The notes beneath the pieces were generated by a model that worked only from the letters and a program-made list of their open reading frames with translations, had not been told where the DNA came from and ran no database searches. 64,000 nt of DNA. Source: Enhydrobacter aerosaccus. Its GTDB lineage: Bacteria > Pseudomonadota > Alphaproteobacteria > Reyranellales > Reyranellaceae. This document shows positions 1 through 64,000 of this stretch, one piece after another. The stretch is taken from NCBI GenBank assembly GCA_903832005.1, contig CAIKZO010000015.1, positions 1-64,000 of the forward strand, given 5' to 3'. Position numbers and translations under genes: made by a program. The first letter of the stretch is position 1; every line of letters starts with the position of its first letter.

Positions 1-675
1 GGCGCAGTCGCCGACGTTGTCGCCCACGTTGTCGGCGATGGTGGCCGGATTGCGGGGGTCATCTTCGGGAATTCCCGCCTCTACCTTGCCGACCATGTCG
101 CCGCCGACGTCCGCACCCTTGGTGAAGATGCCGCCGCCGAGACGGGCGAAGATCGAGATCAGCGAGGCGCCGAAGCCGAGCGACACGAGCGCGTCGATCA
201 TCTCACGGCTGCCTGGCGCGATGCCCATCTTGAGGAGAACGGCGAAGTAGCCGGTGACGCCCAGGAGCGCCAAGCCAGCCACCAGCATACCGGTAACCGC
301 GCCCGCCTTGAAGGCGAGGTCGAGGCCCTGCCCCAGGCTCTTCTGCGCGGCAACGGCCGTGCGGACGTTGGCCCGCACCGACACGTTCATGCCGATGAAG
401 CCGGTCGCACCCGAGAGCACGGCACCGATCAGGAAGCCAACGGCGGAGAGCTTGCCGAGGAGAATGAAGAGAAGCACCAGGACAACGACGCCCACGATGC
501 CGATGGTGGTGTACTGACGACGCAGGTAAGCAGCTGCGCCCTCCTGAATCGCCTGCGCGATCTCTTGCATGCGCGGCGTACCCGCATCGGCGGCCATGAC
601 CCGCGAGGCGGTGATGACGCCATAGAGTACGGCGATAACGCCGCAGCCCATGACGGCCCAAAGAACGGTAGACAT
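1..675 (-). CDS. hppA: Membrane-bound pyrophosphatase (H+/Na+-translocating), N-terminal part
   Basis: Integral membrane pump that couples hydrolysis of pyrophosphate to ion export. The gene runs off the left edge, so only the first 225 codons are present. Translation from the ATG at 675 gives [19 protein letters not shown], several hydrophobic helices, and near residues 195-225 the family's substrate signature [13 protein letters not shown] followed by [16 protein letters not shown]. These acidic and lysine residues bind Mg-PPi. The K+-dependence determinant lies further downstream and cannot be read here. The start is supported by a weak AGG-type ribosome site in AGGTTAGCCAAAT. The family is certain; the coupling ion is not. 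Confidence 0.95.
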
Positions 676-806
676 ATTTGGCTAACCTATTGTTTTTATG
701 GCGTTTTCAGCCTGTCGCGCGCCGAAGTACAACACTCCCCAAACGCGAGGCGGCCGGAAAATGACAGAACCCTTGCCTCTCCGCAACACCGGGTAGTGGG
801 CTAAAT

Positions 807-824
807 CCCCTTCCCATCAAGGGG
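807..824 (-). terminator. Possible weak terminator hairpin after the MFS gene
   Basis: Six-base arms CCCCTT (807-812) and AAGGGG (819-824) enclose a 6-nt loop, 5 bp beyond the stop of the MFS gene on the minus strand. On that strand the hairpin is followed only by ATTTAG, a poor U-tract, so this may be a partial terminator or a transcript-stabilising hairpin. The remaining space up to hppA (676-806) shows no other clear signal. Confidence 0.35.
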
Positions 825-829
825 TTGGG

Positions 830-2059
830 TCAGGCCCGGGCGGGATTCTTGAGGCGGAAAACGCCGATGATCAACAGCGCGACGCAGACAAGGATGAAGG
901 CCAGGTAGTTCAGCTGGGCCCAGCCACGCACTTCGAGGATCACGCTGGCCATCAGGCTGGCCGTCGCCGTGGTGGCGAACACCATGAAATCGTTGAAGGC
1001 CTGAGCCTTGCCCCGCTCGGACGGCCGGTAGGTCGTGGTCAGCAGGGTCGTGGCGCCAACGAACAGGAAATTCCAACCCACGCCGTTCAGGCCGAGCGCG
1101 CCGCGGAAATGCCACTCGGTGGTGCCCATCAGTGCCACGGCGACGCCGCCGATCAGCAGCGCAATGCCGATGGTCATCATGTTGAAGACGCCGAAGCGCT
1201 GGATGAGATGCCCGGTGAAGAAGGCAGGGATAAACATGCCCATCACATGCACGAAGATCGTGATCGGCGCTTCCGTCTTGGACAGGCCGCACTGCACGAT
1301 CGCCAGCGGCGATGCCGCCATCACGAACGACATCACACCGAAGGCGATCATCGCGCCCGCTGCCGCGACCATGTAGGCGGGCTGCGTGACGATCTCGAGC
1401 AAGGGCCGTTGCGGTCCCGAGTTATCCTCGGCCCGGACGACCGGGAACTCGATGAAACTCAGCACGATGAACACGACCACGTGGACCACGATCACCGCGA
1501 CGAAGCTCGCCTGGAACATCGGCAGCCAGAGATCGGGGGTCCAACGTGCCAGGGTCGGGCCGAGCACGCCGGCGAAGACGCCGCCTGCAGTCACATAAGA
1601 GATCGCCTGCGCGCGATAGGCCGGCGGCGCCAGCTCAACGGCAGCAAAGCGATAGAGCTGCATGTTGGCGATGGCAAAACCCAGGATCAGGCCGCCGCAG
1701 CACATCATCAGGAAGCTGCCCAGACCCAGGCCAAGCGCCGCGCACGAGGCGCCGGCCATGCCTGCCAGCGAGCCCATGCGGAAGCCGAATCGGCGGCCGC
1801 GGCGCATCATCAGCATCGACGCGGGAAAGACCGAGAGCATGACGCCGAGATGCTGCATCGTAACGGGCAGGTTCGCCCACATGCGCATGTCGGCCGGCAC
1901 GATCGTCAGCACGGCGAGCGCGGCGGACGCGAACATCAACGTGTTGCTGCTCTGCGTCAGTGCCTGACACAAGGCGAGCAAACCGATGTTGCGAACCGAA
2001 CGACGCGGGATGCCAGTGGCGGCGGGCCGCGCTTCCTCAACCTTGATCAAGCCATCCAT
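830..2059 (-). CDS. Major facilitator superfamily transporter
   Basis: A 409-aa secondary transporter of unknown substrate in the inner membrane. About 12 hydrophobic segments are visible. The loop after TM2-TM3 carries MMRRGRRFGFRMG, matching the basic MFS signature loop, and the second half repeats the same architecture. The N-terminal 22 residues are hydrophilic and cytoplasmic. It lies 41 bp downstream of thiL on the same strand and could be read through from the riboflavin-thiamine run, but nothing in the sequence ties it to vitamin transport. MFS exporter is the closest general class. Confidence 0.85.
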   Translation of the reverse strand: MDGLIKVEEARPAATGIPRRSVRNIGLLALCQALTQSSNTLMFASAALAVLTIVPADMRMWANLPVTMQHLGVMLSVFPASMLMMRRGRRFGFRMGSLAGMAGASCAALGLGLGSFLMMCCGGLILGFAIANMQLYRFAAVELAPPAYRAQAISYVTAGGVFAGVLGPTLARWTPDLWLPMFQASFVAVIVVHVVVFIVLSFIEFPVVRAEDNSGPQRPLLEIVTQPAYMVAAAGAMIAFGVMSFVMAASPLAIVQCGLSKTEAPITIFVHVMGMFIPAFFTGHLIQRFGVFNMMTIGIALLIGGVAVALMGTTEWHFRGALGLNGVGWNFLFVGATTLLTTTYRPSERGKAQAFNDFMVFATTATASLMASVILEVRGWAQLNYLAFILVCVALLIIGVFRLKNPARA

Positions 2060-2100
2060 TGGGCGCGGACATTAATCGCCGGAACGGAAAGGTACCACCC

Positions 2101-3069
2101 CTAGAAGTGGACGTAGCCTTTGCGCGTTACGCGGGCCTCACGTCCGCCGATCGTGAGACGAACGCCCTCGCCCTTCGCAAATCGGCCGATTTGCGTGACC
2201 GCAACACCGGCGGAACGCGCCGCCGCGTGCAGTGCAGCACGTTTGCGCGGCGGCACGGCGATCACGAGTTCGTAATCGTCGCCGCCGCCCAGCACGCTGC
2301 TCCACAGCGCGGGCTTCGCCTCCACCCCGCGACGCGCCGCCCGCGACAGCGGCACACGATCGCGCTCGATGTGAAGCCCAAGCCGCGACGCGTCGGCGAT
2401 ATGGCCCGCGTCGGCCAGCAATCCATCGGACACATCGGCCGTCGCATGGGCGATGCCGACGAGAAGCGGGCCGAGCGTCGTGCGCGGCTGCGGCACGCGA
2501 TAGCGCCGCTCGAGGGCCGCGCTGTCGAGACCGCCGCGCGCGGCCAGAAGGCCGAGCGCACCGTCGCCGATCGTGCCGGTCACCCACAATTCGTCGCCGG
2601 CGCGCGCCCCTGCCCGCCCCAGCCCCTTGCCGCGCGCCACTTTGCCGAACGCCGTGATCGAGATCGTCGTCGGCCCTGGCGTCGAGGTCGTGTCGCCGCC
2701 TGAAAGTGCCACGCGATAAAGCTTCTGATCGGCGGCAAGGCCGCGCGCGAAGCCCGCGATCCAGCGTTCGGTCCAACTCGTGTTGAGCGACAAAGCCACC
2801 TGATAGGTGAATGGTACCGCGCCGCCGGCGGCGAGATCGGACAGGCAGACACGCAATGCTTTCGCTGCGATCCGCTCGGGCTTTTCGTCAGCGAGGAAAT
2901 GCACGCCCGACACGACCGTGTCGGTCTTCACCACGAGATCGTGGCGGCCGTCGGCGACGATGAAAGCATTATCGCTCTTGAGGCCCCGCGCGCCGGCGAA
3001 ACCCTTGGCCAGCGGCGCGAAGTAGCGGGCGATCAGTTCGAACTCGCCGATGCGCCCGCGGCGGGCCAT
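2101..3069 (-). CDS. thiL: Thiamine-monophosphate kinase
   Basis: Phosphorylates thiamine monophosphate to the cofactor thiamine diphosphate using ATP (cytoplasmic). The 322-aa protein has the PurM/AIR-synthase-like fold signatures: GEFELIARYF at the N-terminus, the metal-binding VVKTDTVVSGVHF near residue 46, LSDLAAGGAVP near 76, and GGDTTSTPGPTTISITAFG near 120-140 that binds Mg-nucleotide. A later ADVSDGL supplies further metal ligands. It follows nusB after 5 bp, the usual alphaproteobacterial neighbourhood. Length and motifs are normal. Confidence 0.95.
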   Translation of the reverse strand: MARRGRIGEFELIARYFAPLAKGFAGARGLKSDNAFIVADGRHDLVVKTDTVVSGVHFLADEKPERIAAKALRVCLSDLAAGGAVPFTYQVALSLNTSWTERWIAGFARGLAADQKLYRVALSGGDTTSTPGPTTISITAFGKVARGKGLGRAGARAGDELWVTGTIGDGALGLLAARGGLDSAALERRYRVPQPRTTLGPLLVGIAHATADVSDGLLADAGHIADASRLGLHIERDRVPLSRAARRGVEAKPALWSSVLGGGDDYELVIAVPPRKRAALHAAARSAGVAVTQIGRFAKGEGVRLTIGGREARVTRKGYVHF

Positions 3070-3074
3070 GGCCG

Positions 3075-3545
3075 TTACCGCGGAAGGTCGGCGCCGCGCG
3101 CCTGGTGCGCCACGCGGTCGAGCACCGAGTTGATGAACGTCGCCTCTTTCTTGTCGTAGAAGGCATGCGCGATCTCGACATACTCGGTGATGGCGACTCG
3201 CGGCGGTACGTCCTTGCGATGGATCAATTCATAGGCGCCGGCCATCAGGATCGCGCGCACCAGCCGATCGACTCGCGCCCAGGTCCAGTCCTTGGCGAGC
3301 GCGCCTGTGACGGTCAGCTCGAGCTCTTCCTTATGCGCAGCCGCACCTTCGACGACGTCCCTGAACAGCGGCTTGTCGGCGTCGCGGCGCATGCCGCCCT
3401 CGCCCGTCTCGCTCGTGCGCACGTTCAGGAATTGATCGATGATGGCAGCAGGCTCGTCCTGCCCCTCCTGCCACTGATAGATCGCCTGCACAGCAGCGAG
3501 GCGCGCGGATTGCCGGCGCGTCGGAGGTTTCGGCGCGTCGCTCAT
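3075..3545 (-). CDS. nusB: Transcription antitermination factor NusB
   Basis: Small helical RNA-binding protein that with NusE recognises boxA in rRNA leaders. The protein is 156 aa when begun at the ATG at 3545, giving MSDAPKPPTRRQSARLAAVQ, where RRQSARLAAVQAIYQ is the typical arginine-rich first helix. A longer reading starting at 3641 would overlap ribH by about 100 bp and adds a low-complexity, non-NusB extension, so I reject it. The C-terminus YVEIAHAFYDKKEATFINSV is the conserved last helices. The start overlaps the ribH stop as ATGA, implying coupled translation. Confidence 0.95.
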   Translation of the reverse strand: MSDAPKPPTRRQSARLAAVQAIYQWQEGQDEPAAIIDQFLNVRTSETGEGGMRRDADKPLFRDVVEGAAAHKEELELTVTGALAKDWTWARVDRLVRAILMAGAYELIHRKDVPPRVAITEYVEIAHAFYDKKEATFINSVLDRVAHQARGADLPR

Positions 3546-4030
3546 TTTCTCTTCCAGCGACGGCCGAGTGCCACCATGGCAAGGCAGGCATGGGCGGCGT
3601 CGCCACCCTTGTCGCCGCGATCGGTGGCCGCGCGTGCCCACGCCTGGTCGGCGTTGTTCACGGTCACGATGCCGTAGCCGATGGCGAGTTTGTGATTCAC
3701 CGATAGATCCATCAACGCCCGCGCACTCTCGCCGCAGACATAGTCGTAATGCGTGGTCTCGCCGCGAATGACGCAGCCCAGAGCCAGATAGCCGTCGTAC
3801 TTGCGGCCCTTCTTTGCCGCCGCCAAAGCGATCGCGCCGGGAATCTCGAAGGCGCCCGGGACGTTCACGCGCTCGACAATCGCGCCGTTCTTCTTGATCT
3901 CACGCTCGGCCCCGGAGATCAGCGCGTCGGCGATGTCGGGGTAATAATGCGACTCGACGATCAGGATTCGCGCGCCTTTGACGCCGGCGACGGCGGGCCG
4001 CACCGTCGGATTTTCCGTACGCGTCGACAT
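3542..4030 (-). CDS. ribH: 6,7-dimethyl-8-ribityllumazine synthase
   Basis: Condenses 5-amino-6-ribitylaminouracil with 3,4-dihydroxybutanone 4-phosphate, the penultimate riboflavin step. The 162-aa protein shows the family motifs in order: VESHYYPDIADAL, VPGAFEIPGAIALAA, and GCVIRGETTHYDYV containing the catalytic histidine. A glycine-rich GYGIVTVNN segment follows. It is the usual length for the icosahedral-type subunit. It sits 2 bp after ribB and overlaps nusB by 4 bp, inside the rib operon. Confidence 0.96.
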   Translation of the reverse strand: MSTRTENPTVRPAVAGVKGARILIVESHYYPDIADALISGAEREIKKNGAIVERVNVPGAFEIPGAIALAAAKKGRKYDGYLALGCVIRGETTHYDYVCGESARALMDLSVNHKLAIGYGIVTVNNADQAWARAATDRGDKGGDAAHACLAMVALGRRWKRK

Positions 4031-4032
4031 GG

Positions 4033-5187
4033 CTACTTGGTGGACCGTTCGGGAACGGGTTTCTGGCCGATGATCTTGAGACCGAAGCCCTCGAGGCCGA
4101 CCACGCTCTTCTTGCTGTTGGACAGCAGGACCATTTCCTTCACCCCGAGATCGATCAGGATCTGCGCGCCGACGCCGTAGTCGCGCAACTCGCCGCTCGA
4201 CATCTCGATGTCCTCGCCAGCGCGGCGGCGCTGTTCGGTCAGCATGATGGTGAGCGGCTCGCGGATCAGCACGATGACGCCACGGCCTTCCTTCGAGATC
4301 TCCTGCATGGAGGCCTCGATCTCGCCGCCACGGCCATGGTCGCGCTGGCCGAGCGCATCCGTGAAGATGTTGACGGCGTGCATGCGCACCATGATCGGGC
4401 CACCCGCGGCCGTCGGATCGCCCTTCACCAGGGCGATGTGCTGGGCTTTCGTTACCTTGTTCAGGTAGACGACGCAGCGGAAGTCGCCGCCGTAGATGCT
4501 GTTGAAGGTGTTCTCGCTCAGACGCCGGACGATCGAGTCGTAACGGCGGCGATAGGCGATCAGGTCGGAAATGGTACCGATCTTGAGGCCATGGCGCTGG
4601 GCGAAGGTGATGAGATCGTTGCGGCGCGCCATTGTGCCGTCGTCATTCATGATCTCGCAGATCACGCCGGCAGGCGTGAGGCCCGCCAGGCGCGCGAGAT
4701 CGACGGCGGCCTCAGTGTGGCCGGTACGCTCCAGGGTGCCGCCATCGCGCGCGACGAGCGGGAAGACATGGCCCGGAGTGACGATGTCCTGCTGCCCGCA
4801 CGACGGATCGATCGCGACGGCAACGGTGCGCGCACGGTCGGCCGCGGAAATGCCGGTCGTCACGCCTTCGCGCGCCTCGATCGAGACGGTGAAGGCGGTC
4901 GCGTGGCGTGTGCCGTTGTGCTGGGCCATCAGCGGCAGGCCAAGCTGCTCGACCCGCTCGCGGGTCAGTGCCAGGCAGATCAGGCCGCGCGCATGCTTGG
5001 CCATGAAGTTGATCGCCTCGGGCGTGGCGCATTGTGCCGGAATGACGAGGTCGCCCTCGTTTTCCCGATCCTCGTCATCGACCAGGATGAACATCCGGCC
5101 CTTGCGGGCCTCTTCGATGATGTCTTCGGCCGCGGCCTTCACTTCCGAGAAAGTGACCCGCCAGGCATCCTTTTCGAGCGCACTCAT
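4033..5187 (-). CDS. ribB: 3,4-dihydroxy-2-butanone 4-phosphate synthase with degenerate GTP cyclohydrolase II-like domain (ribBX type)
   Basis: Converts ribulose 5-phosphate to the four-carbon precursor of lumazine. Residues about 15-215 are a full RibB domain: DDEDRENEGDL, TGISAADRART, GHVFPL and GHTEAAVDL, with acidic metal ligands intact. Residues about 235-380 resemble GTP cyclohydrolase II, but the region that should hold its three-cysteine zinc site reads HAVNIFTDALGQRDHG and has no cysteines. The second domain is therefore very unlikely to be catalytic. Known family behaviour: such ribBX fusions are common in Proteobacteria and need a separate RibA elsewhere. The protein is 384 aa and its start overlaps the ribE stop as ATGA. 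Confidence 0.92.
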   Translation of the reverse strand: MSALEKDAWRVTFSEVKAAAEDIIEEARKGRMFILVDDEDRENEGDLVIPAQCATPEAINFMAKHARGLICLALTRERVEQLGLPLMAQHNGTRHATAFTVSIEAREGVTTGISAADRARTVAVAIDPSCGQQDIVTPGHVFPLVARDGGTLERTGHTEAAVDLARLAGLTPAGVICEIMNDDGTMARRNDLITFAQRHGLKIGTISDLIAYRRRYDSIVRRLSENTFNSIYGGDFRCVVYLNKVTKAQHIALVKGDPTAAGGPIMVRMHAVNIFTDALGQRDHGRGGEIEASMQEISKEGRGVIVLIREPLTIMLTEQRRRAGEDIEMSSGELRDYGVGAQILIDLGVKEMVLLSNSKKSVVGLEGFGLKIIGQKPVPERSTK

Positions 5188-5786
5188 GATTTTTCGTGCT
5201 CCAACAATCGTGCAACGTAACGCGCGAGCATGTCGACCTCAAGGTTCACCCTTTGGCCGACTTTGGCCTCGCCCAGGGTCGTGACCGCCTGGGTATGGGA
5301 AATGATGTTCACGCCGAAGCGGTTTCCTTCGACCTCGTTCACCGTCAGCGAGATGCCGTCGACCGCGACAGAGCCCTTCGAGGCAATGAATCGGGCCAAT
5401 TCGGGCGGCGCTTCGAAGACGAAGCGCACGCTGCCGCCTTCGGGCGTCATCGAGGCGATTTTGCCCATACCGTCGACATGTCCGTAGACAAGATGCCCAC
5501 CTAACTCGTCGCCGAGCTTCAGCGACAGCTCGAGATTGAGTCGGGTGCCCTCTTTCCAGTCGCCGAGATGGGTTTTGTCGAGCGTCTCGCCCGAGGCCTC
5601 GACCGCGAACCAGTCCGGTCCCTTCTCGATCACCGTCAGGCAACAGCCCGAATGAGCGATCGAGGCGCCGATCGGCACCGGCTTCAAATCGTGCGTGGTT
5701 TGCACCACGAAGCGGCGGTCACCCGTGTTGCCGCCTGGCGTGACGGAGACGATCTTGCCGACGTCAGTGACGATACCCGTGAACAT
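5184..5786 (-). CDS. ribE: Riboflavin synthase, alpha subunit
   Basis: Dismutates two lumazine molecules to riboflavin, the last step of the pathway. The 200-aa protein starts with the diagnostic MFTGIV and consists of two homologous lumazine-binding repeats, the first about residues 1-97 and the second from about GHVDGMGKIAS onward. SLTVNEVEGNRFGVNIISHT near residue 145 is the conserved end of repeat two. It lies 9 bp downstream of ribD and overlaps ribB, completing the de novo riboflavin set here except for a catalytic RibA. Confidence 0.96.
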   Translation of the reverse strand: MFTGIVTDVGKIVSVTPGGNTGDRRFVVQTTHDLKPVPIGASIAHSGCCLTVIEKGPDWFAVEASGETLDKTHLGDWKEGTRLNLELSLKLGDELGGHLVYGHVDGMGKIASMTPEGGSVRFVFEAPPELARFIASKGSVAVDGISLTVNEVEGNRFGVNIISHTQAVTTLGEAKVGQRVNLEVDMLARYVARLLEHEKS

Positions 5787-5795
5787 ATCTAATAC

Positions 5796-6878
5796 CTAAG
5801 AGGCTCTGCGCCAGGTTTCCAGCGTGTCTTCCCCTACAATCCGACTCGAAACCAGCGCAAACCGTGGCGCAAAATCCAGGCCAGTGAGCCCCAGGGGACC
5901 GACCGCAGAGCGGCTGTCCCCGCCCATCAAAATCCCCGCACGATAGGTGCTGAGACGATCCACCAGCCTGGCCTTAAGGAACGAGGCCGCAATCGTGGCT
6001 CCGCCCTCGACGACAACGCTGGTAAGGCCGCGCTTCCCCAGCGCCTGGGCCGCCCCCGCGATATCCACGCTGCCTTGTGCGTCGGCCTCGACTTCGACGA
6101 TCTCCACGCCTTTGGCAATGAGTGCATCGCGCGCTGCCTTGGGCGCAGCCGCCGTGCAAAGCAGCCAGACAGGCGTCGCGCGGGCCGAGGTGGCGAGCTT
6201 CGAGGAAGGCGACAGCCGCGCCTTCGAATCCACCACAACGCGCACTGGTGAATAAGATTCGAGCCCCGGCAGGCGGCAGGTGAGTTCAGGATCGTCGGCG
6301 TGCGCCGTGTTCACGCCGATCAGGATCGCGTCGTGCGTCGCCCGCAGGCGTTGGCCGTCGGCGCGCGCCGCGGCCCCGGTGATCCACTTGCTCTGCCCGT
6401 TCCCTAGAGCGCTGTGGCCGTCGAGCGACGTGGCGAGTTTGAGATGGAACAGCGGTCGACCTTCCTTCACGCGCAGCAGGAAGCCTGCATTGATCTCGGC
6501 TGCTTCGCGCGCGCCCTCGCCCACTTCGACGACGATACCCGCAGCCTTCAGCATGGCATGGCCCCGTCCGTTGACCTCGGGATAGGGGTCCTCCATCGCC
6601 GAGACCACCTTGGCGACGCCGGCCGAGATCAGCGCCTCGGCACAAGGCGGCGACTTGCCGAGATGCGAACAGGGTTCGAGTGTGACGTAGGCGGTGGCGC
6701 CCTTCAGCGATTCCGTCGCATGCGCGATCGCATCGGCCTCGCCATGCGGGCGCCCGCCGTCCTGCGTGCGGCCGCGCGCGATCACGCGACCGTCGCGCAC
6801 GATCACGCATCCAACGGCAGGGTTGGGCCAGGTGCGCCCAAGCGACCGGCGCGCCAGCGCGAGCGCGGCGCGCATCAT
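5796..6878 (-). CDS. ribD: Bifunctional diaminohydroxyphosphoribosylaminopyrimidine deaminase / reductase
   Basis: Carries out deamination and then NADPH-dependent side-chain reduction in riboflavin synthesis. With the start at 6878 the protein is 360 aa. Residues 1-140 are the cytidine-deaminase-like domain with zinc ligands in RPHGEADA and PCSHLGKSPPCAEA. Here the usual HAE is HGE. Residues about 145-355 are the DHFR-like reductase with HLKLATSLDGHSA, KWITG and the glycine-rich VVVEGGATIAASFL. I chose the start directly after the nrdR stop (4-bp gap). The longer reading to 6980 overlaps nrdR and adds non-homologous sequence. Confidence 0.95.
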   Translation of the reverse strand: MMRAALALARRSLGRTWPNPAVGCVIVRDGRVIARGRTQDGGRPHGEADAIAHATESLKGATAYVTLEPCSHLGKSPPCAEALISAGVAKVVSAMEDPYPEVNGRGHAMLKAAGIVVEVGEGAREAAEINAGFLLRVKEGRPLFHLKLATSLDGHSALGNGQSKWITGAAARADGQRLRATHDAILIGVNTAHADDPELTCRLPGLESYSPVRVVVDSKARLSPSSKLATSARATPVWLLCTAAAPKAARDALIAKGVEIVEVEADAQGSVDIAGAAQALGKRGLTSVVVEGGATIAASFLKARLVDRLSTYRAGILMGGDSRSAVGPLGLTGLDFAPRFALVSSRIVGEDTLETWRRAS

Positions 6879-6882
6879 CGCC

Positions 6883-7350
6883 CTAGTCCTTGAGGCTCGC
6901 GGTCTCGGCGAGGTCGGAGATGAACTCCTCGAAGTCCCGCGCCTCGCGGAAATTGCGATAGACCGAGGCGAAGCGCACATAGGCCACCGGATCGAGAGCG
7001 CGCAACGCGTCCATCACCAGCTCGCCGATCTGCGTCGAGGGGATCTCGCTCTCACCCGAGCTTTCGAGGCGGCGCACGATGCCGTTCACCACGCGCTCGA
7101 CGCGTTCAGGATCGACCGGGCGCTTGCGCACCGCGACCGAGATCGAGCGCTGGAGCTTGTCGCGGTCGAACTGCACGCGCTGGCCGTTCTTCTTCACGAC
7201 CGTGAGCTCGCGCAGCTGCACGCGTTCGAAGGTGGTGAAGCGCGAGCCGCACGACGGGCAGTAACGCCGCCGGCGAATCGCGGAATTGTCGTCGGTCGGC
7301 CGCGAGTCCTTAACCTGGGTATCCTCGTGGCCGCAGAATGGACAGCGCAT
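6883..7350 (-). CDS. nrdR: Transcriptional repressor NrdR
   Basis: Zinc-ribbon plus ATP-cone regulator that senses ATP/dATP and represses ribonucleotide reductase genes. The 155-aa protein has the zinc ribbon CPFCG (Cys3, Cys6) and CPSCG (Cys31, Cys34), the basic linker [10 protein letters not shown], and an ATP-cone from about residue 49 ([15 protein letters not shown]). The length is normal. It lies between glyA and ribD, a placement frequently conserved in alphaproteobacteria, and 4 bp before ribD. Confidence 0.97.
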
Positions 7351-7383
7351 CTAGTCCCCCTGTTGTCTCTCTTTGGCGCTCAT

Positions 7384-8691
7384 TCAGTCGCGGTAAATCG
7401 GAAAGCGGGCGCAGAGCGCATGCACCTTTGCCCGCACCTGTATCTCGACCTGGGCGTCACCGTCCGGGCCGTTCTTGGCAATGCCATCCAGCACGTCGGC
7501 GATCAGATGACCGACCTGCCGGAACTCGGCGACTCCGAAACCACGCGTCGTGCCGGCGGGCGAGCCCAGCCGCACACCCGACGTGACGGTAAACTTCTCC
7601 GGATCTCCCGGAATGCTGTTCTTGTTGACGGTGATGCCAGCGCGATCGAGCACCTTCTCGGCCGAAATACCGGTCGCCTTCTTCGGACGCAGATCCACCA
7701 GCATGACGTGGCTGTCGGTGCCGCCTGAGATGATCTTGAGGCCGCGCTCGGTCAGCGCCGCCGCCAACGCGCGCGCATTGTCGATCGTGTTTTGCGCGTA
7801 GGTCTTGAACTCGGGCCGCAGCGCCTCACCCAGCGCCACCGCCTTGGCGGCGATGATGTGCATCAGCGGGCCGCCCTGCAGGCCGGGGAACACCGCGGAG
7901 TTGATCTTCTTTCCGATCTCGGCGTCGTTCGACAGGATCATGCCGCCGCGCGGGCCACGCAGCGTTTTGTGCGTCGTGGTCGTGACGACATGCGCGTGCG
8001 GCAGCGGGCTCGGATAGGCGCCACCCGCGACGAGGCCGGCATAGTGCGCCATATCGACCATGAAGAAGGCGCCCACTTCGTCGGCGATCTTGCGGAAGCG
8101 CGCCCAGTCGATCTGGCGCGAATAGGCCGAGGCACCGGCCAGGATCAGCTTCGGCTTCTCGGCGCGCGCCGATGCTTCCATCGCTTCGTAGTCGATCGTG
8201 TGCGTGTCGGGCTTGAGGCCATAGGAGACGACCCTGAACCACTTGCCGGACTGGTTGGCGGGAGAGACGTGCGTCAGGTGTCCGCCCTGGTCGAGCGCCA
8301 TGCCGAGGAACGTGTCGCCCGGCTTGAGCAGCGCCATGAACACGGCCTGGTTCGCCTGCGCGCCGGAATGCGGCTGCACGTTGGCGAACGAGCAGTTGAA
8401 CAGCTTGCAGGCGCGATCGATCGCAAGCTGCTCGGCCTTGTCCACTTCCTCGCAGCCGCCGTAGTAGCGCCGCCCGGGATAGCCTTCGGCATATTTGTTG
8501 GTGAGCACCGAGCCCGCCGCCTCGAGAACGGCGCGCGAGACGATGTTCTCAGAGGCGATCAGCTCGATCTGCTCGCGTTGACGATGGAGCTCGCCCTTCA
8601 ACACCGCGTCGATCGCGGGGTCCGCCTCGGCGAGGCTTTTGGTGAACATCGGCAGTGGCGTGTCCTGCGACTTGGCGGCGGCCTCACTCAT
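7384..8691 (-). CDS. glyA: Serine hydroxymethyltransferase
   Basis: PLP enzyme interconverting serine and glycine while charging tetrahydrofolate with a one-carbon unit. The 435-aa protein has the expected length. Visible signatures are [11 protein letters not shown] near the N-terminus, [13 protein letters not shown] for folate and PLP contacts, and [16 protein letters not shown] containing the Schiff-base lysine. A 13-bp gap separates it from rpiB upstream and 33 bp from nrdR downstream. All three are co-directional. Confidence 0.97.
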
Positions 8692-8704
8692 CTAACACGA
8701 TCTC

Positions 8705-9151
8705 CTACGAGAGCTTTGCAACGCGGCCGGCATGACGCCCGCCTTCGAATTTGGTGGCCAGAAACACTTTCAACGCCTCGCGGGCGACCTCGATGCCGGT
8801 GATCCGCTGGCCGAACGCCACGACGTTGGCGTCGTTGTGCTCGCGTGCCAGACGGGCCGACGTCGCATCGTGCGCGAGCACGGCCCGCACCTGCGGATTG
8901 CGATTGGCGGCGATCGAGATGCCGATACCGGAGCCGCAAACCAACACGCCACGTTCGACTTTGCCTGAGGCGATCGCCTCGCCCATCGCCTTGCCGAAGT
9001 CCGGATAGTCGACCGAGGCCGTCGAATTGGTGCCGAGATCGAGCACGGCGTAACCCGCTTCCTCGAGGTCGCGTTTCAGAGTTTCCTTGAGGTCGAAGCC
9101 GGCATGATCCGACGCGACCGCGATCGTGGCCCCCGCCATCTCGCCAACCAT
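8705..9151 (-). CDS. rpiB: Ribose 5-phosphate isomerase B
   Basis: Interconverts ribose 5-phosphate and ribulose 5-phosphate. The 148-aa protein shows the RpiB/LacAB hallmarks: SDHAGFDLKETL at the N-terminus, the catalytic cysteine in VLVCGSGIGISIAANR, and HDATSARLAREHNDANV. Two ATGs are possible. I give the outer one (9151), and MAGATIAV at 9139 is an alternative. It heads the minus-strand glyA-nrdR-rib run. A second, unrelated isomerase (rpiA) is encoded at 60455-61135, so the organism has both types. Confidence 0.94.
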   Translation of the reverse strand: MVGEMAGATIAVASDHAGFDLKETLKRDLEEAGYAVLDLGTNSTASVDYPDFGKAMGEAIASGKVERGVLVCGSGIGISIAANRNPQVRAVLAHDATSARLAREHNDANVVAFGQRITGIEVAREALKVFLATKFEGGRHAGRVAKLS

Positions 9152-9246
9152 TCCCCTCTAGCTATTGAGACCCCGGATACCATATCCGGGGCCGCGGTGT
9201 CACTGTTCCGCAAAATCGTGGAAAGCGACCCACAAGACGCTGATAC

Positions 9247-9278
9247 AAAAAGAAAAAGGCCCGGCTCACGCCGGGCCC
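9247..9278 (-). terminator. Rho-independent terminator of the liv operon
   Basis: On the minus strand, about 20 bp after the stop of the binding-protein gene, an 8-bp GC stem GGCCCGGC / GCCGGGCC closes a GTGA loop (9258-9277). It is followed by TTTTTCTTTTT (9247-9257). Strong stem plus T-run is the textbook arrangement, and it separates the liv operon from rpiB. Confidence 0.93.
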
Positions 9279-9296
9279 TTCTCCGCTTTCGCTCGA

Positions 9297-10409
9297 TTAC
9301 TTGGTTGCCGGGAACGACTTGCCATCCTTCCAGACGTAGATGTCGTAGACCGGGTTCTTGATGTCGCCCTTCTGGTCGTAGGCCAGCGGACCGACGGCAG
9401 AGTCGTAGCTGCCGGTGCGAATGGCGGCGGCAACGGCGGCGGCATCGGTCGACTTCGCCTTGGTGGCGGCCTCGGCCCACAGCTTCACGGCAGCGTAGGT
9501 GAAGAGCGTGTAGCCCGCGGGCTCATACTTGGTGTCGCGAAACTTCTTAACGAGATCCGCATTCTTCGGATCGTCCTCGGCCTTCGGCGGGAACGACATC
9601 AGCACGCCGTCGGTGGCAGCGCCGCCCAGCTTGCCGAACTCAGCATCCTCGAGCGCGTCGAAGCCGACCATCTGCGCGCCGAAACCCTGCTCGCGCGACT
9701 GCTTGATGATCATGGCCGCGTTCTGGTGGTAGCCACCGAGCACGATCATGTCGATCTTCGCCTGCTTCATTTTGTTGATCAGCGAGGTGAAGTCCTTGTC
9801 GGTATCGTTGTACGATTCGTACATCGCTTCGCGCAGGCCACCCTTGTTCAGTGCCTTCTTGGTCTCGTCGGCCACGCCTTTGCCGTACGGCGATTTGTCG
9901 TGAAGGATCGCGATCTTGGCGTTGCGGTGCCACTTCAGGATGTAGGTGCCGACCGTGTTGCCCTGCACGTCGTCGCGACCGACCGTGCGGAACACCGTGG
10001 TGTTGCCCTTGGCCAGCGCCTCATCCGTCAGTCGGACATTGGTCGAAGCCGGCGTGATCTGCAGGATCTTGCCTTCCTTGTAGATGTCGGAAGCCGGGAT
10101 CGAGCTGCCCGAGCAATAATGGCCAATCACCACGATCACCTTGTCGGACACCATCTTGTTGGCGACCGCGGTCGCCTGCTTGGGATCGCAGGCATCGTCG
10201 CCGATCTGCAACTCGATCTTCTGGCCGTTGACGCCACCAGCGGCGTTGAGATCGGCCACCGCCATCTCGGCGCCGTGCTTCATCTGCTCACCGAAGGCGG
10301 CGTTCGAGCCCGTCATCGGTCCGACGGTCGCCATCTTGATCTGCGCGAAAGCCGGCGTTGCCGCGAGGGCAAGCGCAGCAATCGCCATCGTCCCCAAATA
10401 TCTGCTCAT
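9297..10409 (-). CDS. livK: Branched-chain amino-acid ABC transporter, periplasmic substrate-binding protein
   Basis: Periplasmic receptor feeding the LivHMGF permease. From the ATG at 10409 the protein is 370 aa with a signal peptide MSRYLGTMAIAALALAA...AFA ending before QIKMATVGPMTGSNAAFG, the conserved start of LivJ/LivK-type proteins. The IELQIGDDACDPKQA segment and the HYCSGSSIPASDIY ligand-binding loop are typical. An upstream ATG at 10424 is inside the ribosome site AGGGAGA of the 10409 ATG, so the inner start is preferred. It is the last gene before a strong terminator. The true ligand is unknown because this family also binds amides and aromatic compounds. Confidence 0.9.
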   Translation of the reverse strand: MSRYLGTMAIAALALAATPAFAQIKMATVGPMTGSNAAFGEQMKHGAEMAVADLNAAGGVNGQKIELQIGDDACDPKQATAVANKMVSDKVIVVIGHYCSGSSIPASDIYKEGKILQITPASTNVRLTDEALAKGNTTVFRTVGRDDVQGNTVGTYILKWHRNAKIAILHDKSPYGKGVADETKKALNKGGLREAMYESYNDTDKDFTSLINKMKQAKIDMIVLGGYHQNAAMIIKQSREQGFGAQMVGFDALEDAEFGKLGGAATDGVLMSFPPKAEDDPKNADLVKKFRDTKYEPAGYTLFTYAAVKLWAEAATKAKSTDAAAVAAAIRTGSYDSAVGPLAYDQKGDIKNPVYDIYVWKDGKSFPATK

Positions 10410-10442
10410 GCAAGTCTCCCTCATTGTGATCTCGAAAACAGC

Positions 10443-10805
10443 TTAGTGCCGCTCCTCCCAGCCCAGCAAGCCTTTGCGGGCGTAGAGCCACGGATATTGG
10501 CGCACCATCTGGCGCACACGGGTCAAACGATAGGCAAATGACGCGAGAACGAACTGAACCGCCCAACCCAGGGCGAACCCGCCGGCCGACCACAACTCGC
10601 CGTTCATCAGCGCGTAGTCGAAAAAGCGCAGAACAGCGGAAAGCAGCGCCGTATAGCCGATGAGGAGCCGCCACGACCGCCAGGTCTGCGCAAGCCCCTG
10701 TCCGGTGGCGAACGATGCCGGCCCCACCAGCAGGAGGTTGAACACCAGAACGACCGTCAGCGTGTCGCCGAACCAGTCGAACATCATCGTGTCGAGGTCG
10801 CTCAT
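10443..10805 (-). CDS. Small membrane protein of the liv operon (function unknown)
   Basis: A 120-aa protein with three or four predicted membrane helices: about residues 13-33 (LTVVLVFNLLLVGPASF), 47-62 and 75-93, ending in a basic RLTRVRQMVRQYPWLYARKG tail. I recall similar small proteins sitting in liv-type operons of alphaproteobacteria (a DUF6867-like family), but no function is established to my knowledge. Its start overlaps the livF stop as ATGA, so it is translated with the transporter. A role as accessory or assembly subunit is inference only. Confidence 0.8.
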   Translation of the reverse strand: MSDLDTMMFDWFGDTLTVVLVFNLLLVGPASFATGQGLAQTWRSWRLLIGYTALLSAVLRFFDYALMNGELWSAGGFALGWAVQFVLASFAYRLTRVRQMVRQYPWLYARKGLLGWEERH

Positions 10806-11515
10806 GCGTGGCCACCTTCGAGATAGGCCGCGCGCACTTCCTGGTTGGCGAGCAGCTCCTTGCCCGTACCGCTCAGCCTGACCCGCCCATTCACCAGCAC
10901 GTAGCCGCGATCGGCAAGGCGCAGCGCATGGAAGGCGTTCTGTTCCACGAGGAAGATCGTCACGCCCTCTTCCCGCGCGATTCGGGCGATCGCATCGAAG
11001 ATCTGGCGCACGATCAGCGGCGCCAGACCCAGCGACGGCTCGTCGAGCAGCAGCAGGCGCGGCCTGCTCATCAGCGCACGCCCGATCGCCAGCATCTGCT
11101 GCTCGCCGCCGGACAGCGTGCCGCCCCGCTGCTCGCGCCGCTCGGCCAGCCGCGGGAACATCGCGAAGACGCGGTCGAGGTCGTTCTGGAAATGCGCCGG
11201 ATCGGTGATGATCGCGCCCATCTGCAGATTCTCGTACACCGTCATGCGCGGGAAGATGCGGCGGCCTTCCGGCACCTGCGCCACGCCGCGCCGCACGATC
11301 TCGTGCGTCGGCAGGCCCGCGATCTCCTCGCCTTCGAGCTTGATCGAGCCACTGCGCGCGCGCGGGCTGCCGCAGATCGTCATCAGGAGCGTCGACTTGC
11401 CCGCGCCATTTGCGCCAATCAGAGTGACGACCTCGCCCTTGGCGACATTGAGGTCGACGCCATGCAGCGCCTGGATCGCGCCGTAGAAAGTGGCTACTCC
11501 CCGCACCTCAAGCAT
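10802..11515 (-). CDS. livF: Branched-chain amino-acid ABC transporter, ATPase LivF
   Basis: One of two cytoplasmic ATPases of the importer. The 237-aa protein has Walker A GANGAGKST, the Q-loop region, ABC signature LSGGEQQML, Walker B LLLLDEPSLGLAPL and the switch histidine region FLVEQN. The short length and QEVRAAYLEGG terminus are characteristic of LivF. It overlaps livG by 8 bp upstream and the small membrane protein by 4 bp downstream. Confidence 0.95.
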   Translation of the reverse strand: MLEVRGVATFYGAIQALHGVDLNVAKGEVVTLIGANGAGKSTLLMTICGSPRARSGSIKLEGEEIAGLPTHEIVRRGVAQVPEGRRIFPRMTVYENLQMGAIITDPAHFQNDLDRVFAMFPRLAERREQRGGTLSGGEQQMLAIGRALMSRPRLLLLDEPSLGLAPLIVRQIFDAIARIAREEGVTIFLVEQNAFHALRLADRGYVLVNGRVRLSGTGKELLANQEVRAAYLEGGHA

Positions 11516-12314
11516 GGGCTTCTTCCTCGTCGGTGCCGAGGTAGGCGCGGATCACCGCCGGATCCTTCTGCACAGCAGCCGGCGCGCCTTCGGCGATCTT
11601 GCGCCCGTAGTCCAGCACGACGACGTGGTCGGAGATCTTCATGACCACACTCATGTCATGCTCGATCAACAGCACGCCGATACCGTCCTTGTCTCGGATC
11701 GATGTCAGCAGATCGTTGAGCGCCGCCGATTCGCGCGGATTGAGTCCGGCCGCCGGCTCATCGAGACAAAGCAGACGGGGCCCGGTGCACATGGCCCGCG
11801 CGATCTCCAGGCGCCGCTGCGCCCCGTAGGGCAGCTCGCCCGCGGGCCGATCTGCATCAGCCACGAGATCGATCCGCTCGAGCCAGCTCCGCGCGATCTC
11901 GACCGCCTGCGCCTCGGCCGTACGGAAGCTCTTGAGGCCCAGCAGGCCGAACACAGTCATGCCCGAGGCGCGCATCAGCTTGTTGTGCTGCGCCACCATC
12001 AGGTTCTCGAGCACGGTCATGCCGGGAAACAGCCGGATGTTCTGGAACGTCCGCGCGACCTTGGCCTTCTGGCCGATCTCGTGGCCCAGCATGCGTTCCA
12101 GCAGATACTCGCGATCACTGCGCAGGGTCAGCCGCCCAATCGTGGGCTTGTAGAAGCCGGTGATGCAGTTGAATACCGTCGTCTTGCCCGCGCCGTTGGG
12201 GCCGATGATCGCCGTGATCTCGGCCGGACGTGCGGTGAAGGAGACGTCGTCGACCGCCACCAGGCCGCCGAAGCGCATGGTGAGATGCTCGACCTCGATC
12301 AGCGGCGCACTCAC
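11508..12314 (-). CDS. livG: Branched-chain amino-acid ABC transporter, ATPase LivG
   Basis: Second ATPase of the importer. I start it at the GTG at 12314, which overlaps the livM stop as GTGA and gives [18 protein letters not shown], a normal LivG N-terminus (268 aa). A reading from 12458 would overlap livM by about 150 bp. Walker A is GPNGAGKTT, the signature is a weakly conserved [14 protein letters not shown], and Walker B is [13 protein letters not shown]. The extended insert around [16 protein letters not shown] is typical of LivG. Confidence 0.94.
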
Positions 12315-13732
12315 GTGCTGCCCCCTGCCTGCAGTTTGGGATGGAGCCGGATCGACGGTTCGCGATGGGAGATCAGGCCACGCGGCCGGAATGCCATGAT
12401 CAGGACCATCGCGCCGCCGAACGCCACCATGCGGTAGGTGCCGAGATCGCGGAACCATTCCGGTAGGCCGATCAGCAGTACCGCCGCCAGCACGACGCCG
12501 ATCTGGCTGCCGAGACCACCCAGCACCACGATGGCGAGGATGATCGCCGATTCGATGAACGTGAAGCTCTCCGGGCTGATGAAGCGCTGCTTGGCGGCGA
12601 AGAATGAGCCGGCGAAACCTGCGAACATCGCCCCAACCGCAAAGGCCGTGAGCTTGGTGTTCGTCGGATTGATGCCCAGCGCCTTGCAGGCGGTCTCGTC
12701 CTCGCGCAACGCCTCCCAGGCGCGTCCGACGGGCAGCCGCCGGATGCGCTGGGTGAAGGCGTTGGTGACCAACGCCAGCGCCAGGATGATGTAATAGAGG
12801 AAGATCAGCCGCTGGTTGCCGCTGAACGGCAGGCCTGTCATCTGGGCGAAGGTCTGATGGCCTGCGGGCGCCGTCTCGGCGAACACCGCACCGAAGAAAG
12901 TGGGCCCCGGGATGTTACCGATGCCCGCCGGGCCACTGCTGAGATCGACCCAGTTCAGCAGTACAAGGCGAATGATCTCGCCGAAGCCCATGGTGACGAT
13001 CGCGAGGTAGTCGCCGCGCAGGCGCAGCACCGGAAACCCAAGTACCAAGCCGAAGGTCGCGGCCATCATACCGGCAAGCGGCAAGACCACCCAGAAGCTG
13101 AGACCGTATTGCGTGCTGAGCAGCGCATAGGAATAGGCGCCGACGGCATAGAAGGCGACGTAGCCGAGATCGAGCAGGCCTGCGAGGCCGACCACGATGT
13201 TCAGCCCCCAGCCCAGCATGATGTAGGTCAGGATCAGCACCGCCAGATCCATCGTCTTCTGGTCGGCGAACGGCATGAACGGCATCGTAAACGCCACGAT
13301 CAGGAGCGCCACGCCAAACCACCTGGCCGCGACGCCGCTCATGTGCACGCCGCGCCGTGATCGTTGCGCCTGGCCGAGCGTCTGGCTCGCCCACGGCCAC
13401 AGACCACGCAGGATGATGACGGCGCCCGCCAGCACGATGAACCAGTGGAGGAACGTCGACGGTAGCGTCAACGGCGCCGCGCCGATCACTCCCAGGATCG
13501 CGCCCAGCACCAGCGCCGGCCAGCGCTGACCGATCGCTGCCAGTAACAAGCCGATGCGTCCGACGAAGATCGTCGCCACCGCAATCGCGAGATCAACAAG
13601 CTGGAAATCGAACTGCAGTCCCTTGCCGCCCAGGCTGTTCGTGCGGAAGCCGACGATGAAGATGCCGAGCGCTGCGGACACCAGCGCCGTCAGCGCGGCA
13701 TCCTTCAGCATGGAGGGTAGATCGCGCTTCAT
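12311..13732 (-). CDS. livM: Branched-chain amino-acid ABC transporter, permease LivM (long form)
   Basis: Inner-membrane permease subunit of 473 aa. Residues about 1-150 form an extra hydrophobic N-terminal region with four or so helices, of the type found in long LivM proteins. The canonical permease domain begins near [16 protein letters not shown] and contains [20 protein letters not shown] and the cytoplasmic coupling loop [20 protein letters not shown]. It starts 4 bp after livH and overlaps livG by 4 bp. Confidence 0.94.
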
Positions 13733-13736
13733 CGGC

Positions 13737-14651
13737 TCAGACCTTCTCGATCTCCGGACGGCCGAGCAGTCCGGACGGCCGGAAGATCAGAACCAGCACC
13801 AGGATCGCGAACACGGCGACGTCCTTGTACTCGCTCGAGAAGTAACCGGCCCAGAAGACCTCGATCATGCCGATCAGCAGCCCGCCCAGCATAGCGCCCG
13901 GCAACGAGCCGATGCCGCCCAGCACGGCCGCAGTGAAGGCTTTGATGCCCGCCAGGAAGCCGATGTAGAAGTCGATGATGCCGTAGTACATCAGGAACAG
14001 CATGCCGGCGACGGCGGCCAGGGCCGCGCCCATCACGAAGGTGAGTGAGATGGTGCGGTCTACGTTGACGCCGAGAAGCGCCGCCATCTTCATGTCCTGC
14101 TCGCAGGCGCGCTGTTGGCGGCCGAGCGACGTCGATGAGATCAGCCAGCTGAAGCCGCCCATCAGCACGACCGTCACCACGACGATGATGATCTGCAGCC
14201 ACGTCACGCGCACGTCGAACCCGTCGGCGCTGAACAGGTTGAAGCCGCCCACGACAATGTCGCCGCCCGGCTTGGGACGCGCGCCCTGGGCCAACTGGAC
14301 ATAGTTCTGCAGCAGGATCGACACACCGATTGCCGAGATCAGCGGCGCCAGCTTGAACGAGCCGCGCAAGGGCCGGTAGGCGACCCGCTCGATGGTCCAG
14401 CCGTAGATCGCCGTGAAGGCCATCGCCAACAGCAGCACCAGCAGGATGGCGATCGGGGCTGAGGAGATGCCGAGGGCGGCGCAGATCAGGAAGCCGATCA
14501 GGGAGATGAAGGAGCCGATCATGAAGATTTCGCCGTGGGCGAAATTGATCATGCCGATGATGCCGTAGACCATCGTGTAGCCGATGGCGATCAAGCCATA
14601 GATGGCGCCCAACGTGACGGCATTGATCAGCTGCTGCGAGAAATACGCCAT
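13737..14651 (-). CDS. livH: Branched-chain amino-acid ABC transporter, permease LivH
   Basis: First gene of the operon, a 304-aa permease. Family signatures are [20 protein letters not shown] at the N-terminus, [19 protein letters not shown], and the coupling segment [20 protein letters not shown], followed by [16 protein letters not shown]. The final GRPEIEKV is a short cytoplasmic tail. An inverted repeat lies 16 bp upstream of its start and may regulate the whole operon. Confidence 0.95.
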
Positions 14652-14666
14652 TGCCCCTGCTTTTCC

Positions 14667-14697
14667 TTGGTCCAGACCTTAGCGTAGTTTGGACCAA
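14667..14697. promoter_or_regulatory. Inverted repeat upstream of livH (candidate operator)
   Basis: Arms TTGGTCCAGAC (14667-14677) and GTTTGGACCAA (14687-14697) are complementary over 10 of 11 positions and separated by 9 bp. The site is 16-46 bp upstream of the livH ATG, where a regulator dimer could bind or an RNA hairpin could form in the leader. There is no T-run toward livH, so a simple terminator is unlikely. Confidence 0.5.
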
Positions 14698-14746
14698 GTC
14701 GCTGTGAGCAAATCACGCGCCAGACGTCGCGTGCAGCGATAAATAC

Positions 14747-15283
14747 CTAAGCCATTACTTCCTTGCCACTGCGACGAGCCATGGCGACCAGCCTTATCGT
14801 CCCCACGGCCAGCACCAACGCCATCATCACCCAATATATCGGCCCCTGCGGCAGGCGCTTGCCGACAGCCACGGCAAAGGTGATCCAGATGTACCAACCG
14901 CCCACCAGATGCAGCAGCCGCCAGCGCCGTAGCCCCAGCCATTTCACGGCTCCGTCGAACGAAGTGGCCGTCATCGCCGCGAGAAGAACGTAGGCTGCGC
15001 CGGCCAGGACGATATTGGCGGGATTGGTGAGCTTCCAGAACAGGTCGTTGTCGACACGGGCCAGCGCCACGAGCGCGACGAGATGAATGAAATGCGACGC
15101 AGCGAAGGAAAGGCCCAGGGAGCGACGGTTTCGGCGCAGCCACGCCGTCCACGCATTTGGAAAAAGCGTGAACAACGCCGAGGCGGAGAAAGCCATCGCG
15201 AACAGCGCCAGTGAGGTACGCGCCGTCGTGCGGATGATCAGTCGAAGGCTATCGGCGTCGAGAAGCGTCATCGTATCGTTCAT
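14747..15283 (-). CDS. Ferric-reductase-like transmembrane protein
   Basis: A 178-aa membrane protein with about five helices. Paired histidines in AASHFIHLVAL (second helix) and RRWRLLHLVGGWYIW (later helix) are placed like the haem b ligands of ferric-reductase / MsrQ-type domains. The start at 15283 overlaps the stop of the upstream membrane protein as ATGA. The longer frame to 15526 is antisense-like and rejected. No methionine-sulfoxide reductase catalytic subunit (msrP) is adjacent, so calling it MsrQ would be unsupported. It ends a three-gene unit headed by a PadR regulator. Confidence 0.72.
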   Translation of the reverse strand: MNDTMTLLDADSLRLIIRTTARTSLALFAMAFSASALFTLFPNAWTAWLRRNRRSLGLSFAASHFIHLVALVALARVDNDLFWKLTNPANIVLAGAAYVLLAAMTATSFDGAVKWLGLRRWRLLHLVGGWYIWITFAVAVGKRLPQGPIYWVMMALVLAVGTIRLVAMARRSGKEVMA

Positions 15284-15897
15284 TGCACCCTCCGCAGCAG
15301 GGCCGTGCGGCGCAGGCGCCGCCCCAGGCCGATTACATGGAACGACAACAATCCGATCAGGGCGATTTCGCCCGCCGCCGCGAGCAACACTGTCAACGGT
15401 GCTCCTTCCGCGAACAGGCCAGCACGCAGGATGCCCGCCGCCACCGAAGCCACGATCGCCACAAGGCAGATCGCCAGCGGCAGCCACGAACGACGCCAGG
15501 CGAACCAGCCGAGCGCGCCGACGCAAAGCGCGGCGATGAAGGCGTAGCGATCGACGATCGGTACCAGGACGGAAAGGCTATCGCCCACCTCGCCCAGCCA
15601 CATGACGCGCAGGCGCATGGCGACAAAGGTCACGGCCAAGGTCGCGAGCAGCGCGAGCCACGTTCGGCGCGACTGGCGGCTCACGGCATCGGCCGCAAAC
15701 TCAGCGGCAATCTCACGCGCCAGGCCGAAGCGCTCGACGGCGCGGCGTTCGGCGTCGGGCGATGGCCATGCTGGATCAGCCTCAGCCGCATCCCACAGAT
15801 GCGCCTCGATCTCTTCCGTCATCCGCCGCGCCAGTGCCGGCTCGAAGTCGAGCTCGCGGCGCAGCGTCGCGAGATAGGTCTCGATCACGCCGGCCAT
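15280..15897 (-). CDS. Membrane protein linked to a PadR regulator (permease-prefix/HAAS-like)
   Basis: A 205-aa protein starting at the ATG at 15897 (MAGVIETYLATLRRELDFEP), overlapping padR by 13 bp. Residues 1-75 are a soluble helical domain rich in charged residues (RRMTEEIEAHLWDAAEAD, ERRAVERFG), resembling the prefix domains encoded next to PadR genes. After it come about four membrane helices from TWLALLATLAVTFVAM onward. No catalytic motif is visible. Known pattern: PadR regulators often control such adjacent membrane proteins. The specific function is unknown. Confidence 0.7.
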   Translation of the reverse strand: MAGVIETYLATLRRELDFEPALARRMTEEIEAHLWDAAEADPAWPSPDAERRAVERFGLAREIAAEFAADAVSRQSRRTWLALLATLAVTFVAMRLRVMWLGEVGDSLSVLVPIVDRYAFIAALCVGALGWFAWRRSWLPLAICLVAIVASVAAGILRAGLFAEGAPLTVLLAAAGEIALIGLLSFHVIGLGRRLRRTALLRRVQ

Positions 15898-16211
15898 GCC
15901 TGGCCTCCGTTCAGCATCGTGTCGACGGCGCCAGAGAAGCGACGCCACGCCGTACGCCGCTCGCCGAGCGCCGACGAACCTGCCTTGGTCAGGGAATAGA
16001 CACGGCGCTTGCGGCCGCCGGGCGGCGTCATCCAGGCGCTGGCGAGCAGGCCTGCCTGCTCCAGGCGATGCAACGCCGGATAGACGGTCCCTTCCGGCAG
16101 GTCGAAAGTGCCGCTGCTTGCCGTCTTGATGGTCTCGATGATGGCGTAGCCATGCGCCGGTCCGGCCTCGAGCGCGGCGAGGACGATGGCATCGAGATGC
16201 CCTTTGAGCAT
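15885..16211 (-). CDS. PadR family transcriptional regulator
   Basis: A winged-helix DNA-binding protein. LDAIVLAALEAGPAHGYAII and LPEGTVYPALHRLEQAGLL are the signature recognition region of the PadR family, and GRKRRVYSLTKAG is the wing. Starts at 16232, 16223 and 16211 are all in frame. I choose 16211 (MLKGHLD, 108 aa) because GGAAG lies 5 nt upstream, whereas the other two fall in or at the edge of a 21-bp dyad and lack a well-spaced ribosome site. Autoregulation through that dyad is inferred. Confidence 0.88.
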   Translation of the reverse strand: MLKGHLDAIVLAALEAGPAHGYAIIETIKTASSGTFDLPEGTVYPALHRLEQAGLLASAWMTPPGGRKRRVYSLTKAGSSALGERRTAWRRFSGAVDTMLNGGQAWPA

Positions 16212-16221
16212 TTCAGCTTCC

Positions 16222-16242
16222 ATACCTAGCATAACTAGGCAT
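16222..16242. promoter_or_regulatory. 21-bp dyad at the padR start, candidate PadR operator
   Basis: CCTAG (16225-16229) and CTAGG (16235-16239) flank a 5-bp spacer, with a further AT/AT match at the outer ends (16222-16223 and 16241-16242). It sits 11 bp upstream of the chosen padR start and about 40 bp from the divergent flavoprotein gene, which fits an autoregulatory operator. The half-site differs from the classical PadR ATGT-type site. Confidence 0.55.
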
Positions 16243-16260
16243 TAGTCTCCGCCGCGTCAA

Positions 16261-16276
16261 GCGCGTATTAACGCGC
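16261..16276. repeat. Short perfect inverted repeat before the flavoprotein gene
   Basis: GCGCGT (16261-16266) and ACGCGC (16271-16276) are separated by ATTA and end 4 bp before the ATG at 16281. No AGGAG-like ribosome site is visible here, so the hairpin would cover the initiation region of the transcript. It could be an operator or a translation-control hairpin. Confidence 0.4.
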
Positions 16277-16280
16277 CGTC

Positions 16281-17147
16281 ATGAGCACCCCATCCTACGA
16301 TGTCATCGTCATCGGCGCAGGCCCCGCGGGCCTCGTCACCGCTACCGAAGTCGCGCGCACGGGACTTAAAACCCTGTGCATCGACAAGCTGGCCCCCGGC
16401 GGCCAGCTGATCAACCTCACCGAGCTCCACGATTTCGAGGAGCCGTGGCCCGGCCCCGACATGGCCGCCCGCCTCACCGACGAAGCCGCCGTCGCGGGCG
16501 TCGAGATGGGCTTCGGCGACGTCAACAAAGTCTCCCCCGGCGACGTCTGGACGCTCGAAACCGCCGAGGGCGAGAGCCACACCGCACGCCTGATCGTGGT
16601 TGCCACTGGTCTCAACAAGGGCAAGCTCGGCCTGCCCAACGAAGGCGACTTCGAAGGCCGCGGCGTTTCCCACTGCGCCTCGTGCGACGGCCCCTTGTTC
16701 GCGGGGCTGCCCGTGGTCGTCGCAGGCGCCACCGGCTGGGCCGGCATCGAAGCGCACGAACTGGCGGGCGTCGCGGGCGAGGTCACCGTAGTCGATGAAT
16801 CGACTGCGCCGACTCCCGACGGCGTGACGCGTGTCTCCGGCCGCATCGTCGGCCTCGAGGGCGCCAACGGCCTCGAGACGGTCGTCGTCGAAAGCGGCGG
16901 CGAGCGGAAGTCCATTCCGGCCAGCGCGGTGTTCGTCTACATCAACCAATCTCCCGCTGCGGAATTCCTGCCGGATTCGCTTGCACGCGACGCCGCGGGG
17001 CATATCGTTGTCGATGCCGAGGGTCGCACTTCGGTGCCGACGGTCTATGCCGTGGGCGACGTTCGCTCCGGCACCCGCCCCTACCTCAACGAGGCGGTCG
17101 CCGACGGCGAGCGGGCGGCGAAAGCCATCGTCTTGGCACTAAAGTAG
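16281..17147 (+). CDS. Thioredoxin-reductase-like FAD/NAD(P) oxidoreductase
   Basis: A 288-aa flavoprotein of the two-dinucleotide-fold class. It has DVIVIGAGPAGLV at residues 7-19 (FAD), APGGQLINL, a redox pair in HCASCDGPLF (residues about 133-142, CxxC as in thioredoxin reductase), and a C-terminal VYAVGDVRSGTRPYLNEAV FAD contact. The second nucleotide motif reads VVVAGATGWAGIEA instead of the usual GGGxSA form, so NADPH binding is probably altered. It is about 30 aa shorter than typical TrxB. It lies 35 bp upstream of the selenoprotein gene on the same strand, which suggests that it reduces it (inference). Confidence 0.87.
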   Translation: MSTPSYDVIVIGAGPAGLVTATEVARTGLKTLCIDKLAPGGQLINLTELHDFEEPWPGPDMAARLTDEAAVAGVEMGFGDVNKVSPGDVWTLETAEGESHTARLIVVATGLNKGKLGLPNEGDFEGRGVSHCASCDGPLFAGLPVVVAGATGWAGIEAHELAGVAGEVTVVDESTAPTPDGVTRVSGRIVGLEGANGLETVVVESGGERKSIPASAVFVYINQSPAAEFLPDSLARDAAGHIVVDAEGRTSVPTVYAVGDVRSGTRPYLNEAVADGERAAKAIVLALK

Positions 17148-17182
17148 TCGCGGCTCTCAACAAGAACCGAGGAGAAACCTCC

Positions 17183-17701
17183 ATGCGCATCTTCAACCCG
17201 TCCTTCGGTCTTTCGGCTACCTCGGCCGAGAAGGTCACGCTCAAGCCGGTCAACTGGGCGACCGACGCGATCGCGCTGATGTCGAACTCCAAGCCGAACG
17301 CGCGGGAGCTGCTCGAAGGCATCCGCGCCAAGCTGGGCGCCCATCGCCAAATCGACAACATCAAGTTCATGGCCAAGAACAGCGCCAGCCAGCCGGCCCC
17401 GAAGGAGCTGATCCAGGACGTCGCCAAGAACTACAGGGCGGCCATTCTAGCCTTAGGGGATTGAGGAAGCTGTTCATCGTGGAGTTTCCACGACAGCCTC
17501 GAACTCGAGAAGCTCGGCATCACCGCTTTCGTGATCGCCACTGAGACATTCAAGCCGCTGGTCCTGGCCCAGGCGAAAGCCCGCAAGGTCGAACCGCGTC
17601 TGATCGTAGTGAAGCACCCCGTTGGCGGCCTCAACGCCGAGGAACTTCGGGAACGCATCGAAGCAGCGACCAAGGGATTGACCGAGGCTACGAGCAAATG
17701 A
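17183..17701 (+). CDS. UGSC-motif selenoprotein (selenocysteine encoded by in-frame TGA at 17462-17464)
   Basis: Read conventionally the frame stops at codon 94 after AAILALGD. The codon is TGA and the next codons read Gly-Ser-Cys-Ser-Ser-Trp-Ser-Phe-His-Asp, giving U-G-S-C, followed by SLELEKLGITAFVIATETF and LIVVKHPVGGLNAEELRERI. The frame stays open for 78 more codons and ends at 17701 as an ATGA overlap with the next gene, so the C-terminal half is real. The total is 172 aa with Sec94. A SECIS-like hairpin lies 5-33 nt after the TGA. AGGAGA precedes the ATG at 17183. The U-G-x-C plus following helix and strand resembles the Sec site of GrdB-type reductases. The family is known to me only as UGSC-containing proteins of undefined reaction. 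Confidence 0.9.
17469..17497 (+). promoter_or_regulatory. Bacterial SECIS element
   Basis: Stem 1 pairs GCTGT (17469-17473) with ACAGC (17493-17497). Stem 2 pairs CGTGGA (17478-17483) with TCCACG (17487-17492). The bulge TCAT is only on the 5' side, and the apical loop is GTT. The loop starts 20 nt after the TGA and begins with G, matching the known requirements of bacterial SECIS hairpins bound by SelB (apical stem, G in the loop, 16-37 nt from the UGA). All 11 pairs are Watson-Crick. Confidence 0.88.
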
Positions 17702-18735
17702 AGGACATCTCCGAACAGGAAGTGATCGATCTCGACGACATGGACGTCGAGACCTTCAACGAGTTCGCCACCGAGCAGGGCTGGAGCGACGGCATGCCGT
17801 TGTTCGTGCCGACCGAAGCCAAGGTGGCGAAGTTCGTCGAGACGGTGCGCGGCGACAACCGGCCCTACGCGCCGGTGCCGCCGCGTCAGGTCATCCCGAC
17901 CGTGCAAGCACTCGCCGCCAACGCCGTGATGGCGGGCTGCAAGCCGGAATATTTCCCGGTCGTGACCGCTGCGCTCCGCAGCGTGCTCGAGCCCGAGTTC
18001 AATCTGCATGGCACGCTGGCCACCACGCACTCCTGCGCGCCGATGGTGATGGTGAGCGGCCCGATCCGCCACGAGCTCAACATCAACTGCGGCACCAACT
18101 GCTTCGGCCAGGGCCGCCAGGCCAACGCCACTATCGGCCGAGCGCTCGGCCTGATGCTGCTGAACGTCGCCGGCGCCAAGCCAGGCGAGATGGACCGCTC
18201 GACCCAGGGCAATCCCGCCAAGTTCACCTTCTGCTTTGGCGAGAACGAGGAAGAGAACCCCTGGGCGCCCTATCACGTGCAGCGCGGCTTCGCGCCGACC
18301 GACAACGTGGTCACGGTGATGTCGGGCGAAGGCCCGCATAACCTGAACGACCACGGCTCGACCACGGGCGACGGCCTGCTGACGACCTTCGGGGCCAGCA
18401 TGGCCAATCCGGGCGCCAATACGGTCTACGGCAAGGGCCCGATGTTCATCATCATCGGCCCCGAGCATGCCGCGACCCTGAAGCGCGACGGCTTCACCAT
18501 CGAGAGCATCCGCCAGGAGCTGTGGCAACGCTCGCGCATTCATCTGTCGCGGCTCTCCAGGGAGAACCTCGATACCTACGCCAGCACCGGCCACAAGCCG
18601 GACGGCGACTGGCTGACCATCGGCCGCAACCCGGACGACATCCATATCTCGGTGGCGGGCGGTCCGGGCAAGCACTCGGCGTTCATCCCGTCGTTCGGCG
18701 GCACCATGGTCGCCTGCACGCGCATCGCCCGATGA
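17698..18735 (+). CDS. Conserved protein of the selenoprotein locus, paralog A
   Basis: A 345-aa soluble protein of unknown function whose ATG overlaps the selenoprotein stop (ATGA). It aligns with the next gene product over most of its length: MAGCKPEYFPVV, EPEFNLHGT, GPIRHELNINCGTNCFG, QANATIGRALGLML, GNPAKFTFCFGENEE. Cysteines at about 81, 135 and 179 are shared by both paralogs. Cys113, Cys131 and Cys340 are private. No signal peptide or known catalytic motif is seen. IIIGPEHAATLKRDGF and GGPGKHSAFIPSFGG near the C-terminus look like conserved loops. A role as catalytic or substrate partner of the selenoprotein is inferred from coupling only. Confidence 0.82.
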   Translation: MKDISEQEVIDLDDMDVETFNEFATEQGWSDGMPLFVPTEAKVAKFVETVRGDNRPYAPVPPRQVIPTVQALAANAVMAGCKPEYFPVVTAALRSVLEPEFNLHGTLATTHSCAPMVMVSGPIRHELNINCGTNCFGQGRQANATIGRALGLMLLNVAGAKPGEMDRSTQGNPAKFTFCFGENEEENPWAPYHVQRGFAPTDNVVTVMSGEGPHNLNDHGSTTGDGLLTTFGASMANPGANTVYGKGPMFIIIGPEHAATLKRDGFTIESIRQELWQRSRIHLSRLSRENLDTYASTGHKPDGDWLTIGRNPDDIHISVAGGPGKHSAFIPSFGGTMVACTRIAR

Positions 18736-19703
18736 GAGAGTGGTGCGGCTGGCCGGTCGTCGAAGAGACGACGGCCTGGGAGACCGCACAGAAGTTACTG
18801 ACGGAGGCCGAATTATCGGACGGCCTCCCCCTCGTGCCCCCGACGCAGAAGCGTCTCGACACGATGGTCGCGGGTCTCGCCAGTCGTGAGGAATCGCACG
18901 GGATGATGCCGCCGATGTTCGGCGACATCACGATCGACGCAGTAGCGTACCAGTGTGTGATCGCGGGCTGCGTCCCCGAAGAGTTGCCGGTGGTGCTGGC
19001 AGCGGCGCAGGCCATCCTCGAACCCGATTTCAATCTGCTTGGCATCGCCACCACGACGGGCAGCGCCGCGGTGGCGCTCTGCGTCCACGGCCCGATCGCG
19101 CGCAAGCTCGGCATCAATGCCACGACCAACTGCATCGGCCCCGGCACGCGGGCCAACGCCTGTATCGGCCGCGCGCTGCAGCTCTGCCTGCGCAACATCG
19201 GCGGCGCACGCTCGGAGACCGGCGACATGGCCACGATGGGCCAGCCGGCCAAGTTCACGCTCTGCTTCGCCGAACGCAACGAAGGCCCCTTTCCGGGCCT
19301 CACCGAGCGCCTCGGCCTCGGCAAGGACGTGAGCGCGATCACGGCCATGGGGATCTCCGGTACCGCTGAAGTGCTGCCGGGCGACGGCGAAGGCGCCACG
19401 CCCGAGGCAATCCTCGACCCGGTCATCGCCGCCATGCGCGCCGAGATCGTGATGTCCGGCCAGAGCCGCAAGAATCAACGTGGCGAACAGGTCCTGCTGC
19501 TGCCGTTGGAGCTGGCCGAGAAGATCGCCAAGCACGACGCCTGGGACCTCAAGCGCGTCCAGCGCTACCTGTTCGACAAAGGCGAAGACGTCGCCACCGC
19601 CCCCGAGGCGATCCATCCGATCGTGACCGGCGGCGCCGGCTACAAGATGGCCTATCTCCCCATCTGGGGCGGCGGCTCGCAAACGGTGATGCGCAGGCTC
19701 TAG
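18732..19703 (+). CDS. Conserved protein of the selenoprotein locus, paralog B
   Basis: A 323-aa protein starting at the ATG at 18732, which overlaps the stop of paralog A as ATGA. A reading from 18522 would run through paralog A in another frame and is rejected. Matching segments to A are VIAGCVPEELPVV, EPDFNLLGI, GPIARKLGINATTNCIG, ANACIGRALQLCL and GQPAKFTLCFAERNE, with shared cysteines near 80, 134 and 178. It is shorter because the central loop and C-terminus differ (GGGSQTVMRRL). The likely origin is duplication, and the two may form a heteromer. No function is recognised. Confidence 0.82.
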   Translation: MREWCGWPVVEETTAWETAQKLLTEAELSDGLPLVPPTQKRLDTMVAGLASREESHGMMPPMFGDITIDAVAYQCVIAGCVPEELPVVLAAAQAILEPDFNLLGIATTTGSAAVALCVHGPIARKLGINATTNCIGPGTRANACIGRALQLCLRNIGGARSETGDMATMGQPAKFTLCFAERNEGPFPGLTERLGLGKDVSAITAMGISGTAEVLPGDGEGATPEAILDPVIAAMRAEIVMSGQSRKNQRGEQVLLLPLELAEKIAKHDAWDLKRVQRYLFDKGEDVATAPEAIHPIVTGGAGYKMAYLPIWGGGSQTVMRRL

Positions 19704-20092
19704 CCCGCGTCCGGGGAAGCGAGCGGATCATCTCCGTAGCGGTTCGGACCGGCCGTTCCTTTGGCACACCACCAGATGAGCAGCACGATTCCGCCGGCAA
19801 GCGGCAAGAAAATCCACAGCAGGTGCCAAGCCGATCTGTTGCGATCGTGTAACCGCCGGGCAGCCCCGGCCCAAGAACTGAGAACAGCGATGCCGTATAT
19901 CAGCCAAAAGACGACCGCAAAAAGGGTCTGGTGCTCCAGAAACCTAGCGTAGACGAGGTTGAATACTACGATAGTGAGCACGAGTACGACCGCCACGAAA
20001 GCTTCGTACAACCAGAACTCCGAGCGTGACGCCCGGCCTCGGAACGACATGAAATTCGTCAGACCATGGCGAAAATTGGCAAGCAACTTCAT
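19700..20092 (-). CDS. DUF805 inner-membrane protein
   Basis: A 130-aa membrane protein of the DUF805 (YhaH-like) family. FMSFRGRASRSEFWLYEAFV at the N-terminus is the family signature, followed by four hydrophobic helices with the conserved ARRLHDRNRSAWHLLW loop. No function is established for the family. It converges on paralog B, and the two stop codons share the palindrome CTAG at 19700-19703. The upstream region 20093-20178 is AT-rich and probably holds its promoter, with an imperfect inverted repeat (20120-20129 with 20149-20159). Confidence 0.9.
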   Translation of the reverse strand: MKLLANFRHGLTNFMSFRGRASRSEFWLYEAFVAVVLVLTIVVFNLVYARFLEHQTLFAVVFWLIYGIAVLSSWAGAARRLHDRNRSAWHLLWIFLPLAGGIVLLIWWCAKGTAGPNRYGDDPLASPDAG

Positions 20093-20178
20093 GTAGGGAA
20101 ATTAACATACGACCAATAGTCGAATCAACCATGTATATACTCTTTATAGTTGTATTCGAACGGCGAGAGGGCCCGCAA

Positions 20179-21021
20179 TTATCCGACTTTCCAGCCCAAC
20201 CACTCGCAGACGCCGTGCCCCATCACCCATTCGAGGTCTTGGCCCTTCAGCCACGGCATCTCCTCGGTGAACATGGTGACGCCCTGGCGATAGCTGCAGG
20301 GCAGCCGCGACCAGTCGGTGCCCCAGAAGGTGCGCTTCGGTCCAAATGCCTCGAACACGCGCTTGATGTAGGGATGCACCGACTTGAACGGATAGGTCTT
20401 GTCGGCGGCATAGCACGGCATCGCCGTCGTCTTGGCCGCCACGTTCGGGCGCTTGGCGAGCGCCAGCACATTGTCGAGCGTGGCGAAGTTGGAGGCTTCG
20501 GTGACGTCCTTGCCGCTCTTCAATCCGAGGTGATCGAGCACCAGCCGCAGGCCGGGATAGCGTTCGGCCACCTTGTCGGCGAGATCCATGTACTCATGAT
20601 GGAAAAGCACCATCGCCGGGATGCCGCCCTTCTCCATCTCGCCCCACACCCAGTCGAACTTTCCGTCGAGCAGCGGCTGGCGCAGCAGCGGCGTATGGAA
20701 AGTGAAGCGCATGCCCAGCATGCCAGGCTGCTTCTTCCAGTTCCGGATGACGTCACGTGCGTCGGAGGCGTCGGGATCGAACCGTCCCATGGTGGCGAAG
20801 CGGTCGGGATGTTTTTCCGCGGCATCGTTGGCGAGATCGTTGCGGTCGCCCTCCCACGACGGTGGCACGAGGATCGCGCGGTTCACGCCCGCCTTGTCCA
20901 TTTCAGCCAGAAGCTCCGCCGTGCCGAGGGGCTCGCGGTGAGGCTCGGCTCGGCCCACGGGCCACGGGCGTTCGGGCGTGTTGGCGCCCCAGACATGGAC
21001 CTGTGCGTCGCAAATCATCAT
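20179..21021 (-). CDS. Amidohydrolase-2 family metal-dependent hydrolase
   Basis: A TIM-barrel hydrolase of 280 aa. The N-terminus DAQVHVWG is in the place of the metal-binding HxH but has only one histidine, as in several amidohydrolase-2 lactonases and decarboxylases. Further ligand positions are FHHEYMDLADKV, LVLDHLGL and the C-terminal WGTDWSRLPCSY, where the Asp is the usual catalytic residue. It is the last gene of the seven-gene minus-strand catabolic operon and overlaps the amidase by 4 bp. A lactonase or amide-ring hydrolase is plausible; the substrate is unknown. Confidence 0.83.
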   Translation of the reverse strand: MMICDAQVHVWGANTPERPWPVGRAEPHREPLGTAELLAEMDKAGVNRAILVPPSWEGDRNDLANDAAEKHPDRFATMGRFDPDASDARDVIRNWKKQPGMLGMRFTFHTPLLRQPLLDGKFDWVWGEMEKGGIPAMVLFHHEYMDLADKVAERYPGLRLVLDHLGLKSGKDVTEASNFATLDNVLALAKRPNVAAKTTAMPCYAADKTYPFKSVHPYIKRVFEAFGPKRTFWGTDWSRLPCSYRQGVTMFTEEMPWLKGQDLEWVMGHGVCEWLGWKVG

Positions 21022-22406
21022 GGCCGTCGGTTCCTCCAGGGTCTTGCTTGTTCGAGTTGGGCTGCGAGAGCGTAAAGAGTTTCCTCCGCGCCGAGCCTGG
21101 CTACGAAATGCAGGCCGATCGGCAGGCCGTCATCGGTCCATTCGAGCGGCACCGACATGGCGGGCACGCCGGTCGCGTTGCAGACGGCGGTAAAGGCCGT
21201 CATCGGCGCCACCTGCTCGTCGAATTGTTCGAGCGTGCCGTCCATGCGCACCGTGCCGAGTGGCAGGCTGGTACGCGCGAGCGTAGTCGAGAGCAGCACG
21301 TCGTATTTGCCGAAGAAGGCGCCGAGCGCGCGACCGGTGCGATGGAAAGTCTGCACACCGCGAATGTAGTCGTTGGCGCTGACTGCCCCGCCGCGCTTCG
21401 CCGTCTCGACCGTCACCGGCTCCAGATCGCCCGGCCCTGGCGTACGGCCGGCTGAGCGCAGCTGGATGTTCGTGTAGGTGTTGGCGCTCATCACCATCCA
21501 GAACGCGGCATTCAGTGCGGCCGCGTCATAGTCGGGCGCCGCCTCCTCGACATGGTGGCCGAGGTCCTCGAGCAGCTTCGCTGTGCCCTCCACTGCCTTC
21601 ACCAGCATCGGATCGAGCGCGGCTCCGCCGACCGGCGTGCGCATGAACGCCACGCGCAGTTTGCCAGGTGATTTCTTCGTCGCGTCGAGGAAAGAGCCCG
21701 ACGGCGACGCGATTCCATAGGGATCGCCCGGCTCGCTGCCAGCTGTCGCATCGAGCAGCGCTGCCGAGTCGCGCACCGAGAGCGCCACGCAATGCTGAGC
21801 GCCGGCGCCGGCCAAGGTCTCGCCGATCGGCGCCAGGCTGATGCGGCCGCGTGACGGCTTTAGCCCGAACAGACCGCAGAGACTTGCGGGAATGCGGATC
21901 GAGCCGCCGCCGTCGGTCGCATGCCCCATCGGCAGGCCCCGCGCCGCCACGATGGCCGCAGAACCACCCGATGAGCCGCCGGGCGAGAGATCCGTGCGCC
22001 ACGGGTTCACCGTCGCTCCGCCGAACGCTGGCTCAGTCGTCGGCGCCAGGCCGAACTCGCTGGTGTTGGTGCGGCCCACGATCACAAGGCCGGCCTTGCG
22101 CATGCGGGCGACCGCCGTACTGTCGGCCACGGCCAGTGGTTGCTTGGCGAAGAACTTCGAACCGAGCGTCGTCGGATGGCCCGCGCAATCAGCCATCAAC
22201 TGCTTGATGACGTAGGGCACGCCCTGGAACGGCCCTTCGGCGGCGGGCAGCGCATCGTCGTAGAAATCGGTGATCGCGTTCAGCGCACCGTTCAGCTTGC
22301 GCAAGTTGGCGAGCGTGCCGTCCAGCAGTTCTCTGGCGCCGAGCTTGCGGGTGCGCACCAGATCCGCGACGGCCAGCGCGTCGTGCGTCGCAAAGAGATC
22401 GTCCAC
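21018..22406 (-). CDS. Amidase (amidase-signature family)
   Basis: A 462-aa amide hydrolase with the Ser-cisSer-Lys triad: Lys69 in GVPYVIKQL, cis-Ser145 in SPGGSSGGSAA and nucleophile Ser169 in DGGGSIRIPAS. I use the GTG at 22406, one base after the stop of the upstream gene and 6 nt after GGAG. The frame to 22454 would overlap that gene and adds an unrelated leader. GatA is less likely because no gatB or gatC is nearby and the context is catabolic. It probably cleaves an amide intermediate in this pathway. Confidence 0.87.
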   Translation of the reverse strand: MDDLFATHDALAVADLVRTRKLGARELLDGTLANLRKLNGALNAITDFYDDALPAAEGPFQGVPYVIKQLMADCAGHPTTLGSKFFAKQPLAVADSTAVARMRKAGLVIVGRTNTSEFGLAPTTEPAFGGATVNPWRTDLSPGGSSGGSAAIVAARGLPMGHATDGGGSIRIPASLCGLFGLKPSRGRISLAPIGETLAGAGAQHCVALSVRDSAALLDATAGSEPGDPYGIASPSGSFLDATKKSPGKLRVAFMRTPVGGAALDPMLVKAVEGTAKLLEDLGHHVEEAAPDYDAAALNAAFWMVMSANTYTNIQLRSAGRTPGPGDLEPVTVETAKRGGAVSANDYIRGVQTFHRTGRALGAFFGKYDVLLSTTLARTSLPLGTVRMDGTLEQFDEQVAPMTAFTAVCNATGVPAMSVPLEWTDDGLPIGLHFVARLGAEETLYALAAQLEQARPWRNRRP

Positions 22407-22407
22407 C

Positions 22408-23463
22408 TCAGCTCCGCCAGCGCGACAGGTTCGTGGCCACGAAGGCGTCGTCATGCAGTTCGGGATACGTCGCGTAGAGCCGGTCGATGCCCTCGCTCTG
22501 CCCCGGGCTCAGTCTCTCATGCGGATCGAGGCACTCGATCGACTGCAGCAGGCCTTGCCGCCGCAGGATCTCATGGCAGCCCGGGATGCAGCCGGCGAAA
22601 TCGTGGTCGACGTCGAACACCACCGAGTTGCAGTCGGTCACAAAGGAATCCAGCGCCAGCACTTCCGGCGGAATGGCGCCAGCCGACACCGAGAGCTTGA
22701 TCTTCTCCAGCAGCTTCACGGCACCGCGCGTCCAGACACTCCAATGGCCCAGCAGACCGCCGTGGAACCGCAGGGTTACTTCGCGATTGCCGGTGCGCAC
22801 GACCATCGGCGTCACCAGATCGGCGACGATGTGATCGTCGTTGCCGGTGTAGAGCGTGACCCGCTCCTCGGCGTGCGCATTGGCGATGCCGAAGGCAACG
22901 TCGAGCGTGCGGTAGCGGTTGAACGGCGCCACCTTGATGGCCACGACATTGTCGATCGCGGCGAAGCGGCTCCAGAAGGCGCGCGACAGCGGAATACCGC
23001 CCACCGCCGTCTGAAGGTAGAAGCCGATCAGCGGCATCTCCTTGGCGACCGCCGTGCAATGCTCGATCAGCTCATCCTCGCTCGCGCCCTTGAGCGCCGC
23101 GAGCGACAACAGCACCGCGTGATAGCCCAGCGACCGCGCCGTCTTCGCCTCTTCGACTGCCTGCGCGGTCTTGCCGACGGCACCGGCGATCATGACCAGC
23201 GGCCGGTCGGTCCAGTCCTTGGCCGTCTGGATGGCGAGTTCGAGCACTGGCGCGTAAAGCCCGACGTCGCGAATCGCGAACTGCGTCGAGTGGACGCCGA
23301 CGGCCAGGCCGCCCGAGCCGGCATCGACATAGTACCGCGCGATCGCGCGCTGGGATTCCTTGTCGAACGTGCGGTCGGGGCCGAGCGCCAGGGGATGCGC
23401 CGGGATCACCGTGCCGTGGCGCAGGAGGGAAAGGACCGGTTGCGGCAGTTCGTTCCAATGCAT
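22408..23463 (-). CDS. Dihydrodipicolinate-synthase/N-acetylneuraminate-lyase family protein
   Basis: A 351-aa class I aldolase-type TIM barrel. The Schiff-base lysine is Lys177 in NVVAIKVAPF, and the proton-relay tyrosine is in IGFYLQTAV about 28 residues earlier. The early pyruvate-carboxylate loop reads AGSGGLAVGVHSTQFAI, unlike canonical DapA, so the substrate is probably not pyruvate with aspartate semialdehyde. The protein is about 50 aa longer than DapA at the C-terminus (cysteine-containing FAGCIPGCHEILRR). It is a degradation enzyme by context. Confidence 0.83.
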   Translation of the reverse strand: MHWNELPQPVLSLLRHGTVIPAHPLALGPDRTFDKESQRAIARYYVDAGSGGLAVGVHSTQFAIRDVGLYAPVLELAIQTAKDWTDRPLVMIAGAVGKTAQAVEEAKTARSLGYHAVLLSLAALKGASEDELIEHCTAVAKEMPLIGFYLQTAVGGIPLSRAFWSRFAAIDNVVAIKVAPFNRYRTLDVAFGIANAHAEERVTLYTGNDDHIVADLVTPMVVRTGNREVTLRFHGGLLGHWSVWTRGAVKLLEKIKLSVSAGAIPPEVLALDSFVTDCNSVVFDVDHDFAGCIPGCHEILRRQGLLQSIECLDPHERLSPGQSEGIDRLYATYPELHDDAFVATNLSRWRS

Positions 23464-23473
23464 GGCCGATATC

Positions 23474-24328
23474 CTATCCCAGTTCGGGCCCGGCGAGAGC
23501 GAAGACGTGCGCAGGGTCGTCGAGCTTTTTTGCCGTACCCAAGGTCATCCGCATATAGCCGCGAGGCGATACGGCGCCCTGCGCTTCCAGCCAGCGCCGG
23601 ATCTCGCCGTGCGCCTCGGGCGTGTCGAGAATGAAGGGCCCCTTGGCCGCGGACGTTGCCCTGGAGATCAATGACAAGGCGATGGCTTCGCTGTCGGCAA
23701 TCACCGGGCCGATTGAACTGGCACCCCGGCCCTCGCGGCCGAGCGCAAAGCCCGCAAGTTTCCCCGACAGGGTCTCCGCCACCCAGGCGAGGCCCGGCTG
23801 CCGCGTGGCCAGATGCGCCAGCAAGGTCGGCCGCTCCATGCCCGAGAGCGGCCGGTCATAGGTCGCGAGCTTCGGCAGGTCGGCGATGCCGAAAGGCCGC
23901 ACGACAATGCCGGGCGGCGGCGAGACCGCGTCCGTCGCACCCTCGAGATGCCAGCGCGCAATCTTGTAGAGATCGTGGAACCCCAGCTTCAGGTAGATCG
24001 GCCGCCCCTGTTCTGTCGCGTCGAGACCGGCCACGGCATCGTTGGCTTTCACCTCGTCGAGGCAACGCTTCAACAAGCCTGTACCCAGCCCGCCGCCGCG
24101 GCGGTTCGTGGTGACGAGCACCATGCTGATCCAGGCGAGGCTCTGGCCGAGCGGCAGGACGAGCGAACTTGCCTCCCAAACGCCTTGCGCGTTCTTCAGG
24201 CCGAAGCCGCGGCCCGCGCCCAGCATGAAGCGCCAGTCGGCCAGGTTCTGGTTCCAGCCGGCTTCGATCGACAGCGGCCAGACGGCTTCCGCGTCGTCCG
24301 GATCAATCCGCTCAATATTGTCCATCAC
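23474..24328 (-). CDS. GNAT-family N-acetyltransferase (two-domain)
   Basis: A 284-aa protein with an N-terminal GNAT domain. The acetyl-CoA loop is visible at about residues 68-85 ([20 protein letters not shown], the R/Q-x-x-G-x-G/A type). The C-terminal half, from about residue 135, looks like the second domain of YitH-type acetyltransferases. It overlaps the upstream epimerase by 17 bp and lies in the catabolic operon, where it may acylate or detoxify an amine intermediate. That role is inference. Confidence 0.82.
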
Positions 24329-25343
24329 GCACTTCGTAATGCGTCGGCTTGTTGAGCGTGGCCATGTCCCGGCCGAGCCAGTCGGCGGTCCATTCGACCA
24401 TCTTCTGCAGCGGCACGCGCGGCGGTCCGAACTCCTTCACCATGCGCGCCGAATTGTTCAGCCAGCCGGTCGGCGCTTCCTTGCCCGTGAAGTCGGGCTT
24501 CTTGCCCAGAAGCTTGCCGAACTCGATCGCGAGCTTGCGCACTTCGATCGTCTCCGGTCCGGTGACGTTGATCGGCGAGGTCGGCGTCGTCGCATGGGCA
24601 AGGCAGCGCAGCGCCACGTCGTTGGCATCGCCCTGCCAGATCACGTTCACATGTCCCATGGAGAGATCGATCGTCTCGCCGTCGCGCACCTTGCGGCCGA
24701 CGTCGTGCAGCACGCCGTAGCGCATGTCGATCGCGTAGTTCAGGCGGAACAGCCGGCCGGGCGTGCCATGCTGAGCCGAGAAATACGAGAACATATGCTC
24801 CCGGCCGGCACAGGAATTGGCGTAGTCACCGGACGGCGGGATCGCCGGCGTGTCTTCGGTGGCGCCGCCGCTCTCGACCGGAACGAACGGATAAACGCAG
24901 CCCGTCGAGAAGGCGACAATACGCGAGGCCTTGAAGACCTCGGCCACCATCGCCGGTACCTGCACGTTCATCGCCCAGGTGAGCGGCACATTGCCCGCCG
25001 CGCCGAACTTGCGCCCGGCCATGAACACGACATTCGCGGCCTTCGGCAGTTTCTCCAATGCGGCGCGGTCCAGCAGGTCGGCCGGCAGCGATTCGACGCC
25101 CGCCTTCTCCAGTTCCTCGCGCACGCCTTTCTCGCTGAAGCGCGCCACACCGATCACGCGCTTGGTCGGCGCCGCGCGCTTGGCCATGCGTGCCAAGGTC
25201 GGCCCCATCTTGCCGCCCACGCCCAGCACCATGATATCGCCCGGCGTTTTCGCGAGATCAGTGACCAGTGCGTCGGACGGCCGGGTCATGAATTCCTCGA
25301 GCGCCTCGATCGAGTCGAAGCGCGCGGGCAATTGAGAGCTCAT
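24312..25343 (-). CDS. NAD-dependent epimerase/dehydratase (SDR family)
   Basis: A 343-aa extended SDR-like protein beginning at the ATG at 25343 ([20 protein letters not shown]), overlapping the enolase-family gene by ATGA. The dinucleotide loop is [18 protein letters not shown] at about residues 38-55, unusual in having GVGGKMG in place of GxxGxxG. The usual Tyr-x3-Lys is replaced around [14 protein letters not shown], where no lysine follows the tyrosine at the expected spacing. It may bind NAD without classical SDR catalysis. The substrate is unknown. Confidence 0.8.
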
Positions 25344-26761
25344 TGAATCCGCTCCTTCGGCGCGGCCGGCATCGGCCTCAGGGCCTTGAAGTCGACGTCG
25401 GCGCCGACGGCAAAGCCCGGGCAACCGAGCGATGTGAGGTTGATCTTGCCGTCCTGCACCTTCAGCCGCACTGGCTTGCCGGGCGGACGGTCGTAGAGCG
25501 TCGGATGCGCGGCGAGGAAAGACGCCTGCTCCGCTTCTGACACGCCCGACATGCCGTCGATGAAGTGATGCGCGTTGCGCTCGACATGCGTCAGACCCAG
25601 CAGCGACACCAGCGCCAGGTCCTGCTGGACGCTGACGCCCGGCTGCGTCGTGAGGTCCTCCGCGGACATGAAGTATCCCTTGCCGAGCTTGGCGACGCGC
25701 GATGCGTTGAGGATCGATTTGTAGAATCCCTTGCAGTCCTTGGTCGAGACGCCGGCATAGCCGAGCTTCAGCGCCTCGGGGAAAGTCGAGAGTTCGCCGT
25801 CGGACTCGTCGATGATCACGGGCCGGTATTTGGCCAGCGCGCTCACCGAACGGCTGAGCGCCGACTGGCGCTTGATCGGCTGCTCTATGAACAGCGTCGA
25901 CTCAACCATGCGCCGCAGCGCCGGCGTCTCTTCAACCTTGCGCCAGAGTTCCACGATACCGTCGACATCGTCGTACTGCTCGTTGCCGTCGAAGGTGCAA
26001 AGATAATCGCCAGCGCCCTTGTCGAGCACCGAGGCAATCTTCGTGAGGCGTTCGAGATCGGCCTGCACATTGCCGCCGACCTTCAGCTTGTAGTACCGCC
26101 CCTTGTAATAGGACACGACCTCTTCGAGCGTCTCCGGCAGGCCATCGTTCACCCTTTCCGACGCCGGCCGGTCAGCCGCCGTCAGCGGATCGACCAGACC
26201 CACGGTATGGCGCATGTCGATGCTGCTTCCCGGCGTCAGCGCCTTCAGGAAGGGCTGCAACTCGGCATCCTTGATATCCGGCGTTAAATCCGTGGCCGCG
26301 ATGCCCGGCACGTTCGCCGCGGTCATCTGGGCGAAGGATTGTCCTGTCGCCTTGCCGACGGCATCAAGAATCGCGCGATCGAGCATCGCCGGACCATAGG
26401 ACGCCACCAGCGGATTGAGGCCGAGCGCGCCGCCCTTGGCGATCTGCTCGCGATAGGCGCCGGCGTAGAGGCCAAACGGCGTGGCGAAGCCCTGCGCGGT
26501 GTAGTGATCGATCGCAAGCTGCAGCGCCTGACGAAGCTGGTCGTGGTTCTGCGTATCCGTGAATTGCGGACTCTTCTCGAACCATTTGGCGGCCAGCGCT
26601 TCGGCGGCCACGCCCTCGCTGGTGCGCCCGTCTTCCAGCTTGATCCGCACGCGCGCCACGGCTTGCGTGCCGTGCGTTACGGTGATCACGCCGAAGCGGA
26701 ACGGCAGGCGCAGCACGAAATCGCGCTCGAAGCGATCGGCGGCTTCCAGCTTCACTTTCAT
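25340..26761 (-). CDS. Enolase-superfamily (mandelate racemase-like) enzyme
   Basis: A 473-aa acid-sugar dehydratase or racemase-like protein. Metal and catalytic residues are in the expected order: KxK Lys225/Lys227 in YYKLKVGG, Asp258 in FDGNEQY, Glu293 in FIEQPI, Asp318 in VIIDESD, and Lys341/Lys344 in VSTKDCKG. Enzymes of this class abstract a proton alpha to a carboxylate. Overlaps of 4 bp on both sides place it tightly in the operon between the isomerase-like and epimerase genes. The specific substrate cannot be read. Confidence 0.86.
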
Positions 26762-27576
26762 CGTGCGTGCTCCAGCAGGCCTTCGACATAGCCGATCATG
26801 CGCGCGGCGCAGGTCGGCCCGTCGGGCTCGTAAATGAATGGTTCCATGGCGACCCAGCCGTCATAGCCGGTCTCCTTCAGCGCCGCGAGCACGTCGGCGA
26901 ATTTGTCCTCGCCCTGCCCCGGCCCACGCTTATTGCGATCGTTGAGCTGGATGTGTTGCACCAGTCCGGTCGGCATCCACTTGCGGATCACATCCGCGAC
27001 CGGCTCGGCCTCCATCAGCGATGACGCCAGGGTGTCGACCATCGACTTGAACGCCGGATTGCCGATCCGTTGAACGACGGCCGATGCCTCGTTCAGCGTA
27101 TTGATGAAGTTGCAATCGGGCTGGGCGAGCGGCTCAAGGCAATAGATCACGCCGGCCTTTTGTGCAGCCTCAGCCGCCTGCGCCCACGCCTCTTCGGCGC
27201 GTTGGGCATCCGACGCATCGGCAACGCGGCGCTGCGCCGGCGATCCGTGCACCAGATAAGCGCCACCCAACTCCGCGCAGAGTTCGACCGATGCGCGCAA
27301 TACATCGACGCTCTTCTGCCAGACCGTGCGGTCCGCACTCGTGATCGACACTCCCGGCGGCGCGGCGAGCAGCCAATGCAGGCCACTCACTTCGATGCCG
27401 GCGGCCTTGCAGGCGTTCCGGATATCGCCACGCTTGGAGGCTGGCATGCGCCATGCATCGTCGCCGAAGGTAAAGGGTGCGACTTCAAGCCCGCGATAGC
27501 CGAGCCCCGCCGCGAGGGCGCATTGGCGGTCGAAGGAAAGCTCACGGATCACCTCGTTGCACAGGGAAAGCTTCAC
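26758..27576 (-). CDS. Sugar phosphate isomerase/epimerase (xylose-isomerase-like TIM barrel)
   Basis: A 272-aa AP-endonuclease-2-type TIM barrel, first gene of the catabolic operon. The N-terminus MKLSLCNEVIRELSFDRQ, the GYRGLEVAPFTFG strand, YCLEPLAQPDCNFIN with a metal-binding Glu, and WVAMEPFIYEPDG are consistent with hydroxypyruvate-isomerase-like or epimerase proteins. Its upstream region is shared with the divergent permease gene (67 bp), so importer and pathway are probably co-regulated. Confidence 0.85.
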   Translation of the reverse strand: MKLSLCNEVIRELSFDRQCALAAGLGYRGLEVAPFTFGDDAWRMPASKRGDIRNACKAAGIEVSGLHWLLAAPPGVSITSADRTVWQKSVDVLRASVELCAELGGAYLVHGSPAQRRVADASDAQRAEEAWAQAAEAAQKAGVIYCLEPLAQPDCNFINTLNEASAVVQRIGNPAFKSMVDTLASSLMEAEPVADVIRKWMPTGLVQHIQLNDRNKRGPGQGEDKFADVLAALKETGYDGWVAMEPFIYEPDGPTCAARMIGYVEGLLEHAR

Positions 27577-27643
27577 CGATGATCCTTACCTTGACGGCCA
27601 ATTCTGCGTTCGTCAGTCTCATTGTAATGCGCTGCACGACAAC

Positions 27644-28408
27644 ATGAAAATAAAAGCACTGGCCCAGCAGTATTGGCCTACAGTCGTGCTGTTCGTTTTG
27701 CTGTTCGTGGCCTGGCAATTGGCCGTCAGCTACTCTGGCATCCGCGCCTATCTGCTGCCCTCACCATGGTCGGTCGTGCAGGCCTTCTGGGAGCCGGACA
27801 TTCCCTGGACGCAGCATATCTGGACGACCACCTTGGAGATCGTCGGCGCCTTCTTCATGGCCGCCGCCGTCGGCGTGATGCTGGGCGTCGCGATCGCTTG
27901 GTCGCCACTGATTGCCAACGCGTTGGTGCCGTTCCTGGTCTTCCTGAATACGCTGCCGAAGGTCGCGATCGCGCCGCTGTTCCTCGTCTGGATGGGCTAC
28001 GGGATTTTCCCGAACATGCTGATGGGCGCGCTGATCGGCTTCTTCCCCGTCGTGATCAACACCGCCGTCGGCCTCTCGCAGGTCGAGGCCGACATGCTGG
28101 ATCTCGGCCGCGTCTTCAATGCGCCCAAGTGGAAGATCTTCCTCAAGATCCGCATTCCCAATGCGCTGCCCTACATCCTGAGTTCGCTGAAGATCACCGC
28201 CACCGCCGCCGTCGTCGGCGCGATCGTGGGCGAGTTCGTGGCCTCGCAGAGCGGACTCGGTTACGTAATCACCACCACGCAGAGCAGCATGAACACGTCG
28301 CTCGCGTTCGCGGCGCTCATCTGGATTTCCGCCGTGGGCCTCGCGCTCTATGGCCTCGTCGTTCTCGCGGCACGCCTGTGGGCGCCGTGGGCCGAAGGTA
28401 TCGACTGA
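27644..28408 (+). CDS. ABC transporter permease (SsuC/TauC-like)
   Basis: A 254-aa permease with about six helices. I take the ATG at 27644 (MKIKALAQQYWPTVVLF) because it opens just before the first helix. The frame from 27557 would add a hydrophilic leader overlapping the divergent gene. The ATPase-coupling EAA loop reads EADMLDLGRVFNAPKWKIFL and is followed by RIPNALPYILSSLK, typical of nitrate/sulfonate/taurine-type systems. First gene of a three-gene importer. Confidence 0.91.
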   Translation: MKIKALAQQYWPTVVLFVLLFVAWQLAVSYSGIRAYLLPSPWSVVQAFWEPDIPWTQHIWTTTLEIVGAFFMAAAVGVMLGVAIAWSPLIANALVPFLVFLNTLPKVAIAPLFLVWMGYGIFPNMLMGALIGFFPVVINTAVGLSQVEADMLDLGRVFNAPKWKIFLKIRIPNALPYILSSLKITATAAVVGAIVGEFVASQSGLGYVITTTQSSMNTSLAFAALIWISAVGLALYGLVVLAARLWAPWAEGID

Positions 28409-28437
28409 CATTCGCTTTTGGGAAAAGGGGAAACTTC

Positions 28438-29424
28438 ATGAAACGCACACTCGGTCTGGCACTCGCCGCGCTGCTCGCCGCGACGGCCAGCGCCTCGGCC
28501 CAGGAGAAATTCACTTTCGCGCTGAACTGGTTTGCCGTGGGCGATCACGCCGCCTACTGGGTCGCGCTCGACAAGGGCTACTACAAGGCCAAGGGTCTCG
28601 ACGTGGCGCTCGAGAACTCCAAGGGCTCAGGCGATTCGATGGCCAAGGTCGACACCGGCCGTGCCGACGCGGGCCTCGCCGACGTGGCCGCGATCGTGCC
28701 CTTCATCGCCAAGGGCGGCACGATCAAGGTCGTGGGCATGGTGTTCGACAAGACGCCGCTCAACATCTTCAGCCTGAAGAGCAAGCCGCTCAACAAGCCC
28801 AAGGAACTCGAAGGTGCCACCCTGGCCTCGCCGCCGGGCGACGCCCAGCGACAGGTCTTCCCGGCCTTCGCCAAGCTCACCGGCATCGACGCCAGCAAGA
28901 TCACCTGGGTCAACATCGACCCGGCCGCCAAGATCGCGGCGCTGGCCGAGAAGCGCACCGACGGCGTCAGCGACTACACGACCGGCCTGCCGCTTTATGA
29001 AAAGGCCAGCGGCAAGGGCAATGTCGTGATGATGCAGTGGGCCGACTTCGGCTTCGACCTCTATGCGATGTCGATCATGGCCAGCGCCAAGACGATGAAA
29101 GACAAGCCCAAGCAGCTCAAGGCCTTCATCGAAGCCTCCTACATGGGCTGGCGCGACGTGATGGCCGATCCGGATGCTGCGCTCGCCATCCAGAAAAAGC
29201 ATGTGCCCGAACTCGACCTCTCCACGATCAAGGAGAACATGGCGATGGGTCTCGACCTCATGAAGACGGACGCCTATCGGAAGAACGGCATCGGCTCGAT
29301 CGACGACAAGCGCATGTGCGGCTCGGTCGACCTGATGAACAACTACATGACCATGCCGAAGAAGATCGACTGCAAGGACGTCTACACGCAGGAGTTCTAC
29401 ACCAAGATCGAGATGCCGAAGTAA
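28438..29424 (+). CDS. ABC transporter substrate-binding protein (NMT1/SsuA-like)
   Basis: A 328-aa periplasmic receptor with signal peptide MKRTLGLALAALLAATASASA, then QEKFTFALNWFAVGDHAAYW. The LNW and YYKAKGLDVALENSKGSGD pattern is typical of NMT1/ThiY-type binding proteins for pyrimidines, sulfonates or nitriles. GGGGAAAC precedes the ATG. A longer frame starting at 27673 is only an alternative reading of the permease gene. The ligand is unknown but presumably is the substrate of the divergent amidase-amidohydrolase pathway. Confidence 0.9.
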   Translation: MKRTLGLALAALLAATASASAQEKFTFALNWFAVGDHAAYWVALDKGYYKAKGLDVALENSKGSGDSMAKVDTGRADAGLADVAAIVPFIAKGGTIKVVGMVFDKTPLNIFSLKSKPLNKPKELEGATLASPPGDAQRQVFPAFAKLTGIDASKITWVNIDPAAKIAALAEKRTDGVSDYTTGLPLYEKASGKGNVVMMQWADFGFDLYAMSIMASAKTMKDKPKQLKAFIEASYMGWRDVMADPDAALAIQKKHVPELDLSTIKENMAMGLDLMKTDAYRKNGIGSIDDKRMCGSVDLMNNYMTMPKKIDCKDVYTQEFYTKIEMPK

Positions 29425-29439
29425 GCAGTCGGCATCATC

Positions 29440-30234
29440 GTGTCCAAGAAACTGATCGACCTCTCCCAGGTCGGCATGATCTACGAGGCGGCGAGCGGCC
29501 CGGTCGAGGCCCTCGCCGGCATCTCGCTGGCCGTCGGCATGGGCGAGTTCGTCTCGCTCGTGGGCCCGAGTGGCTGCGGCAAGTCCACCCTGCTGCGGAT
29601 CGTGGCGGGCCTGCGCCCGGCGACCAGCGGTACTGTGAAGGTAGCCGGCCGCCAGATCACGCGGCCGATCCCTGACATCGGCATGGTGTTCCAGCAGCCG
29701 ATCCTGTTGAAATGGCGCTCGATCCTTCAGAACGTACTGCTGCCCGCCGAGCTTGCAGGCAAGGACGCCTCGGGCCTGAAGAAGCGGGCGCATGAGCTGC
29801 TCGAGATGGCCGGGCTGAGCGGCTTCGCCGAGAAATTGCCGCGCGAGCTCTCGGGCGGCATGCAGCAGCGCGCCGCCCTCTGCCGCGCCCTGCTTCTCGA
29901 TCCGCCGCTCCTGCTCATGGACGAGCCGTTCGGCGCGCTCGACGCGATGACCCGCGACGACATGGCCCTCGAACTGCTGCGGATCTGGGGCGAGACCAGC
30001 GCGTCTCGCAAGACGATCCTGTTCGTCACTCACTCGATCCCGGAAGCGGTCTTCCTGTCGGACCGGGTCGTGGTGATGTCCGCTCGCCCCGGCCGGATCG
30101 CGGCCGACATCAAGATTGACCTGCCCCGGCCGCGGACCATCGAGGCTCGCGCCTCGGAAAAATTCGGGCACCTCAGCCTCGATATCTTCAAGCTGCTCAG
30201 CAACCGCAGTGAAGCAACCACCGTCGCGGCCTGA
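29440..30234 (+). CDS. ABC transporter ATP-binding protein (SsuB/TauB-like)
   Basis: A 264-aa ATPase with GTG start, 15 bp after the binding-protein gene. Walker A GPSGCGKST, Q-loop MVFQQPILLKW, signature LSGGMQQRAAL, Walker B LLMDEPFGALDA and the switch VTHSIPEAVFLSDR are all intact. The ARPGRIAADIKIDLPRPR tail is the usual end of nitrate/taurine-type ATPases. It completes the importer. Confidence 0.94.
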   Translation: MSKKLIDLSQVGMIYEAASGPVEALAGISLAVGMGEFVSLVGPSGCGKSTLLRIVAGLRPATSGTVKVAGRQITRPIPDIGMVFQQPILLKWRSILQNVLLPAELAGKDASGLKKRAHELLEMAGLSGFAEKLPRELSGGMQQRAALCRALLLDPPLLLMDEPFGALDAMTRDDMALELLRIWGETSASRKTILFVTHSIPEAVFLSDRVVVMSARPGRIAADIKIDLPRPRTIEARASEKFGHLSLDIFKLLSNRSEATTVAA

Positions 30235-30307
30235 TTTGCCGCCGGTGAGCCCTGTTGGCGCAGTGCGCGCTTCTTGATAAGACCGCCGGAGAAATCTGGA
30301 GGATCCC

Positions 30308-31543
30308 ATGTCTGTCGCCGCCACCCCGATCAAGAGCGCCGCCAAGGGCACGCGCGCCGATGCCAAGCCGTTCGACTGGGAAGACCCGTTTTTCCTCGAC
30401 GATCAGCTCACCGAGGAAGAAAGCGCGATCCGCGATGCGGCCCGCGACTACTGCCAGGAAAAACTGATGACCCGCGTGCTGGAAGCCAACCGGCACGAGA
30501 AGTTCCATCGCGAGATCATGAACGAGATGGGCGCGCTCGGCTTGCTGGGCTCGACCCTGCCGGAGAAGTACGGCTGCGCCGGCTCGAGCTACACCGTCTA
30601 TGGCCTTGTCGCGCGTGAAGTCGAGCGCGTGGACTCCGGATACCGCTCGGCGATGAGCGTGCAGTCCTCGCTCGTCATGCACCCGATTTATGCCTATGGC
30701 AGCGAAGAGCAGCGGATGAAGTACCTGCCCAAGCTCGCGACCGGCGAGTGGGTCGGCTGCTTCGGCCTCACCGAGCCGGATCACGGCTCCGATCCGGGCG
30801 GCATGCGCACGCGCGCCGTTACCGTGCCAGGCGGCTTCAAGGTCTCCGGCTCCAAGATGTGGATCACCAATTCGCCGATCGCCGACGTTCTGGTGATCTG
30901 GGCCAAGCTCGACGGCGGCGCGATCCGCGGCTTCATCCTCGAGCGCGGCATGAAAGGCCTCACTACGCCCAAGATCGAGGGCAAGTTCAGCCTGCGCGCG
31001 TCGGTCACCGGCGCGATCATGATGGACGACGTCGAAGTGCCGGTCGAAAACATGCTGCCCAACGTCGCCGGCCTCGGCGGACCGTTCGGCTGCCTCAACA
31101 ACGCGCGCTACGGCATCGCCTGGGGCGCCATGGGCGCCGCCGAGTTCTGCTGGAAGCAGGCGCGCAACTACACGCTCGACCGCAAGCAGTTCGGCCGGCC
31201 GCTTGCTGCGAACCAGCTGATCCAGAAGAAGCTCGCCGACATGCAGACCGAGATCGCGCTCGGCCTCCAGGCCTGCCTGCGGGTCGGCCGCCTCAAGGAC
31301 GAAGGCAAGGCGCAGCCCGAGATGATCTCGCTGATCAAGCGCAACAACTGCGGCAAGGCGCTCGACATCGCCCGCGTCGCCCGCGACATGCACGGCGGCA
31401 ACGGCGTGTCGGACGAGTACCACGTGATCCGCCACGTCATGAACCTCGAGGCAGTGAACACCTACGAGGGCACACACGACGTCCACGCGCTGATCCTCGG
31501 CCGCGCCATGACCGGCCTGCAGGCCTTCTCGTCGGCGGGCTGA
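30308..31543 (+). CDS. gcdH: Glutaryl-CoA dehydrogenase
   Basis: Flavoenzyme oxidising and decarboxylating glutaryl-CoA to crotonyl-CoA in lysine and tryptophan breakdown. The 411-aa protein has the acyl-CoA dehydrogenase signature [19 protein letters not shown] and the catalytic base Glu387 in [15 protein letters not shown]. The Thr-Tyr-Glu-Gly-Thr-x-Asp-x-His-x-Leu context is specific to glutaryl-CoA dehydrogenases. The N-terminal [18 protein letters not shown] is also characteristic. It is preceded by GGAGG near 30298 and separated from tauE-like by 4 bp. Confidence 0.94.
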
Positions 31544-31547
31544 TCCG

Positions 31548-32291
31548 GTGACTCTTCCGCCCCTCGACGACATCGTCATCGTCGTCTTGGGGGCGCTGGT
31601 GGCGGGTTTCGTCAACGGCTTGAGCGGCACCGGTTATGCGCTGGCTGCCCTTGGCTTCTGGCTGCACGCCATGTCGCCCCTCACCGCGGGGCCCCTCGCG
31701 GCGCTCTGCGGCGTCGCCGGGCATATCCAGTCCCTGCCCCGAATCTGGTCCGGCGTGAGCTGGCCAAGGCTTTGGCCGTATCTCGTGGCCGGCCTGATCG
31801 GCGTGCCGATCGGTACCGCCCTGCTCGACCGCGTCCAGGTCCAGCCGCTGAAGCTCGGCGTCGGCATCCTGCTGATCTTTTACGTCTCGTGGATCGCCTT
31901 CATGCGCCGTCCGCCGATCGTGCGTGGCGGTGGTCGCCTGGCCGATGCGTCCGTCGCCTTCGTCGGCGGCGTGATGGGCGGCCTCGCCAGCCTCAGCGGT
32001 CCCGCGCCGATGGTCTGGGCGCAGTTGCGCGGCTGGGACAAGCACGAGCTGCGCGCAGTCAACCAGCCCTTCAACATGTCCGTGCTGGCCTTCTCGGTGA
32101 TCACCGCCGGCATCGCGGGCTTCCTCGATCGCACCTTCTTCCTGTGGGCGGCGATGTGCATTCCCAGCACCCTGATTGGCGCGCGCTTTGGCCTGGCGCT
32201 CTATGGTCGGATCAACGACCTGCAATTCCGCCGCATCGTCCTGGTGATGCTGGGCCTCTCGGGCGCGACCTTGATCGCGTCAGCCCTGTAG
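31548..32291 (+). CDS. Sulfite exporter TauE/SafE family permease
   Basis: A 247-aa membrane protein with GTG start, about eight helices and two repeated halves beginning GALVAGFVNGLSGTGYAL and FVGGVMGGLASLSGPAP, the TauE/SafE signature repeats. These proteins export small organic or sulfur anions; the substrate here is undefined. The last 12 bp overlap the convergent glutathione transferase gene. Confidence 0.88.
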   Translation: MTLPPLDDIVIVVLGALVAGFVNGLSGTGYALAALGFWLHAMSPLTAGPLAALCGVAGHIQSLPRIWSGVSWPRLWPYLVAGLIGVPIGTALLDRVQVQPLKLGVGILLIFYVSWIAFMRRPPIVRGGGRLADASVAFVGGVMGGLASLSGPAPMVWAQLRGWDKHELRAVNQPFNMSVLAFSVITAGIAGFLDRTFFLWAAMCIPSTLIGARFGLALYGRINDLQFRRIVLVMLGLSGATLIASAL

Positions 32292-33278
32292 ATACGCGAG
32301 ACAACCCGAGGCACCGAGGATGGCGTCGAGACCGGGCGCCCCCTTGGTGGCCTGATACTTGCGCCGGAGCTCGCCCAGCGAGCGCGCATGATACTTCTGC
32401 GGCTCCTGTACCCACGCGGCTTCGGCAAGCTTCACCTCAAAGCTCTTGGCCCCGCCCGCGATCGCGGCCGCGTTTGCGACCGACCACGGCAGGAAGAGCT
32501 TGCCCACTTCTTCCGTAAGCAACGGCATCAGGGTCGCGCTCAACGCCGGCCACGCCTCAAATGGACCTTCCGTCTTCGGCTCCAGCATGCGCTTCACCCA
32601 CGCCATGACGTGGGGCGCCGACGCGCGCATCTTGCCGCCCGGCGTCGGGTCGGTGGCGGCCTCGTAGAGCTGGCCCCACAGGCCGAAATCAGCCAATCCG
32701 GGACGGCCACCCAGCAGGTACGGGCGCGACGCGAGATGCCGGTCGAGCAGCGCGATCGTGTTCCTGAACGACGCCTCGATCAGCGGCTTGGTCTTCTCGC
32801 TCGAGCCGACGAAGCCCAGCCGCCCGGTCATGCGGTCAGCCACCATGGCCCGCGCCTGCGCGACGTCGAGCGGCCCGAGCGCCCCCGCCATCTGCAGCGC
32901 AATGCGCTCGGCGGTGGCCCAGCGGTCGGCCTTGTAGTTCCAGCGGTAATGGAACATCCACTTGTTGCACCACTCGTCGCCATATTCCTCGAGCAGCGCC
33001 GACACGAAGACGAGTGCGGGATCGTCGGGCACGATCGACGGCTCACGTATGGCCGCTTCGAAATGCTCGATGATCGGCGTCGAATCCTGGATCGCCTGTC
33101 CGTCGCCGCCCACGACCAGCGGGATCAGCGGTAGCTTGGCGTATTTCTGGAACTCGGCCTGGTTGGCCGGCGTGCGCGGCAGCCAATCGTGCGGCAGGCC
33201 CTTGTAGCGGAAGTACGACCGTACCTTCACCGAATACGGCGACAGTTCGGAGCCGAAAAGACGAAGCGGCGCTGTCAC
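32280..33278 (-). CDS. Glutathione S-transferase family protein
   Basis: A 332-aa protein begun at the GTG at 33278, which overlaps the corA stop as GTGA. VTAPLRLFGSELSPYSVKVR is the thioredoxin-like GST N-terminus with the SPYSxKV active-site region, and QDSTPIIEHFEAAI is the glutathione-binding SxxI part. The helical C-terminal domain is longer than usual (about 230 aa). The upstream frame to 33530 is antisense-like and overlaps corA. The substrate is unknown. Confidence 0.87.
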   Translation of the reverse strand: MTAPLRLFGSELSPYSVKVRSYFRYKGLPHDWLPRTPANQAEFQKYAKLPLIPLVVGGDGQAIQDSTPIIEHFEAAIREPSIVPDDPALVFVSALLEEYGDEWCNKWMFHYRWNYKADRWATAERIALQMAGALGPLDVAQARAMVADRMTGRLGFVGSSEKTKPLIEASFRNTIALLDRHLASRPYLLGGRPGLADFGLWGQLYEAATDPTPGGKMRASAPHVMAWVKRMLEPKTEGPFEAWPALSATLMPLLTEEVGKLFLPWSVANAAAIAGGAKSFEVKLAEAAWVQEPQKYHARSLGELRRKYQATKGAPGLDAILGASGCLAYLQG

Positions 33279-34345
33279 AGCCAGCGCTTCCGCTTCAGCC
33301 ACCAGTAGAGACCACCCACGATCACCGCGACCACGACCCAGAAGAATACGTAGCCGTACTTCCAGCCAAGCTCGGGCATATTGCCGGCGTCGCGCTCGAA
33401 GTTCATGCCGTAGACGCCCGCGAGGAAGCTGAGCGGCATGAAGAAGACGGTGATCACCGCCAGCGTCTTCATGACCTCCGACATGTGGTTGGAAGACTGC
33501 ATCAGATAGACTTCCATCAGGCCGTTGCACATTTCTCGGTAGCTCTCGAGCAGTTCGAGCACCGAGATCGAATGATCGAAGCAGTCACGCAGGTAAGTGC
33601 GCGTCTCCGGCATGATGAACGGCGTCTCCGGTCGCATCACCGCCAGGATTGTCTCGCGCTCGGCCCATTCGATACGATGGAAAGTCACTAGCGCGCGCCG
33701 CGCCTGGTGGATGCTGCCCAAGGTCGTGCCCTCGGGATGGCCAAGTGCCTCGTCCTCCAGCGCCTCGAGCTGGTTGGCCAGCGCTTCGATCAGCGGGAAC
33801 TTGCGGTCGACGACCAGATCGATCAGCGCATAGACGAGATAGTCGATGCCGAAGGTCCGCAGGCGCGAGCCCGGCATCTCGAGGCGGTCGCGCACCGGCT
33901 TGAACACGTCGAGCTTGTGATCGTGGAAGGAGATCACGTAGTTCTCGCCGAAGAAGATGCTGACCTGCCGCAGCTTGATCTCGCCCTCGTCGTAGGCCGG
34001 ATCGTTCAGGACGATGAAGCCCTGGTTACCGTAGAGATCGAGCTTGGCGCGCTGGTTGCCGTGGAACACGTCCTCGAGCGCCAGCGGATGGAGATTGAAG
34101 GCTGTACCGAGGTCGCGCAGCATTTCCGAACTGGGATGCCCCGCCACGTCGATCCAGGTGCGATCCGGCGAATGCAGGTGGAAGCTGCATTCGTCGACCT
34201 CGACGCCGTGCAGCACCTCGCATTTCTCCGGCGTGTATTCGACCAGGGTGAAGTCCAGCGCCTCATCCGGCACCGGCGCGCGGCCATCCAGCGTGCCCGG
34301 CGCGGTTCCCGGCTTGGTGTGCCGGGCGAAGACCCCATCCATCAT
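33275..34345 (-). CDS. corA: Magnesium/cobalt transporter CorA
   Basis: Pentameric divalent-cation channel of the inner membrane. The 356-aa protein begins at 34345 (MMDGVFARHTKPG; the second Met at 34342 is an alternative). A large soluble cytoplasmic domain fills residues 1-290, ending in the long helix YREMCNGLMEVYLMQSSNHM. Two helices at the C-terminus carry the diagnostic GMN in AGVYGMNFERDAGN. A basic WLKRKRWL tail follows. The upstream frame toward 34528 is not homologous and would overlap the monooxygenase gene. Confidence 0.93.
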   Translation of the reverse strand: MMDGVFARHTKPGTAPGTLDGRAPVPDEALDFTLVEYTPEKCEVLHGVEVDECSFHLHSPDRTWIDVAGHPSSEMLRDLGTAFNLHPLALEDVFHGNQRAKLDLYGNQGFIVLNDPAYDEGEIKLRQVSIFFGENYVISFHDHKLDVFKPVRDRLEMPGSRLRTFGIDYLVYALIDLVVDRKFPLIEALANQLEALEDEALGHPEGTTLGSIHQARRALVTFHRIEWAERETILAVMRPETPFIMPETRTYLRDCFDHSISVLELLESYREMCNGLMEVYLMQSSNHMSEVMKTLAVITVFFMPLSFLAGVYGMNFERDAGNMPELGWKYGYVFFWVVVAVIVGGLYWWLKRKRWL

Positions 34346-34358
34346 TGCCGACCCGCTT

Positions 34359-34643
34359 TCAGACTTCCTGCATGACCTGAACGTCGGGCCGGCCGGCGAG
34401 ATAGTCGCCGAGCTTGCGGCCCAGTTCCTTGAAGTGCGGCGCGGCCCGGTGCGCGTCGAGCGCCGCCTGGTCGGCGTAGCGCTCCAACATGACATAGACG
34501 TTAACGTCGTCGGTCTTGTGCAGCGCATAGAGCTTGTTGCCGGGCTCGTCGGCCTGAACCTTGGCCTGTAGCGCCTTCATGGTCGCTTCGAAATCGGCAT
34601 TGCTGCCGGGCTTGATCGTGAGTTTGGCGATGACACCGAGCAT
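34359..34643 (-). CDS. Antibiotic-biosynthesis-monooxygenase-domain protein (YgiN-like)
   Basis: A 94-aa dimeric ferredoxin-like-fold protein. MLGVIAKLTIKPGSNADFEA, DEPGNKLYALHKTDD, NVYVMLERYADQAALDAHR and SAPHFKELG-type ending match the family of quinol monooxygenase and stress proteins. The reaction cannot be assigned from sequence alone. It sits 13 bp before corA. Confidence 0.9.
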   Translation of the reverse strand: MLGVIAKLTIKPGSNADFEATMKALQAKVQADEPGNKLYALHKTDDVNVYVMLERYADQAALDAHRAAPHFKELGRKLGDYLAGRPDVQVMQEV

Positions 34644-34660
34644 GAAAATCTCCTCCGGCC

Positions 34661-35134
34661 CTATTGAGGGCGCTTCTTCACAAGATACTTGTGCTCACCT
34701 TCGCACACCAGTTCGCGCGCCTGATTGTGGATGGTGAGCTTCATCGTGACCACCCCGGTCGTGCGGCCGGGCTTCAGGTCGCTGATCTCCAGCATCGGAT
34801 AGAGCGTGTCGCCGCAATAGACCGGCTTCAGAAAGCGCGAGGACTGTTCCAAGAAGCCGATAAGCGAATCGCCGATATGATGCGGAAAGATGCCGGCGCC
34901 GGCCGCACCCTGGACGGCGACCTGCAGTCCATGTGCCAGCAGGTCGCGATGGCCTCGCGCCTTGCAGTACTCACGATCGTAGTGGATCGGATGGTTGTCG
35001 CCGCTCGCCAATTGGAACGCCGCAAACATCGCCTCGGTCTGCGTCCGCGAGTTGATGTAGAACTTCTGGCCGACGGAAAGGTCCTCGAACCAGTGCGTCG
35101 GTCCGAAGCGGTGCTCGGCGGGATCGAATGTCAT
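34661..35134 (-). CDS. MaoC-family (R)-specific enoyl-CoA hydratase-like dehydratase
   Basis: A 157-aa hotdog-fold protein. The hydratase motif is visible: FQLASGDNHPIHYDREYC, with the catalytic Asp and His, followed by LLAHGLQVAVQG. This fits a MaoC hydratase acting on acyl-CoA or a 2-methyl-fumaryl-type substrate. It lies 17 bp upstream of the YgiN-like gene and 8 bp after a HAD gene. The exact substrate is unknown. Confidence 0.86.
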   Translation of the reverse strand: MTFDPAEHRFGPTHWFEDLSVGQKFYINSRTQTEAMFAAFQLASGDNHPIHYDREYCKARGHRDLLAHGLQVAVQGAAGAGIFPHHIGDSLIGFLEQSSRFLKPVYCGDTLYPMLEISDLKPGRTTGVVTMKLTIHNQARELVCEGEHKYLVKKRPQ

Positions 35135-35142
35135 GTCGGACC

Positions 35143-35748
35143 TTAAAACAGCCCGGCCAGCGGTTCGAGGCTCTTCTCCAGGAAATCCGGCCGCGCGTCA
35201 TCCCGTGGCGGCAGGCCGACTCGGTTGTGCCAATAGACCGGCATGCCGACAGCCCGGGCGCCCGGTACGTCGGATGCCGAGCCCGCCACGAACAAGGTCC
35301 GCTCGGGCTTCGTGCCCAACTTGTCGAGAACGGCGCGATAGACTTCGGGACGGGGCTTGTAGAAGCCGATGCTCTCGGCCGTCTCCACCAAGTTGAACGG
35401 AACGCCGACAAGTGCGGCCGCCTGCTCTCCTTTGGCCACCGAGCAGTTGGTCGCGACTGCCAGCGGCACCGGGATCTTGCGCAGGACGGCCGGGGCTTCC
35501 GGCCAAGGTTTCAGTTCGCCCCAACGAAGCGCGAGCTCGTCCGAAAAAGTCTCTGGGAAACCGGTGTCGTATGCCGCTTCGCGCACGAGCGTCTCATACG
35601 GGCGATAGGTGCCGCAGCCGTAGGTGATCTCGAGATAGCGGCGCCGCCACTTCATGCCGTTATCGGCTGAGCCCGCGACATCGTTCCACAAGCTCCAGGA
35701 ATCGATCAGCGCCGTCAGCAAATCGAAGACGACGGCCTCGTATCTCAC
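35143..35748 (-). CDS. Haloacid-dehalogenase type II (HAD) family hydrolase
   Basis: A 201-aa HAD enzyme. Motif I is AVVFDLLTALIDSW with the nucleophile Asp but Ala-Leu where phosphatases have the second acidic residue, as in dehalogenase-type members. The motif II region VPLAVATNCS follows the cap, motif III is FYKPRPEVYRAVLDKLG and motif IV is LFVAGSASDVPGARAVG. The overall length is short. The type II assignment comes from WGELKPWPEAPAVL and the cap organisation. Its ATGA start overlaps the upstream GST. Confidence 0.82.
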   Translation of the reverse strand: MRYEAVVFDLLTALIDSWSLWNDVAGSADNGMKWRRRYLEITYGCGTYRPYETLVREAAYDTGFPETFSDELALRWGELKPWPEAPAVLRKIPVPLAVATNCSVAKGEQAAALVGVPFNLVETAESIGFYKPRPEVYRAVLDKLGTKPERTLFVAGSASDVPGARAVGMPVYWHNRVGLPPRDDARPDFLEKSLEPLAGLF

Positions 35749-36431
35749 GGTCCCTTAGCCTTGCGCGCCATGCCGTCGAACAGGTCGAACATGCGCTCGC
35801 GCCAGGCGTAGAGGACATCGTCCTTCTCGAGCAGTTCGAGCGGGCTGATCGTGTGCGGCCACATCAGCGAGCCGAACAGGATGTAGTCCGGATAGGCCGG
35901 GGTTTCGCCCGACAGGAACGCCTGCCCCCGCAACACGCGCCGTGCCGGCTCAAGTGCCGTCCGGAAAGACGCAATCCCCTTCTCACGCGCCTTGGCCTGG
36001 AAGGCGGTGAAGTCCGTCGTTCCCAGCCGCTTGCCGCGCGACTCGTCGAAATAGGCCCGATCCTGCGGCCGCACACGCTCGGCAAGGTCACCGAGGATGA
36101 ACGGAAAGACCGCGCCGTTGACCGCCGTGTCGGCCCAACCGTTCACGAAGCGCGCATAGGCATGCGTGGCATCGTTGGGGAACAGGCTCTTGCCCGGATA
36201 GGCTGCTTCGAGATGCTCGGCGATCGCCCAGCTGTCCTTGATTACCTTCGTGCCGTCATGGATCACCGGCACCGTGATCGAATTGGCGAAAGCGATCTTC
36301 TGCTTTTCGGTGAAACCCGTCGGCTCGTCGCGCCAGTCGAGGCCCTTGTGCTTCAGCGCCAGCTTTGTCCGCCAGCAGAAGGGGCTCGGCCGCCGGTCTT
36401 CCGAGAAGACCAGATCGTAGAGCGTGATCAT
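35745..36431 (-). CDS. Glutathione S-transferase family protein
   Basis: A 228-aa GST. The N-terminal domain MITLYDLVFSEDRRPSPFCW has the catalytic Ser/Cys region, and TVPVIHDGTKVIKDSWAIAE holds the cis-proline and glutathione contact. The helical C-terminal domain follows from about residue 85. It is co-directional with mmsB, which begins 4 bp upstream, and overlaps the HAD gene by 4 bp. The function in the valine region is undefined. Confidence 0.86.
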   Translation of the reverse strand: MITLYDLVFSEDRRPSPFCWRTKLALKHKGLDWRDEPTGFTEKQKIAFANSITVPVIHDGTKVIKDSWAIAEHLEAAYPGKSLFPNDATHAYARFVNGWADTAVNGAVFPFILGDLAERVRPQDRAYFDESRGKRLGTTDFTAFQAKAREKGIASFRTALEPARRVLRGQAFLSGETPAYPDYILFGSLMWPHTISPLELLEKDDVLYAWRERMFDLFDGMARKAKGP

Positions 36432-36434
36432 GGC

Positions 36435-37316
36435 CTACTTGCCGTCCAGCATCTTGACGATGCCGGAGAAATCCTTGCCCGCATTGCCCGCGTTCACGAA
36501 CAGGCTGAAGAGCTGGGCCGCCTCTGCGCCGAGTGGCGTCGCGGCGCCCACGGCGGCGGATGCCTGCTGGGCCAGCAGCAGGTCCTTCAGCATCATCGCT
36601 GCCGTAAAACCCGCCTGATAGTCGCGATTGGCGGGCGACGCCGGCACCGGACCTGGCACCGGGCAGTAATTGACCAGCGACCAGCACGAGCCCGACGCGG
36701 TCGAGACAACGTTGAACAGCTTCTGCGCGTCGAGGCCCAGCCGCTTGCCCAGCATGAAGCCTTCGCTGACGGCGATCATCGAGATGCCGAGGATCATGTT
36801 GTTGCAGATCTTGGCCGCCTGCCCGCTGCCGCTTTCTCCCGCGTGGACGATGTTCTTGCCCATCTTGTCGAGCACCGGCTTGGCCTTCGCGAACACCGCT
36901 TCCGGGCCCCCGACCATGAAGGTGAGCGTGCCGGCCGTGGCGCCACCGACGCCGCCCGATACCGGGGCATCGATCATCTCGAAGCCCGCCTTCGTCGCAG
37001 CCTCGGCGACGTGCCGCGCGCTGTCGACGTCGATGGTCGAGCAATCGATCAGCAACGCGCCCTTGGCGACGTTCGGCAGCACGTCTTTCTCATAGACGTC
37101 GCGCACATGCTTGCCGGCCGGCAGCATGGTGACGACGATCTCGGCGTCCTTGACGGCGTCCGCAGCTGTCTTTGCTTTGTGCGCGCCCTTCTCGACCGCA
37201 AGCGCCACCGCGGCGTCCGACAGGTCGAAGGCGGTCACGTGATGCTGGGCCTTGCAGAGATTGGCGGCCATCGGGCCACCCATGTTGCCGAGACCTATGA
37301 AGGCGATTTTCGCCAT
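36435..37316 (-). CDS. mmsB: 3-hydroxyisobutyrate dehydrogenase
   Basis: NAD-dependent oxidation of 3-hydroxyisobutyrate to methylmalonate semialdehyde in valine catabolism. The 293-aa protein has Rossmann MAKIAFIGLGNMGGPMAANL, the substrate segment DAPVSGGVGGATAGTLTFMV, and catalytic Lys169 in GQAAKICNNMILG. It lies downstream of the 3-hydroxyisobutyryl-CoA hydrolase and acyl-CoA dehydrogenase genes in pathway order. Confidence 0.95.
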   Translation of the reverse strand: MAKIAFIGLGNMGGPMAANLCKAQHHVTAFDLSDAAVALAVEKGAHKAKTAADAVKDAEIVVTMLPAGKHVRDVYEKDVLPNVAKGALLIDCSTIDVDSARHVAEAATKAGFEMIDAPVSGGVGGATAGTLTFMVGGPEAVFAKAKPVLDKMGKNIVHAGESGSGQAAKICNNMILGISMIAVSEGFMLGKRLGLDAQKLFNVVSTASGSCWSLVNYCPVPGPVPASPANRDYQAGFTAAMMLKDLLLAQQASAAVGAATPLGAEAAQLFSLFVNAGNAGKDFSGIVKMLDGK

Positions 37317-37338
37317 GATTTCCTCCGTTGATTTTCGG

Positions 37339-38406
37339 TTAATCGAAGAACAGGTCGTTCGACACCGGCTTGAAATGCTCTTCGACCATCGCCTGGGTGA
37401 CGCCCTCGATCGTCGCGGGGTTCCACTTCGGCTTCTGGTCCTTGTCGATCAGCAGCGCGCGCACGCCTTCGAAGAAGTCATGCCCCTTCTGCATGCAGCG
37501 CTGCGACATGCGGTATTCGATGGTCATCGAATCCTCGAACGAGCGGTTGGCGCAGCGCTTGAGCTGCTCCAAGGTGATCGCCATCGAGATCGGCGAGAGC
37601 TTCATCAGCGCCGCGAGCTGCTTGTCCGCCCACTCGCCGCCCATTGTCTTGAGCTTGCCCACGATCTCCTCGAGCGTCTCCGCCGAAAAGCAGCGATCGA
37701 TGTCCTGCATCATGCCAGGCAGCGCAGGCGCGCCAGCGTCTCCCGCAAAGCTCGCGATCACCTTGTCGACCTTGCGATGAGCATCGGGACCGGAAAGATC
37801 GGCCGCGCCGAGTGCCGCCTGCAGATCATTGATCTTCGCCGACGGGACAAAGGCATCGACGATCCCCGCCCACAACGCATCCGCCGCCTTCAGGCGATGA
37901 CTGGTCAGCGCGAGGAACGTGCCGAGCGCGCCCGGCAGACGCGTCAGGAAGTAGCCGCCGCCGACGTCGGGAAAGAGCCCGATCGTCGTCTCCGGCATGG
38001 CGAACAGGAACTTCTCGCTCGCCACCGAATGCGAGCCATGAACCGACAGGCCGACGCCGCCGCCCATGTCGATGCCGTCGATCAGCGAGATCCAGGGCTT
38101 GGCATAGCGATAGATGCGCCGGTTGACGATGTATTCGTCGCGAAAGAAGTCGCGCCGCAAGGTGCCATTGGGATCGTCACGCATCTCGCGATAGAGGCCG
38201 GCCACGTCGCCGCCGGCACAGAACGCCTTCTCGCCCGCGCCACGCAAGATCACGGCCTTGACCGCCGGATCCTTCTCCCACACGGGCATCACCCGCTCCA
38301 TCTCGAGGATGATGTTGTAGGACAGCGAATTCAGCACCTTCGGCCGGTTGAGCGTCATGATGCCCAGGCCGTCTTTTACGTCGAACAAGATTTCTGCGTC
38401 AGACAT
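37339..38406 (-). CDS. 3-hydroxyisobutyryl-CoA hydrolase (enoyl-CoA hydratase/isomerase family)
   Basis: Hydrolyses 3-hydroxyisobutyryl-CoA in valine degradation. From the ATG at 38406 the protein is 355 aa; a GTG at 38415 is also possible. The crotonase-fold signatures are FCAGGDVAGLY, DGIDMGGGVGLSVHGSH and ETTIGLFPDVGGGYFLTRL. The last of these, with its Glu/Asp, is typical of HIBCH. The C-terminal region EYRMSQRCMQKGHDFFEGVR is specific for the hydrolase branch. It follows the acyl-CoA dehydrogenase directly. Confidence 0.92.
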   Translation of the reverse strand: MSDAEILFDVKDGLGIMTLNRPKVLNSLSYNIILEMERVMPVWEKDPAVKAVILRGAGEKAFCAGGDVAGLYREMRDDPNGTLRRDFFRDEYIVNRRIYRYAKPWISLIDGIDMGGGVGLSVHGSHSVASEKFLFAMPETTIGLFPDVGGGYFLTRLPGALGTFLALTSHRLKAADALWAGIVDAFVPSAKINDLQAALGAADLSGPDAHRKVDKVIASFAGDAGAPALPGMMQDIDRCFSAETLEEIVGKLKTMGGEWADKQLAALMKLSPISMAITLEQLKRCANRSFEDSMTIEYRMSQRCMQKGHDFFEGVRALLIDKDQKPKWNPATIEGVTQAMVEEHFKPVSNDLFFD

Positions 38407-38415
38407 ACTCAACAC

Positions 38416-41103
<2,688 letters not shown>

Positions 41104-41203
41104 CGACCATAAGTCGGGGTTTTCGAGAACCCTATTATAATCGGGCGGATGAACACCGCGCCCCGCCATCCCAAGCCCTCGCGTCATCCGGCGCGGTTTA
41201 GCC

Positions 41204-41231
41204 ACCGTTTGAAGACCGTTTCCGACCGTTT
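41204..41231 (+). repeat. Three direct repeats ACCGTTT spaced 11 and 10 bp
   Basis: ACCGTTT occurs at 41204-41210, 41215-41221 and 41225-41231, about one helical turn apart, so all copies face the same side of DNA. The 184-bp gap 41104-41287 between convergent genes is otherwise AT-richer than its flanks and has a TATAAT at 41136-41141 with no clear -35. No convincing coding sequence is present. It may be a protein-binding array or a stray repeat. Confidence 0.45.
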
Positions 41232-41287
41232 CGATTTTTCGCGTATCCAATCGAATCAACGACTTACGAATCAGCCGCGCGCACCGA

Positions 41288-42268
41288 TTAAAAACGGTGA
41301 AACCGGTCAAGGAACTCCGCCACGATCCGATCGCTCCACGGCTGATTGTCGCCAGCACCATGGAAGCCGACGTGGCCTCCCGACTGCGGCAGCAGTGGAT
41401 GGAGCGCCGTGTTGCCAGCCCAATCGTAGGACGTGTAGGTCGCGCCAGGGATCCAGGGATCGTCGAGCGAGGCGATTACCAGCGTGGGAATGCGAATGCC
41501 GGCCATGAAGCGCACTGGCTTGCACCGCTCGTAGTAGTCGTCAGCCCCGGCGAAGCCGTGGCGCGGGGCGATGAAGACCTCGTCGTACTCCCGGATGCTC
41601 TTCGACGACAGGATCGCGGCACGTTCTTTCGCCGACACGGCAGCGCCTTCGCCGGTCGCATCGCGTTTCATCTGGCCCAGGATATGACGATGATAGACGA
41701 TGTTCCGCGGACGTAGCATGTAGTCGCACGTGGCGGCGAGGTCGATCGGCGCGCATACGCTCGCGGCCGCACGGATCGGCGTCGTAGCGCCCTCCTCGCC
41801 GAGATATTTGAGCAGCATCGCGCCACCCAGCGAATAGCCGACTGCGGCAATGCCGTTGCGCGTCAGCTCAGCAGGCAAGAGCGGCAGCAGCGCGCGCAGA
41901 TCCTGGCTGCGACCGGCATAGTATTGGCCGCGACAAAGGGCACGCGACGGACCGGCACCTCGCAGGTTGAGCCGCAGCACAGTGAAGCCACGCTCCAACA
42001 GCAGGCGCGCCTGGCTGAGCACGTAGGTACTGGCCTCGGCGCCGGTCAGCCCATGGATCAGCAAGACGAGAGGCCGCGTCGACTGCGGCACGGCCGGCCG
42101 GTCGAGCATCGCCAGCAGGGTGTCGCCATCGTCGAAGGGGAAGGACAGCCGTTCGCTGCGATGCGGCGCGAGATCTACGGTAACGCCGCGCAGGCGGTTT
42201 GCCAGCGTCTGCAGATCGCCGCCCCACCAAGGAAAGCGGGGACGAAACGTGGAAGGGTCGAGGCTCAC
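41288..42268 (-). CDS. Alpha/beta hydrolase (YheT-like), copy 1
   Basis: A 326-aa hydrolase starting at the GTG at 42268, which overlaps the stop of copy 2 as GTGA. Visible are FRPRFPWWGGDLQTLAN, the oxyanion region VLLIHGLTGAEASTYV, the nucleophile elbow GIAAVGYSLGGAMLLKYLG, the acid position near IASLDDPWIPG and the histidine in SGGHVGFHGAG. It is closely similar to the neighbouring copy. The family role is esterase-like with unsettled substrate. The longer frame to 42391 reads through copy 2 and is rejected. Confidence 0.88.
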   Translation of the reverse strand: MSLDPSTFRPRFPWWGGDLQTLANRLRGVTVDLAPHRSERLSFPFDDGDTLLAMLDRPAVPQSTRPLVLLIHGLTGAEASTYVLSQARLLLERGFTVLRLNLRGAGPSRALCRGQYYAGRSQDLRALLPLLPAELTRNGIAAVGYSLGGAMLLKYLGEEGATTPIRAAASVCAPIDLAATCDYMLRPRNIVYHRHILGQMKRDATGEGAAVSAKERAAILSSKSIREYDEVFIAPRHGFAGADDYYERCKPVRFMAGIRIPTLVIASLDDPWIPGATYTSYDWAGNTALHPLLPQSGGHVGFHGAGDNQPWSDRIVAEFLDRFHRF

Positions 42269-43272
42269 GCCTCCAGCATAACGATCCGCTCGAGGAATTT
42301 CTCCAGCGCAACGTCGGACCACGACTGGTGCGTGGCATCGCCATGAAAGCCGACATGACCGCCCCTCGCCGGCATCAGCGGCAGGAGCCACTGATTGTCG
42401 GACCAGGCGAACTCCCGGTAATGATCGATCGGAATCCAGGGATCGTCATGCGCCGCCAGCACCAAGGTCGGGACGCGGATTTCCGGCATGAAGTGCCGGG
42501 GTGCGCAGAGCTCGTAGTAATCCTGCGCGCCCATGAAGCCGTAGCGCGGCGAGATGAAGCGGTCGTCATATTCCCAGACAGTGCGAGCGCCACGCACGAT
42601 GTCCCGTTCGGCGTCCGACAGCTGCGCGCCCGGGCCCGTCGCTTCCGCTTTAATCGCGCGGAGCATGTAGCGGTGATAGAGCCAATTGCGCCGCGTCATC
42701 ATGTGCTTGCAGGTGCCCACCAGGTCGATCGGCGCACAGATCGAAGCGGCGGCGCGCAGAGGCGAGAACGATCCCTCCTCGCCCAGATACTTCAGCAGCA
42801 TTGCACCGCCCAGCGAATATCCCACCGCGACGATGCCGTCGCGTGTCAGCTCATCGGGAAGCTGCGTCAGCACACGCCGGAAGTCGGCAGTCCGGCCGAC
42901 GTGATAGATCTCCCGACAATAAGGTCGGGACGGGCCCGCGCCACGCACGTTCAGGCGGAGCGTCGTGTAGCCACGATCAAGCAGATGGCGCGCAGCCTTC
43001 AGCACATAGGGGCTGTCTTCATCCCCCGTCAGCCCGTGCAGCAGCACCACCAGCGGCTTGCCGCCGACGGGTTCGGCAGGTTGGTCGAGCATACCGAGGA
43101 GAATGTCACCCGTGCGATCGGCCATCGGGAAACACACACGTTCGCTGGTGTGCGGCGCCAGGCTCGCGGTCTTGGTGTTGAGCAGGATGGCGATCGTCTG
43201 CAGATCGGCGCCCCACCACGGAAAGCGGGGACGAAAGGGCGGCAATTCGAGGGAATCGATGGACGGCGGCAC
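42265..43272 (-). CDS. Alpha/beta hydrolase (YheT-like), copy 2
   Basis: A 335-aa paralog of the adjacent gene: FRPRFPWWGADLQTIAI, VVLLHGLTGDEDSPYV, nucleophile elbow GIVAVGYSLGGAMLLKYLG, acid near LAAHDDPWIPI and ARGGHVGFHGDATHQSW. Catalytic Ser-Asp-His order is intact. The tight GTGA overlap indicates a tandem duplication transcribed as one unit. Divergent from the EamA transporter, with 36 bp between starts. Confidence 0.89.
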   Translation of the reverse strand: MPPSIDSLELPPFRPRFPWWGADLQTIAILLNTKTASLAPHTSERVCFPMADRTGDILLGMLDQPAEPVGGKPLVVLLHGLTGDEDSPYVLKAARHLLDRGYTTLRLNVRGAGPSRPYCREIYHVGRTADFRRVLTQLPDELTRDGIVAVGYSLGGAMLLKYLGEEGSFSPLRAAASICAPIDLVGTCKHMMTRRNWLYHRYMLRAIKAEATGPGAQLSDAERDIVRGARTVWEYDDRFISPRYGFMGAQDYYELCAPRHFMPEIRVPTLVLAAHDDPWIPIDHYREFAWSDNQWLLPLMPARGGHVGFHGDATHQSWSDVALEKFLERIVMLEA

Positions 43273-43308
43273 GACGAATCCGTATTCACAATTTACAACA
43301 GGAACGTC

Positions 43309-44196
43309 ATGAAAACGCTGTCTCGCCCCGAGAGTTCCGCCGCTCTCGGGGCCCTCTTGGTCGTCTCAGCTGCCACGGCTTTCAGCACGGCCGGTGTCAT
43401 CGTGCGGCACATCGACCTTCCGGCGTGGGACGTATCGTTTGCGCGTTCGATTCTGCTGATCGTCACAATTTCGCCTCTTCTGCTCTTCCAGCGCCATCGC
43501 GTGGTGAACGATATCCGGCGTGCGGGCCCAGCCCTCTTGCTGAGCGCCCTGTTCCTTGCCGGCAGCGCGGTGGCCTTCATCGTCGCTTTGAGCAACGCGC
43601 CCGTCGCCAACGTGCTGATCGTCTGCGGCGCCACACCCTTCATCACGGCGCTGCTGGCGAGACTGTTCCTGCACGAGCCGCTGCACCGTCACACGATCGT
43701 CGCCATGACGGTGGCCTTGGTGGGCCTTGCGCTCAGCGTCGCAAGCTCGCTGCAGGCCGGAGCCGCCTTCGGCATGGCGATGGCCGGTATCGTCGTGTTG
43801 TGCATGAGCGGCAATTACGTGGTCGTGCGCCATCGCCGGGATGTCGGCATGCAGCCGGCGCTGGCCCTTGCCGGCGTGATTTCCGCCGCCATTGCCCTGC
43901 CGTTCGCTCATCCCGGCAATGTGACGATGGCGCATCTGCCCTGGCTGCTGGCGCTTGGGCCGGGTCAGATGGCGGTGGGGCTGCTGCTCTACATCGCCGC
44001 CCTGAAGCACATTCCGGCCGGCCGCGCCGCCCTGCTGGGTCTCCTGGAGTTGGTCCTGGGGCCGATTTGGGTCTGGATCTTCGACGGCGAACGGCCGGGC
44101 GCCTGGACCCTCGTCGGCGGGATCGTCGTGATCGGCGCCGCGGCGGCCAACGTCTGGCTGGATTCGCGGCTTGCCTCTGGTAAGAACCGCACATGA
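43309..44196 (+). CDS. EamA/DMT-family transporter
   Basis: A 295-aa ten-helix exporter of the drug/metabolite family. Two EamA repeats are seen, the first from GALLVVSAATAFSTAGVIVR and the second from the middle (GIVVLCMSGNYVVVR). Ends in basic SRLASGKNRT. The start at 43309 is preceded by AGGAACGTC. A much longer frame from 42199 is antisense of the hydrolase genes. It is coupled by ATGA to the CoA-transferase gene. Confidence 0.88.
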   Translation: MKTLSRPESSAALGALLVVSAATAFSTAGVIVRHIDLPAWDVSFARSILLIVTISPLLLFQRHRVVNDIRRAGPALLLSALFLAGSAVAFIVALSNAPVANVLIVCGATPFITALLARLFLHEPLHRHTIVAMTVALVGLALSVASSLQAGAAFGMAMAGIVVLCMSGNYVVVRHRRDVGMQPALALAGVISAAIALPFAHPGNVTMAHLPWLLALGPGQMAVGLLLYIAALKHIPAGRAALLGLLELVLGPIWVWIFDGERPGAWTLVGGIVVIGAAAANVWLDSRLASGKNRT

Positions 44197-45353
44197 CCCA
44201 GACCAAAGCCACCGGCCCCCTCGCGGGCATCGTCGTCGTCGACCTCTCGCGCATCCTGGCCGGCCCCTACTGCACACTTTTGATGGCCGAAATGGGCGCC
44301 CGGGTGATCAAGGTCGAGCCGCCCAAGGGTGGCGACGACGCCCGCGCCTACGGGCCGTACGTCAACGGCCGGTCGACCTACTTTGCGTCGGTCAATCGCG
44401 GCAAGGAAAGCATCGCGCTCGACCTAAAGAACGACGAGCACCGCAAGATCTTCGACAAGCTCCTGGCCAAGGCCGACGTGGTGGTCGAGAATTTCCGCCC
44501 CGGCACGATGGAAAAACTGGGCTACGGCTGGGAGACGCTGCACGCCAAGTATCCGCAGCTGATCTACGCCTCGGCCTCGGGCTTCGGCCACACCGGGCCC
44601 AACTCCAAGGATCCCGCCTACGACATGGTCATGCAGGGCATGGGCGGCGTCATGAGCATCACCGGCAATGAAGGCCAGCCGCCGTCCCGCGTCGGCCTTT
44701 CGATCGGCGACCTCGGCGCCGGCCTCTATACCGCGATCGCAGTCAATGCCGCCCTCGTGCATCGCCTCAAGACCGGCGAATCGACCAAGGTCGACGTCGC
44801 CATGTTCGACTGCCAGCTGGCGCTGCTCGAGAACGCGATCATGCGCTACACGGTCGAGAAGGAAATCCCCGGGCCGCTCGGCGCACGTCATCCGACGATC
44901 ACGCCTTTCGAGGCCTTCGCCACGTCCGACGGCTCGATCATCATCGCCGCCGGCAACGACAGCCTGTTCATCAAGATGTGCGAGGCGCTCGGCCGGCCCG
45001 ACATGGCCGCCAATCCCGAGTACAAGTCGAATGCGCTGCGCCAAAAGAGCCAGAAGAAGCTGAAGCAGGAAATCGAATCCGTGCTGAAGGACAACACGAC
45101 CGTTCACTGGATCGACGTCGTGTCGAAGGGCGGCGTGCCCTGCGGGCCGATCAACAATATCGCGCAGGCCATCGTCCATCCGCAGGTCGAGGCCCGCAAC
45201 ATGCTGGTATCGGTGCCGGACGGCAGCGGCGGCACGCTGACGCTCGCCGGCAATCCGCTCAAGATGTCGGCCTTCGACGATCCGAAGACCCGCAAGGCGG
45301 CGCCGGATCTCGACGCCGACCGCGCGGCGATCCTTTCGTACGTCGGCGGATAA
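44193..45353 (+). CDS. CaiB/BaiF-type (class III) CoA-transferase
   Basis: A 386-aa CoA-transferase. Signatures are AGIVVVDLSRILAGPYCTLL, FASVNRGKESIALDL, the catalytic Asp173 in SIGDLGAGLYTA, and RPDMAANPEYKSN. This family moves CoA between carboxylic acids by an aspartyl-CoA intermediate. The substrate is unknown; a pairing with glutaryl-CoA metabolism is possible but the gcdH gene is 13 kb away. It precedes the penicillin-acylase gene by 4 bp. Confidence 0.92.
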   Translation: MTQTKATGPLAGIVVVDLSRILAGPYCTLLMAEMGARVIKVEPPKGGDDARAYGPYVNGRSTYFASVNRGKESIALDLKNDEHRKIFDKLLAKADVVVENFRPGTMEKLGYGWETLHAKYPQLIYASASGFGHTGPNSKDPAYDMVMQGMGGVMSITGNEGQPPSRVGLSIGDLGAGLYTAIAVNAALVHRLKTGESTKVDVAMFDCQLALLENAIMRYTVEKEIPGPLGARHPTITPFEAFATSDGSIIIAAGNDSLFIKMCEALGRPDMAANPEYKSNALRQKSQKKLKQEIESVLKDNTTVHWIDVVSKGGVPCGPINNIAQAIVHPQVEARNMLVSVPDGSGGTLTLAGNPLKMSAFDDPKTRKAAPDLDADRAAILSYVGG

Positions 45354-45357
45354 AGAC

Positions 45358-47793
45358 GTGCGGGCAGTCGGTCGCCTGGGACTCCTGCTCGCAAAGCTAT
45401 TGGCCGGCGCGGTGCGCGCGCTCGCCATGTTTTTGACCGGCACTTACTTCCAGGTGCGCGGCGCCCTGCCGCCCTACACCGGCCATTTCGACGGCAAGGG
45501 ACTGAAGGCGTCGATCGAGATCGTGCGCGACAAGAACGCAGTGCCGCACATCATCGCGGGCTCGATCGAGGACGCAGCCTTCGGCTTGGGCTACGTCCAT
45601 GCGCAGGATCGCTTCTGGCAGATGGAACTGATGCGACGTGCGGCGCAGGGCCGTCTCTCGGAGATCCTGCCGCCGATGATCGTCGGCAAGGGCGTGATCG
45701 CCACCGACCGCACGATGCGCGGCCTCGCCGTCTATCGCCACGCCTCCGACAGTTTCAGCGCTTTGTCGCCCGGCACGCGCGGCCTGCTAGAGGCCTACGC
45801 CGCCGGCGTGAACGGCTGGCTGTCCGCGCATGGCGACCAGTACGGCCTCGAGCTCACCTTGGTGAAGCTGCTGTCGGGCGGACGTTATCGTCCCGATCCC
45901 TGGCAGCCGGCCGATTCGATCGTCTGGACCAAGCTGATGGCGCTGACGCTCGACGGCAACTGGCGCGCCGAGCTGCTGCGCCTCGACCTGCTGCGCAAGC
46001 TGGGAGAGGACGGTCTGAAATTCTTCATCGAGGCGCCCGGCGAGAGCCGCGATTCGACCATGACCCTGGTCAATGAGGCGTTGAACGGCCTCGACCTCAA
46101 GAAGCTCTATCGCGACACCGACAACGTCTACACGCAAAAGCGCGAAGCCTCGAACGAATGGGTCCTGTCCGGTGCGCACACGGTGTCGGGCAAGCCCCTG
46201 CTCGCCAACGATCCGCACCTTGGCTACGGCTTTCCGGGCATCTGGTATCTCGCCCATCTGGTCGGGCCGGGCTTCGACATCACCGGCGCCTCGACACCGG
46301 GCGTGCCGGCGATCGTACTGGGTCACAACGCCACCATCGGCTGGGGCGCCACGACCACCAATCTCGACAGCCAGGACCTCTTCCTCGAGCGCGTCGATCC
46401 CACCGATCCCAACCGCTACCTGACGCCGGACGGCGCGCGCCCCTTCAACACCTACGACGAGACGATCAACGTCCTGTGGGGCGACTCGGTGCGTCTCCAT
46501 CTGCGCGAGACGCGGCATGGCGCGGTGATCGACGACTTCCTGCCGCGCAACGACCAGCGCGCGCCGGCGGGCCACGTGCTGGCGCTGCAGGCGACCGCCC
46601 TCGACAGCGCCGACACGACCATGGAAGCGCTGACGCGGCTTGGCTTGGCCCAAAACTGGGACGAGTTCCTGGCGGCCGGCCGCAAGGTCGTCTCGCCGAT
46701 GCAGAACATCGCCTATGCCGACACCGCCGGAAACATCGGCCTGATGGCGCCGGCGCGCGTACCAATGCGGCGCAAGGGCGACGGCTCGATGCCGCAGCCC
46801 GGCTGGACCGGCGAATACGACTGGGCGGGCTTCGTGCCGTTCGACGAATTACCGCGCATCTACAATCCGTCGAGCGGCATCATCGTCAACGCCAATGCGC
46901 GCCTGGTGCCCGACGATTACCGCTACTTCATCAGCCGCGACTGGGCCGCGCCCTATCGCCAGCGCCGCGCCAATGCGCTGCTGCGCGAGGTCGAGCGTCA
47001 TCCGGTCTACGGCATGATCCAGATCCAGGCCGACAATCTCTCGCCCGATGCCGCCGAGATCCTGCCTGTGTTGATGAAGGCCAAGGCACGCAACGCCCGC
47101 GCCACGCAGGTCTACGAGCTGATGGGCCGCTGGAACCGCTTCATGCTGGCGACGCGCCCCGAGCCGCTGATCTACAGCGCCTGGTTGATGGAGCTGCAAC
47201 GGGGCCTGCTGGCCGATGAACTCGGCCCCGACCTGTTCCAGGACGTCCAGCGGCCCGATGTGCCCTTCATCTTGCGCGTGCTGCGCGACCGTCCCGAATG
47301 GTGCGACGACCGTGGCACCAAGCCGACCGAGACCTGTGACGACATCATCGCCGCCTCGCTCGAACGGGCGCTCGACGGGATCGCCCGCCGCCAGGGCCCG
47401 CAGGTCGATAGCTGGCAATGGGGACGCGAGCATCTCGCCGCCCACCGCCATCCGCTGCTCGACGCGGTGCCGCTGTTGCGCGACATCGCCTCGGTGCGGT
47501 TCCCGGCGGACGGCGGCGCCAACACGCTCAACCGCGCGGAGCCGGCGTTCTCCGGACGCACACCCTTCCAGGCCGTGCATGGCGCCACCTATCGCGGCGT
47601 CTATGATTTCAGCGATCTCGACAACAGCCGCTTTGCCACGCCGCTCGGCCAGTCGGGCAATCTTCTATCGCCCTACGCGCACAGCTACGTCGAGCGCTGG
47701 CAGCGCCTCAACTATCTGGAGATTCCGGCAAACCGCGCCGAGGCCGCCCGCACCGCCGTCGGTACGATCACGCTATCGCCGCCTTCTCGCTGA
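45358..47793 (+). CDS. Penicillin acylase / N-terminal-nucleophile amidase
   Basis: An 811-aa Ntn-hydrolase that should self-cleave into two chains. After a membrane anchor (LGLLLAKLLAGAVRALAMFL) comes the alpha chain with GYVHAQDRFWQMELMRRAAQ. The beta chain begins at Ser265 in REASNEWVLSGAHTVSG, where Ala-Ser fits the autoprocessing site and the Ser becomes the nucleophile. LLANDPHLGYGFPGIWY and the later GGANTLN are conserved. The start is the GTG at 45358. Substrates may be acyl-homoserine lactones, penicillins or other acyl amides, which cannot be distinguished here. Confidence 0.92.
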   Translation: MRAVGRLGLLLAKLLAGAVRALAMFLTGTYFQVRGALPPYTGHFDGKGLKASIEIVRDKNAVPHIIAGSIEDAAFGLGYVHAQDRFWQMELMRRAAQGRLSEILPPMIVGKGVIATDRTMRGLAVYRHASDSFSALSPGTRGLLEAYAAGVNGWLSAHGDQYGLELTLVKLLSGGRYRPDPWQPADSIVWTKLMALTLDGNWRAELLRLDLLRKLGEDGLKFFIEAPGESRDSTMTLVNEALNGLDLKKLYRDTDNVYTQKREASNEWVLSGAHTVSGKPLLANDPHLGYGFPGIWYLAHLVGPGFDITGASTPGVPAIVLGHNATIGWGATTTNLDSQDLFLERVDPTDPNRYLTPDGARPFNTYDETINVLWGDSVRLHLRETRHGAVIDDFLPRNDQRAPAGHVLALQATALDSADTTMEALTRLGLAQNWDEFLAAGRKVVSPMQNIAYADTAGNIGLMAPARVPMRRKGDGSMPQPGWTGEYDWAGFVPFDELPRIYNPSSGIIVNANARLVPDDYRYFISRDWAAPYRQRRANALLREVERHPVYGMIQIQADNLSPDAAEILPVLMKAKARNARATQVYELMGRWNRFMLATRPEPLIYSAWLMELQRGLLADELGPDLFQDVQRPDVPFILRVLRDRPEWCDDRGTKPTETCDDIIAASLERALDGIARRQGPQVDSWQWGREHLAAHRHPLLDAVPLLRDIASVRFPADGGANTLNRAEPAFSGRTPFQAVHGATYRGVYDFSDLDNSRFATPLGQSGNLLSPYAHSYVERWQRLNYLEIPANRAEAARTAVGTITLSPPSR

Positions 47794-47796
47794 AGG

Positions 47797-48642
47797 TTAC
47801 TTCGGCTTGTCGCCCGCCAGGGTGACGCGATGCATGATCCGCCGGAAGCCGTGGTAGTCGTTGATCGGATTGTGCATGGCGCAGCGATTGTCCCAGAAGG
47901 CTAGCGACCCCGCTTTCCACTGGAATCGGCAGGTGAACTCCGGCTTCACCTGGTGATCCCACAGGAACTGCAGCAGCGGCAGGCTTTCCTTCTCCGTCCA
48001 GCCCTTGATGTGCGAGGTGTGCGCCACCGACGTGTAGAGCGCCTTGCGCCCGGTCTCCGGATGCGTACGCACCAGCGGATGCTCGGCGTCGAGCTGCTTG
48101 GGCGTTGCGCCCGAGCCGCCTGCCTGCTTCAGCGCGTCCTCGCGTGTCTTGCTGACATCGGCCTTGGCCGACGAGCTGACGCCCATCAACCCGTCGAGCG
48201 TCTTCTTCAGACCATCCGACAGCGACTCGTAGGCGAGATACTGGTTGGCGAACATTGTGTCGCCGCCATAGGGCGGGATCTCGAGCGCCAGCAGCATGCT
48301 GCCCATGGGCGGGATCTCGAGATAGGTCGTGTCGGAGTGCCAGATGCCGCCGAAGTTGTTGCGCTCGTGCTCGAGCTTGATCACCGGCGTGATCATCGGC
48401 GCGTCGAGAAGGCCCTTGAGCTGCGGATACTCGATCGGCTGGCCGAAGCGCTTGGCGAAGGCCACCTGCTGCTGCGGTGTCACCTTCTGGTCGCGCAGAA
48501 AGATCACCAGGTGCTCGAGGAAGGCGTGCCGGACCTCGTCGACAACCTCGTCGTCGAGCTCGCGGGACATGTCGACGCCGTCGATCTCTGCGCCCAGAGC
48601 ACCGGCGATCGGCCTCACTTCGATATGGCGGTAATTGCGCAT
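47797..48642 (-). CDS. TauD/TfdA family 2-oxoglutarate dioxygenase
   Basis: A 281-aa Fe(II)/2-oxoglutarate oxygenase. The facial triad is His102/Asp104 in GIWHSDTTYLE and His271 near RRIMHRVTL, and RTHPETGRKALYTS is the conserved 2-oxoglutarate region. It converges with the penicillin acylase (4-bp gap). It is not a very close match to any one taurine, 2,4-D or alkylsulfate enzyme, so the substrate is left open. 3 bp separate it from the enoyl-CoA hydratase. Confidence 0.91.
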   Translation of the reverse strand: MRNYRHIEVRPIAGALGAEIDGVDMSRELDDEVVDEVRHAFLEHLVIFLRDQKVTPQQQVAFAKRFGQPIEYPQLKGLLDAPMITPVIKLEHERNNFGGIWHSDTTYLEIPPMGSMLLALEIPPYGGDTMFANQYLAYESLSDGLKKTLDGLMGVSSSAKADVSKTREDALKQAGGSGATPKQLDAEHPLVRTHPETGRKALYTSVAHTSHIKGWTEKESLPLLQFLWDHQVKPEFTCRFQWKAGSLAFWDNRCAMHNPINDYHGFRRIMHRVTLAGDKPK

Positions 48643-48645
48643 GTC

Positions 48646-49449
48646 CTAACCCTTGGCCCACGGTGGAGCAGTCTTCGCCTTGAACGCCTTGATGCCCTCA
48701 GCCGCCTGCGGTTGGCGCAGAAGACCGACGATGCTCCGGGCGGCATCGTCGAGCAATGCTCTGTCGTCCGTCGTCGGCGCCGCCAGCACCAAGCGCTTCG
48801 CGGTCGCGATCGCCTGCGGCTCGCCCTTGAGAATATCCTCGATCAGCCCGCGCAGGGTCTTGGCGATCTCGGCCGTCGTGCTGCAGCGATGCCGGCCGAT
48901 GCCGAGCCGCACGGCCTCGTCGGCGTCGATCACGCGGCTGGTGACGGCGAGGTCGCGCATCGGACCCTGGCCGATGCGACGCGCCACGAACGGCAGGATC
49001 TGCGAGGGAATGAAGCCGACCTTGGGCTCGGGCACGCCGAAGCGCGCGCTGTCGTGCAGGATCACCACGTCGGAGCAGCAGGCCATGCCGAAGCCGCCCC
49101 CGACCGCCGAGCCCTCGACCACGGCAATGGTCGCCTGCGGCAGGTCGTTGAGCGCGAGCAGCGCGTCGCCGAACTGGCGGTAGGCCGGCACCAGCGGATC
49201 GGGCACGCCGTTCTCCGGCTTGGGCGGCATGTCCGCCATGGCGTCGAGATCGCCGCCGGCACAGAAGTGCCCGCCGGCGCCGCGCAGCACGAGGACCCGG
49301 CAGTCGCGATCGGCGCGCACCCGGCCGAACGCATCCTCGAGCTCCAGCATCATGGCGTGGGTCAGCGCATTGCGCCGGTCGGGCCGGTTGAGCGTCAGCC
49401 GGGCGACCGCGCCTTCGCGCGTCAGCAGGATGTTGGCGTAGTCGGCCAT
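48646..49449 (-). CDS. Enoyl-CoA hydratase/isomerase family protein
   Basis: A 267-aa crotonase-fold protein starting at the ATG at 49449 (MADYANILLTREGAVARLTL). The oxyanion loop is HFCAGGDLDAM and the second is VVEGSAVGGGFGMACCSD. The catalytic Glu pair is partly altered (VPEPKVGFIPS). It could be a hydratase, isomerase or hydrolase. Its neighbour is the TauD-type dioxygenase, and it is divergent from mepA. Confidence 0.88.
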   Translation of the reverse strand: MADYANILLTREGAVARLTLNRPDRRNALTHAMMLELEDAFGRVRADRDCRVLVLRGAGGHFCAGGDLDAMADMPPKPENGVPDPLVPAYRQFGDALLALNDLPQATIAVVEGSAVGGGFGMACCSDVVILHDSARFGVPEPKVGFIPSQILPFVARRIGQGPMRDLAVTSRVIDADEAVRLGIGRHRCSTTAEIAKTLRGLIEDILKGEPQAIATAKRLVLAAPTTDDRALLDDAARSIVGLLRQPQAAEGIKAFKAKTAPPWAKG

Positions 49450-49486
49450 GGGCAAAGTCTTAGCGACCGACTATCCTTGCAACAAG

Positions 49487-50305
49487 ATGAAGCGTGTCAT
49501 TGTTTCGCTGCTCGCGGCCTTCCTTTGCTGCGGGGCCGACTGGACCACGGTGAAGACCCCGTCGCCGGGTCCGACGCAGTCGATCGGCTTCTATTCGGCC
49601 GGTTGCCTGCAGGGCGCCCAGGCCCTGCCGCTCGACGGCCCGGGCTACGAGGCCATCCGCATCAGCCGCAACCGCTACTGGGGTCAACCGATGACCTTGC
49701 AGTTTATCCAAACGTTGTCGGAAAAGGTCCACGCTCAAGGTCAGGCCCCGCTCTATATCGGCGACGTCGGCCAGCCGCGCGGCGGCCCCTCGCCGATCGG
49801 CCATGCCAGCCATCAGAACGGCCTCGATGCCGACATCTGGTACGAGCGCCAGCCCGGTCCGCGCCGGCCACCCGCCGAGCGCGAGAACCCGCGGCTGCGG
49901 TCCCTCGTCATCGAGGACCAGACGCTCGACGACCAGGTCTTCAACGCCCAGCACGTCGCGCTGATCAAGACGACCGCCGAAATGCCCCATCTCGACCGCA
50001 TGTTCGTGAACCGCTGGATCAAGGCGCGGCTCTGCCAGATCACGACCGGCGACCGTTCCTGGCTGCACAAGGTCGTGCCGTGGTACGGCCACGACGATCA
50101 CTTCCACATCCGTCTCTACTGCCCGCCCGGCAATCCTCAGTGCAAGCCGCAGGCCGACTATCCGCACGACGACGGCTGCGGCGCGGCGCTCGACTGGTGG
50201 CTGAAGCAGCCGCCGACGATCTTCCCGCCCGACGAGGAGCTGGCCAAGAACTACAAACCGCCCAAGTTGCCACCGGCCTGCCAGACTGTATTGAACGCAC
50301 CATGA
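49487..50305 (+). CDS. mepA: Penicillin-insensitive murein endopeptidase MepA
   Basis: Cleaves D-alanyl-meso-DAP cross-links of peptidoglycan in the periplasm (LAS metallopeptidase). From the ATG at 49487 the protein is 272 aa with signal peptide MKRVIVSLLAAFLCCGA. Zinc ligands are His109 and Asp116 in SHQNGLDADIWY and the downstream histidine pair in DDHFHIRLYCPPG. GQPMTLQFIQTL is also conserved. The frame from 49448 adds 13 residues without a signal role. It is coupled to ltrA by ATGA. Confidence 0.94.
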   Translation: MKRVIVSLLAAFLCCGADWTTVKTPSPGPTQSIGFYSAGCLQGAQALPLDGPGYEAIRISRNRYWGQPMTLQFIQTLSEKVHAQGQAPLYIGDVGQPRGGPSPIGHASHQNGLDADIWYERQPGPRRPPAERENPRLRSLVIEDQTLDDQVFNAQHVALIKTTAEMPHLDRMFVNRWIKARLCQITTGDRSWLHKVVPWYGHDDHFHIRLYCPPGNPQCKPQADYPHDDGCGAALDWWLKQPPTIFPPDEELAKNYKPPKLPPACQTVLNAP

Positions 50306-51471
50306 TCTCTGCCCGTGTAAGCCATCTCCGCCAGCGCAGCGGCCACGAGAGCGGCCGCGTCACCTACGTCGAGCTGTTCTTCGACCTGGTCTTCGTCTTT
50401 GCCGTCACCCAGCTCTCGCACGGCCTGCTCCACCATCTGACCCCGCTGGGCGCGCTCGAGACCGGCCTGCTGATGATGGCGGTGTGGTGGGTCTGGATTT
50501 ACACATCGTGGATCACCAACTGGCTCGATCCCGAGCGCGCGCCGGTGCGGATGCTGCTGTTCGTGCTGATGGCCGCGGGCGTGATCCTCTCGGCATCGAT
50601 CCCGACGGCATTTGCAGGGCGTGGGCTCACCTTCGCCGCGGCCTTCGTCTTCATGCAGGTCGGCCGCAGCCTCTTCATGCTGTGGGCACTGAAGCGCCAC
50701 GACGACGGCAACTACCGGAACTTCCTGCGCATCACCCTCTGGCTCTGTCTCTCCGCCGTCTTCTGGATCGCCGGCGGCTTTGCCGACCCTCAACTGCGCC
50801 TCGGCCTATGGGCCGCAGCCGTCGCGATCGAATACGTCATGCCCGCGGCTGGCATGTGGGTGCCGGGCCTCGGCCGATCGACGACCGCCGACTGGAATAT
50901 CGACGGCGGACATCTGGCCGAGCGCTGCGCGCTGTTCATCATCATTGCCCTGGGTGAATCCGTGCTCGTCACAGGCGCCACCTTCGCCGACCTCGCCTGG
51001 ACTGAAACGACGGTCGCGGCCTTCGCCGTCACCTTCATCGGCTCGGTCGCGATGTGGGCGGTCTATTTCAACATCGGCGCGGAGCGCGCCAGCAAGCAGA
51101 TTGCGCGCTCCGAAGATCCGGGCCGCCTCGGCCGCAGCGGATACACCTACCTGCACATCCTGATCGTGGCCGGTATCATCGTCTCGGCCGTGGCGGATGA
51201 ACTGGTCCTGTCGCATCCGCTCGGTCACACGGACCTCAAGACCTTGCTGGTCATCGTGGGTGCTCCGGCGATCTATCTTCTCGGCACCGCCCTATTCAAG
51301 AATCTGACCGCGGCCCACCTGCCGCTGTCCCATCTCATCGGATTGGGCCTGCTGGCATTGGTGGCCTCCGCCGGCATGGTGGCTTCGCCGCTTGTGCTCT
51401 CGGCCGGCACGTCGGCCAGCCTGATCGTGGTCGCCGTCTGGGAATGGGCCTCCCTCAAGCGGCGGCGCTGA
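50302..51471 (+). CDS. Low-temperature-requirement protein A (LtrA) family membrane protein
   Basis: A 389-aa polytopic membrane protein with about ten helices. VTYVELFFDLVFVFAVTQLS near residue 20 and HLAERCALFIIIALGESVL near 212 are the LtrA signature pair. The role of the family is unclear (originally linked to low-temperature growth). The start at 50302 overlaps the mepA stop as ATGA. The reading upstream to 47953 is antisense of the dioxygenase and hydratase genes. Confidence 0.9.
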   Translation: MISARVSHLRQRSGHESGRVTYVELFFDLVFVFAVTQLSHGLLHHLTPLGALETGLLMMAVWWVWIYTSWITNWLDPERAPVRMLLFVLMAAGVILSASIPTAFAGRGLTFAAAFVFMQVGRSLFMLWALKRHDDGNYRNFLRITLWLCLSAVFWIAGGFADPQLRLGLWAAAVAIEYVMPAAGMWVPGLGRSTTADWNIDGGHLAERCALFIIIALGESVLVTGATFADLAWTETTVAAFAVTFIGSVAMWAVYFNIGAERASKQIARSEDPGRLGRSGYTYLHILIVAGIIVSAVADELVLSHPLGHTDLKTLLVIVGAPAIYLLGTALFKNLTAAHLPLSHLIGLGLLALVASAGMVASPLVLSAGTSASLIVVAVWEWASLKRRR

Positions 51472-52269
51472 TCACTCGCCCTGCGTCAAGAGCGAGCCGT
51501 GGCGGCGCGACGAGCGGAAGAACCACAGGAAGACCTGGAACCCGACGAAGAGATAGGCGACCGACAGCGCGGCGGCGAGCCCCAGCATGTCCCAATGCAC
51601 CGCATGATCACGCAGGATCATCCGCATGCCCTCGAACACGTAGGACGTCGGCACGGCATGCGCGATGACCTGCAGCCAGTGCGGCAGGATGGTGATCGGG
51701 TAATAGACGCCGCTGAGCGGAAGCATGACGAAGACGCCGGCCCAGGCGAAGGTCTCCGCGCTCTGTCCCACCCGCATGATCAGGCCGGACATCATGAGGC
51801 CGATCGACCACGAGAACATCTGCAGCACCACGAAGAAGGCGAGCAGCGGCAGGCCGAGCGAATAGATCGAATAGCCAAAGAAGAGCCAGGCCATCAGTGA
51901 CACCGGGATCAGGCCCAGCAATGTCCGCAGGAGCGCCACGATGATGATGCCGGTCGCCAGCTCCCACGAGCGGATCGGGCTCACGAACAGATGGCCGAGG
52001 TTGCGCGACCACATCTCTTCCAGGAAGGCGATCGACAGCGAGAGGTTGCCGCGCACCACTACCTCCCAGAGCATCAGGCCCGAGAGCAGCACGCCGAACG
52101 CCTGGCCGACGTAGCTCGTCTGCCCGGACAGGAATTGGGTCATGAAGCCCCAGGTGATCATCTGCACCGCGGGCCAGTAGATCGAATCGATGATCCGCAT
52201 GATCGAGCTGCGCCAGATATGAAGATGGCGCAGGACCAGGGCATAGATCCGTTGGGCGGAGGCGTTCAT
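51472..52269 (-). CDS. ABC-2 type transporter permease
   Basis: A 265-aa permease with about six helices, in which LRHLHIWRSSIMRIIDSIYW is the cytoplasmic start and NLSLSIAFLEEMWSRNLGHL precedes the conserved first helices. VMLPLSGVYYPITILPHWLQ is a typical late-helix loop of ABC-2 exporters. It overlaps the ATPase gene by ATGA and is 1 bp from the convergent ltrA end. Export of a polysaccharide, drug or lipid is possible; not decidable. Confidence 0.89.
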   Translation of the reverse strand: MNASAQRIYALVLRHLHIWRSSIMRIIDSIYWPAVQMITWGFMTQFLSGQTSYVGQAFGVLLSGLMLWEVVVRGNLSLSIAFLEEMWSRNLGHLFVSPIRSWELATGIIIVALLRTLLGLIPVSLMAWLFFGYSIYSLGLPLLAFFVVLQMFSWSIGLMMSGLIMRVGQSAETFAWAGVFVMLPLSGVYYPITILPHWLQVIAHAVPTSYVFEGMRMILRDHAVHWDMLGLAAALSVAYLFVGFQVFLWFFRSSRRHGSLLTQGE

Positions 52270-53039
52270 CGTGCCGCCTCCGGCTTGTTCAGCGCATCGA
52301 GGCCGCGACCGCGGCCGCGCGCCATATCGAGGAACACCTCCTCCATGTCTTCGCGCCCGAAGCGTTCGATCAGCTCACGCGGGCTGCCACGCTCGAACAC
52401 CCGGCCGGTCTGCAGCAACAGGACATCGTCGCACAGTCGCTCGACTTCGCTCATGTTGTGGGATGCCAGCAGGATCGTGGCGCCGGTCTCGTGCTGGTAT
52501 TCCTTGAGGAACGTGCGCACCCAATCGGCCGTGTCCGGATCGAGCGACGCCGTCGGCTCGTCGAGCAGCAGCACGTCCGGCTTGTTGATCAATGCCTTGG
52601 CCAGCGCCACGCGTGTCTTCTGCCCTGCCGACAGCTTGCCGGCCTGGCGATCGAGGAACTGCGCGACCTGCATCTGGGTCGCGATTTCCTCGACCCGCTG
52701 CTTGAGCGGCGTCACCCCGTAGAGCCGGCCGTAGAACAGCAGGTTCTCGCGCACCGTCAGCCGGTGCGGCAGATCCACATAGGGCGAGGAGAAATTCATG
52801 CGCGGCAAGGCGGCGTAACGATCCTTGCGCATGTTGACGCCCAACACCTCGATCTCGCCGACGGTCGGCTCGAGCAAGCCGAGCAGCATCGCGATCGTCG
52901 TGGTCTTGCCCGCGCCGTTGCCGCCCAGCAGGCCAAGCACTGCCCCGCGCGGAACGCTGAACGTCAGGTCATCAACTGCGACGACCTCGCCGTACACCTT
53001 GCGCAGGTGCCGGACGTCGATAGAAGGAAGCTGTGCCAT
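52266..53039 (-). CDS. ABC-2 type transporter ATP-binding protein
   Basis: A 257-aa ATPase with Walker A GGNGAGKTT, signature LSAGQKTRVALAKAL, Walker B VLLLDEPTASLDPD and switch LLASHNMSEVERLCD. The signature reads LSAGQ rather than LSGGQ, as in many DrrA-type exporters. Partner of the overlapping permease. Begins 7 bp after the aminotransferase stop in the same direction. Confidence 0.94.
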   Translation of the reverse strand: MAQLPSIDVRHLRKVYGEVVAVDDLTFSVPRGAVLGLLGGNGAGKTTTIAMLLGLLEPTVGEIEVLGVNMRKDRYAALPRMNFSSPYVDLPHRLTVRENLLFYGRLYGVTPLKQRVEEIATQMQVAQFLDRQAGKLSAGQKTRVALAKALINKPDVLLLDEPTASLDPDTADWVRTFLKEYQHETGATILLASHNMSEVERLCDDVLLLQTGRVFERGSPRELIERFGREDMEEVFLDMARGRGRGLDALNKPEAAR

Positions 53040-53046
53040 AACCGCA

Positions 53047-54246
53047 TCATAGCGCCTTGATAGCGGCTTCGATGCGATCGAGGCCCTTGCTCAATCGCTC
53101 CGCACTGGAGGCGAAGCACAGCCGGATATTACCCTGGCCGCCCGCGGCGAAAGCCTCGCCCGGCGCAGTGCCGACTTTGTATTCCTTCGCCAGCTTCTTG
53201 CAGAAGGCCATCGTGTCGGTGACGCCGTCGACCGAAAAGAAAGAATAGAACGCCGCCTCCGGCCGCGAGATCGTGACCCTCGGCAGGCCCGAAAGGCGTT
53301 GGAACACCAGCTCGCCGCCCGCACGGCAGCGGTCGACCATCGCCGTCACGAAATCGTCGCCCTTCTCTAGCGCCGCGATCGCGCCGCGCTGCAGGAACGC
53401 CGGCACGCCCGAGGTATTGATCTGTACCAGCTTGGCGATCTGGTCGCCCAGCCCCGCGGGATGAGTGAGCCAGCCCAAGCGCCAACCGGTCATCGCCCAG
53501 GGCTTGGAGAAGCTATTGAGCACCAGCACGGGATCGTCCGGACCCGCGATCTCGAGGAACGACGGCGCCACGGCCCGCGTGTAGATCAGGCGCGCATAGA
53601 CCTCGTCGGCCATGATCCAGATGCCGCGCTTCTTGGCGAAGTCGAGCAGCGCGCGCTGCTCCTCGGTCGTCATGGTCCAGCCGGTGGGATTACCCGGCGA
53701 ATTGACGAAGATCGCGCGCGTGCGCTCGTCGACCGTGTCGAACAGCTTCTGGAGGTCGAGCTTCCACCCGCCGTCGGGCTTGCGCTCGAGCGCCACGTAT
53801 TTGGGCTCGGCGCGCACCAGCCGGGCGGCCGACGTGATGTTCGGCCAGATCGGCGAGACGATCACCACATTGTCGCCCGGATCGAGCAAAAGCTGGCAGG
53901 CGAGAAGGATCGCCTGCATGCCGCCGGTCGTTAGCGAGACACGGTCCGGCGGGCATTTGATACCGTACAGGCGCTCGGTATAGGCGCTGAGTGCCGTCCG
54001 CAATTCAGGCGTGCCGCGCTGCCACGTGTAGAAGGTCTCGCCGGCATGAAGGGCATCAGCGGCGGCATCGCGCACGAAATCGGGCGTGACGAGATCGCTC
54101 TCGCCGAACCACAGGGGCACGACATCGGGATCGCCGAACACCGACATCGACACTTCGGCGATGGGCGTTTCCTGGAGGTCCCGGGCGATCGCGCCGCTCA
54201 GGCTGGCGCCGAGGCCGGGGAGCTGAAATCGGTTGGCGTTTTGCAT
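53047..54246 (-). CDS. PLP-dependent aminotransferase (class I/II)
   Basis: A 399-aa fold-type I aminotransferase begun at the ATG at 54246, with AGGTG 7 nt upstream. An in-frame GTG at 54255 is less likely. Signatures: SLTTGGMQAILLACQLLL, IFVNSPGNPTGWTM, WIMADEVYARLIY and the Schiff-base lysine in LNSFSKPWAMTGWRLGW. RLCFASSAERLSKGLDRIE carries the arginine for the substrate carboxylate. Likely substrates are aromatic or aspartate-type amino acids. Co-directional with the ABC-2 exporter but not obviously functionally linked. Confidence 0.92.
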   Translation of the reverse strand: MQNANRFQLPGLGASLSGAIARDLQETPIAEVSMSVFGDPDVVPLWFGESDLVTPDFVRDAAADALHAGETFYTWQRGTPELRTALSAYTERLYGIKCPPDRVSLTTGGMQAILLACQLLLDPGDNVVIVSPIWPNITSAARLVRAEPKYVALERKPDGGWKLDLQKLFDTVDERTRAIFVNSPGNPTGWTMTTEEQRALLDFAKKRGIWIMADEVYARLIYTRAVAPSFLEIAGPDDPVLVLNSFSKPWAMTGWRLGWLTHPAGLGDQIAKLVQINTSGVPAFLQRGAIAALEKGDDFVTAMVDRCRAGGELVFQRLSGLPRVTISRPEAAFYSFFSVDGVTDTMAFCKKLAKEYKVGTAPGEAFAAGGQGNIRLCFASSAERLSKGLDRIEAAIKAL

Positions 54247-54356
54247 GCAACGCACCTACCGCATTGTCTGCAATTCCGCCAGCCGCTTGGGTCGTGAGTA
54301 TTGTTGTCGGTCAGGCCAAGCCTGGCTTATCGTGCACTCTTGCTGGAGGCAGATCG

Positions 54357-54650
54357 ATGAAGCGCGCTGTACTGGGACTTCTCTCCGCCCTCCTCGCGAC
54401 GGGCTGCGTCCACGGCTCGAGCGTCGACCAAGTCCAGGCCGGCATGACCCGCGAACAGGTCAGCACACTGATGGGGCCACCCGACGGAACGGCGAACGAG
54501 CCCGGGCGCGAATGCGCCTACTACACCGTGCTCAAGGATTTCATGAGCCGCACGCCCTGGAGCATGTCCGACCGCTATTACGTTTGCTACGCGGGCGGCA
54601 AGGTCGATACCTTCGGCAAGGCCGACGGTGATGCACCAAAGCACATCTGA
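54357..54650 (+). CDS. Small SmpA/OmlA-like lipoprotein
   Basis: A 97-aa lipoprotein. MKRAVLGLLSALLATGC is a lipoprotein signal with lipobox LATGC (Cys17). After it, VDQVQAGMTREQVSTLMGPP is the SmpA/OmlA motif found in BamE-like outer-membrane proteins and in stand-alone lipoproteins. The start follows GGAGG. Leader frames from 54264 are rejected because they put the signal peptide inside. It may assist outer-membrane assembly; that is inferred from the domain alone. Confidence 0.85.
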   Translation: MKRAVLGLLSALLATGCVHGSSVDQVQAGMTREQVSTLMGPPDGTANEPGRECAYYTVLKDFMSRTPWSMSDRYYVCYAGGKVDTFGKADGDAPKHI

Positions 54651-54656
54651 GCACGC

Positions 54657-55238
54657 CTAAAAGGCGGCTGCCTGCGGATGATCGAGCGCAGCCGTCGGCA
54701 CGCCATTGCACGACGTCCGGGGCACTCCGATCGCCACGACATGCGTGCCCTTTACGAAGCAACCGCTCTTCCACTCGCCGGCGAAAGTCTCGCCTTCGAG
54801 GACGGCAGTGCCAAAGCCATCCGGAACGTCGTTGGCGTAATGACCTTCGTAACGGTCGGTGGCATTCCACTCGTAGCGGCCGAAGCCTTCGCGGCGGCCC
54901 TCATGATAGGTGCCCTCGAAGCGGTCGATCGCCTGGCCGTGCTCATGCCATTGCACCACACCATGCCCATCCTTGACGCCGCGCGGGCAACCGCCAGTCC
55001 AGGAGGCGTCATCGTGCTGATCGGGATGCCAATCCCACATCCGGCAGCCGGTCTGGGTGTCGAGCAGCCAGTCGCCTTCCTCGCACGGCTTCACCCAGCT
55101 GATCTGCAGGGAGTCCGGCTCGATCGTCGGGCACTCCGGCCGTTCTACGGCGCTGGCGATCTGCTGAGCGTGGACCATCGGCGAGACGACCAAACTGATC
55201 GCCGCCAAACCCACTGAAATGTAACGATATACCCGCAT
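54657..55238 (-). CDS. Exported MORN-repeat protein
   Basis: A 193-aa secreted protein with signal peptide MRVYRYISVGLAAISLVVSP...HAQQ. From residue about 85 there are MORN-type repeats with the YEGxxxxGxxxGxG pattern: GGCPRGVKDGHGVVQW, FEGTYHEGRREGFGRYEW, YEGHYANDVPDGFGTAVL and FAGEWKSGCF. Several cysteines (residues about 36, 52, 65, 84) could form disulfides in the periplasm. The ATG at 55238 follows GGGGAA. MORN proteins usually act at membranes; no specific role can be given. It converges on the lipoprotein gene. Confidence 0.8.
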   Translation of the reverse strand: MRVYRYISVGLAAISLVVSPMVHAQQIASAVERPECPTIEPDSLQISWVKPCEEGDWLLDTQTGCRMWDWHPDQHDDASWTGGCPRGVKDGHGVVQWHEHGQAIDRFEGTYHEGRREGFGRYEWNATDRYEGHYANDVPDGFGTAVLEGETFAGEWKSGCFVKGTHVVAIGVPRTSCNGVPTAALDHPQAAAF

Positions 55239-55368
55239 GTTCCCCTCGCCCCGGCGACACCGGCTATAGAACAAACTCCGGGTGCGCGATTTAGTTGCCG
55301 GATATCCCCAGCCGCACAGGCTTTTTGATGCGATGTAGGGAGCTATTCGCCCACTGCGGGAGCGTACA

Positions 55369-55935
55369 ATGCTCGTCCTGATCGCCGGTCTGCTTGTCTT
55401 TCTTGGCATCCACACCTTCACGACCCTGCGGGCACCGCGTGCCGCACTGATCGCCCGGATCGGCGAAGGTCCCTACAAGGGACTCTATTCGCTCCTGGCC
55501 GCCGTCGGTTTTGTCCTGATCGTCTTGGGTTTCGGTCTCTATCGCGCCCATGGATGGGTTCAGATCTGGTACCCGCCCGCGGCCCTGCGACCGGTGACTT
55601 ATCTCCTGATGTTGCTGGCCTTCATCGCGCTAGCCGCCACCTATTGTCCTCCCGGCAAGATCAAATCGACCCTGCGCCATCCCATGCTGGTGGCCGTGAA
55701 GACCTGGGCTCTGGCCCATCTCCTGGCCAACGGCGACCTCGGCGCCCTCCTCCTGTTCGGCGCCTTTCTGGCGTGGGCGGTCTACGACCGTATCGCCGTC
55801 AAGAGGCGCGGTGACATGGGCGTGCCGGCCTCAAGCGTCACCGCCGGCGATGGAATCGCGATTGCCGTCGGCACCCTCGCATTTGTCGCCATGTTCGGGC
55901 TGCATCCCTGGCTGATCGGAGTTCCCATCATGTGA
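55369..55935 (+). CDS. NnrU family membrane protein
   Basis: A 188-aa membrane protein of about five helices. The start MLVLIAGLLVFLGIHTFTTL and the conserved KIKSTLRHPMLVAVKTWALA, HLLANGDLGALLLFG belong to the NnrU (denitrification-linked) family, whose relatives also act with carotenoid isomerases. No other nitrate or nitric oxide genes are nearby. Function here is unknown. The gap from 55239 to 55368 shows only the divergent leader of the MORN gene. Confidence 0.88.
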   Translation: MLVLIAGLLVFLGIHTFTTLRAPRAALIARIGEGPYKGLYSLLAAVGFVLIVLGFGLYRAHGWVQIWYPPAALRPVTYLLMLLAFIALAATYCPPGKIKSTLRHPMLVAVKTWALAHLLANGDLGALLLFGAFLAWAVYDRIAVKRRGDMGVPASSVTAGDGIAIAVGTLAFVAMFGLHPWLIGVPIM

Positions 55936-55986
55936 AGGCAACGGAAGGCCGGAACGCGACGTTGAAGGGCCAAAGAGGAGGAGCGT

Positions 55987-56283
55987 ATGAGACCTACCCT
56001 CATTGGCCTTTGCCTAGCAGTCGTCGTTTCCGGAACCGCCGCCGCCCAGACGACGGCGAACAGACCGGCTGACGATCCGCTCGCCGTGAAGCCCATTCCG
56101 CCCCGCAGCGCGACCGCTGACGGCGACATGATCCGCACCAGGATCGAGCGGATCGGTTACAGCAAGGTGACCGATCTCACCCGCGACAGCACGGGCATCT
56201 GGCACGCCCATGCGATTCGGGACAACGAGCCGGTCGATATCGCCATCGACAAGGGCGGCCGCATCAAGCCCGAATCGCGCTAG
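55987..56283 (+). CDS. Small exported protein, PepSY-like
   Basis: A 98-aa protein with signal peptide [21 protein letters not shown]. The mature part [23 protein letters not shown], followed by [20 protein letters not shown], resembles a PepSY-type fold (helix then two beta strands). AGAGGAG precedes the ATG. It overlaps nothing real downstream, with 139 bp to gnd. Possibly an inhibitor-like or metal-binding secreted protein; nothing firmer can be said. Confidence 0.72.
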
Positions 56284-56422
56284 ACTGCGACAGGTTACCC
56301 GGGCGTCCGCCCGGAACCTGACTTGGCCGCTTCCGTTTGCACGCGCACGGGCTTTAGTTGGGCCCCGCTCCGTCATAGGCTGCGTCCGCCTTGTCGGCAG
56401 AGCCGGCGGAACGGAGAATGAA

Positions 56423-57397
56423 ATGCAGCTTGGTATGATCGGTCTTGGACGCATGGGCGGAAACATCGTCCGCCGCCTGGTGAGCAAGGGCCACGAATGC
56501 GTCGTGTTCGACCAGAACGCCGATGCCATCAAGGCACTCTCTGGCGACAAGGTCGGCGGTTCCTCCGGCCTCGCCGACCTGGTCAAGCGCCTGGCCAAGC
56601 CGCGCGCCGTCTGGGTCATGCTGCCGGCGGGCGCGATCACCGAGAAGACCGTGAACGAACTCAGCACGCTCCTCGAAGCCGGCGACACGATCATCGACGG
56701 CGGCAACGCCTTCTTCCAGGACGACGTGCGCCGCGCCCAGGCGCTGAAGCCCAAGGGCATCCACTACATCGACTGCGGCACCTCCGGCGGCGTCTGGGGT
56801 CTGGAGCGCGGCTACTGCATGATGATCGGCGGCGATAAGGAAGCCGTCGACCGGCTCGATCCCATCTTCAATGCGCTGGCGCCGGGCGCCGGCACGATCG
56901 ACAAGACCCCGCGCCGCGAGAAGCGCGATCCGCGCGTCGAGCAGGGTTACCTGCATTGCGGTCCAGTGGGCTCGGGTCACTTCGTGAAGATGGTCCACAA
57001 CGGCATCGAGTACGGCATGATGCAGGCCTATGCCGAGGGCTTCGACATCCTTCAGAAGGTGAACTCGAAGAACATTCCCGAGGAGCGCCGCTACGACATC
57101 GACCTGGCCGACGTCGCCGAAGTGTGGCGTCGCGGCAGCGTCGTCAGCTCTTGGCTGCTCGACCTCACCTCGTCGGCGCTGGCGGAAGATCCTGCCCTCT
57201 CCAAATACTCTGGCTTTGTAGAGGACTCTGGCGAAGGACGCTGGACCATCAACGCCGCCATCGAGGAAGCCGTCCCCGCCGATGTGTTGGCAGCCGCGCT
57301 GTTCGCGCGCTTCCGCTCGCGCGACAAGGACGGCACGGCCAACAAGCTCCTGTCCGCGATGCGTCACGCCTTCGGCGGCCACGTCGAACCCAAATAA
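56423..57397 (+). CDS. gnd: 6-phosphogluconate dehydrogenase, decarboxylating (short NAD-type)
   Basis: Oxidises and decarboxylates 6-phosphogluconate to ribulose 5-phosphate. The 324-aa protein begins at the ATG at 56423 after GGAG. Rossmann [18 protein letters not shown], the substrate segment [19 protein letters not shown] and catalytic Lys in [17 protein letters not shown] are clear. It lacks the large C-terminal region of the 470-aa form and belongs to the short, usually NAD-preferring subclass. First gene of the PPP operon. A frame from 56210 would overlap the secreted-protein gene. Confidence 0.95.
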
Positions 57398-57429
57398 AAT
57401 AACAAGTAGAGTTCGAGGCAAACATCCCA

Positions 57430-58929
57430 ATGGCCGATACCAAGGCAGCCGAGCCGCCTCCGCCCTGCACGCTCGTGATCTTCGGCGCGACCGGCGACCT
57501 CACCAAGCGCCTGTTGTTGCCGGCGTTGCGCAACCTGCGTCGTGACGGACTCTTCCCGGAAGACTTCAAGCTGATCGGCATTGCCTCACGTGACATCGGC
57601 GACGAGGGCTTTCGCAAGCACTTGCGCGAGGCCATGACCGAGTTCAAGGGCGGCAATGGCGAGGCGGACGTCGACTGGTTCCTCCAGCGCGCGCACTACA
57701 TCAGCGGCAAGTTCGAGGATGCCGCGACCTATGCCGCCATCGCCAAGCAGGTGAAAGACAATGTGCTCTTTTATCTAGCGACCCCGCCCAGCGAGTTCTC
57801 CGGGATCGTGAACCAACTCGGCAAGGCCGGTCTGGTGAAGGAAGAAGGCGGCCACTGGCGCCGCGTCATCATCGAGAAGCCGTTTGGCCACGACCTCCCA
57901 TCGGCTGTCGCGCTCAACAAGGACATCCTGGGCGTCCTGCAGGAAACCCAGATCTACCGGATCGACCATTACCTCGGGAAGCAGACCGTCCAGAACATCA
58001 TGGTGTTCCGGTTCGCCAACGGCTTCGTCGAACCGCTGTGGAGCCGCGATCACATCGACCATGTGCAGATCACGGTGTCCGAGACCGTCGGCGTCGAATC
58101 GCGCGGCCGCTTTTACGAGAGCACCGGCGCGCTGCGCGACATGGTACCGAACCATCTCTTCCAGCTGGTGTCGCTGATCGCAATGGAACCGCCGTCGCGT
58201 TTCGATGCCGAGGCGCTGCGCGGCGAAAAGGCCAAGGTATTGGAGTCCGTCCAGCACCTCACGCCCTACACCGCGCGCGGCCAGGTCGTGCGCGCGCAGT
58301 ACGCCGCCGGCACGGTCGGCGACAAGGCGATCCCCGGTTACCGTGACTCGCCGGATGTGGCCAAGGACTCGCGGACCGAGACCTACGTCGCCATGAAGCT
58401 GATGATCGACAACTGGCGTTGGGCGGGTGTGCCGTTCTACCTGCGCACCGGCAAGGCGCTGGCCAAGCGACGGACCGACATCAACATCCGCTTCAAGCAG
58501 GCGCCGCTCGCCCTGTTCCGTGACACGCCGGTCGAGAGCCTGCCGCCCAACGATCTGACGATCCACATCCAGCCCGACGAAGGCGTGACCCTGCGCTTCG
58601 GCGTCAAGGCTCCCGAGCCGCAGATGCGGATCGAGGGCGTCGACCTCAAGTTCAACTATGCCGATGCCTTCACCGTAGCCCCGAGCACCGGCTACGAGAC
58701 TTTGGTCTACGACTGCATGATCGGCGACGCGACGCTGTTCCAGCGGGCCGACAATATCGAGGCCGGCTGGAGCATCGTGCAGCCGATCCTCGATGTGTGG
58801 GAAGCCGACAAAACCAGTGTCATCCCGACCTATGCGGCGGGCAGCAGCGGTCCGGAAGAAGCCGACGCCCTGCTGTCGCGCGACGGTCGTCGCTGGCGGC
58901 AGATCGCACCCGTGGACAAAACGAAATGA
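57430..58929 (+). CDS. zwf: Glucose-6-phosphate 1-dehydrogenase
   Basis: First oxidative step of the PPP and Entner-Doudoroff pathways. The 499-aa protein has the coenzyme loop VIFGATGDLTKRLLLPAL and the substrate-binding and catalytic signature YRIDHYLGKQTVQNIM with the active-site His. TVSETVGVESRGRFY and DMVPNHLFQLVSLIAMEPP are further conserved segments. It follows gnd by 32 bp and its stop overlaps the HAD gene. Confidence 0.97.
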   Translation: MADTKAAEPPPPCTLVIFGATGDLTKRLLLPALRNLRRDGLFPEDFKLIGIASRDIGDEGFRKHLREAMTEFKGGNGEADVDWFLQRAHYISGKFEDAATYAAIAKQVKDNVLFYLATPPSEFSGIVNQLGKAGLVKEEGGHWRRVIIEKPFGHDLPSAVALNKDILGVLQETQIYRIDHYLGKQTVQNIMVFRFANGFVEPLWSRDHIDHVQITVSETVGVESRGRFYESTGALRDMVPNHLFQLVSLIAMEPPSRFDAEALRGEKAKVLESVQHLTPYTARGQVVRAQYAAGTVGDKAIPGYRDSPDVAKDSRTETYVAMKLMIDNWRWAGVPFYLRTGKALAKRRTDINIRFKQAPLALFRDTPVESLPPNDLTIHIQPDEGVTLRFGVKAPEPQMRIEGVDLKFNYADAFTVAPSTGYETLVYDCMIGDATLFQRADNIEAGWSIVQPILDVWEADKTSVIPTYAAGSSGPEEADALLSRDGRRWRQIAPVDKTK

Positions 58930-59732
58930 AGATCTCCGCCCTGATCTCCGACGTCGACGGCACGATCGTGAACCACGACAAGGAAGTGACGCCCCGCTCG
59001 CGCGACGCCGCGGCGCGCCTCAAGGCCAAGGGGATCGGCCTCGCCGTGATCAGCAGCCGGCCACCGCGTGGCATGCGCATGCTGGTCGAACCGCTCGGCC
59101 TCACCATGCCGCTGGCAGGCTACAACGGCGGCCAGTTCACCAGCCCCACGCTGGAGCCGCTCGAGGACCACGCGTTGGCACCCGACGTCGCGCGGCGCAC
59201 GCATGACATGCTCGCGGCCAAGGGTATCGACGTCTGGGTCTTCAGCGGCCTCGACTGGATGGTCCGCAAGGCCGACGGCCCGCACGTCGCGCGCGAGGAA
59301 CATACGGTGCAATTCGCCGCCACTGTCGTCGACAACTTCGACAGCGCCCTTGCCCGCGCGCACAAGATCGTCGGCGTCAGTGACGACTACGAGGCGCTGG
59401 CCCGCGTCGAGGCCGAAGTGCAGGCGGCCCTCGGATCGACCGCCTCGGCGGCGCGCTCGCAGAAGTACTATTTCGACGTCACGCATCCCCAGGCCAACAA
59501 GGGCGCGGGCTTTCACCGGCTTGCCGCGCTGCTGGGCGTACCGCTAGCGGAAATTGCGGTAATCGGTGACGGCGGCAACGATGTCGCCATGTTCGAGCAA
59601 TGCCCCTTCAGCATCGCCATGGGCAATGCCAGCGACGAGGTGAAGAAGCATGCCCGCTTCGTCACCTCTTCCAACGACGAGGATGGCTTCGCCGCCGCCG
59701 TGGACAAGTACATCCTGGGAGCCGCCTCGTGA
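58926..59732 (+). CDS. HAD-superfamily (Cof-type) phosphatase
   Basis: A 268-aa HAD-IIB type phosphatase. Motif I is DVDGTIVNHDKEV, motif II is LAVISSRPP, and the motif III/IV area is NKGAGFHRLAALLGV and GDGGNDVAMFE. The cap domain lies between about 80 and 190. The start is the ATG at 58926, coupled to zwf (ATGA). Its place between zwf and pgl suggests that it dephosphorylates a sugar phosphate or clears a damaged PPP metabolite; this is inference. Confidence 0.9.
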   Translation: MKISALISDVDGTIVNHDKEVTPRSRDAAARLKAKGIGLAVISSRPPRGMRMLVEPLGLTMPLAGYNGGQFTSPTLEPLEDHALAPDVARRTHDMLAAKGIDVWVFSGLDWMVRKADGPHVAREEHTVQFAATVVDNFDSALARAHKIVGVSDDYEALARVEAEVQAALGSTASAARSQKYYFDVTHPQANKGAGFHRLAALLGVPLAEIAVIGDGGNDVAMFEQCPFSIAMGNASDEVKKHARFVTSSNDEDGFAAAVDKYILGAAS

Positions 59733-60451
59733 TCGCGCCCGAAGTCTACGCCGACTCCGAAGCCCTGGCGCAGCACGCGGCCGATTGGCTGCTTGCTTGG
59801 GGCGCCGCGACGGCGGCCAAGGACGGCGAGCGCTTCTCGGTCTGTCTCAGCGGTGGCTCGACGCCCAAGCGGCTTTACGAATTGCTGGCCGCCTCGCCGC
59901 GCCGCGACACCTTCCCGTGGGAGCGCACGCACTGGTTCTGGGGCGACGAGCGCTTCGTGCCGCCCGACGACAAGCAGAGCAACTACCGCATGGTCCGCGA
60001 AGCGATGCTCGCCCACGTGCCCGTGCCGGCCCCGAACATCCATCCGATCCCCACGCTCGGCCTCGATGCCGAGCAGGCGGCCAAGGTCTACGAGCGCGAG
60101 CTGCAGCTCTTCCACGGCGAGGAGCTGCTCGATCCCGATCGGCCGCTGTTCAACGTCGTGCTGCTGGGACTGGGCACCAACGGCCACACAGCATCGCTCT
60201 TCCCCGGCATGCCGGTGCTCGATGAGCGCAAGCGTTGGACCGGTATCATGACCGATCCCGAAGCCGGCACGCGCATCACGCTCACCTACCCCGCGCTGGA
60301 GAGCTGCCGCGAGGCGGTGTTCCTGGTGGCGGGCGCCGACAAGAAGCCGATGCTGAAACGCGTCCTCGACGGCGACGAGTCGCTGCCGGCCGGCCGCTTC
60401 AAGCCGCGCGGCGCCTTGCACTTCTTCGTCGACCGCGCGGCGGCGCCCTAA
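59729..60451 (+). CDS. pgl: 6-phosphogluconolactonase
   Basis: Hydrolyses 6-phosphogluconolactone. The 240-aa protein begins at the GTG at 59729 overlapping the HAD stop (GTGA). It has the glucosamine-6-phosphate-isomerase-like fold with SVCLSGGSTPKRLYELL, FWGDERFVPPDDKQSNYRM and GLGTNGHTASLFPG, the three conserved regions of the short bacterial Pgl. A reading from 59600 lies inside the HAD gene and is rejected. Confidence 0.95.
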   Translation: MIAPEVYADSEALAQHAADWLLAWGAATAAKDGERFSVCLSGGSTPKRLYELLAASPRRDTFPWERTHWFWGDERFVPPDDKQSNYRMVREAMLAHVPVPAPNIHPIPTLGLDAEQAAKVYERELQLFHGEELLDPDRPLFNVVLLGLGTNGHTASLFPGMPVLDERKRWTGIMTDPEAGTRITLTYPALESCREAVFLVAGADKKPMLKRVLDGDESLPAGRFKPRGALHFFVDRAAAP

Positions 60452-60454
60452 CCC

Positions 60455-61135
60455 ATGGACCGTGACGCCCTGAAGCGCGCGGCGGCCGAGCGTGCCGTGG
60501 CCGAGGTGACGTCCGGCATGGTCATAGGCCTTGGTTCGGGCACGACCGCGGAGATCGCCGTCGCCCTGCTGGGCGAGAAGGTCGCCGCAGGCTTGCAGAT
60601 CATGGGCATCGCCACCTCCGAACGCACCGCGTCGCTTGCCCGGAGCCTCGGCATCGCCCTCACCGACTTTGCCGCCCATCCGCAACTCGATCTTGCGATC
60701 GACGGCGCCGATCAGGTCGAGCTGGGCACGCTTAACCTGATCAAGGGACTGGGCGGCGCGCTGCTGCGCGAGAAGATCGTGGCGGCAGCCACCCGGCGCA
60801 TGATCGTGATCGTCGACCAGGGCAAGCTCGTGCCCAAACTCGGCGGCCAGACTCCGCTGCCGGTCGAGATCACCTCGTTCGGCTGGCCCTCGACGCTCGA
60901 GCGGCTGGCGGCGGCGGGCTATCGGCCGATCTTGCGCCAGACCGGCGGCCAACCATTCGTTACCGATGGCGGCAACCATATTGCCGACTGCGCCATCGTT
61001 ACCATTGCCGACGCCGCGCGCCTGCAGGCGGACCTGCACGCGATCGTGGGCGTCGTCGAAACTGGCCTGTTCATCGGCATGGCCGCGAAGGTCGTGGTCG
61101 GCGGACCACAGGGCGTGGAGGAACTGACGCGATGA
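60455..61135 (+). CDS. rpiA: Ribose 5-phosphate isomerase A
   Basis: Aldose-ketose isomerase of the non-oxidative PPP. The 226-aa protein has MVIGLGSGTTAEI (phosphate loop), LDLAIDGADQVE with the catalytic Asp and KGLGGALLREKIVA with the catalytic Lys. DGGNHIADC is the late conserved motif. It follows pgl by 3 bp and overlaps ppgK by ATGA. It is unrelated in fold to the rpiB at 8705-9151. Confidence 0.95.
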   Translation: MDRDALKRAAAERAVAEVTSGMVIGLGSGTTAEIAVALLGEKVAAGLQIMGIATSERTASLARSLGIALTDFAAHPQLDLAIDGADQVELGTLNLIKGLGGALLREKIVAAATRRMIVIVDQGKLVPKLGGQTPLPVEITSFGWPSTLERLAAAGYRPILRQTGGQPFVTDGGNHIADCAIVTIADAARLQADLHAIVGVVETGLFIGMAAKVVVGGPQGVEELTR

Positions 61136-61845
61136 AGACCCTGGCAATCGATATCGGCGGCACCGGCCTGAAGGCCTCCGTGCTCGACGACAAAGGCAAC
61201 ATGCTGGTGCCGCACGTGCGCGTGCCGACGCCGCATCCCAGCCGGCCGAAGGACATCATGCCGGCGCTGGCGGGCCTGGCCAAGCAGCTTCCCGAGTTCG
61301 ATCGCATCTCCGCCGGCTTCCCCGGTGTCGTGCGCGGCGGCACGATCATCACCGCGCCCCACCTCGGCACCGACGACTGGAAGAACTTCAACCTCCAGGA
61401 AGAGCTCGCCAAACAATTCGGCAAGCCCGCGCGGGTCGAGAACGACGCCGAAGTCCAGGGCCTGGGCATTATTACCGGCCGCGGCCTCGAGGTCGTGCTG
61501 ACACTCGGCACCGGAATTGGCAGCGCCATCTTCGACGACGGCCGCATGACGCCGCATCTCGAACTGGCGCATCACCCGATCCACAAGTCGGGCACCTACG
61601 ACGACTATATCGGCGACGCCACGCGTAAGGCCCTGGGCAAGAAGAAGTGGACCAAGCGCGTGCTGAAAACGATCGACATCGTGAACGCGCTGCTGAATTA
61701 CGACACGCTCTATCTCGGCGGCGGCAACTCCAACAATCTCACCGAGAAGCTCCCGCCCAACGTCAAAATCGCCTCCAACGAGAAAGGCATCACCGGCGGC
61801 GTGCGCCTATGGGACGACCAGATTTGGCAGGAAATCCACACCTAG
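61132..61845 (+). CDS. ppgK: Polyphosphate glucokinase (ROK family)
   Basis: A 237-aa kinase predicted to phosphorylate glucose using polyphosphate or ATP. The ROK phosphate loop is AIDIGGTGLKASVLD, the substrate Asp is in ENDAEVQGLG, and TLGTGIGSAIFDDGRM is the second phosphate loop. The zinc-binding cysteines of ATP-type ROK proteins are absent, and ELAHHPIHKSGTYDD fits the polyphosphate-dependent subgroup. Last gene of the operon, supplying glucose 6-phosphate to zwf. Confidence 0.9.
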   Translation: MKTLAIDIGGTGLKASVLDDKGNMLVPHVRVPTPHPSRPKDIMPALAGLAKQLPEFDRISAGFPGVVRGGTIITAPHLGTDDWKNFNLQEELAKQFGKPARVENDAEVQGLGIITGRGLEVVLTLGTGIGSAIFDDGRMTPHLELAHHPIHKSGTYDDYIGDATRKALGKKKWTKRVLKTIDIVNALLNYDTLYLGGGNSNNLTEKLPPNVKIASNEKGITGGVRLWDDQIWQEIHT

Positions 61846-61855
61846 CGCGGCGCCC

Positions 61856-62008
61856 CTAGCACGGGACAGTCGCCACCCCGGTCTGCGGCTGCGGATGACT
61901 TTTACCTGCCCGCAGCGTCTCTGCGCGGTTCTGCAGGACGGTGCCAACGAACTCGCTGGCGACGAAGGCGACGATCAAGACAAGTGCAACTGCAAGTAGA
62001 TTACGCAT
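61856..62008 (-). CDS. 50-aa single-pass membrane peptide
   Basis: A short gene found by hand: ATG at 62008, TAG at 61856, 50 codons. The product starts MRNLLAVALVLIVAFVASEF, a clear hydrophobic helix or uncleaved signal, and continues with a polar tail ending QTGVATVPC. GAGGA lies 6 nt upstream of the ATG. It sits between the convergent ends of ppgK and the TctC gene. No homolog is recognised and it may be a real small membrane protein. The remaining 62009-62074 holds only its leader. Confidence 0.6.
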   Translation of the reverse strand: MRNLLAVALVLIVAFVASEFVGTVLQNRAETLRAGKSHPQPQTGVATVPC

Positions 62009-62074
62009 AGGGTCCTCACACGTCGTTACACGTCCGAGAAACCCAACGTCGTCTCGCTTGGTACGGTTCCTACC

Positions 62075-63043
62075 TTAGTTGCCTAATTTTATGCCAGCTT
62101 CTTTAACTACCTGGGCCCATTTCGGAATATCGACCGCCATCGTGTCATGAGTTTGCTGGGGCGTGCTTCCCACCGGCTGCAGGCCGAGCGCCGCGAACTT
62201 CTTCAGCAGTTCCGGGTCGGCCAGAACCTTGTTCGATTCCGCCAATATCCTGTCGAGGATAGGCTGTGGCGTGCCGGCGGGCGCCAGCAACGCGAACCAC
62301 GAGCCCGCCTCGAAGCCCTTGAAGCCCGACTCGTCGAGCGTCGGCAGGTTCGAGGTGTCCTCCGAGCGCTTGAGCGACGTCACAGCAAGGCCACGCAGCC
62401 GCCCGTCCCGCACCAACGGCATGATCGCGCCGGCGTTCTGGATCGCCACCGGCACCATACCGCCCAGCGTGTCGTTGAAGTTCGCGCCGCGATACGGAAT
62501 GTGCTCCATCTTGATGCCCGCCAGGTGGCAGAACAGCTCGCCCGCCACGTGCTGCGGCGTGCCGATGCCCGGCGTGCCGTAGCTGAGCTTTCCCGGATGA
62601 GCCTTGGCATAGGCGATCAGCTCGCCGATCGTCTTCACCGGCAGGTCGTTGTTCACCGCGATCACGCTCGGCATCGACAGCGTGATCGAGATCGGCGCGA
62701 AGTCCTTCAACGGATCGAATGGCACCGGCTGCAGCGCCGGCAGCACCGTGACCGCGGCATTGCCCGTCCACATCAGCGTGTAGCCGTCGGGCGCTGCCTT
62801 CGCGACCTTGTCGACGCCGATCGCGCCCGAGTTGCCGGTGACGTTGTCGACGATCACCGACTGCCCCCACGCCTCGCTGAACTTCTGCGCGAACATGCGG
62901 GCTGTGACGTCCGTGGCGCTGCCGGCGGTGAACCCCACCACCAGTCGGACCGGCTTTTCCGGCCACTTTGTTTGCGCTGCAACAGGCCCCATCGGCGAAG
63001 TCGCAGTCAGGACCGCAGCAAGCATGAAGCTCACCAATCGCAT
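62075..63043 (-). CDS. Tripartite tricarboxylate transporter substrate-binding protein (TctC/Bug family)
   Basis: A 322-aa periplasmic receptor with signal peptide MRLVSFMLAAVLTATSPMGP...AAQ followed by WPEKPVRLVVGFTAGSATDV, the standard Bug start. GNAAVTVLPALQPVPFDP and GTPQHVAGELF are further family landmarks. These proteins bind carboxylates or aromatic acids; the ligand is unknown. No tctA or tctB is present in the window. It is divergent from a TauD-type gene (53 bp). Confidence 0.93.
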   Translation of the reverse strand: MRLVSFMLAAVLTATSPMGPVAAQTKWPEKPVRLVVGFTAGSATDVTARMFAQKFSEAWGQSVIVDNVTGNSGAIGVDKVAKAAPDGYTLMWTGNAAVTVLPALQPVPFDPLKDFAPISITLSMPSVIAVNNDLPVKTIGELIAYAKAHPGKLSYGTPGIGTPQHVAGELFCHLAGIKMEHIPYRGANFNDTLGGMVPVAIQNAGAIMPLVRDGRLRGLAVTSLKRSEDTSNLPTLDESGFKGFEAGSWFALLAPAGTPQPILDRILAESNKVLADPELLKKFAALGLQPVGSTPQQTHDTMAVDIPKWAQVVKEAGIKLGN

Positions 63044-63096
63044 CTATTCCTCCCCTTATTTTGGGTCATAATAGACGGAGAATGGGAGGAGCCGAT

Positions 63097-63987
63097 ATGC
63101 CCGCCAATCTTAGTGTCCAGCCGATCGATGCCACCTTCGGCGCCGTGATCAGCGGCGTGAAACTCGCCAGCGTCGACGACGCCACCCTGGCCGAACTGAG
63201 GAAGCTCTGGCTGGAATACGGCCTGCTCGTCTTTCCCGGCCAGTTCCTCGCCAACGCCGAGCAGATCGCCTTCGCCAAGCGCCTCGGCCCGCTCGAATTC
63301 GAGATGTCCGCCCTAAGCAACGTCAAGGAAGACGGCACCTTGCGCCTCGAGAAGGACAACGACGACCGCATGAAGGTGCTGAAAGGCAACATGGGCTGGC
63401 ACATGGACTCGACCTACATGCCGGTCCAGGCCAAGGGCGCCGTGTTCTCCGCCGAGGAAGTGCCGACGATCGGCGGCCACACCGGCTTCTGCGACATGCG
63501 CGCGGCCTACGATGCGCTCGACGAAGCCACCCGCGCCAAGTGCGAGAAGCTCACCGCCTATCACTCGCTGCACTACAGCCAGGCCAAGGCCGGTCACGAC
63601 TCCAGCAAGCCGGCCGACGGCAGCTACAACGGCTATGGCTTCCACGACGGCCCGGTGCCGCTGCGCTCGCTGGTCAAGACGCATCCCGAGACCGGCCGCA
63701 AGAACCTCGTGGTCGGCCGCCACGCCCATAATGTGCCGGGCATGGACAAGGACGAGTCCGAGCGCTTCCTCCAGAGCCTCACCGACTTCGCGACCAGCGA
63801 TCCCCGCCGCGTCTATCACCACGACTGGAAGCCCGGCGACGCCGTGCTGTGGGACAACCGCCGCCTGATGCACCGCGCCACGCCGTGGGACTACACGCAG
63901 CGCCGCATCATGTGGCACAGCCGCCTCGCCGGCGATCCCGCGAGCGAAACCGCGCTGAACCAGAACGCCAGCGCTGCGGCAAGCTAG
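63097..63987 (+). CDS. TauD/TfdA family 2-oxoglutarate dioxygenase
   Basis: A 296-aa Fe(II)/2-oxoglutarate oxygenase from the ATG at 63097, with GGAGGAG upstream. His102/Asp104 in MGWHMDSTYMPV and the distal His in WDNRRLMHRATPW form the facial triad, and RQ-type arginine in TQRRIMWHSRL binds 2-oxoglutarate. SLVKTHPETGRKNLVVG is the central conserved segment. An in-frame ATG at 63061 is less likely. The shared leader with the TctC gene suggests joint control, perhaps uptake and oxidation of one compound. Confidence 0.92.
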   Translation: MPANLSVQPIDATFGAVISGVKLASVDDATLAELRKLWLEYGLLVFPGQFLANAEQIAFAKRLGPLEFEMSALSNVKEDGTLRLEKDNDDRMKVLKGNMGWHMDSTYMPVQAKGAVFSAEEVPTIGGHTGFCDMRAAYDALDEATRAKCEKLTAYHSLHYSQAKAGHDSSKPADGSYNGYGFHDGPVPLRSLVKTHPETGRKNLVVGRHAHNVPGMDKDESERFLQSLTDFATSDPRRVYHHDWKPGDAVLWDNRRLMHRATPWDYTQRRIMWHSRLAGDPASETALNQNASAAAS

Positions 63988-64000
63988 GGAGACGACGAGA

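Follow-up and report, generated by a model that had tools for sequence, protein, structure and literature searches.

An in-frame TGA in a UGSC-family gene of Enhydrobacter aerosaccus: evidence for selenocysteine and for a partner protein family

Within the first 64,000 nucleotides of contig CAIKZO010000015.1 of Enhydrobacter aerosaccus (GCA_903832005.1; hereafter the window), a gene begins at an ATG at 17183 and meets a TGA codon at 17462-17464. Does this TGA end a protein of 93 residues, or is it read as selenocysteine (Sec), and if so, in what kind of system does the product act? An initial annotation, made from the sequence alone, favoured a selenoprotein with Sec at position 94. The arrangement that it described is borne out by the window sequence: Gly-Ser-Cys follows the TGA, the frame remains open for 78 more codons up to a terminal TGA at 17699-17701, and this stop shares an ATGA (17698-17701) with the start of the next gene. 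The coding part thus spans 17183-17698 and yields 172 aa across the in-frame TGA, whereas standard gene calling would end at residue 93 and miss the active site. The features of the locus are listed in Table 1.

Table 1. Coordinates of the UGSC gene, its recoding elements and the adjoining operon genes in the window.
Feature	Position	Strand	Basis
Thioredoxin-reductase-like (TrxR-like) FAD/NAD(P) flavoprotein, 288 aa	16281..17147	+	Pyr_redox_2, 98 bits; TrxR model, 173 bits, below cutoff
Gene of the UGSC-family selenoprotein (172 aa, Sec at 94), stop included	17183..17701	+	PF24696 and NF041046 matches; alignment (n=19)
TGA codon, read as Sec94	17462..17464	+	TGA in 71/76 loci, Cys codon in 5
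Bacterial SECIS hairpin	17469..17497	+	Core stem CGTGG/CCACG, 17478-17482 with 17488-17492; loop AGTTT
Partner P2, 345 aa	17698..18735	+	Start overlaps UGSC stop as ATGA; beside UGSC loci, fused in one subfamily
Paralogous partner P3, 323 aa	18732..19703	+	Start overlaps P2 stop as ATGA

Reading of the in-frame TGA

If the TGA were a true stop, the product would be a 93-aa protein, and the downstream frame would be either what remains of a decayed sequence or a small ORF in its own right. Two observations are compatible with this. At 65% GC a run of 78 codons stays open by chance in about 24% of cases, so the open frame alone is little proof of readthrough, and the folding energy of the hairpin behind the TGA is by itself unremarkable (z -1.26 and -0.32). 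The Sec reading is instead derived from homology, from purifying selection after the TGA and from conservation of the hairpin.

With Cys in place of the TGA, the translation matches the Pfam UGSC family (PF24696) over positions 2-167 of 172, at 128 bits against a cutoff of 25, and scores 121 bits with NCBIfam NF041046, "UGSC family (seleno)protein", which is 4 bits below a cutoff of 125 that is of the stricter equivalog type. The profile match covers both flanks of the TGA, and these two matches show that the initial annotation had chosen the right family name. In an alignment of 19 UGSC members, D93-U94-G95-S96-C97 are invariant, as are H103, D104, F123, H145 and P146. Most of these positions (G95-C97, H103-D104, F123 and H145-P146) lie in the downstream half, where a true stop would not lead one to expect them. 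UGGC or UGAC replaces UGSC in nine loci (L144, L152, L159 and L176 among them), so the Ser of the motif is not essential.

A broader set of 80 loci from many phyla was obtained by searching for P2 relatives across named genomes and then applying the UGSC profile. UGSC lies on the same strand as P2 in 76 of these loci, with TGA at the Sec position in 71 and a Cys codon (TGC/TGT) in five; in the remaining four, which have no UGSC gene, the P2 match is near the end of the DNA examined and a neighbour could fall outside. The Cys-codon forms include the haloarchaea Natronomonas and Natrialba and two sphingomonad genomes. Among UGSC members aligned from within the genus, the TGA is always at the identical position. 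Thus all relatives examined carry TGA or a Cys codon at position 94 and continue into the downstream half, and none ends at this TGA. Additionally, in all six orthologs of the same operon type, conservation is higher past the TGA than before it. For instance, the nearest ortholog is 98.7% identical after the TGA and 80.6% before it, with dN of 0.011 and 0.139, respectively. Stronger purifying selection on the downstream half than on the upstream half argues against a decayed remnant.

The SECIS hairpin claimed in the initial annotation is likewise real, and because its folding energy is not unusual, the evidence for it is comparative. Its core (17478-17492) starts 13 nt past the TGA and carries a GU in the loop at 17484-17485. 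In a comparison of 22 sequences, 98% of the stem is paired, and the closing pair swaps between C-G and G-C, which represents covariation. In the set of 80 loci, every one of the 71 TGA genes has five of five stem pairs and a GU at that loop position, whereas none of the five Cys genes has the GU loop and four of them have a broken pair (Fisher p 5e-8 for 71:0 versus 0:5, uncorrected for relatedness). Rfam scans for SECIS matched no family. A hairpin that is universal in the TGA forms only is not expected if the TGA is a true stop, and that reading, which we consider highly improbable, appears already refuted by comparison of sequences.

Still less probable, to the point of being negligible, is that the TGA reflects a sequencing error or that a nonsense mutation recently hit a Cys codon. 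TGA is one base away from TGC and TGT, and the 6.05 Mb assembly is in 175 contigs and about 90% complete, but orthologs and paralogs in 36 genomes of the genus have the same TGA, as do 71 diverse loci, and independent genomes seem already to have refuted this explanation. The window's genome has three UGSC genes besides this one, each of the four with one TGA, and all 36 same-genus genomes have two to five UGSC genes each, nearly all with exactly one TGA.

The genome also encodes the complete selenocysteine machinery. The genes selA (560 bits) and selB (462 bits) and tRNA-Sec (71 bits) lie on the minus strand of contig C128 in the order given, and selD (425 bits) is on contig C140, all over their cutoffs. 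A weak selD-like match in the window itself (2317-2874, minus strand; 34.8 bits, under cutoff) probably belongs to a relative of the PurM/HypE/ThiL type and not to SelD. Among other genomes, selB is over cutoff in two checked high-completeness genomes with Sec-form UGSC (G015 and G368), and no selB over cutoff was found in two genomes with the CGSC form (G200 and G334). G048, which is 77% complete, has Sec-form UGSC genes, yet no selB over cutoff was found in it. The two findings that the initial annotation would have taken as refutation, a genome without selB/selC and relatives that end at this TGA, were both looked for, and neither was made. Overall, homology, purifying selection past the TGA, the conserved hairpin and a complete sel set support Sec94, and the reading of the TGA as Sec is about as firm as computation can make it.

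The UGSC operon and its partner family

UGSC was already a named selenoprotein family in 2008, if not before (PMC2398784), and is included in reviews from 2022 and 2026 (PMC9312934, PMC13188914), the latter of which counts it among families whose functions are largely uncharacterised. The novelty implied by the initial annotation was therefore too high, and the gene described here is a further member of an already described family. A literature search did not find the phrase "UGSC family", nor a relevant paper connecting Reyranella with selenocysteine. The window gene shares with the family (PF24696, NF041046; PMC2398784, PMC13188914) its sequence, the UGSC motif, the Sec codon and the lack of a known function. 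However, its ortholog group has UGSCSSW rather than UGSCxxC and falls just under the NCBIfam cutoff, and its operon carries two P2-type partners and a flavoprotein.

What the locus adds is the partner family, P2. Neither P2 nor P3 matched a Pfam or NCBIfam family. P3 is 33% identical to P2 and is kept in the operon of relatives, and the best named matches of P2 are in Reyranella genomes, which makes Reyranella, or something very close to it, the most likely source of the window. P2 relatives adjoin UGSC in 19 of the 19 loci examined in detail; in operons like that of the window they follow UGSC, and in most other loci they precede it. Furthermore, in a sample of 398 genomes from the phylum, exactly the same five contain UGSC and P2, and in one subfamily the two form one polypeptide. 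The partnership is apparently obligate, and comparative evidence indicates that it, like the Sec reading, is established. An orphan selenoprotein family may thus be viewed as a testable two-component system, with UGSC beside or fused to one uncharacterised family. Whether UGSC and P2 are the two subunits, both obligate, of a selenoenzyme system not yet described, one that ranges from haloarchaea, with Cys, to Proteobacteria and Chloroflexota, with Sec, and acts on a small catabolic substrate, is a question on which we consider the chances evenly balanced.

Two of the fusions differ in their motifs. The gene at L061:5984-7786 (minus strand) keeps the TGA, in GCUGSCTP, and that at L058:7692-9386 (plus strand) lacks a TGA and shows a degenerate motif, HCSTC (CSTC); a TrxR-like flavoprotein adjoins both. 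A fusion of UGSC with "Unknown_1" was mentioned in 2008 (PMC2398784). Two cysteines of P2, C81 and C179, are near-invariant (23/25). Presumably, the "Unknown_1" of that fusion is P2, which we consider likely. Three P2 relatives (L062:7342-8790, L067:8175-9629 and L070:6415-7854) have an N-terminal extension that is thioredoxin-like in look and contains a CxxC motif (CQTC/CHTC), which suggests a redox role for this partner.

In the window, the operon runs in the order flavoprotein, UGSC, P2, P3. The flavoprotein, directly upstream of UGSC, has a CxxC motif (CASC, residues 132-135) and is kept upstream in the ortholog operons. Such a dedicated CxxC flavoprotein is an addition in some UGSC operons; of the 80 loci, eight proved to have it, each with an operon of the window's own type, and so it may not be the general reductant of UGSC. 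On the flanks of the operon are divergent ABC transporter genes of the branched-chain type and genes of the amidohydrolase, amidase and DHDPS-like kinds; most of these neighbours are retained in same-genus ortholog loci.

Predicted fold and possible chemistry

The AlphaFold2 model of UGSC is a regular alternating beta-alpha domain (pLDDT 86, pTM 0.82), in which a strand at 86-92 precedes Sec94 and is followed by a helix at 95-110 and a strand at 114-120; the helix-strand order anticipated after the TGA is thus seen in the model. A thioredoxin-like fold was guessed for the family in 2008 (PMC2398784), and the PDB matches of the model argue against it. UGSC has a U-x-x-C redox-type motif in common with thioredoxin-fold selenoproteins but is predicted to be flavodoxin/Rossmann-like, and no thioredoxin was present among its top 50 PDB matches. 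Foldseek gave only generic alpha/beta, flavodoxin/Rossmann-like PDB matches with TM up to about 0.56, which assign no function. For the P2 model (pLDDT 84) the PDB gave no match of confidence; its top Foldseek hits, class I fumarate hydratases followed by cyclic amide hydrolases, had E-values of about 1e-3 or worse, TM below about 0.3 and rmsd of 13-18, and were not trusted. PDB sequence searches with UGSC, P2 and a PrdB-like profile gave nothing meaningful.

In the proposed mechanism, SelB and tRNA-Sec would insert Sec at the UGA as directed by the hairpin just 3' of it. In the predicted fold, Sec94 would open the helix after strand 3, with Cys97 one turn on, as in a typical U-x-x-C redox site, and the two residues could form a selenenylsulfide/selenol pair. 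The upstream CxxC flavoprotein may pass electrons from NAD(P)H to the Sec94-Cys97 selenenylsulfide. Jointly with P2 and P3, its apparently obligate partners, the reduced selenol may then act on a small molecule, and the nearby genes for a branched-chain-type ABC transporter and for amidase/amidohydrolase enzymes probably serve to import or process that molecule. We are highly confident in the outline, i.e. a bona fide UGSC-family selenoprotein with SECIS-directed Sec insertion and P2 as its partner. The electron path and the substrate themselves are suggested tentatively, being somewhat more likely to need revision than to stand as drawn.

A different chemistry would apply if UGSC attacked its substrate directly, as the PrdB/GrdB subunits of proline and glycine reductase do, rather than being a disulfide-type redox carrier. 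Both types have U-x-x-C at a strand-helix turn, hhalign sets Sec on Sec across 79 columns, and the transporter and amidase genes of the operons suggest a catabolic substrate. However, the PrdB/GrdB profile (PF07355) matched none of the 19 UGSC members, and UGSC has no significant profile similarity to it. The hhalign probability is just 5%, so homology is unsupported. GrdB/PrdB-like chemistry is thus possible, unsupported by profile comparison, and on the whole we consider it unlikely. UGSC is most likely a selenol redox subunit that would act together with P2 on a small molecule.

A PrdB/GrdB-like selenoprotein gene is present in the same genome, on contig C64 (L084:784-1962, minus strand). 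It encodes 393 aa with TGA as codon 157 in a VUPAC motif, and the TGA is kept in most of the genus relatives that have a match. Adjoining it on the minus strand, at about 1965-2620 of L084, is a gene for a peroxiredoxin-like protein with an in-frame TGA in GAWUPYC, which is likely to be another selenoprotein.
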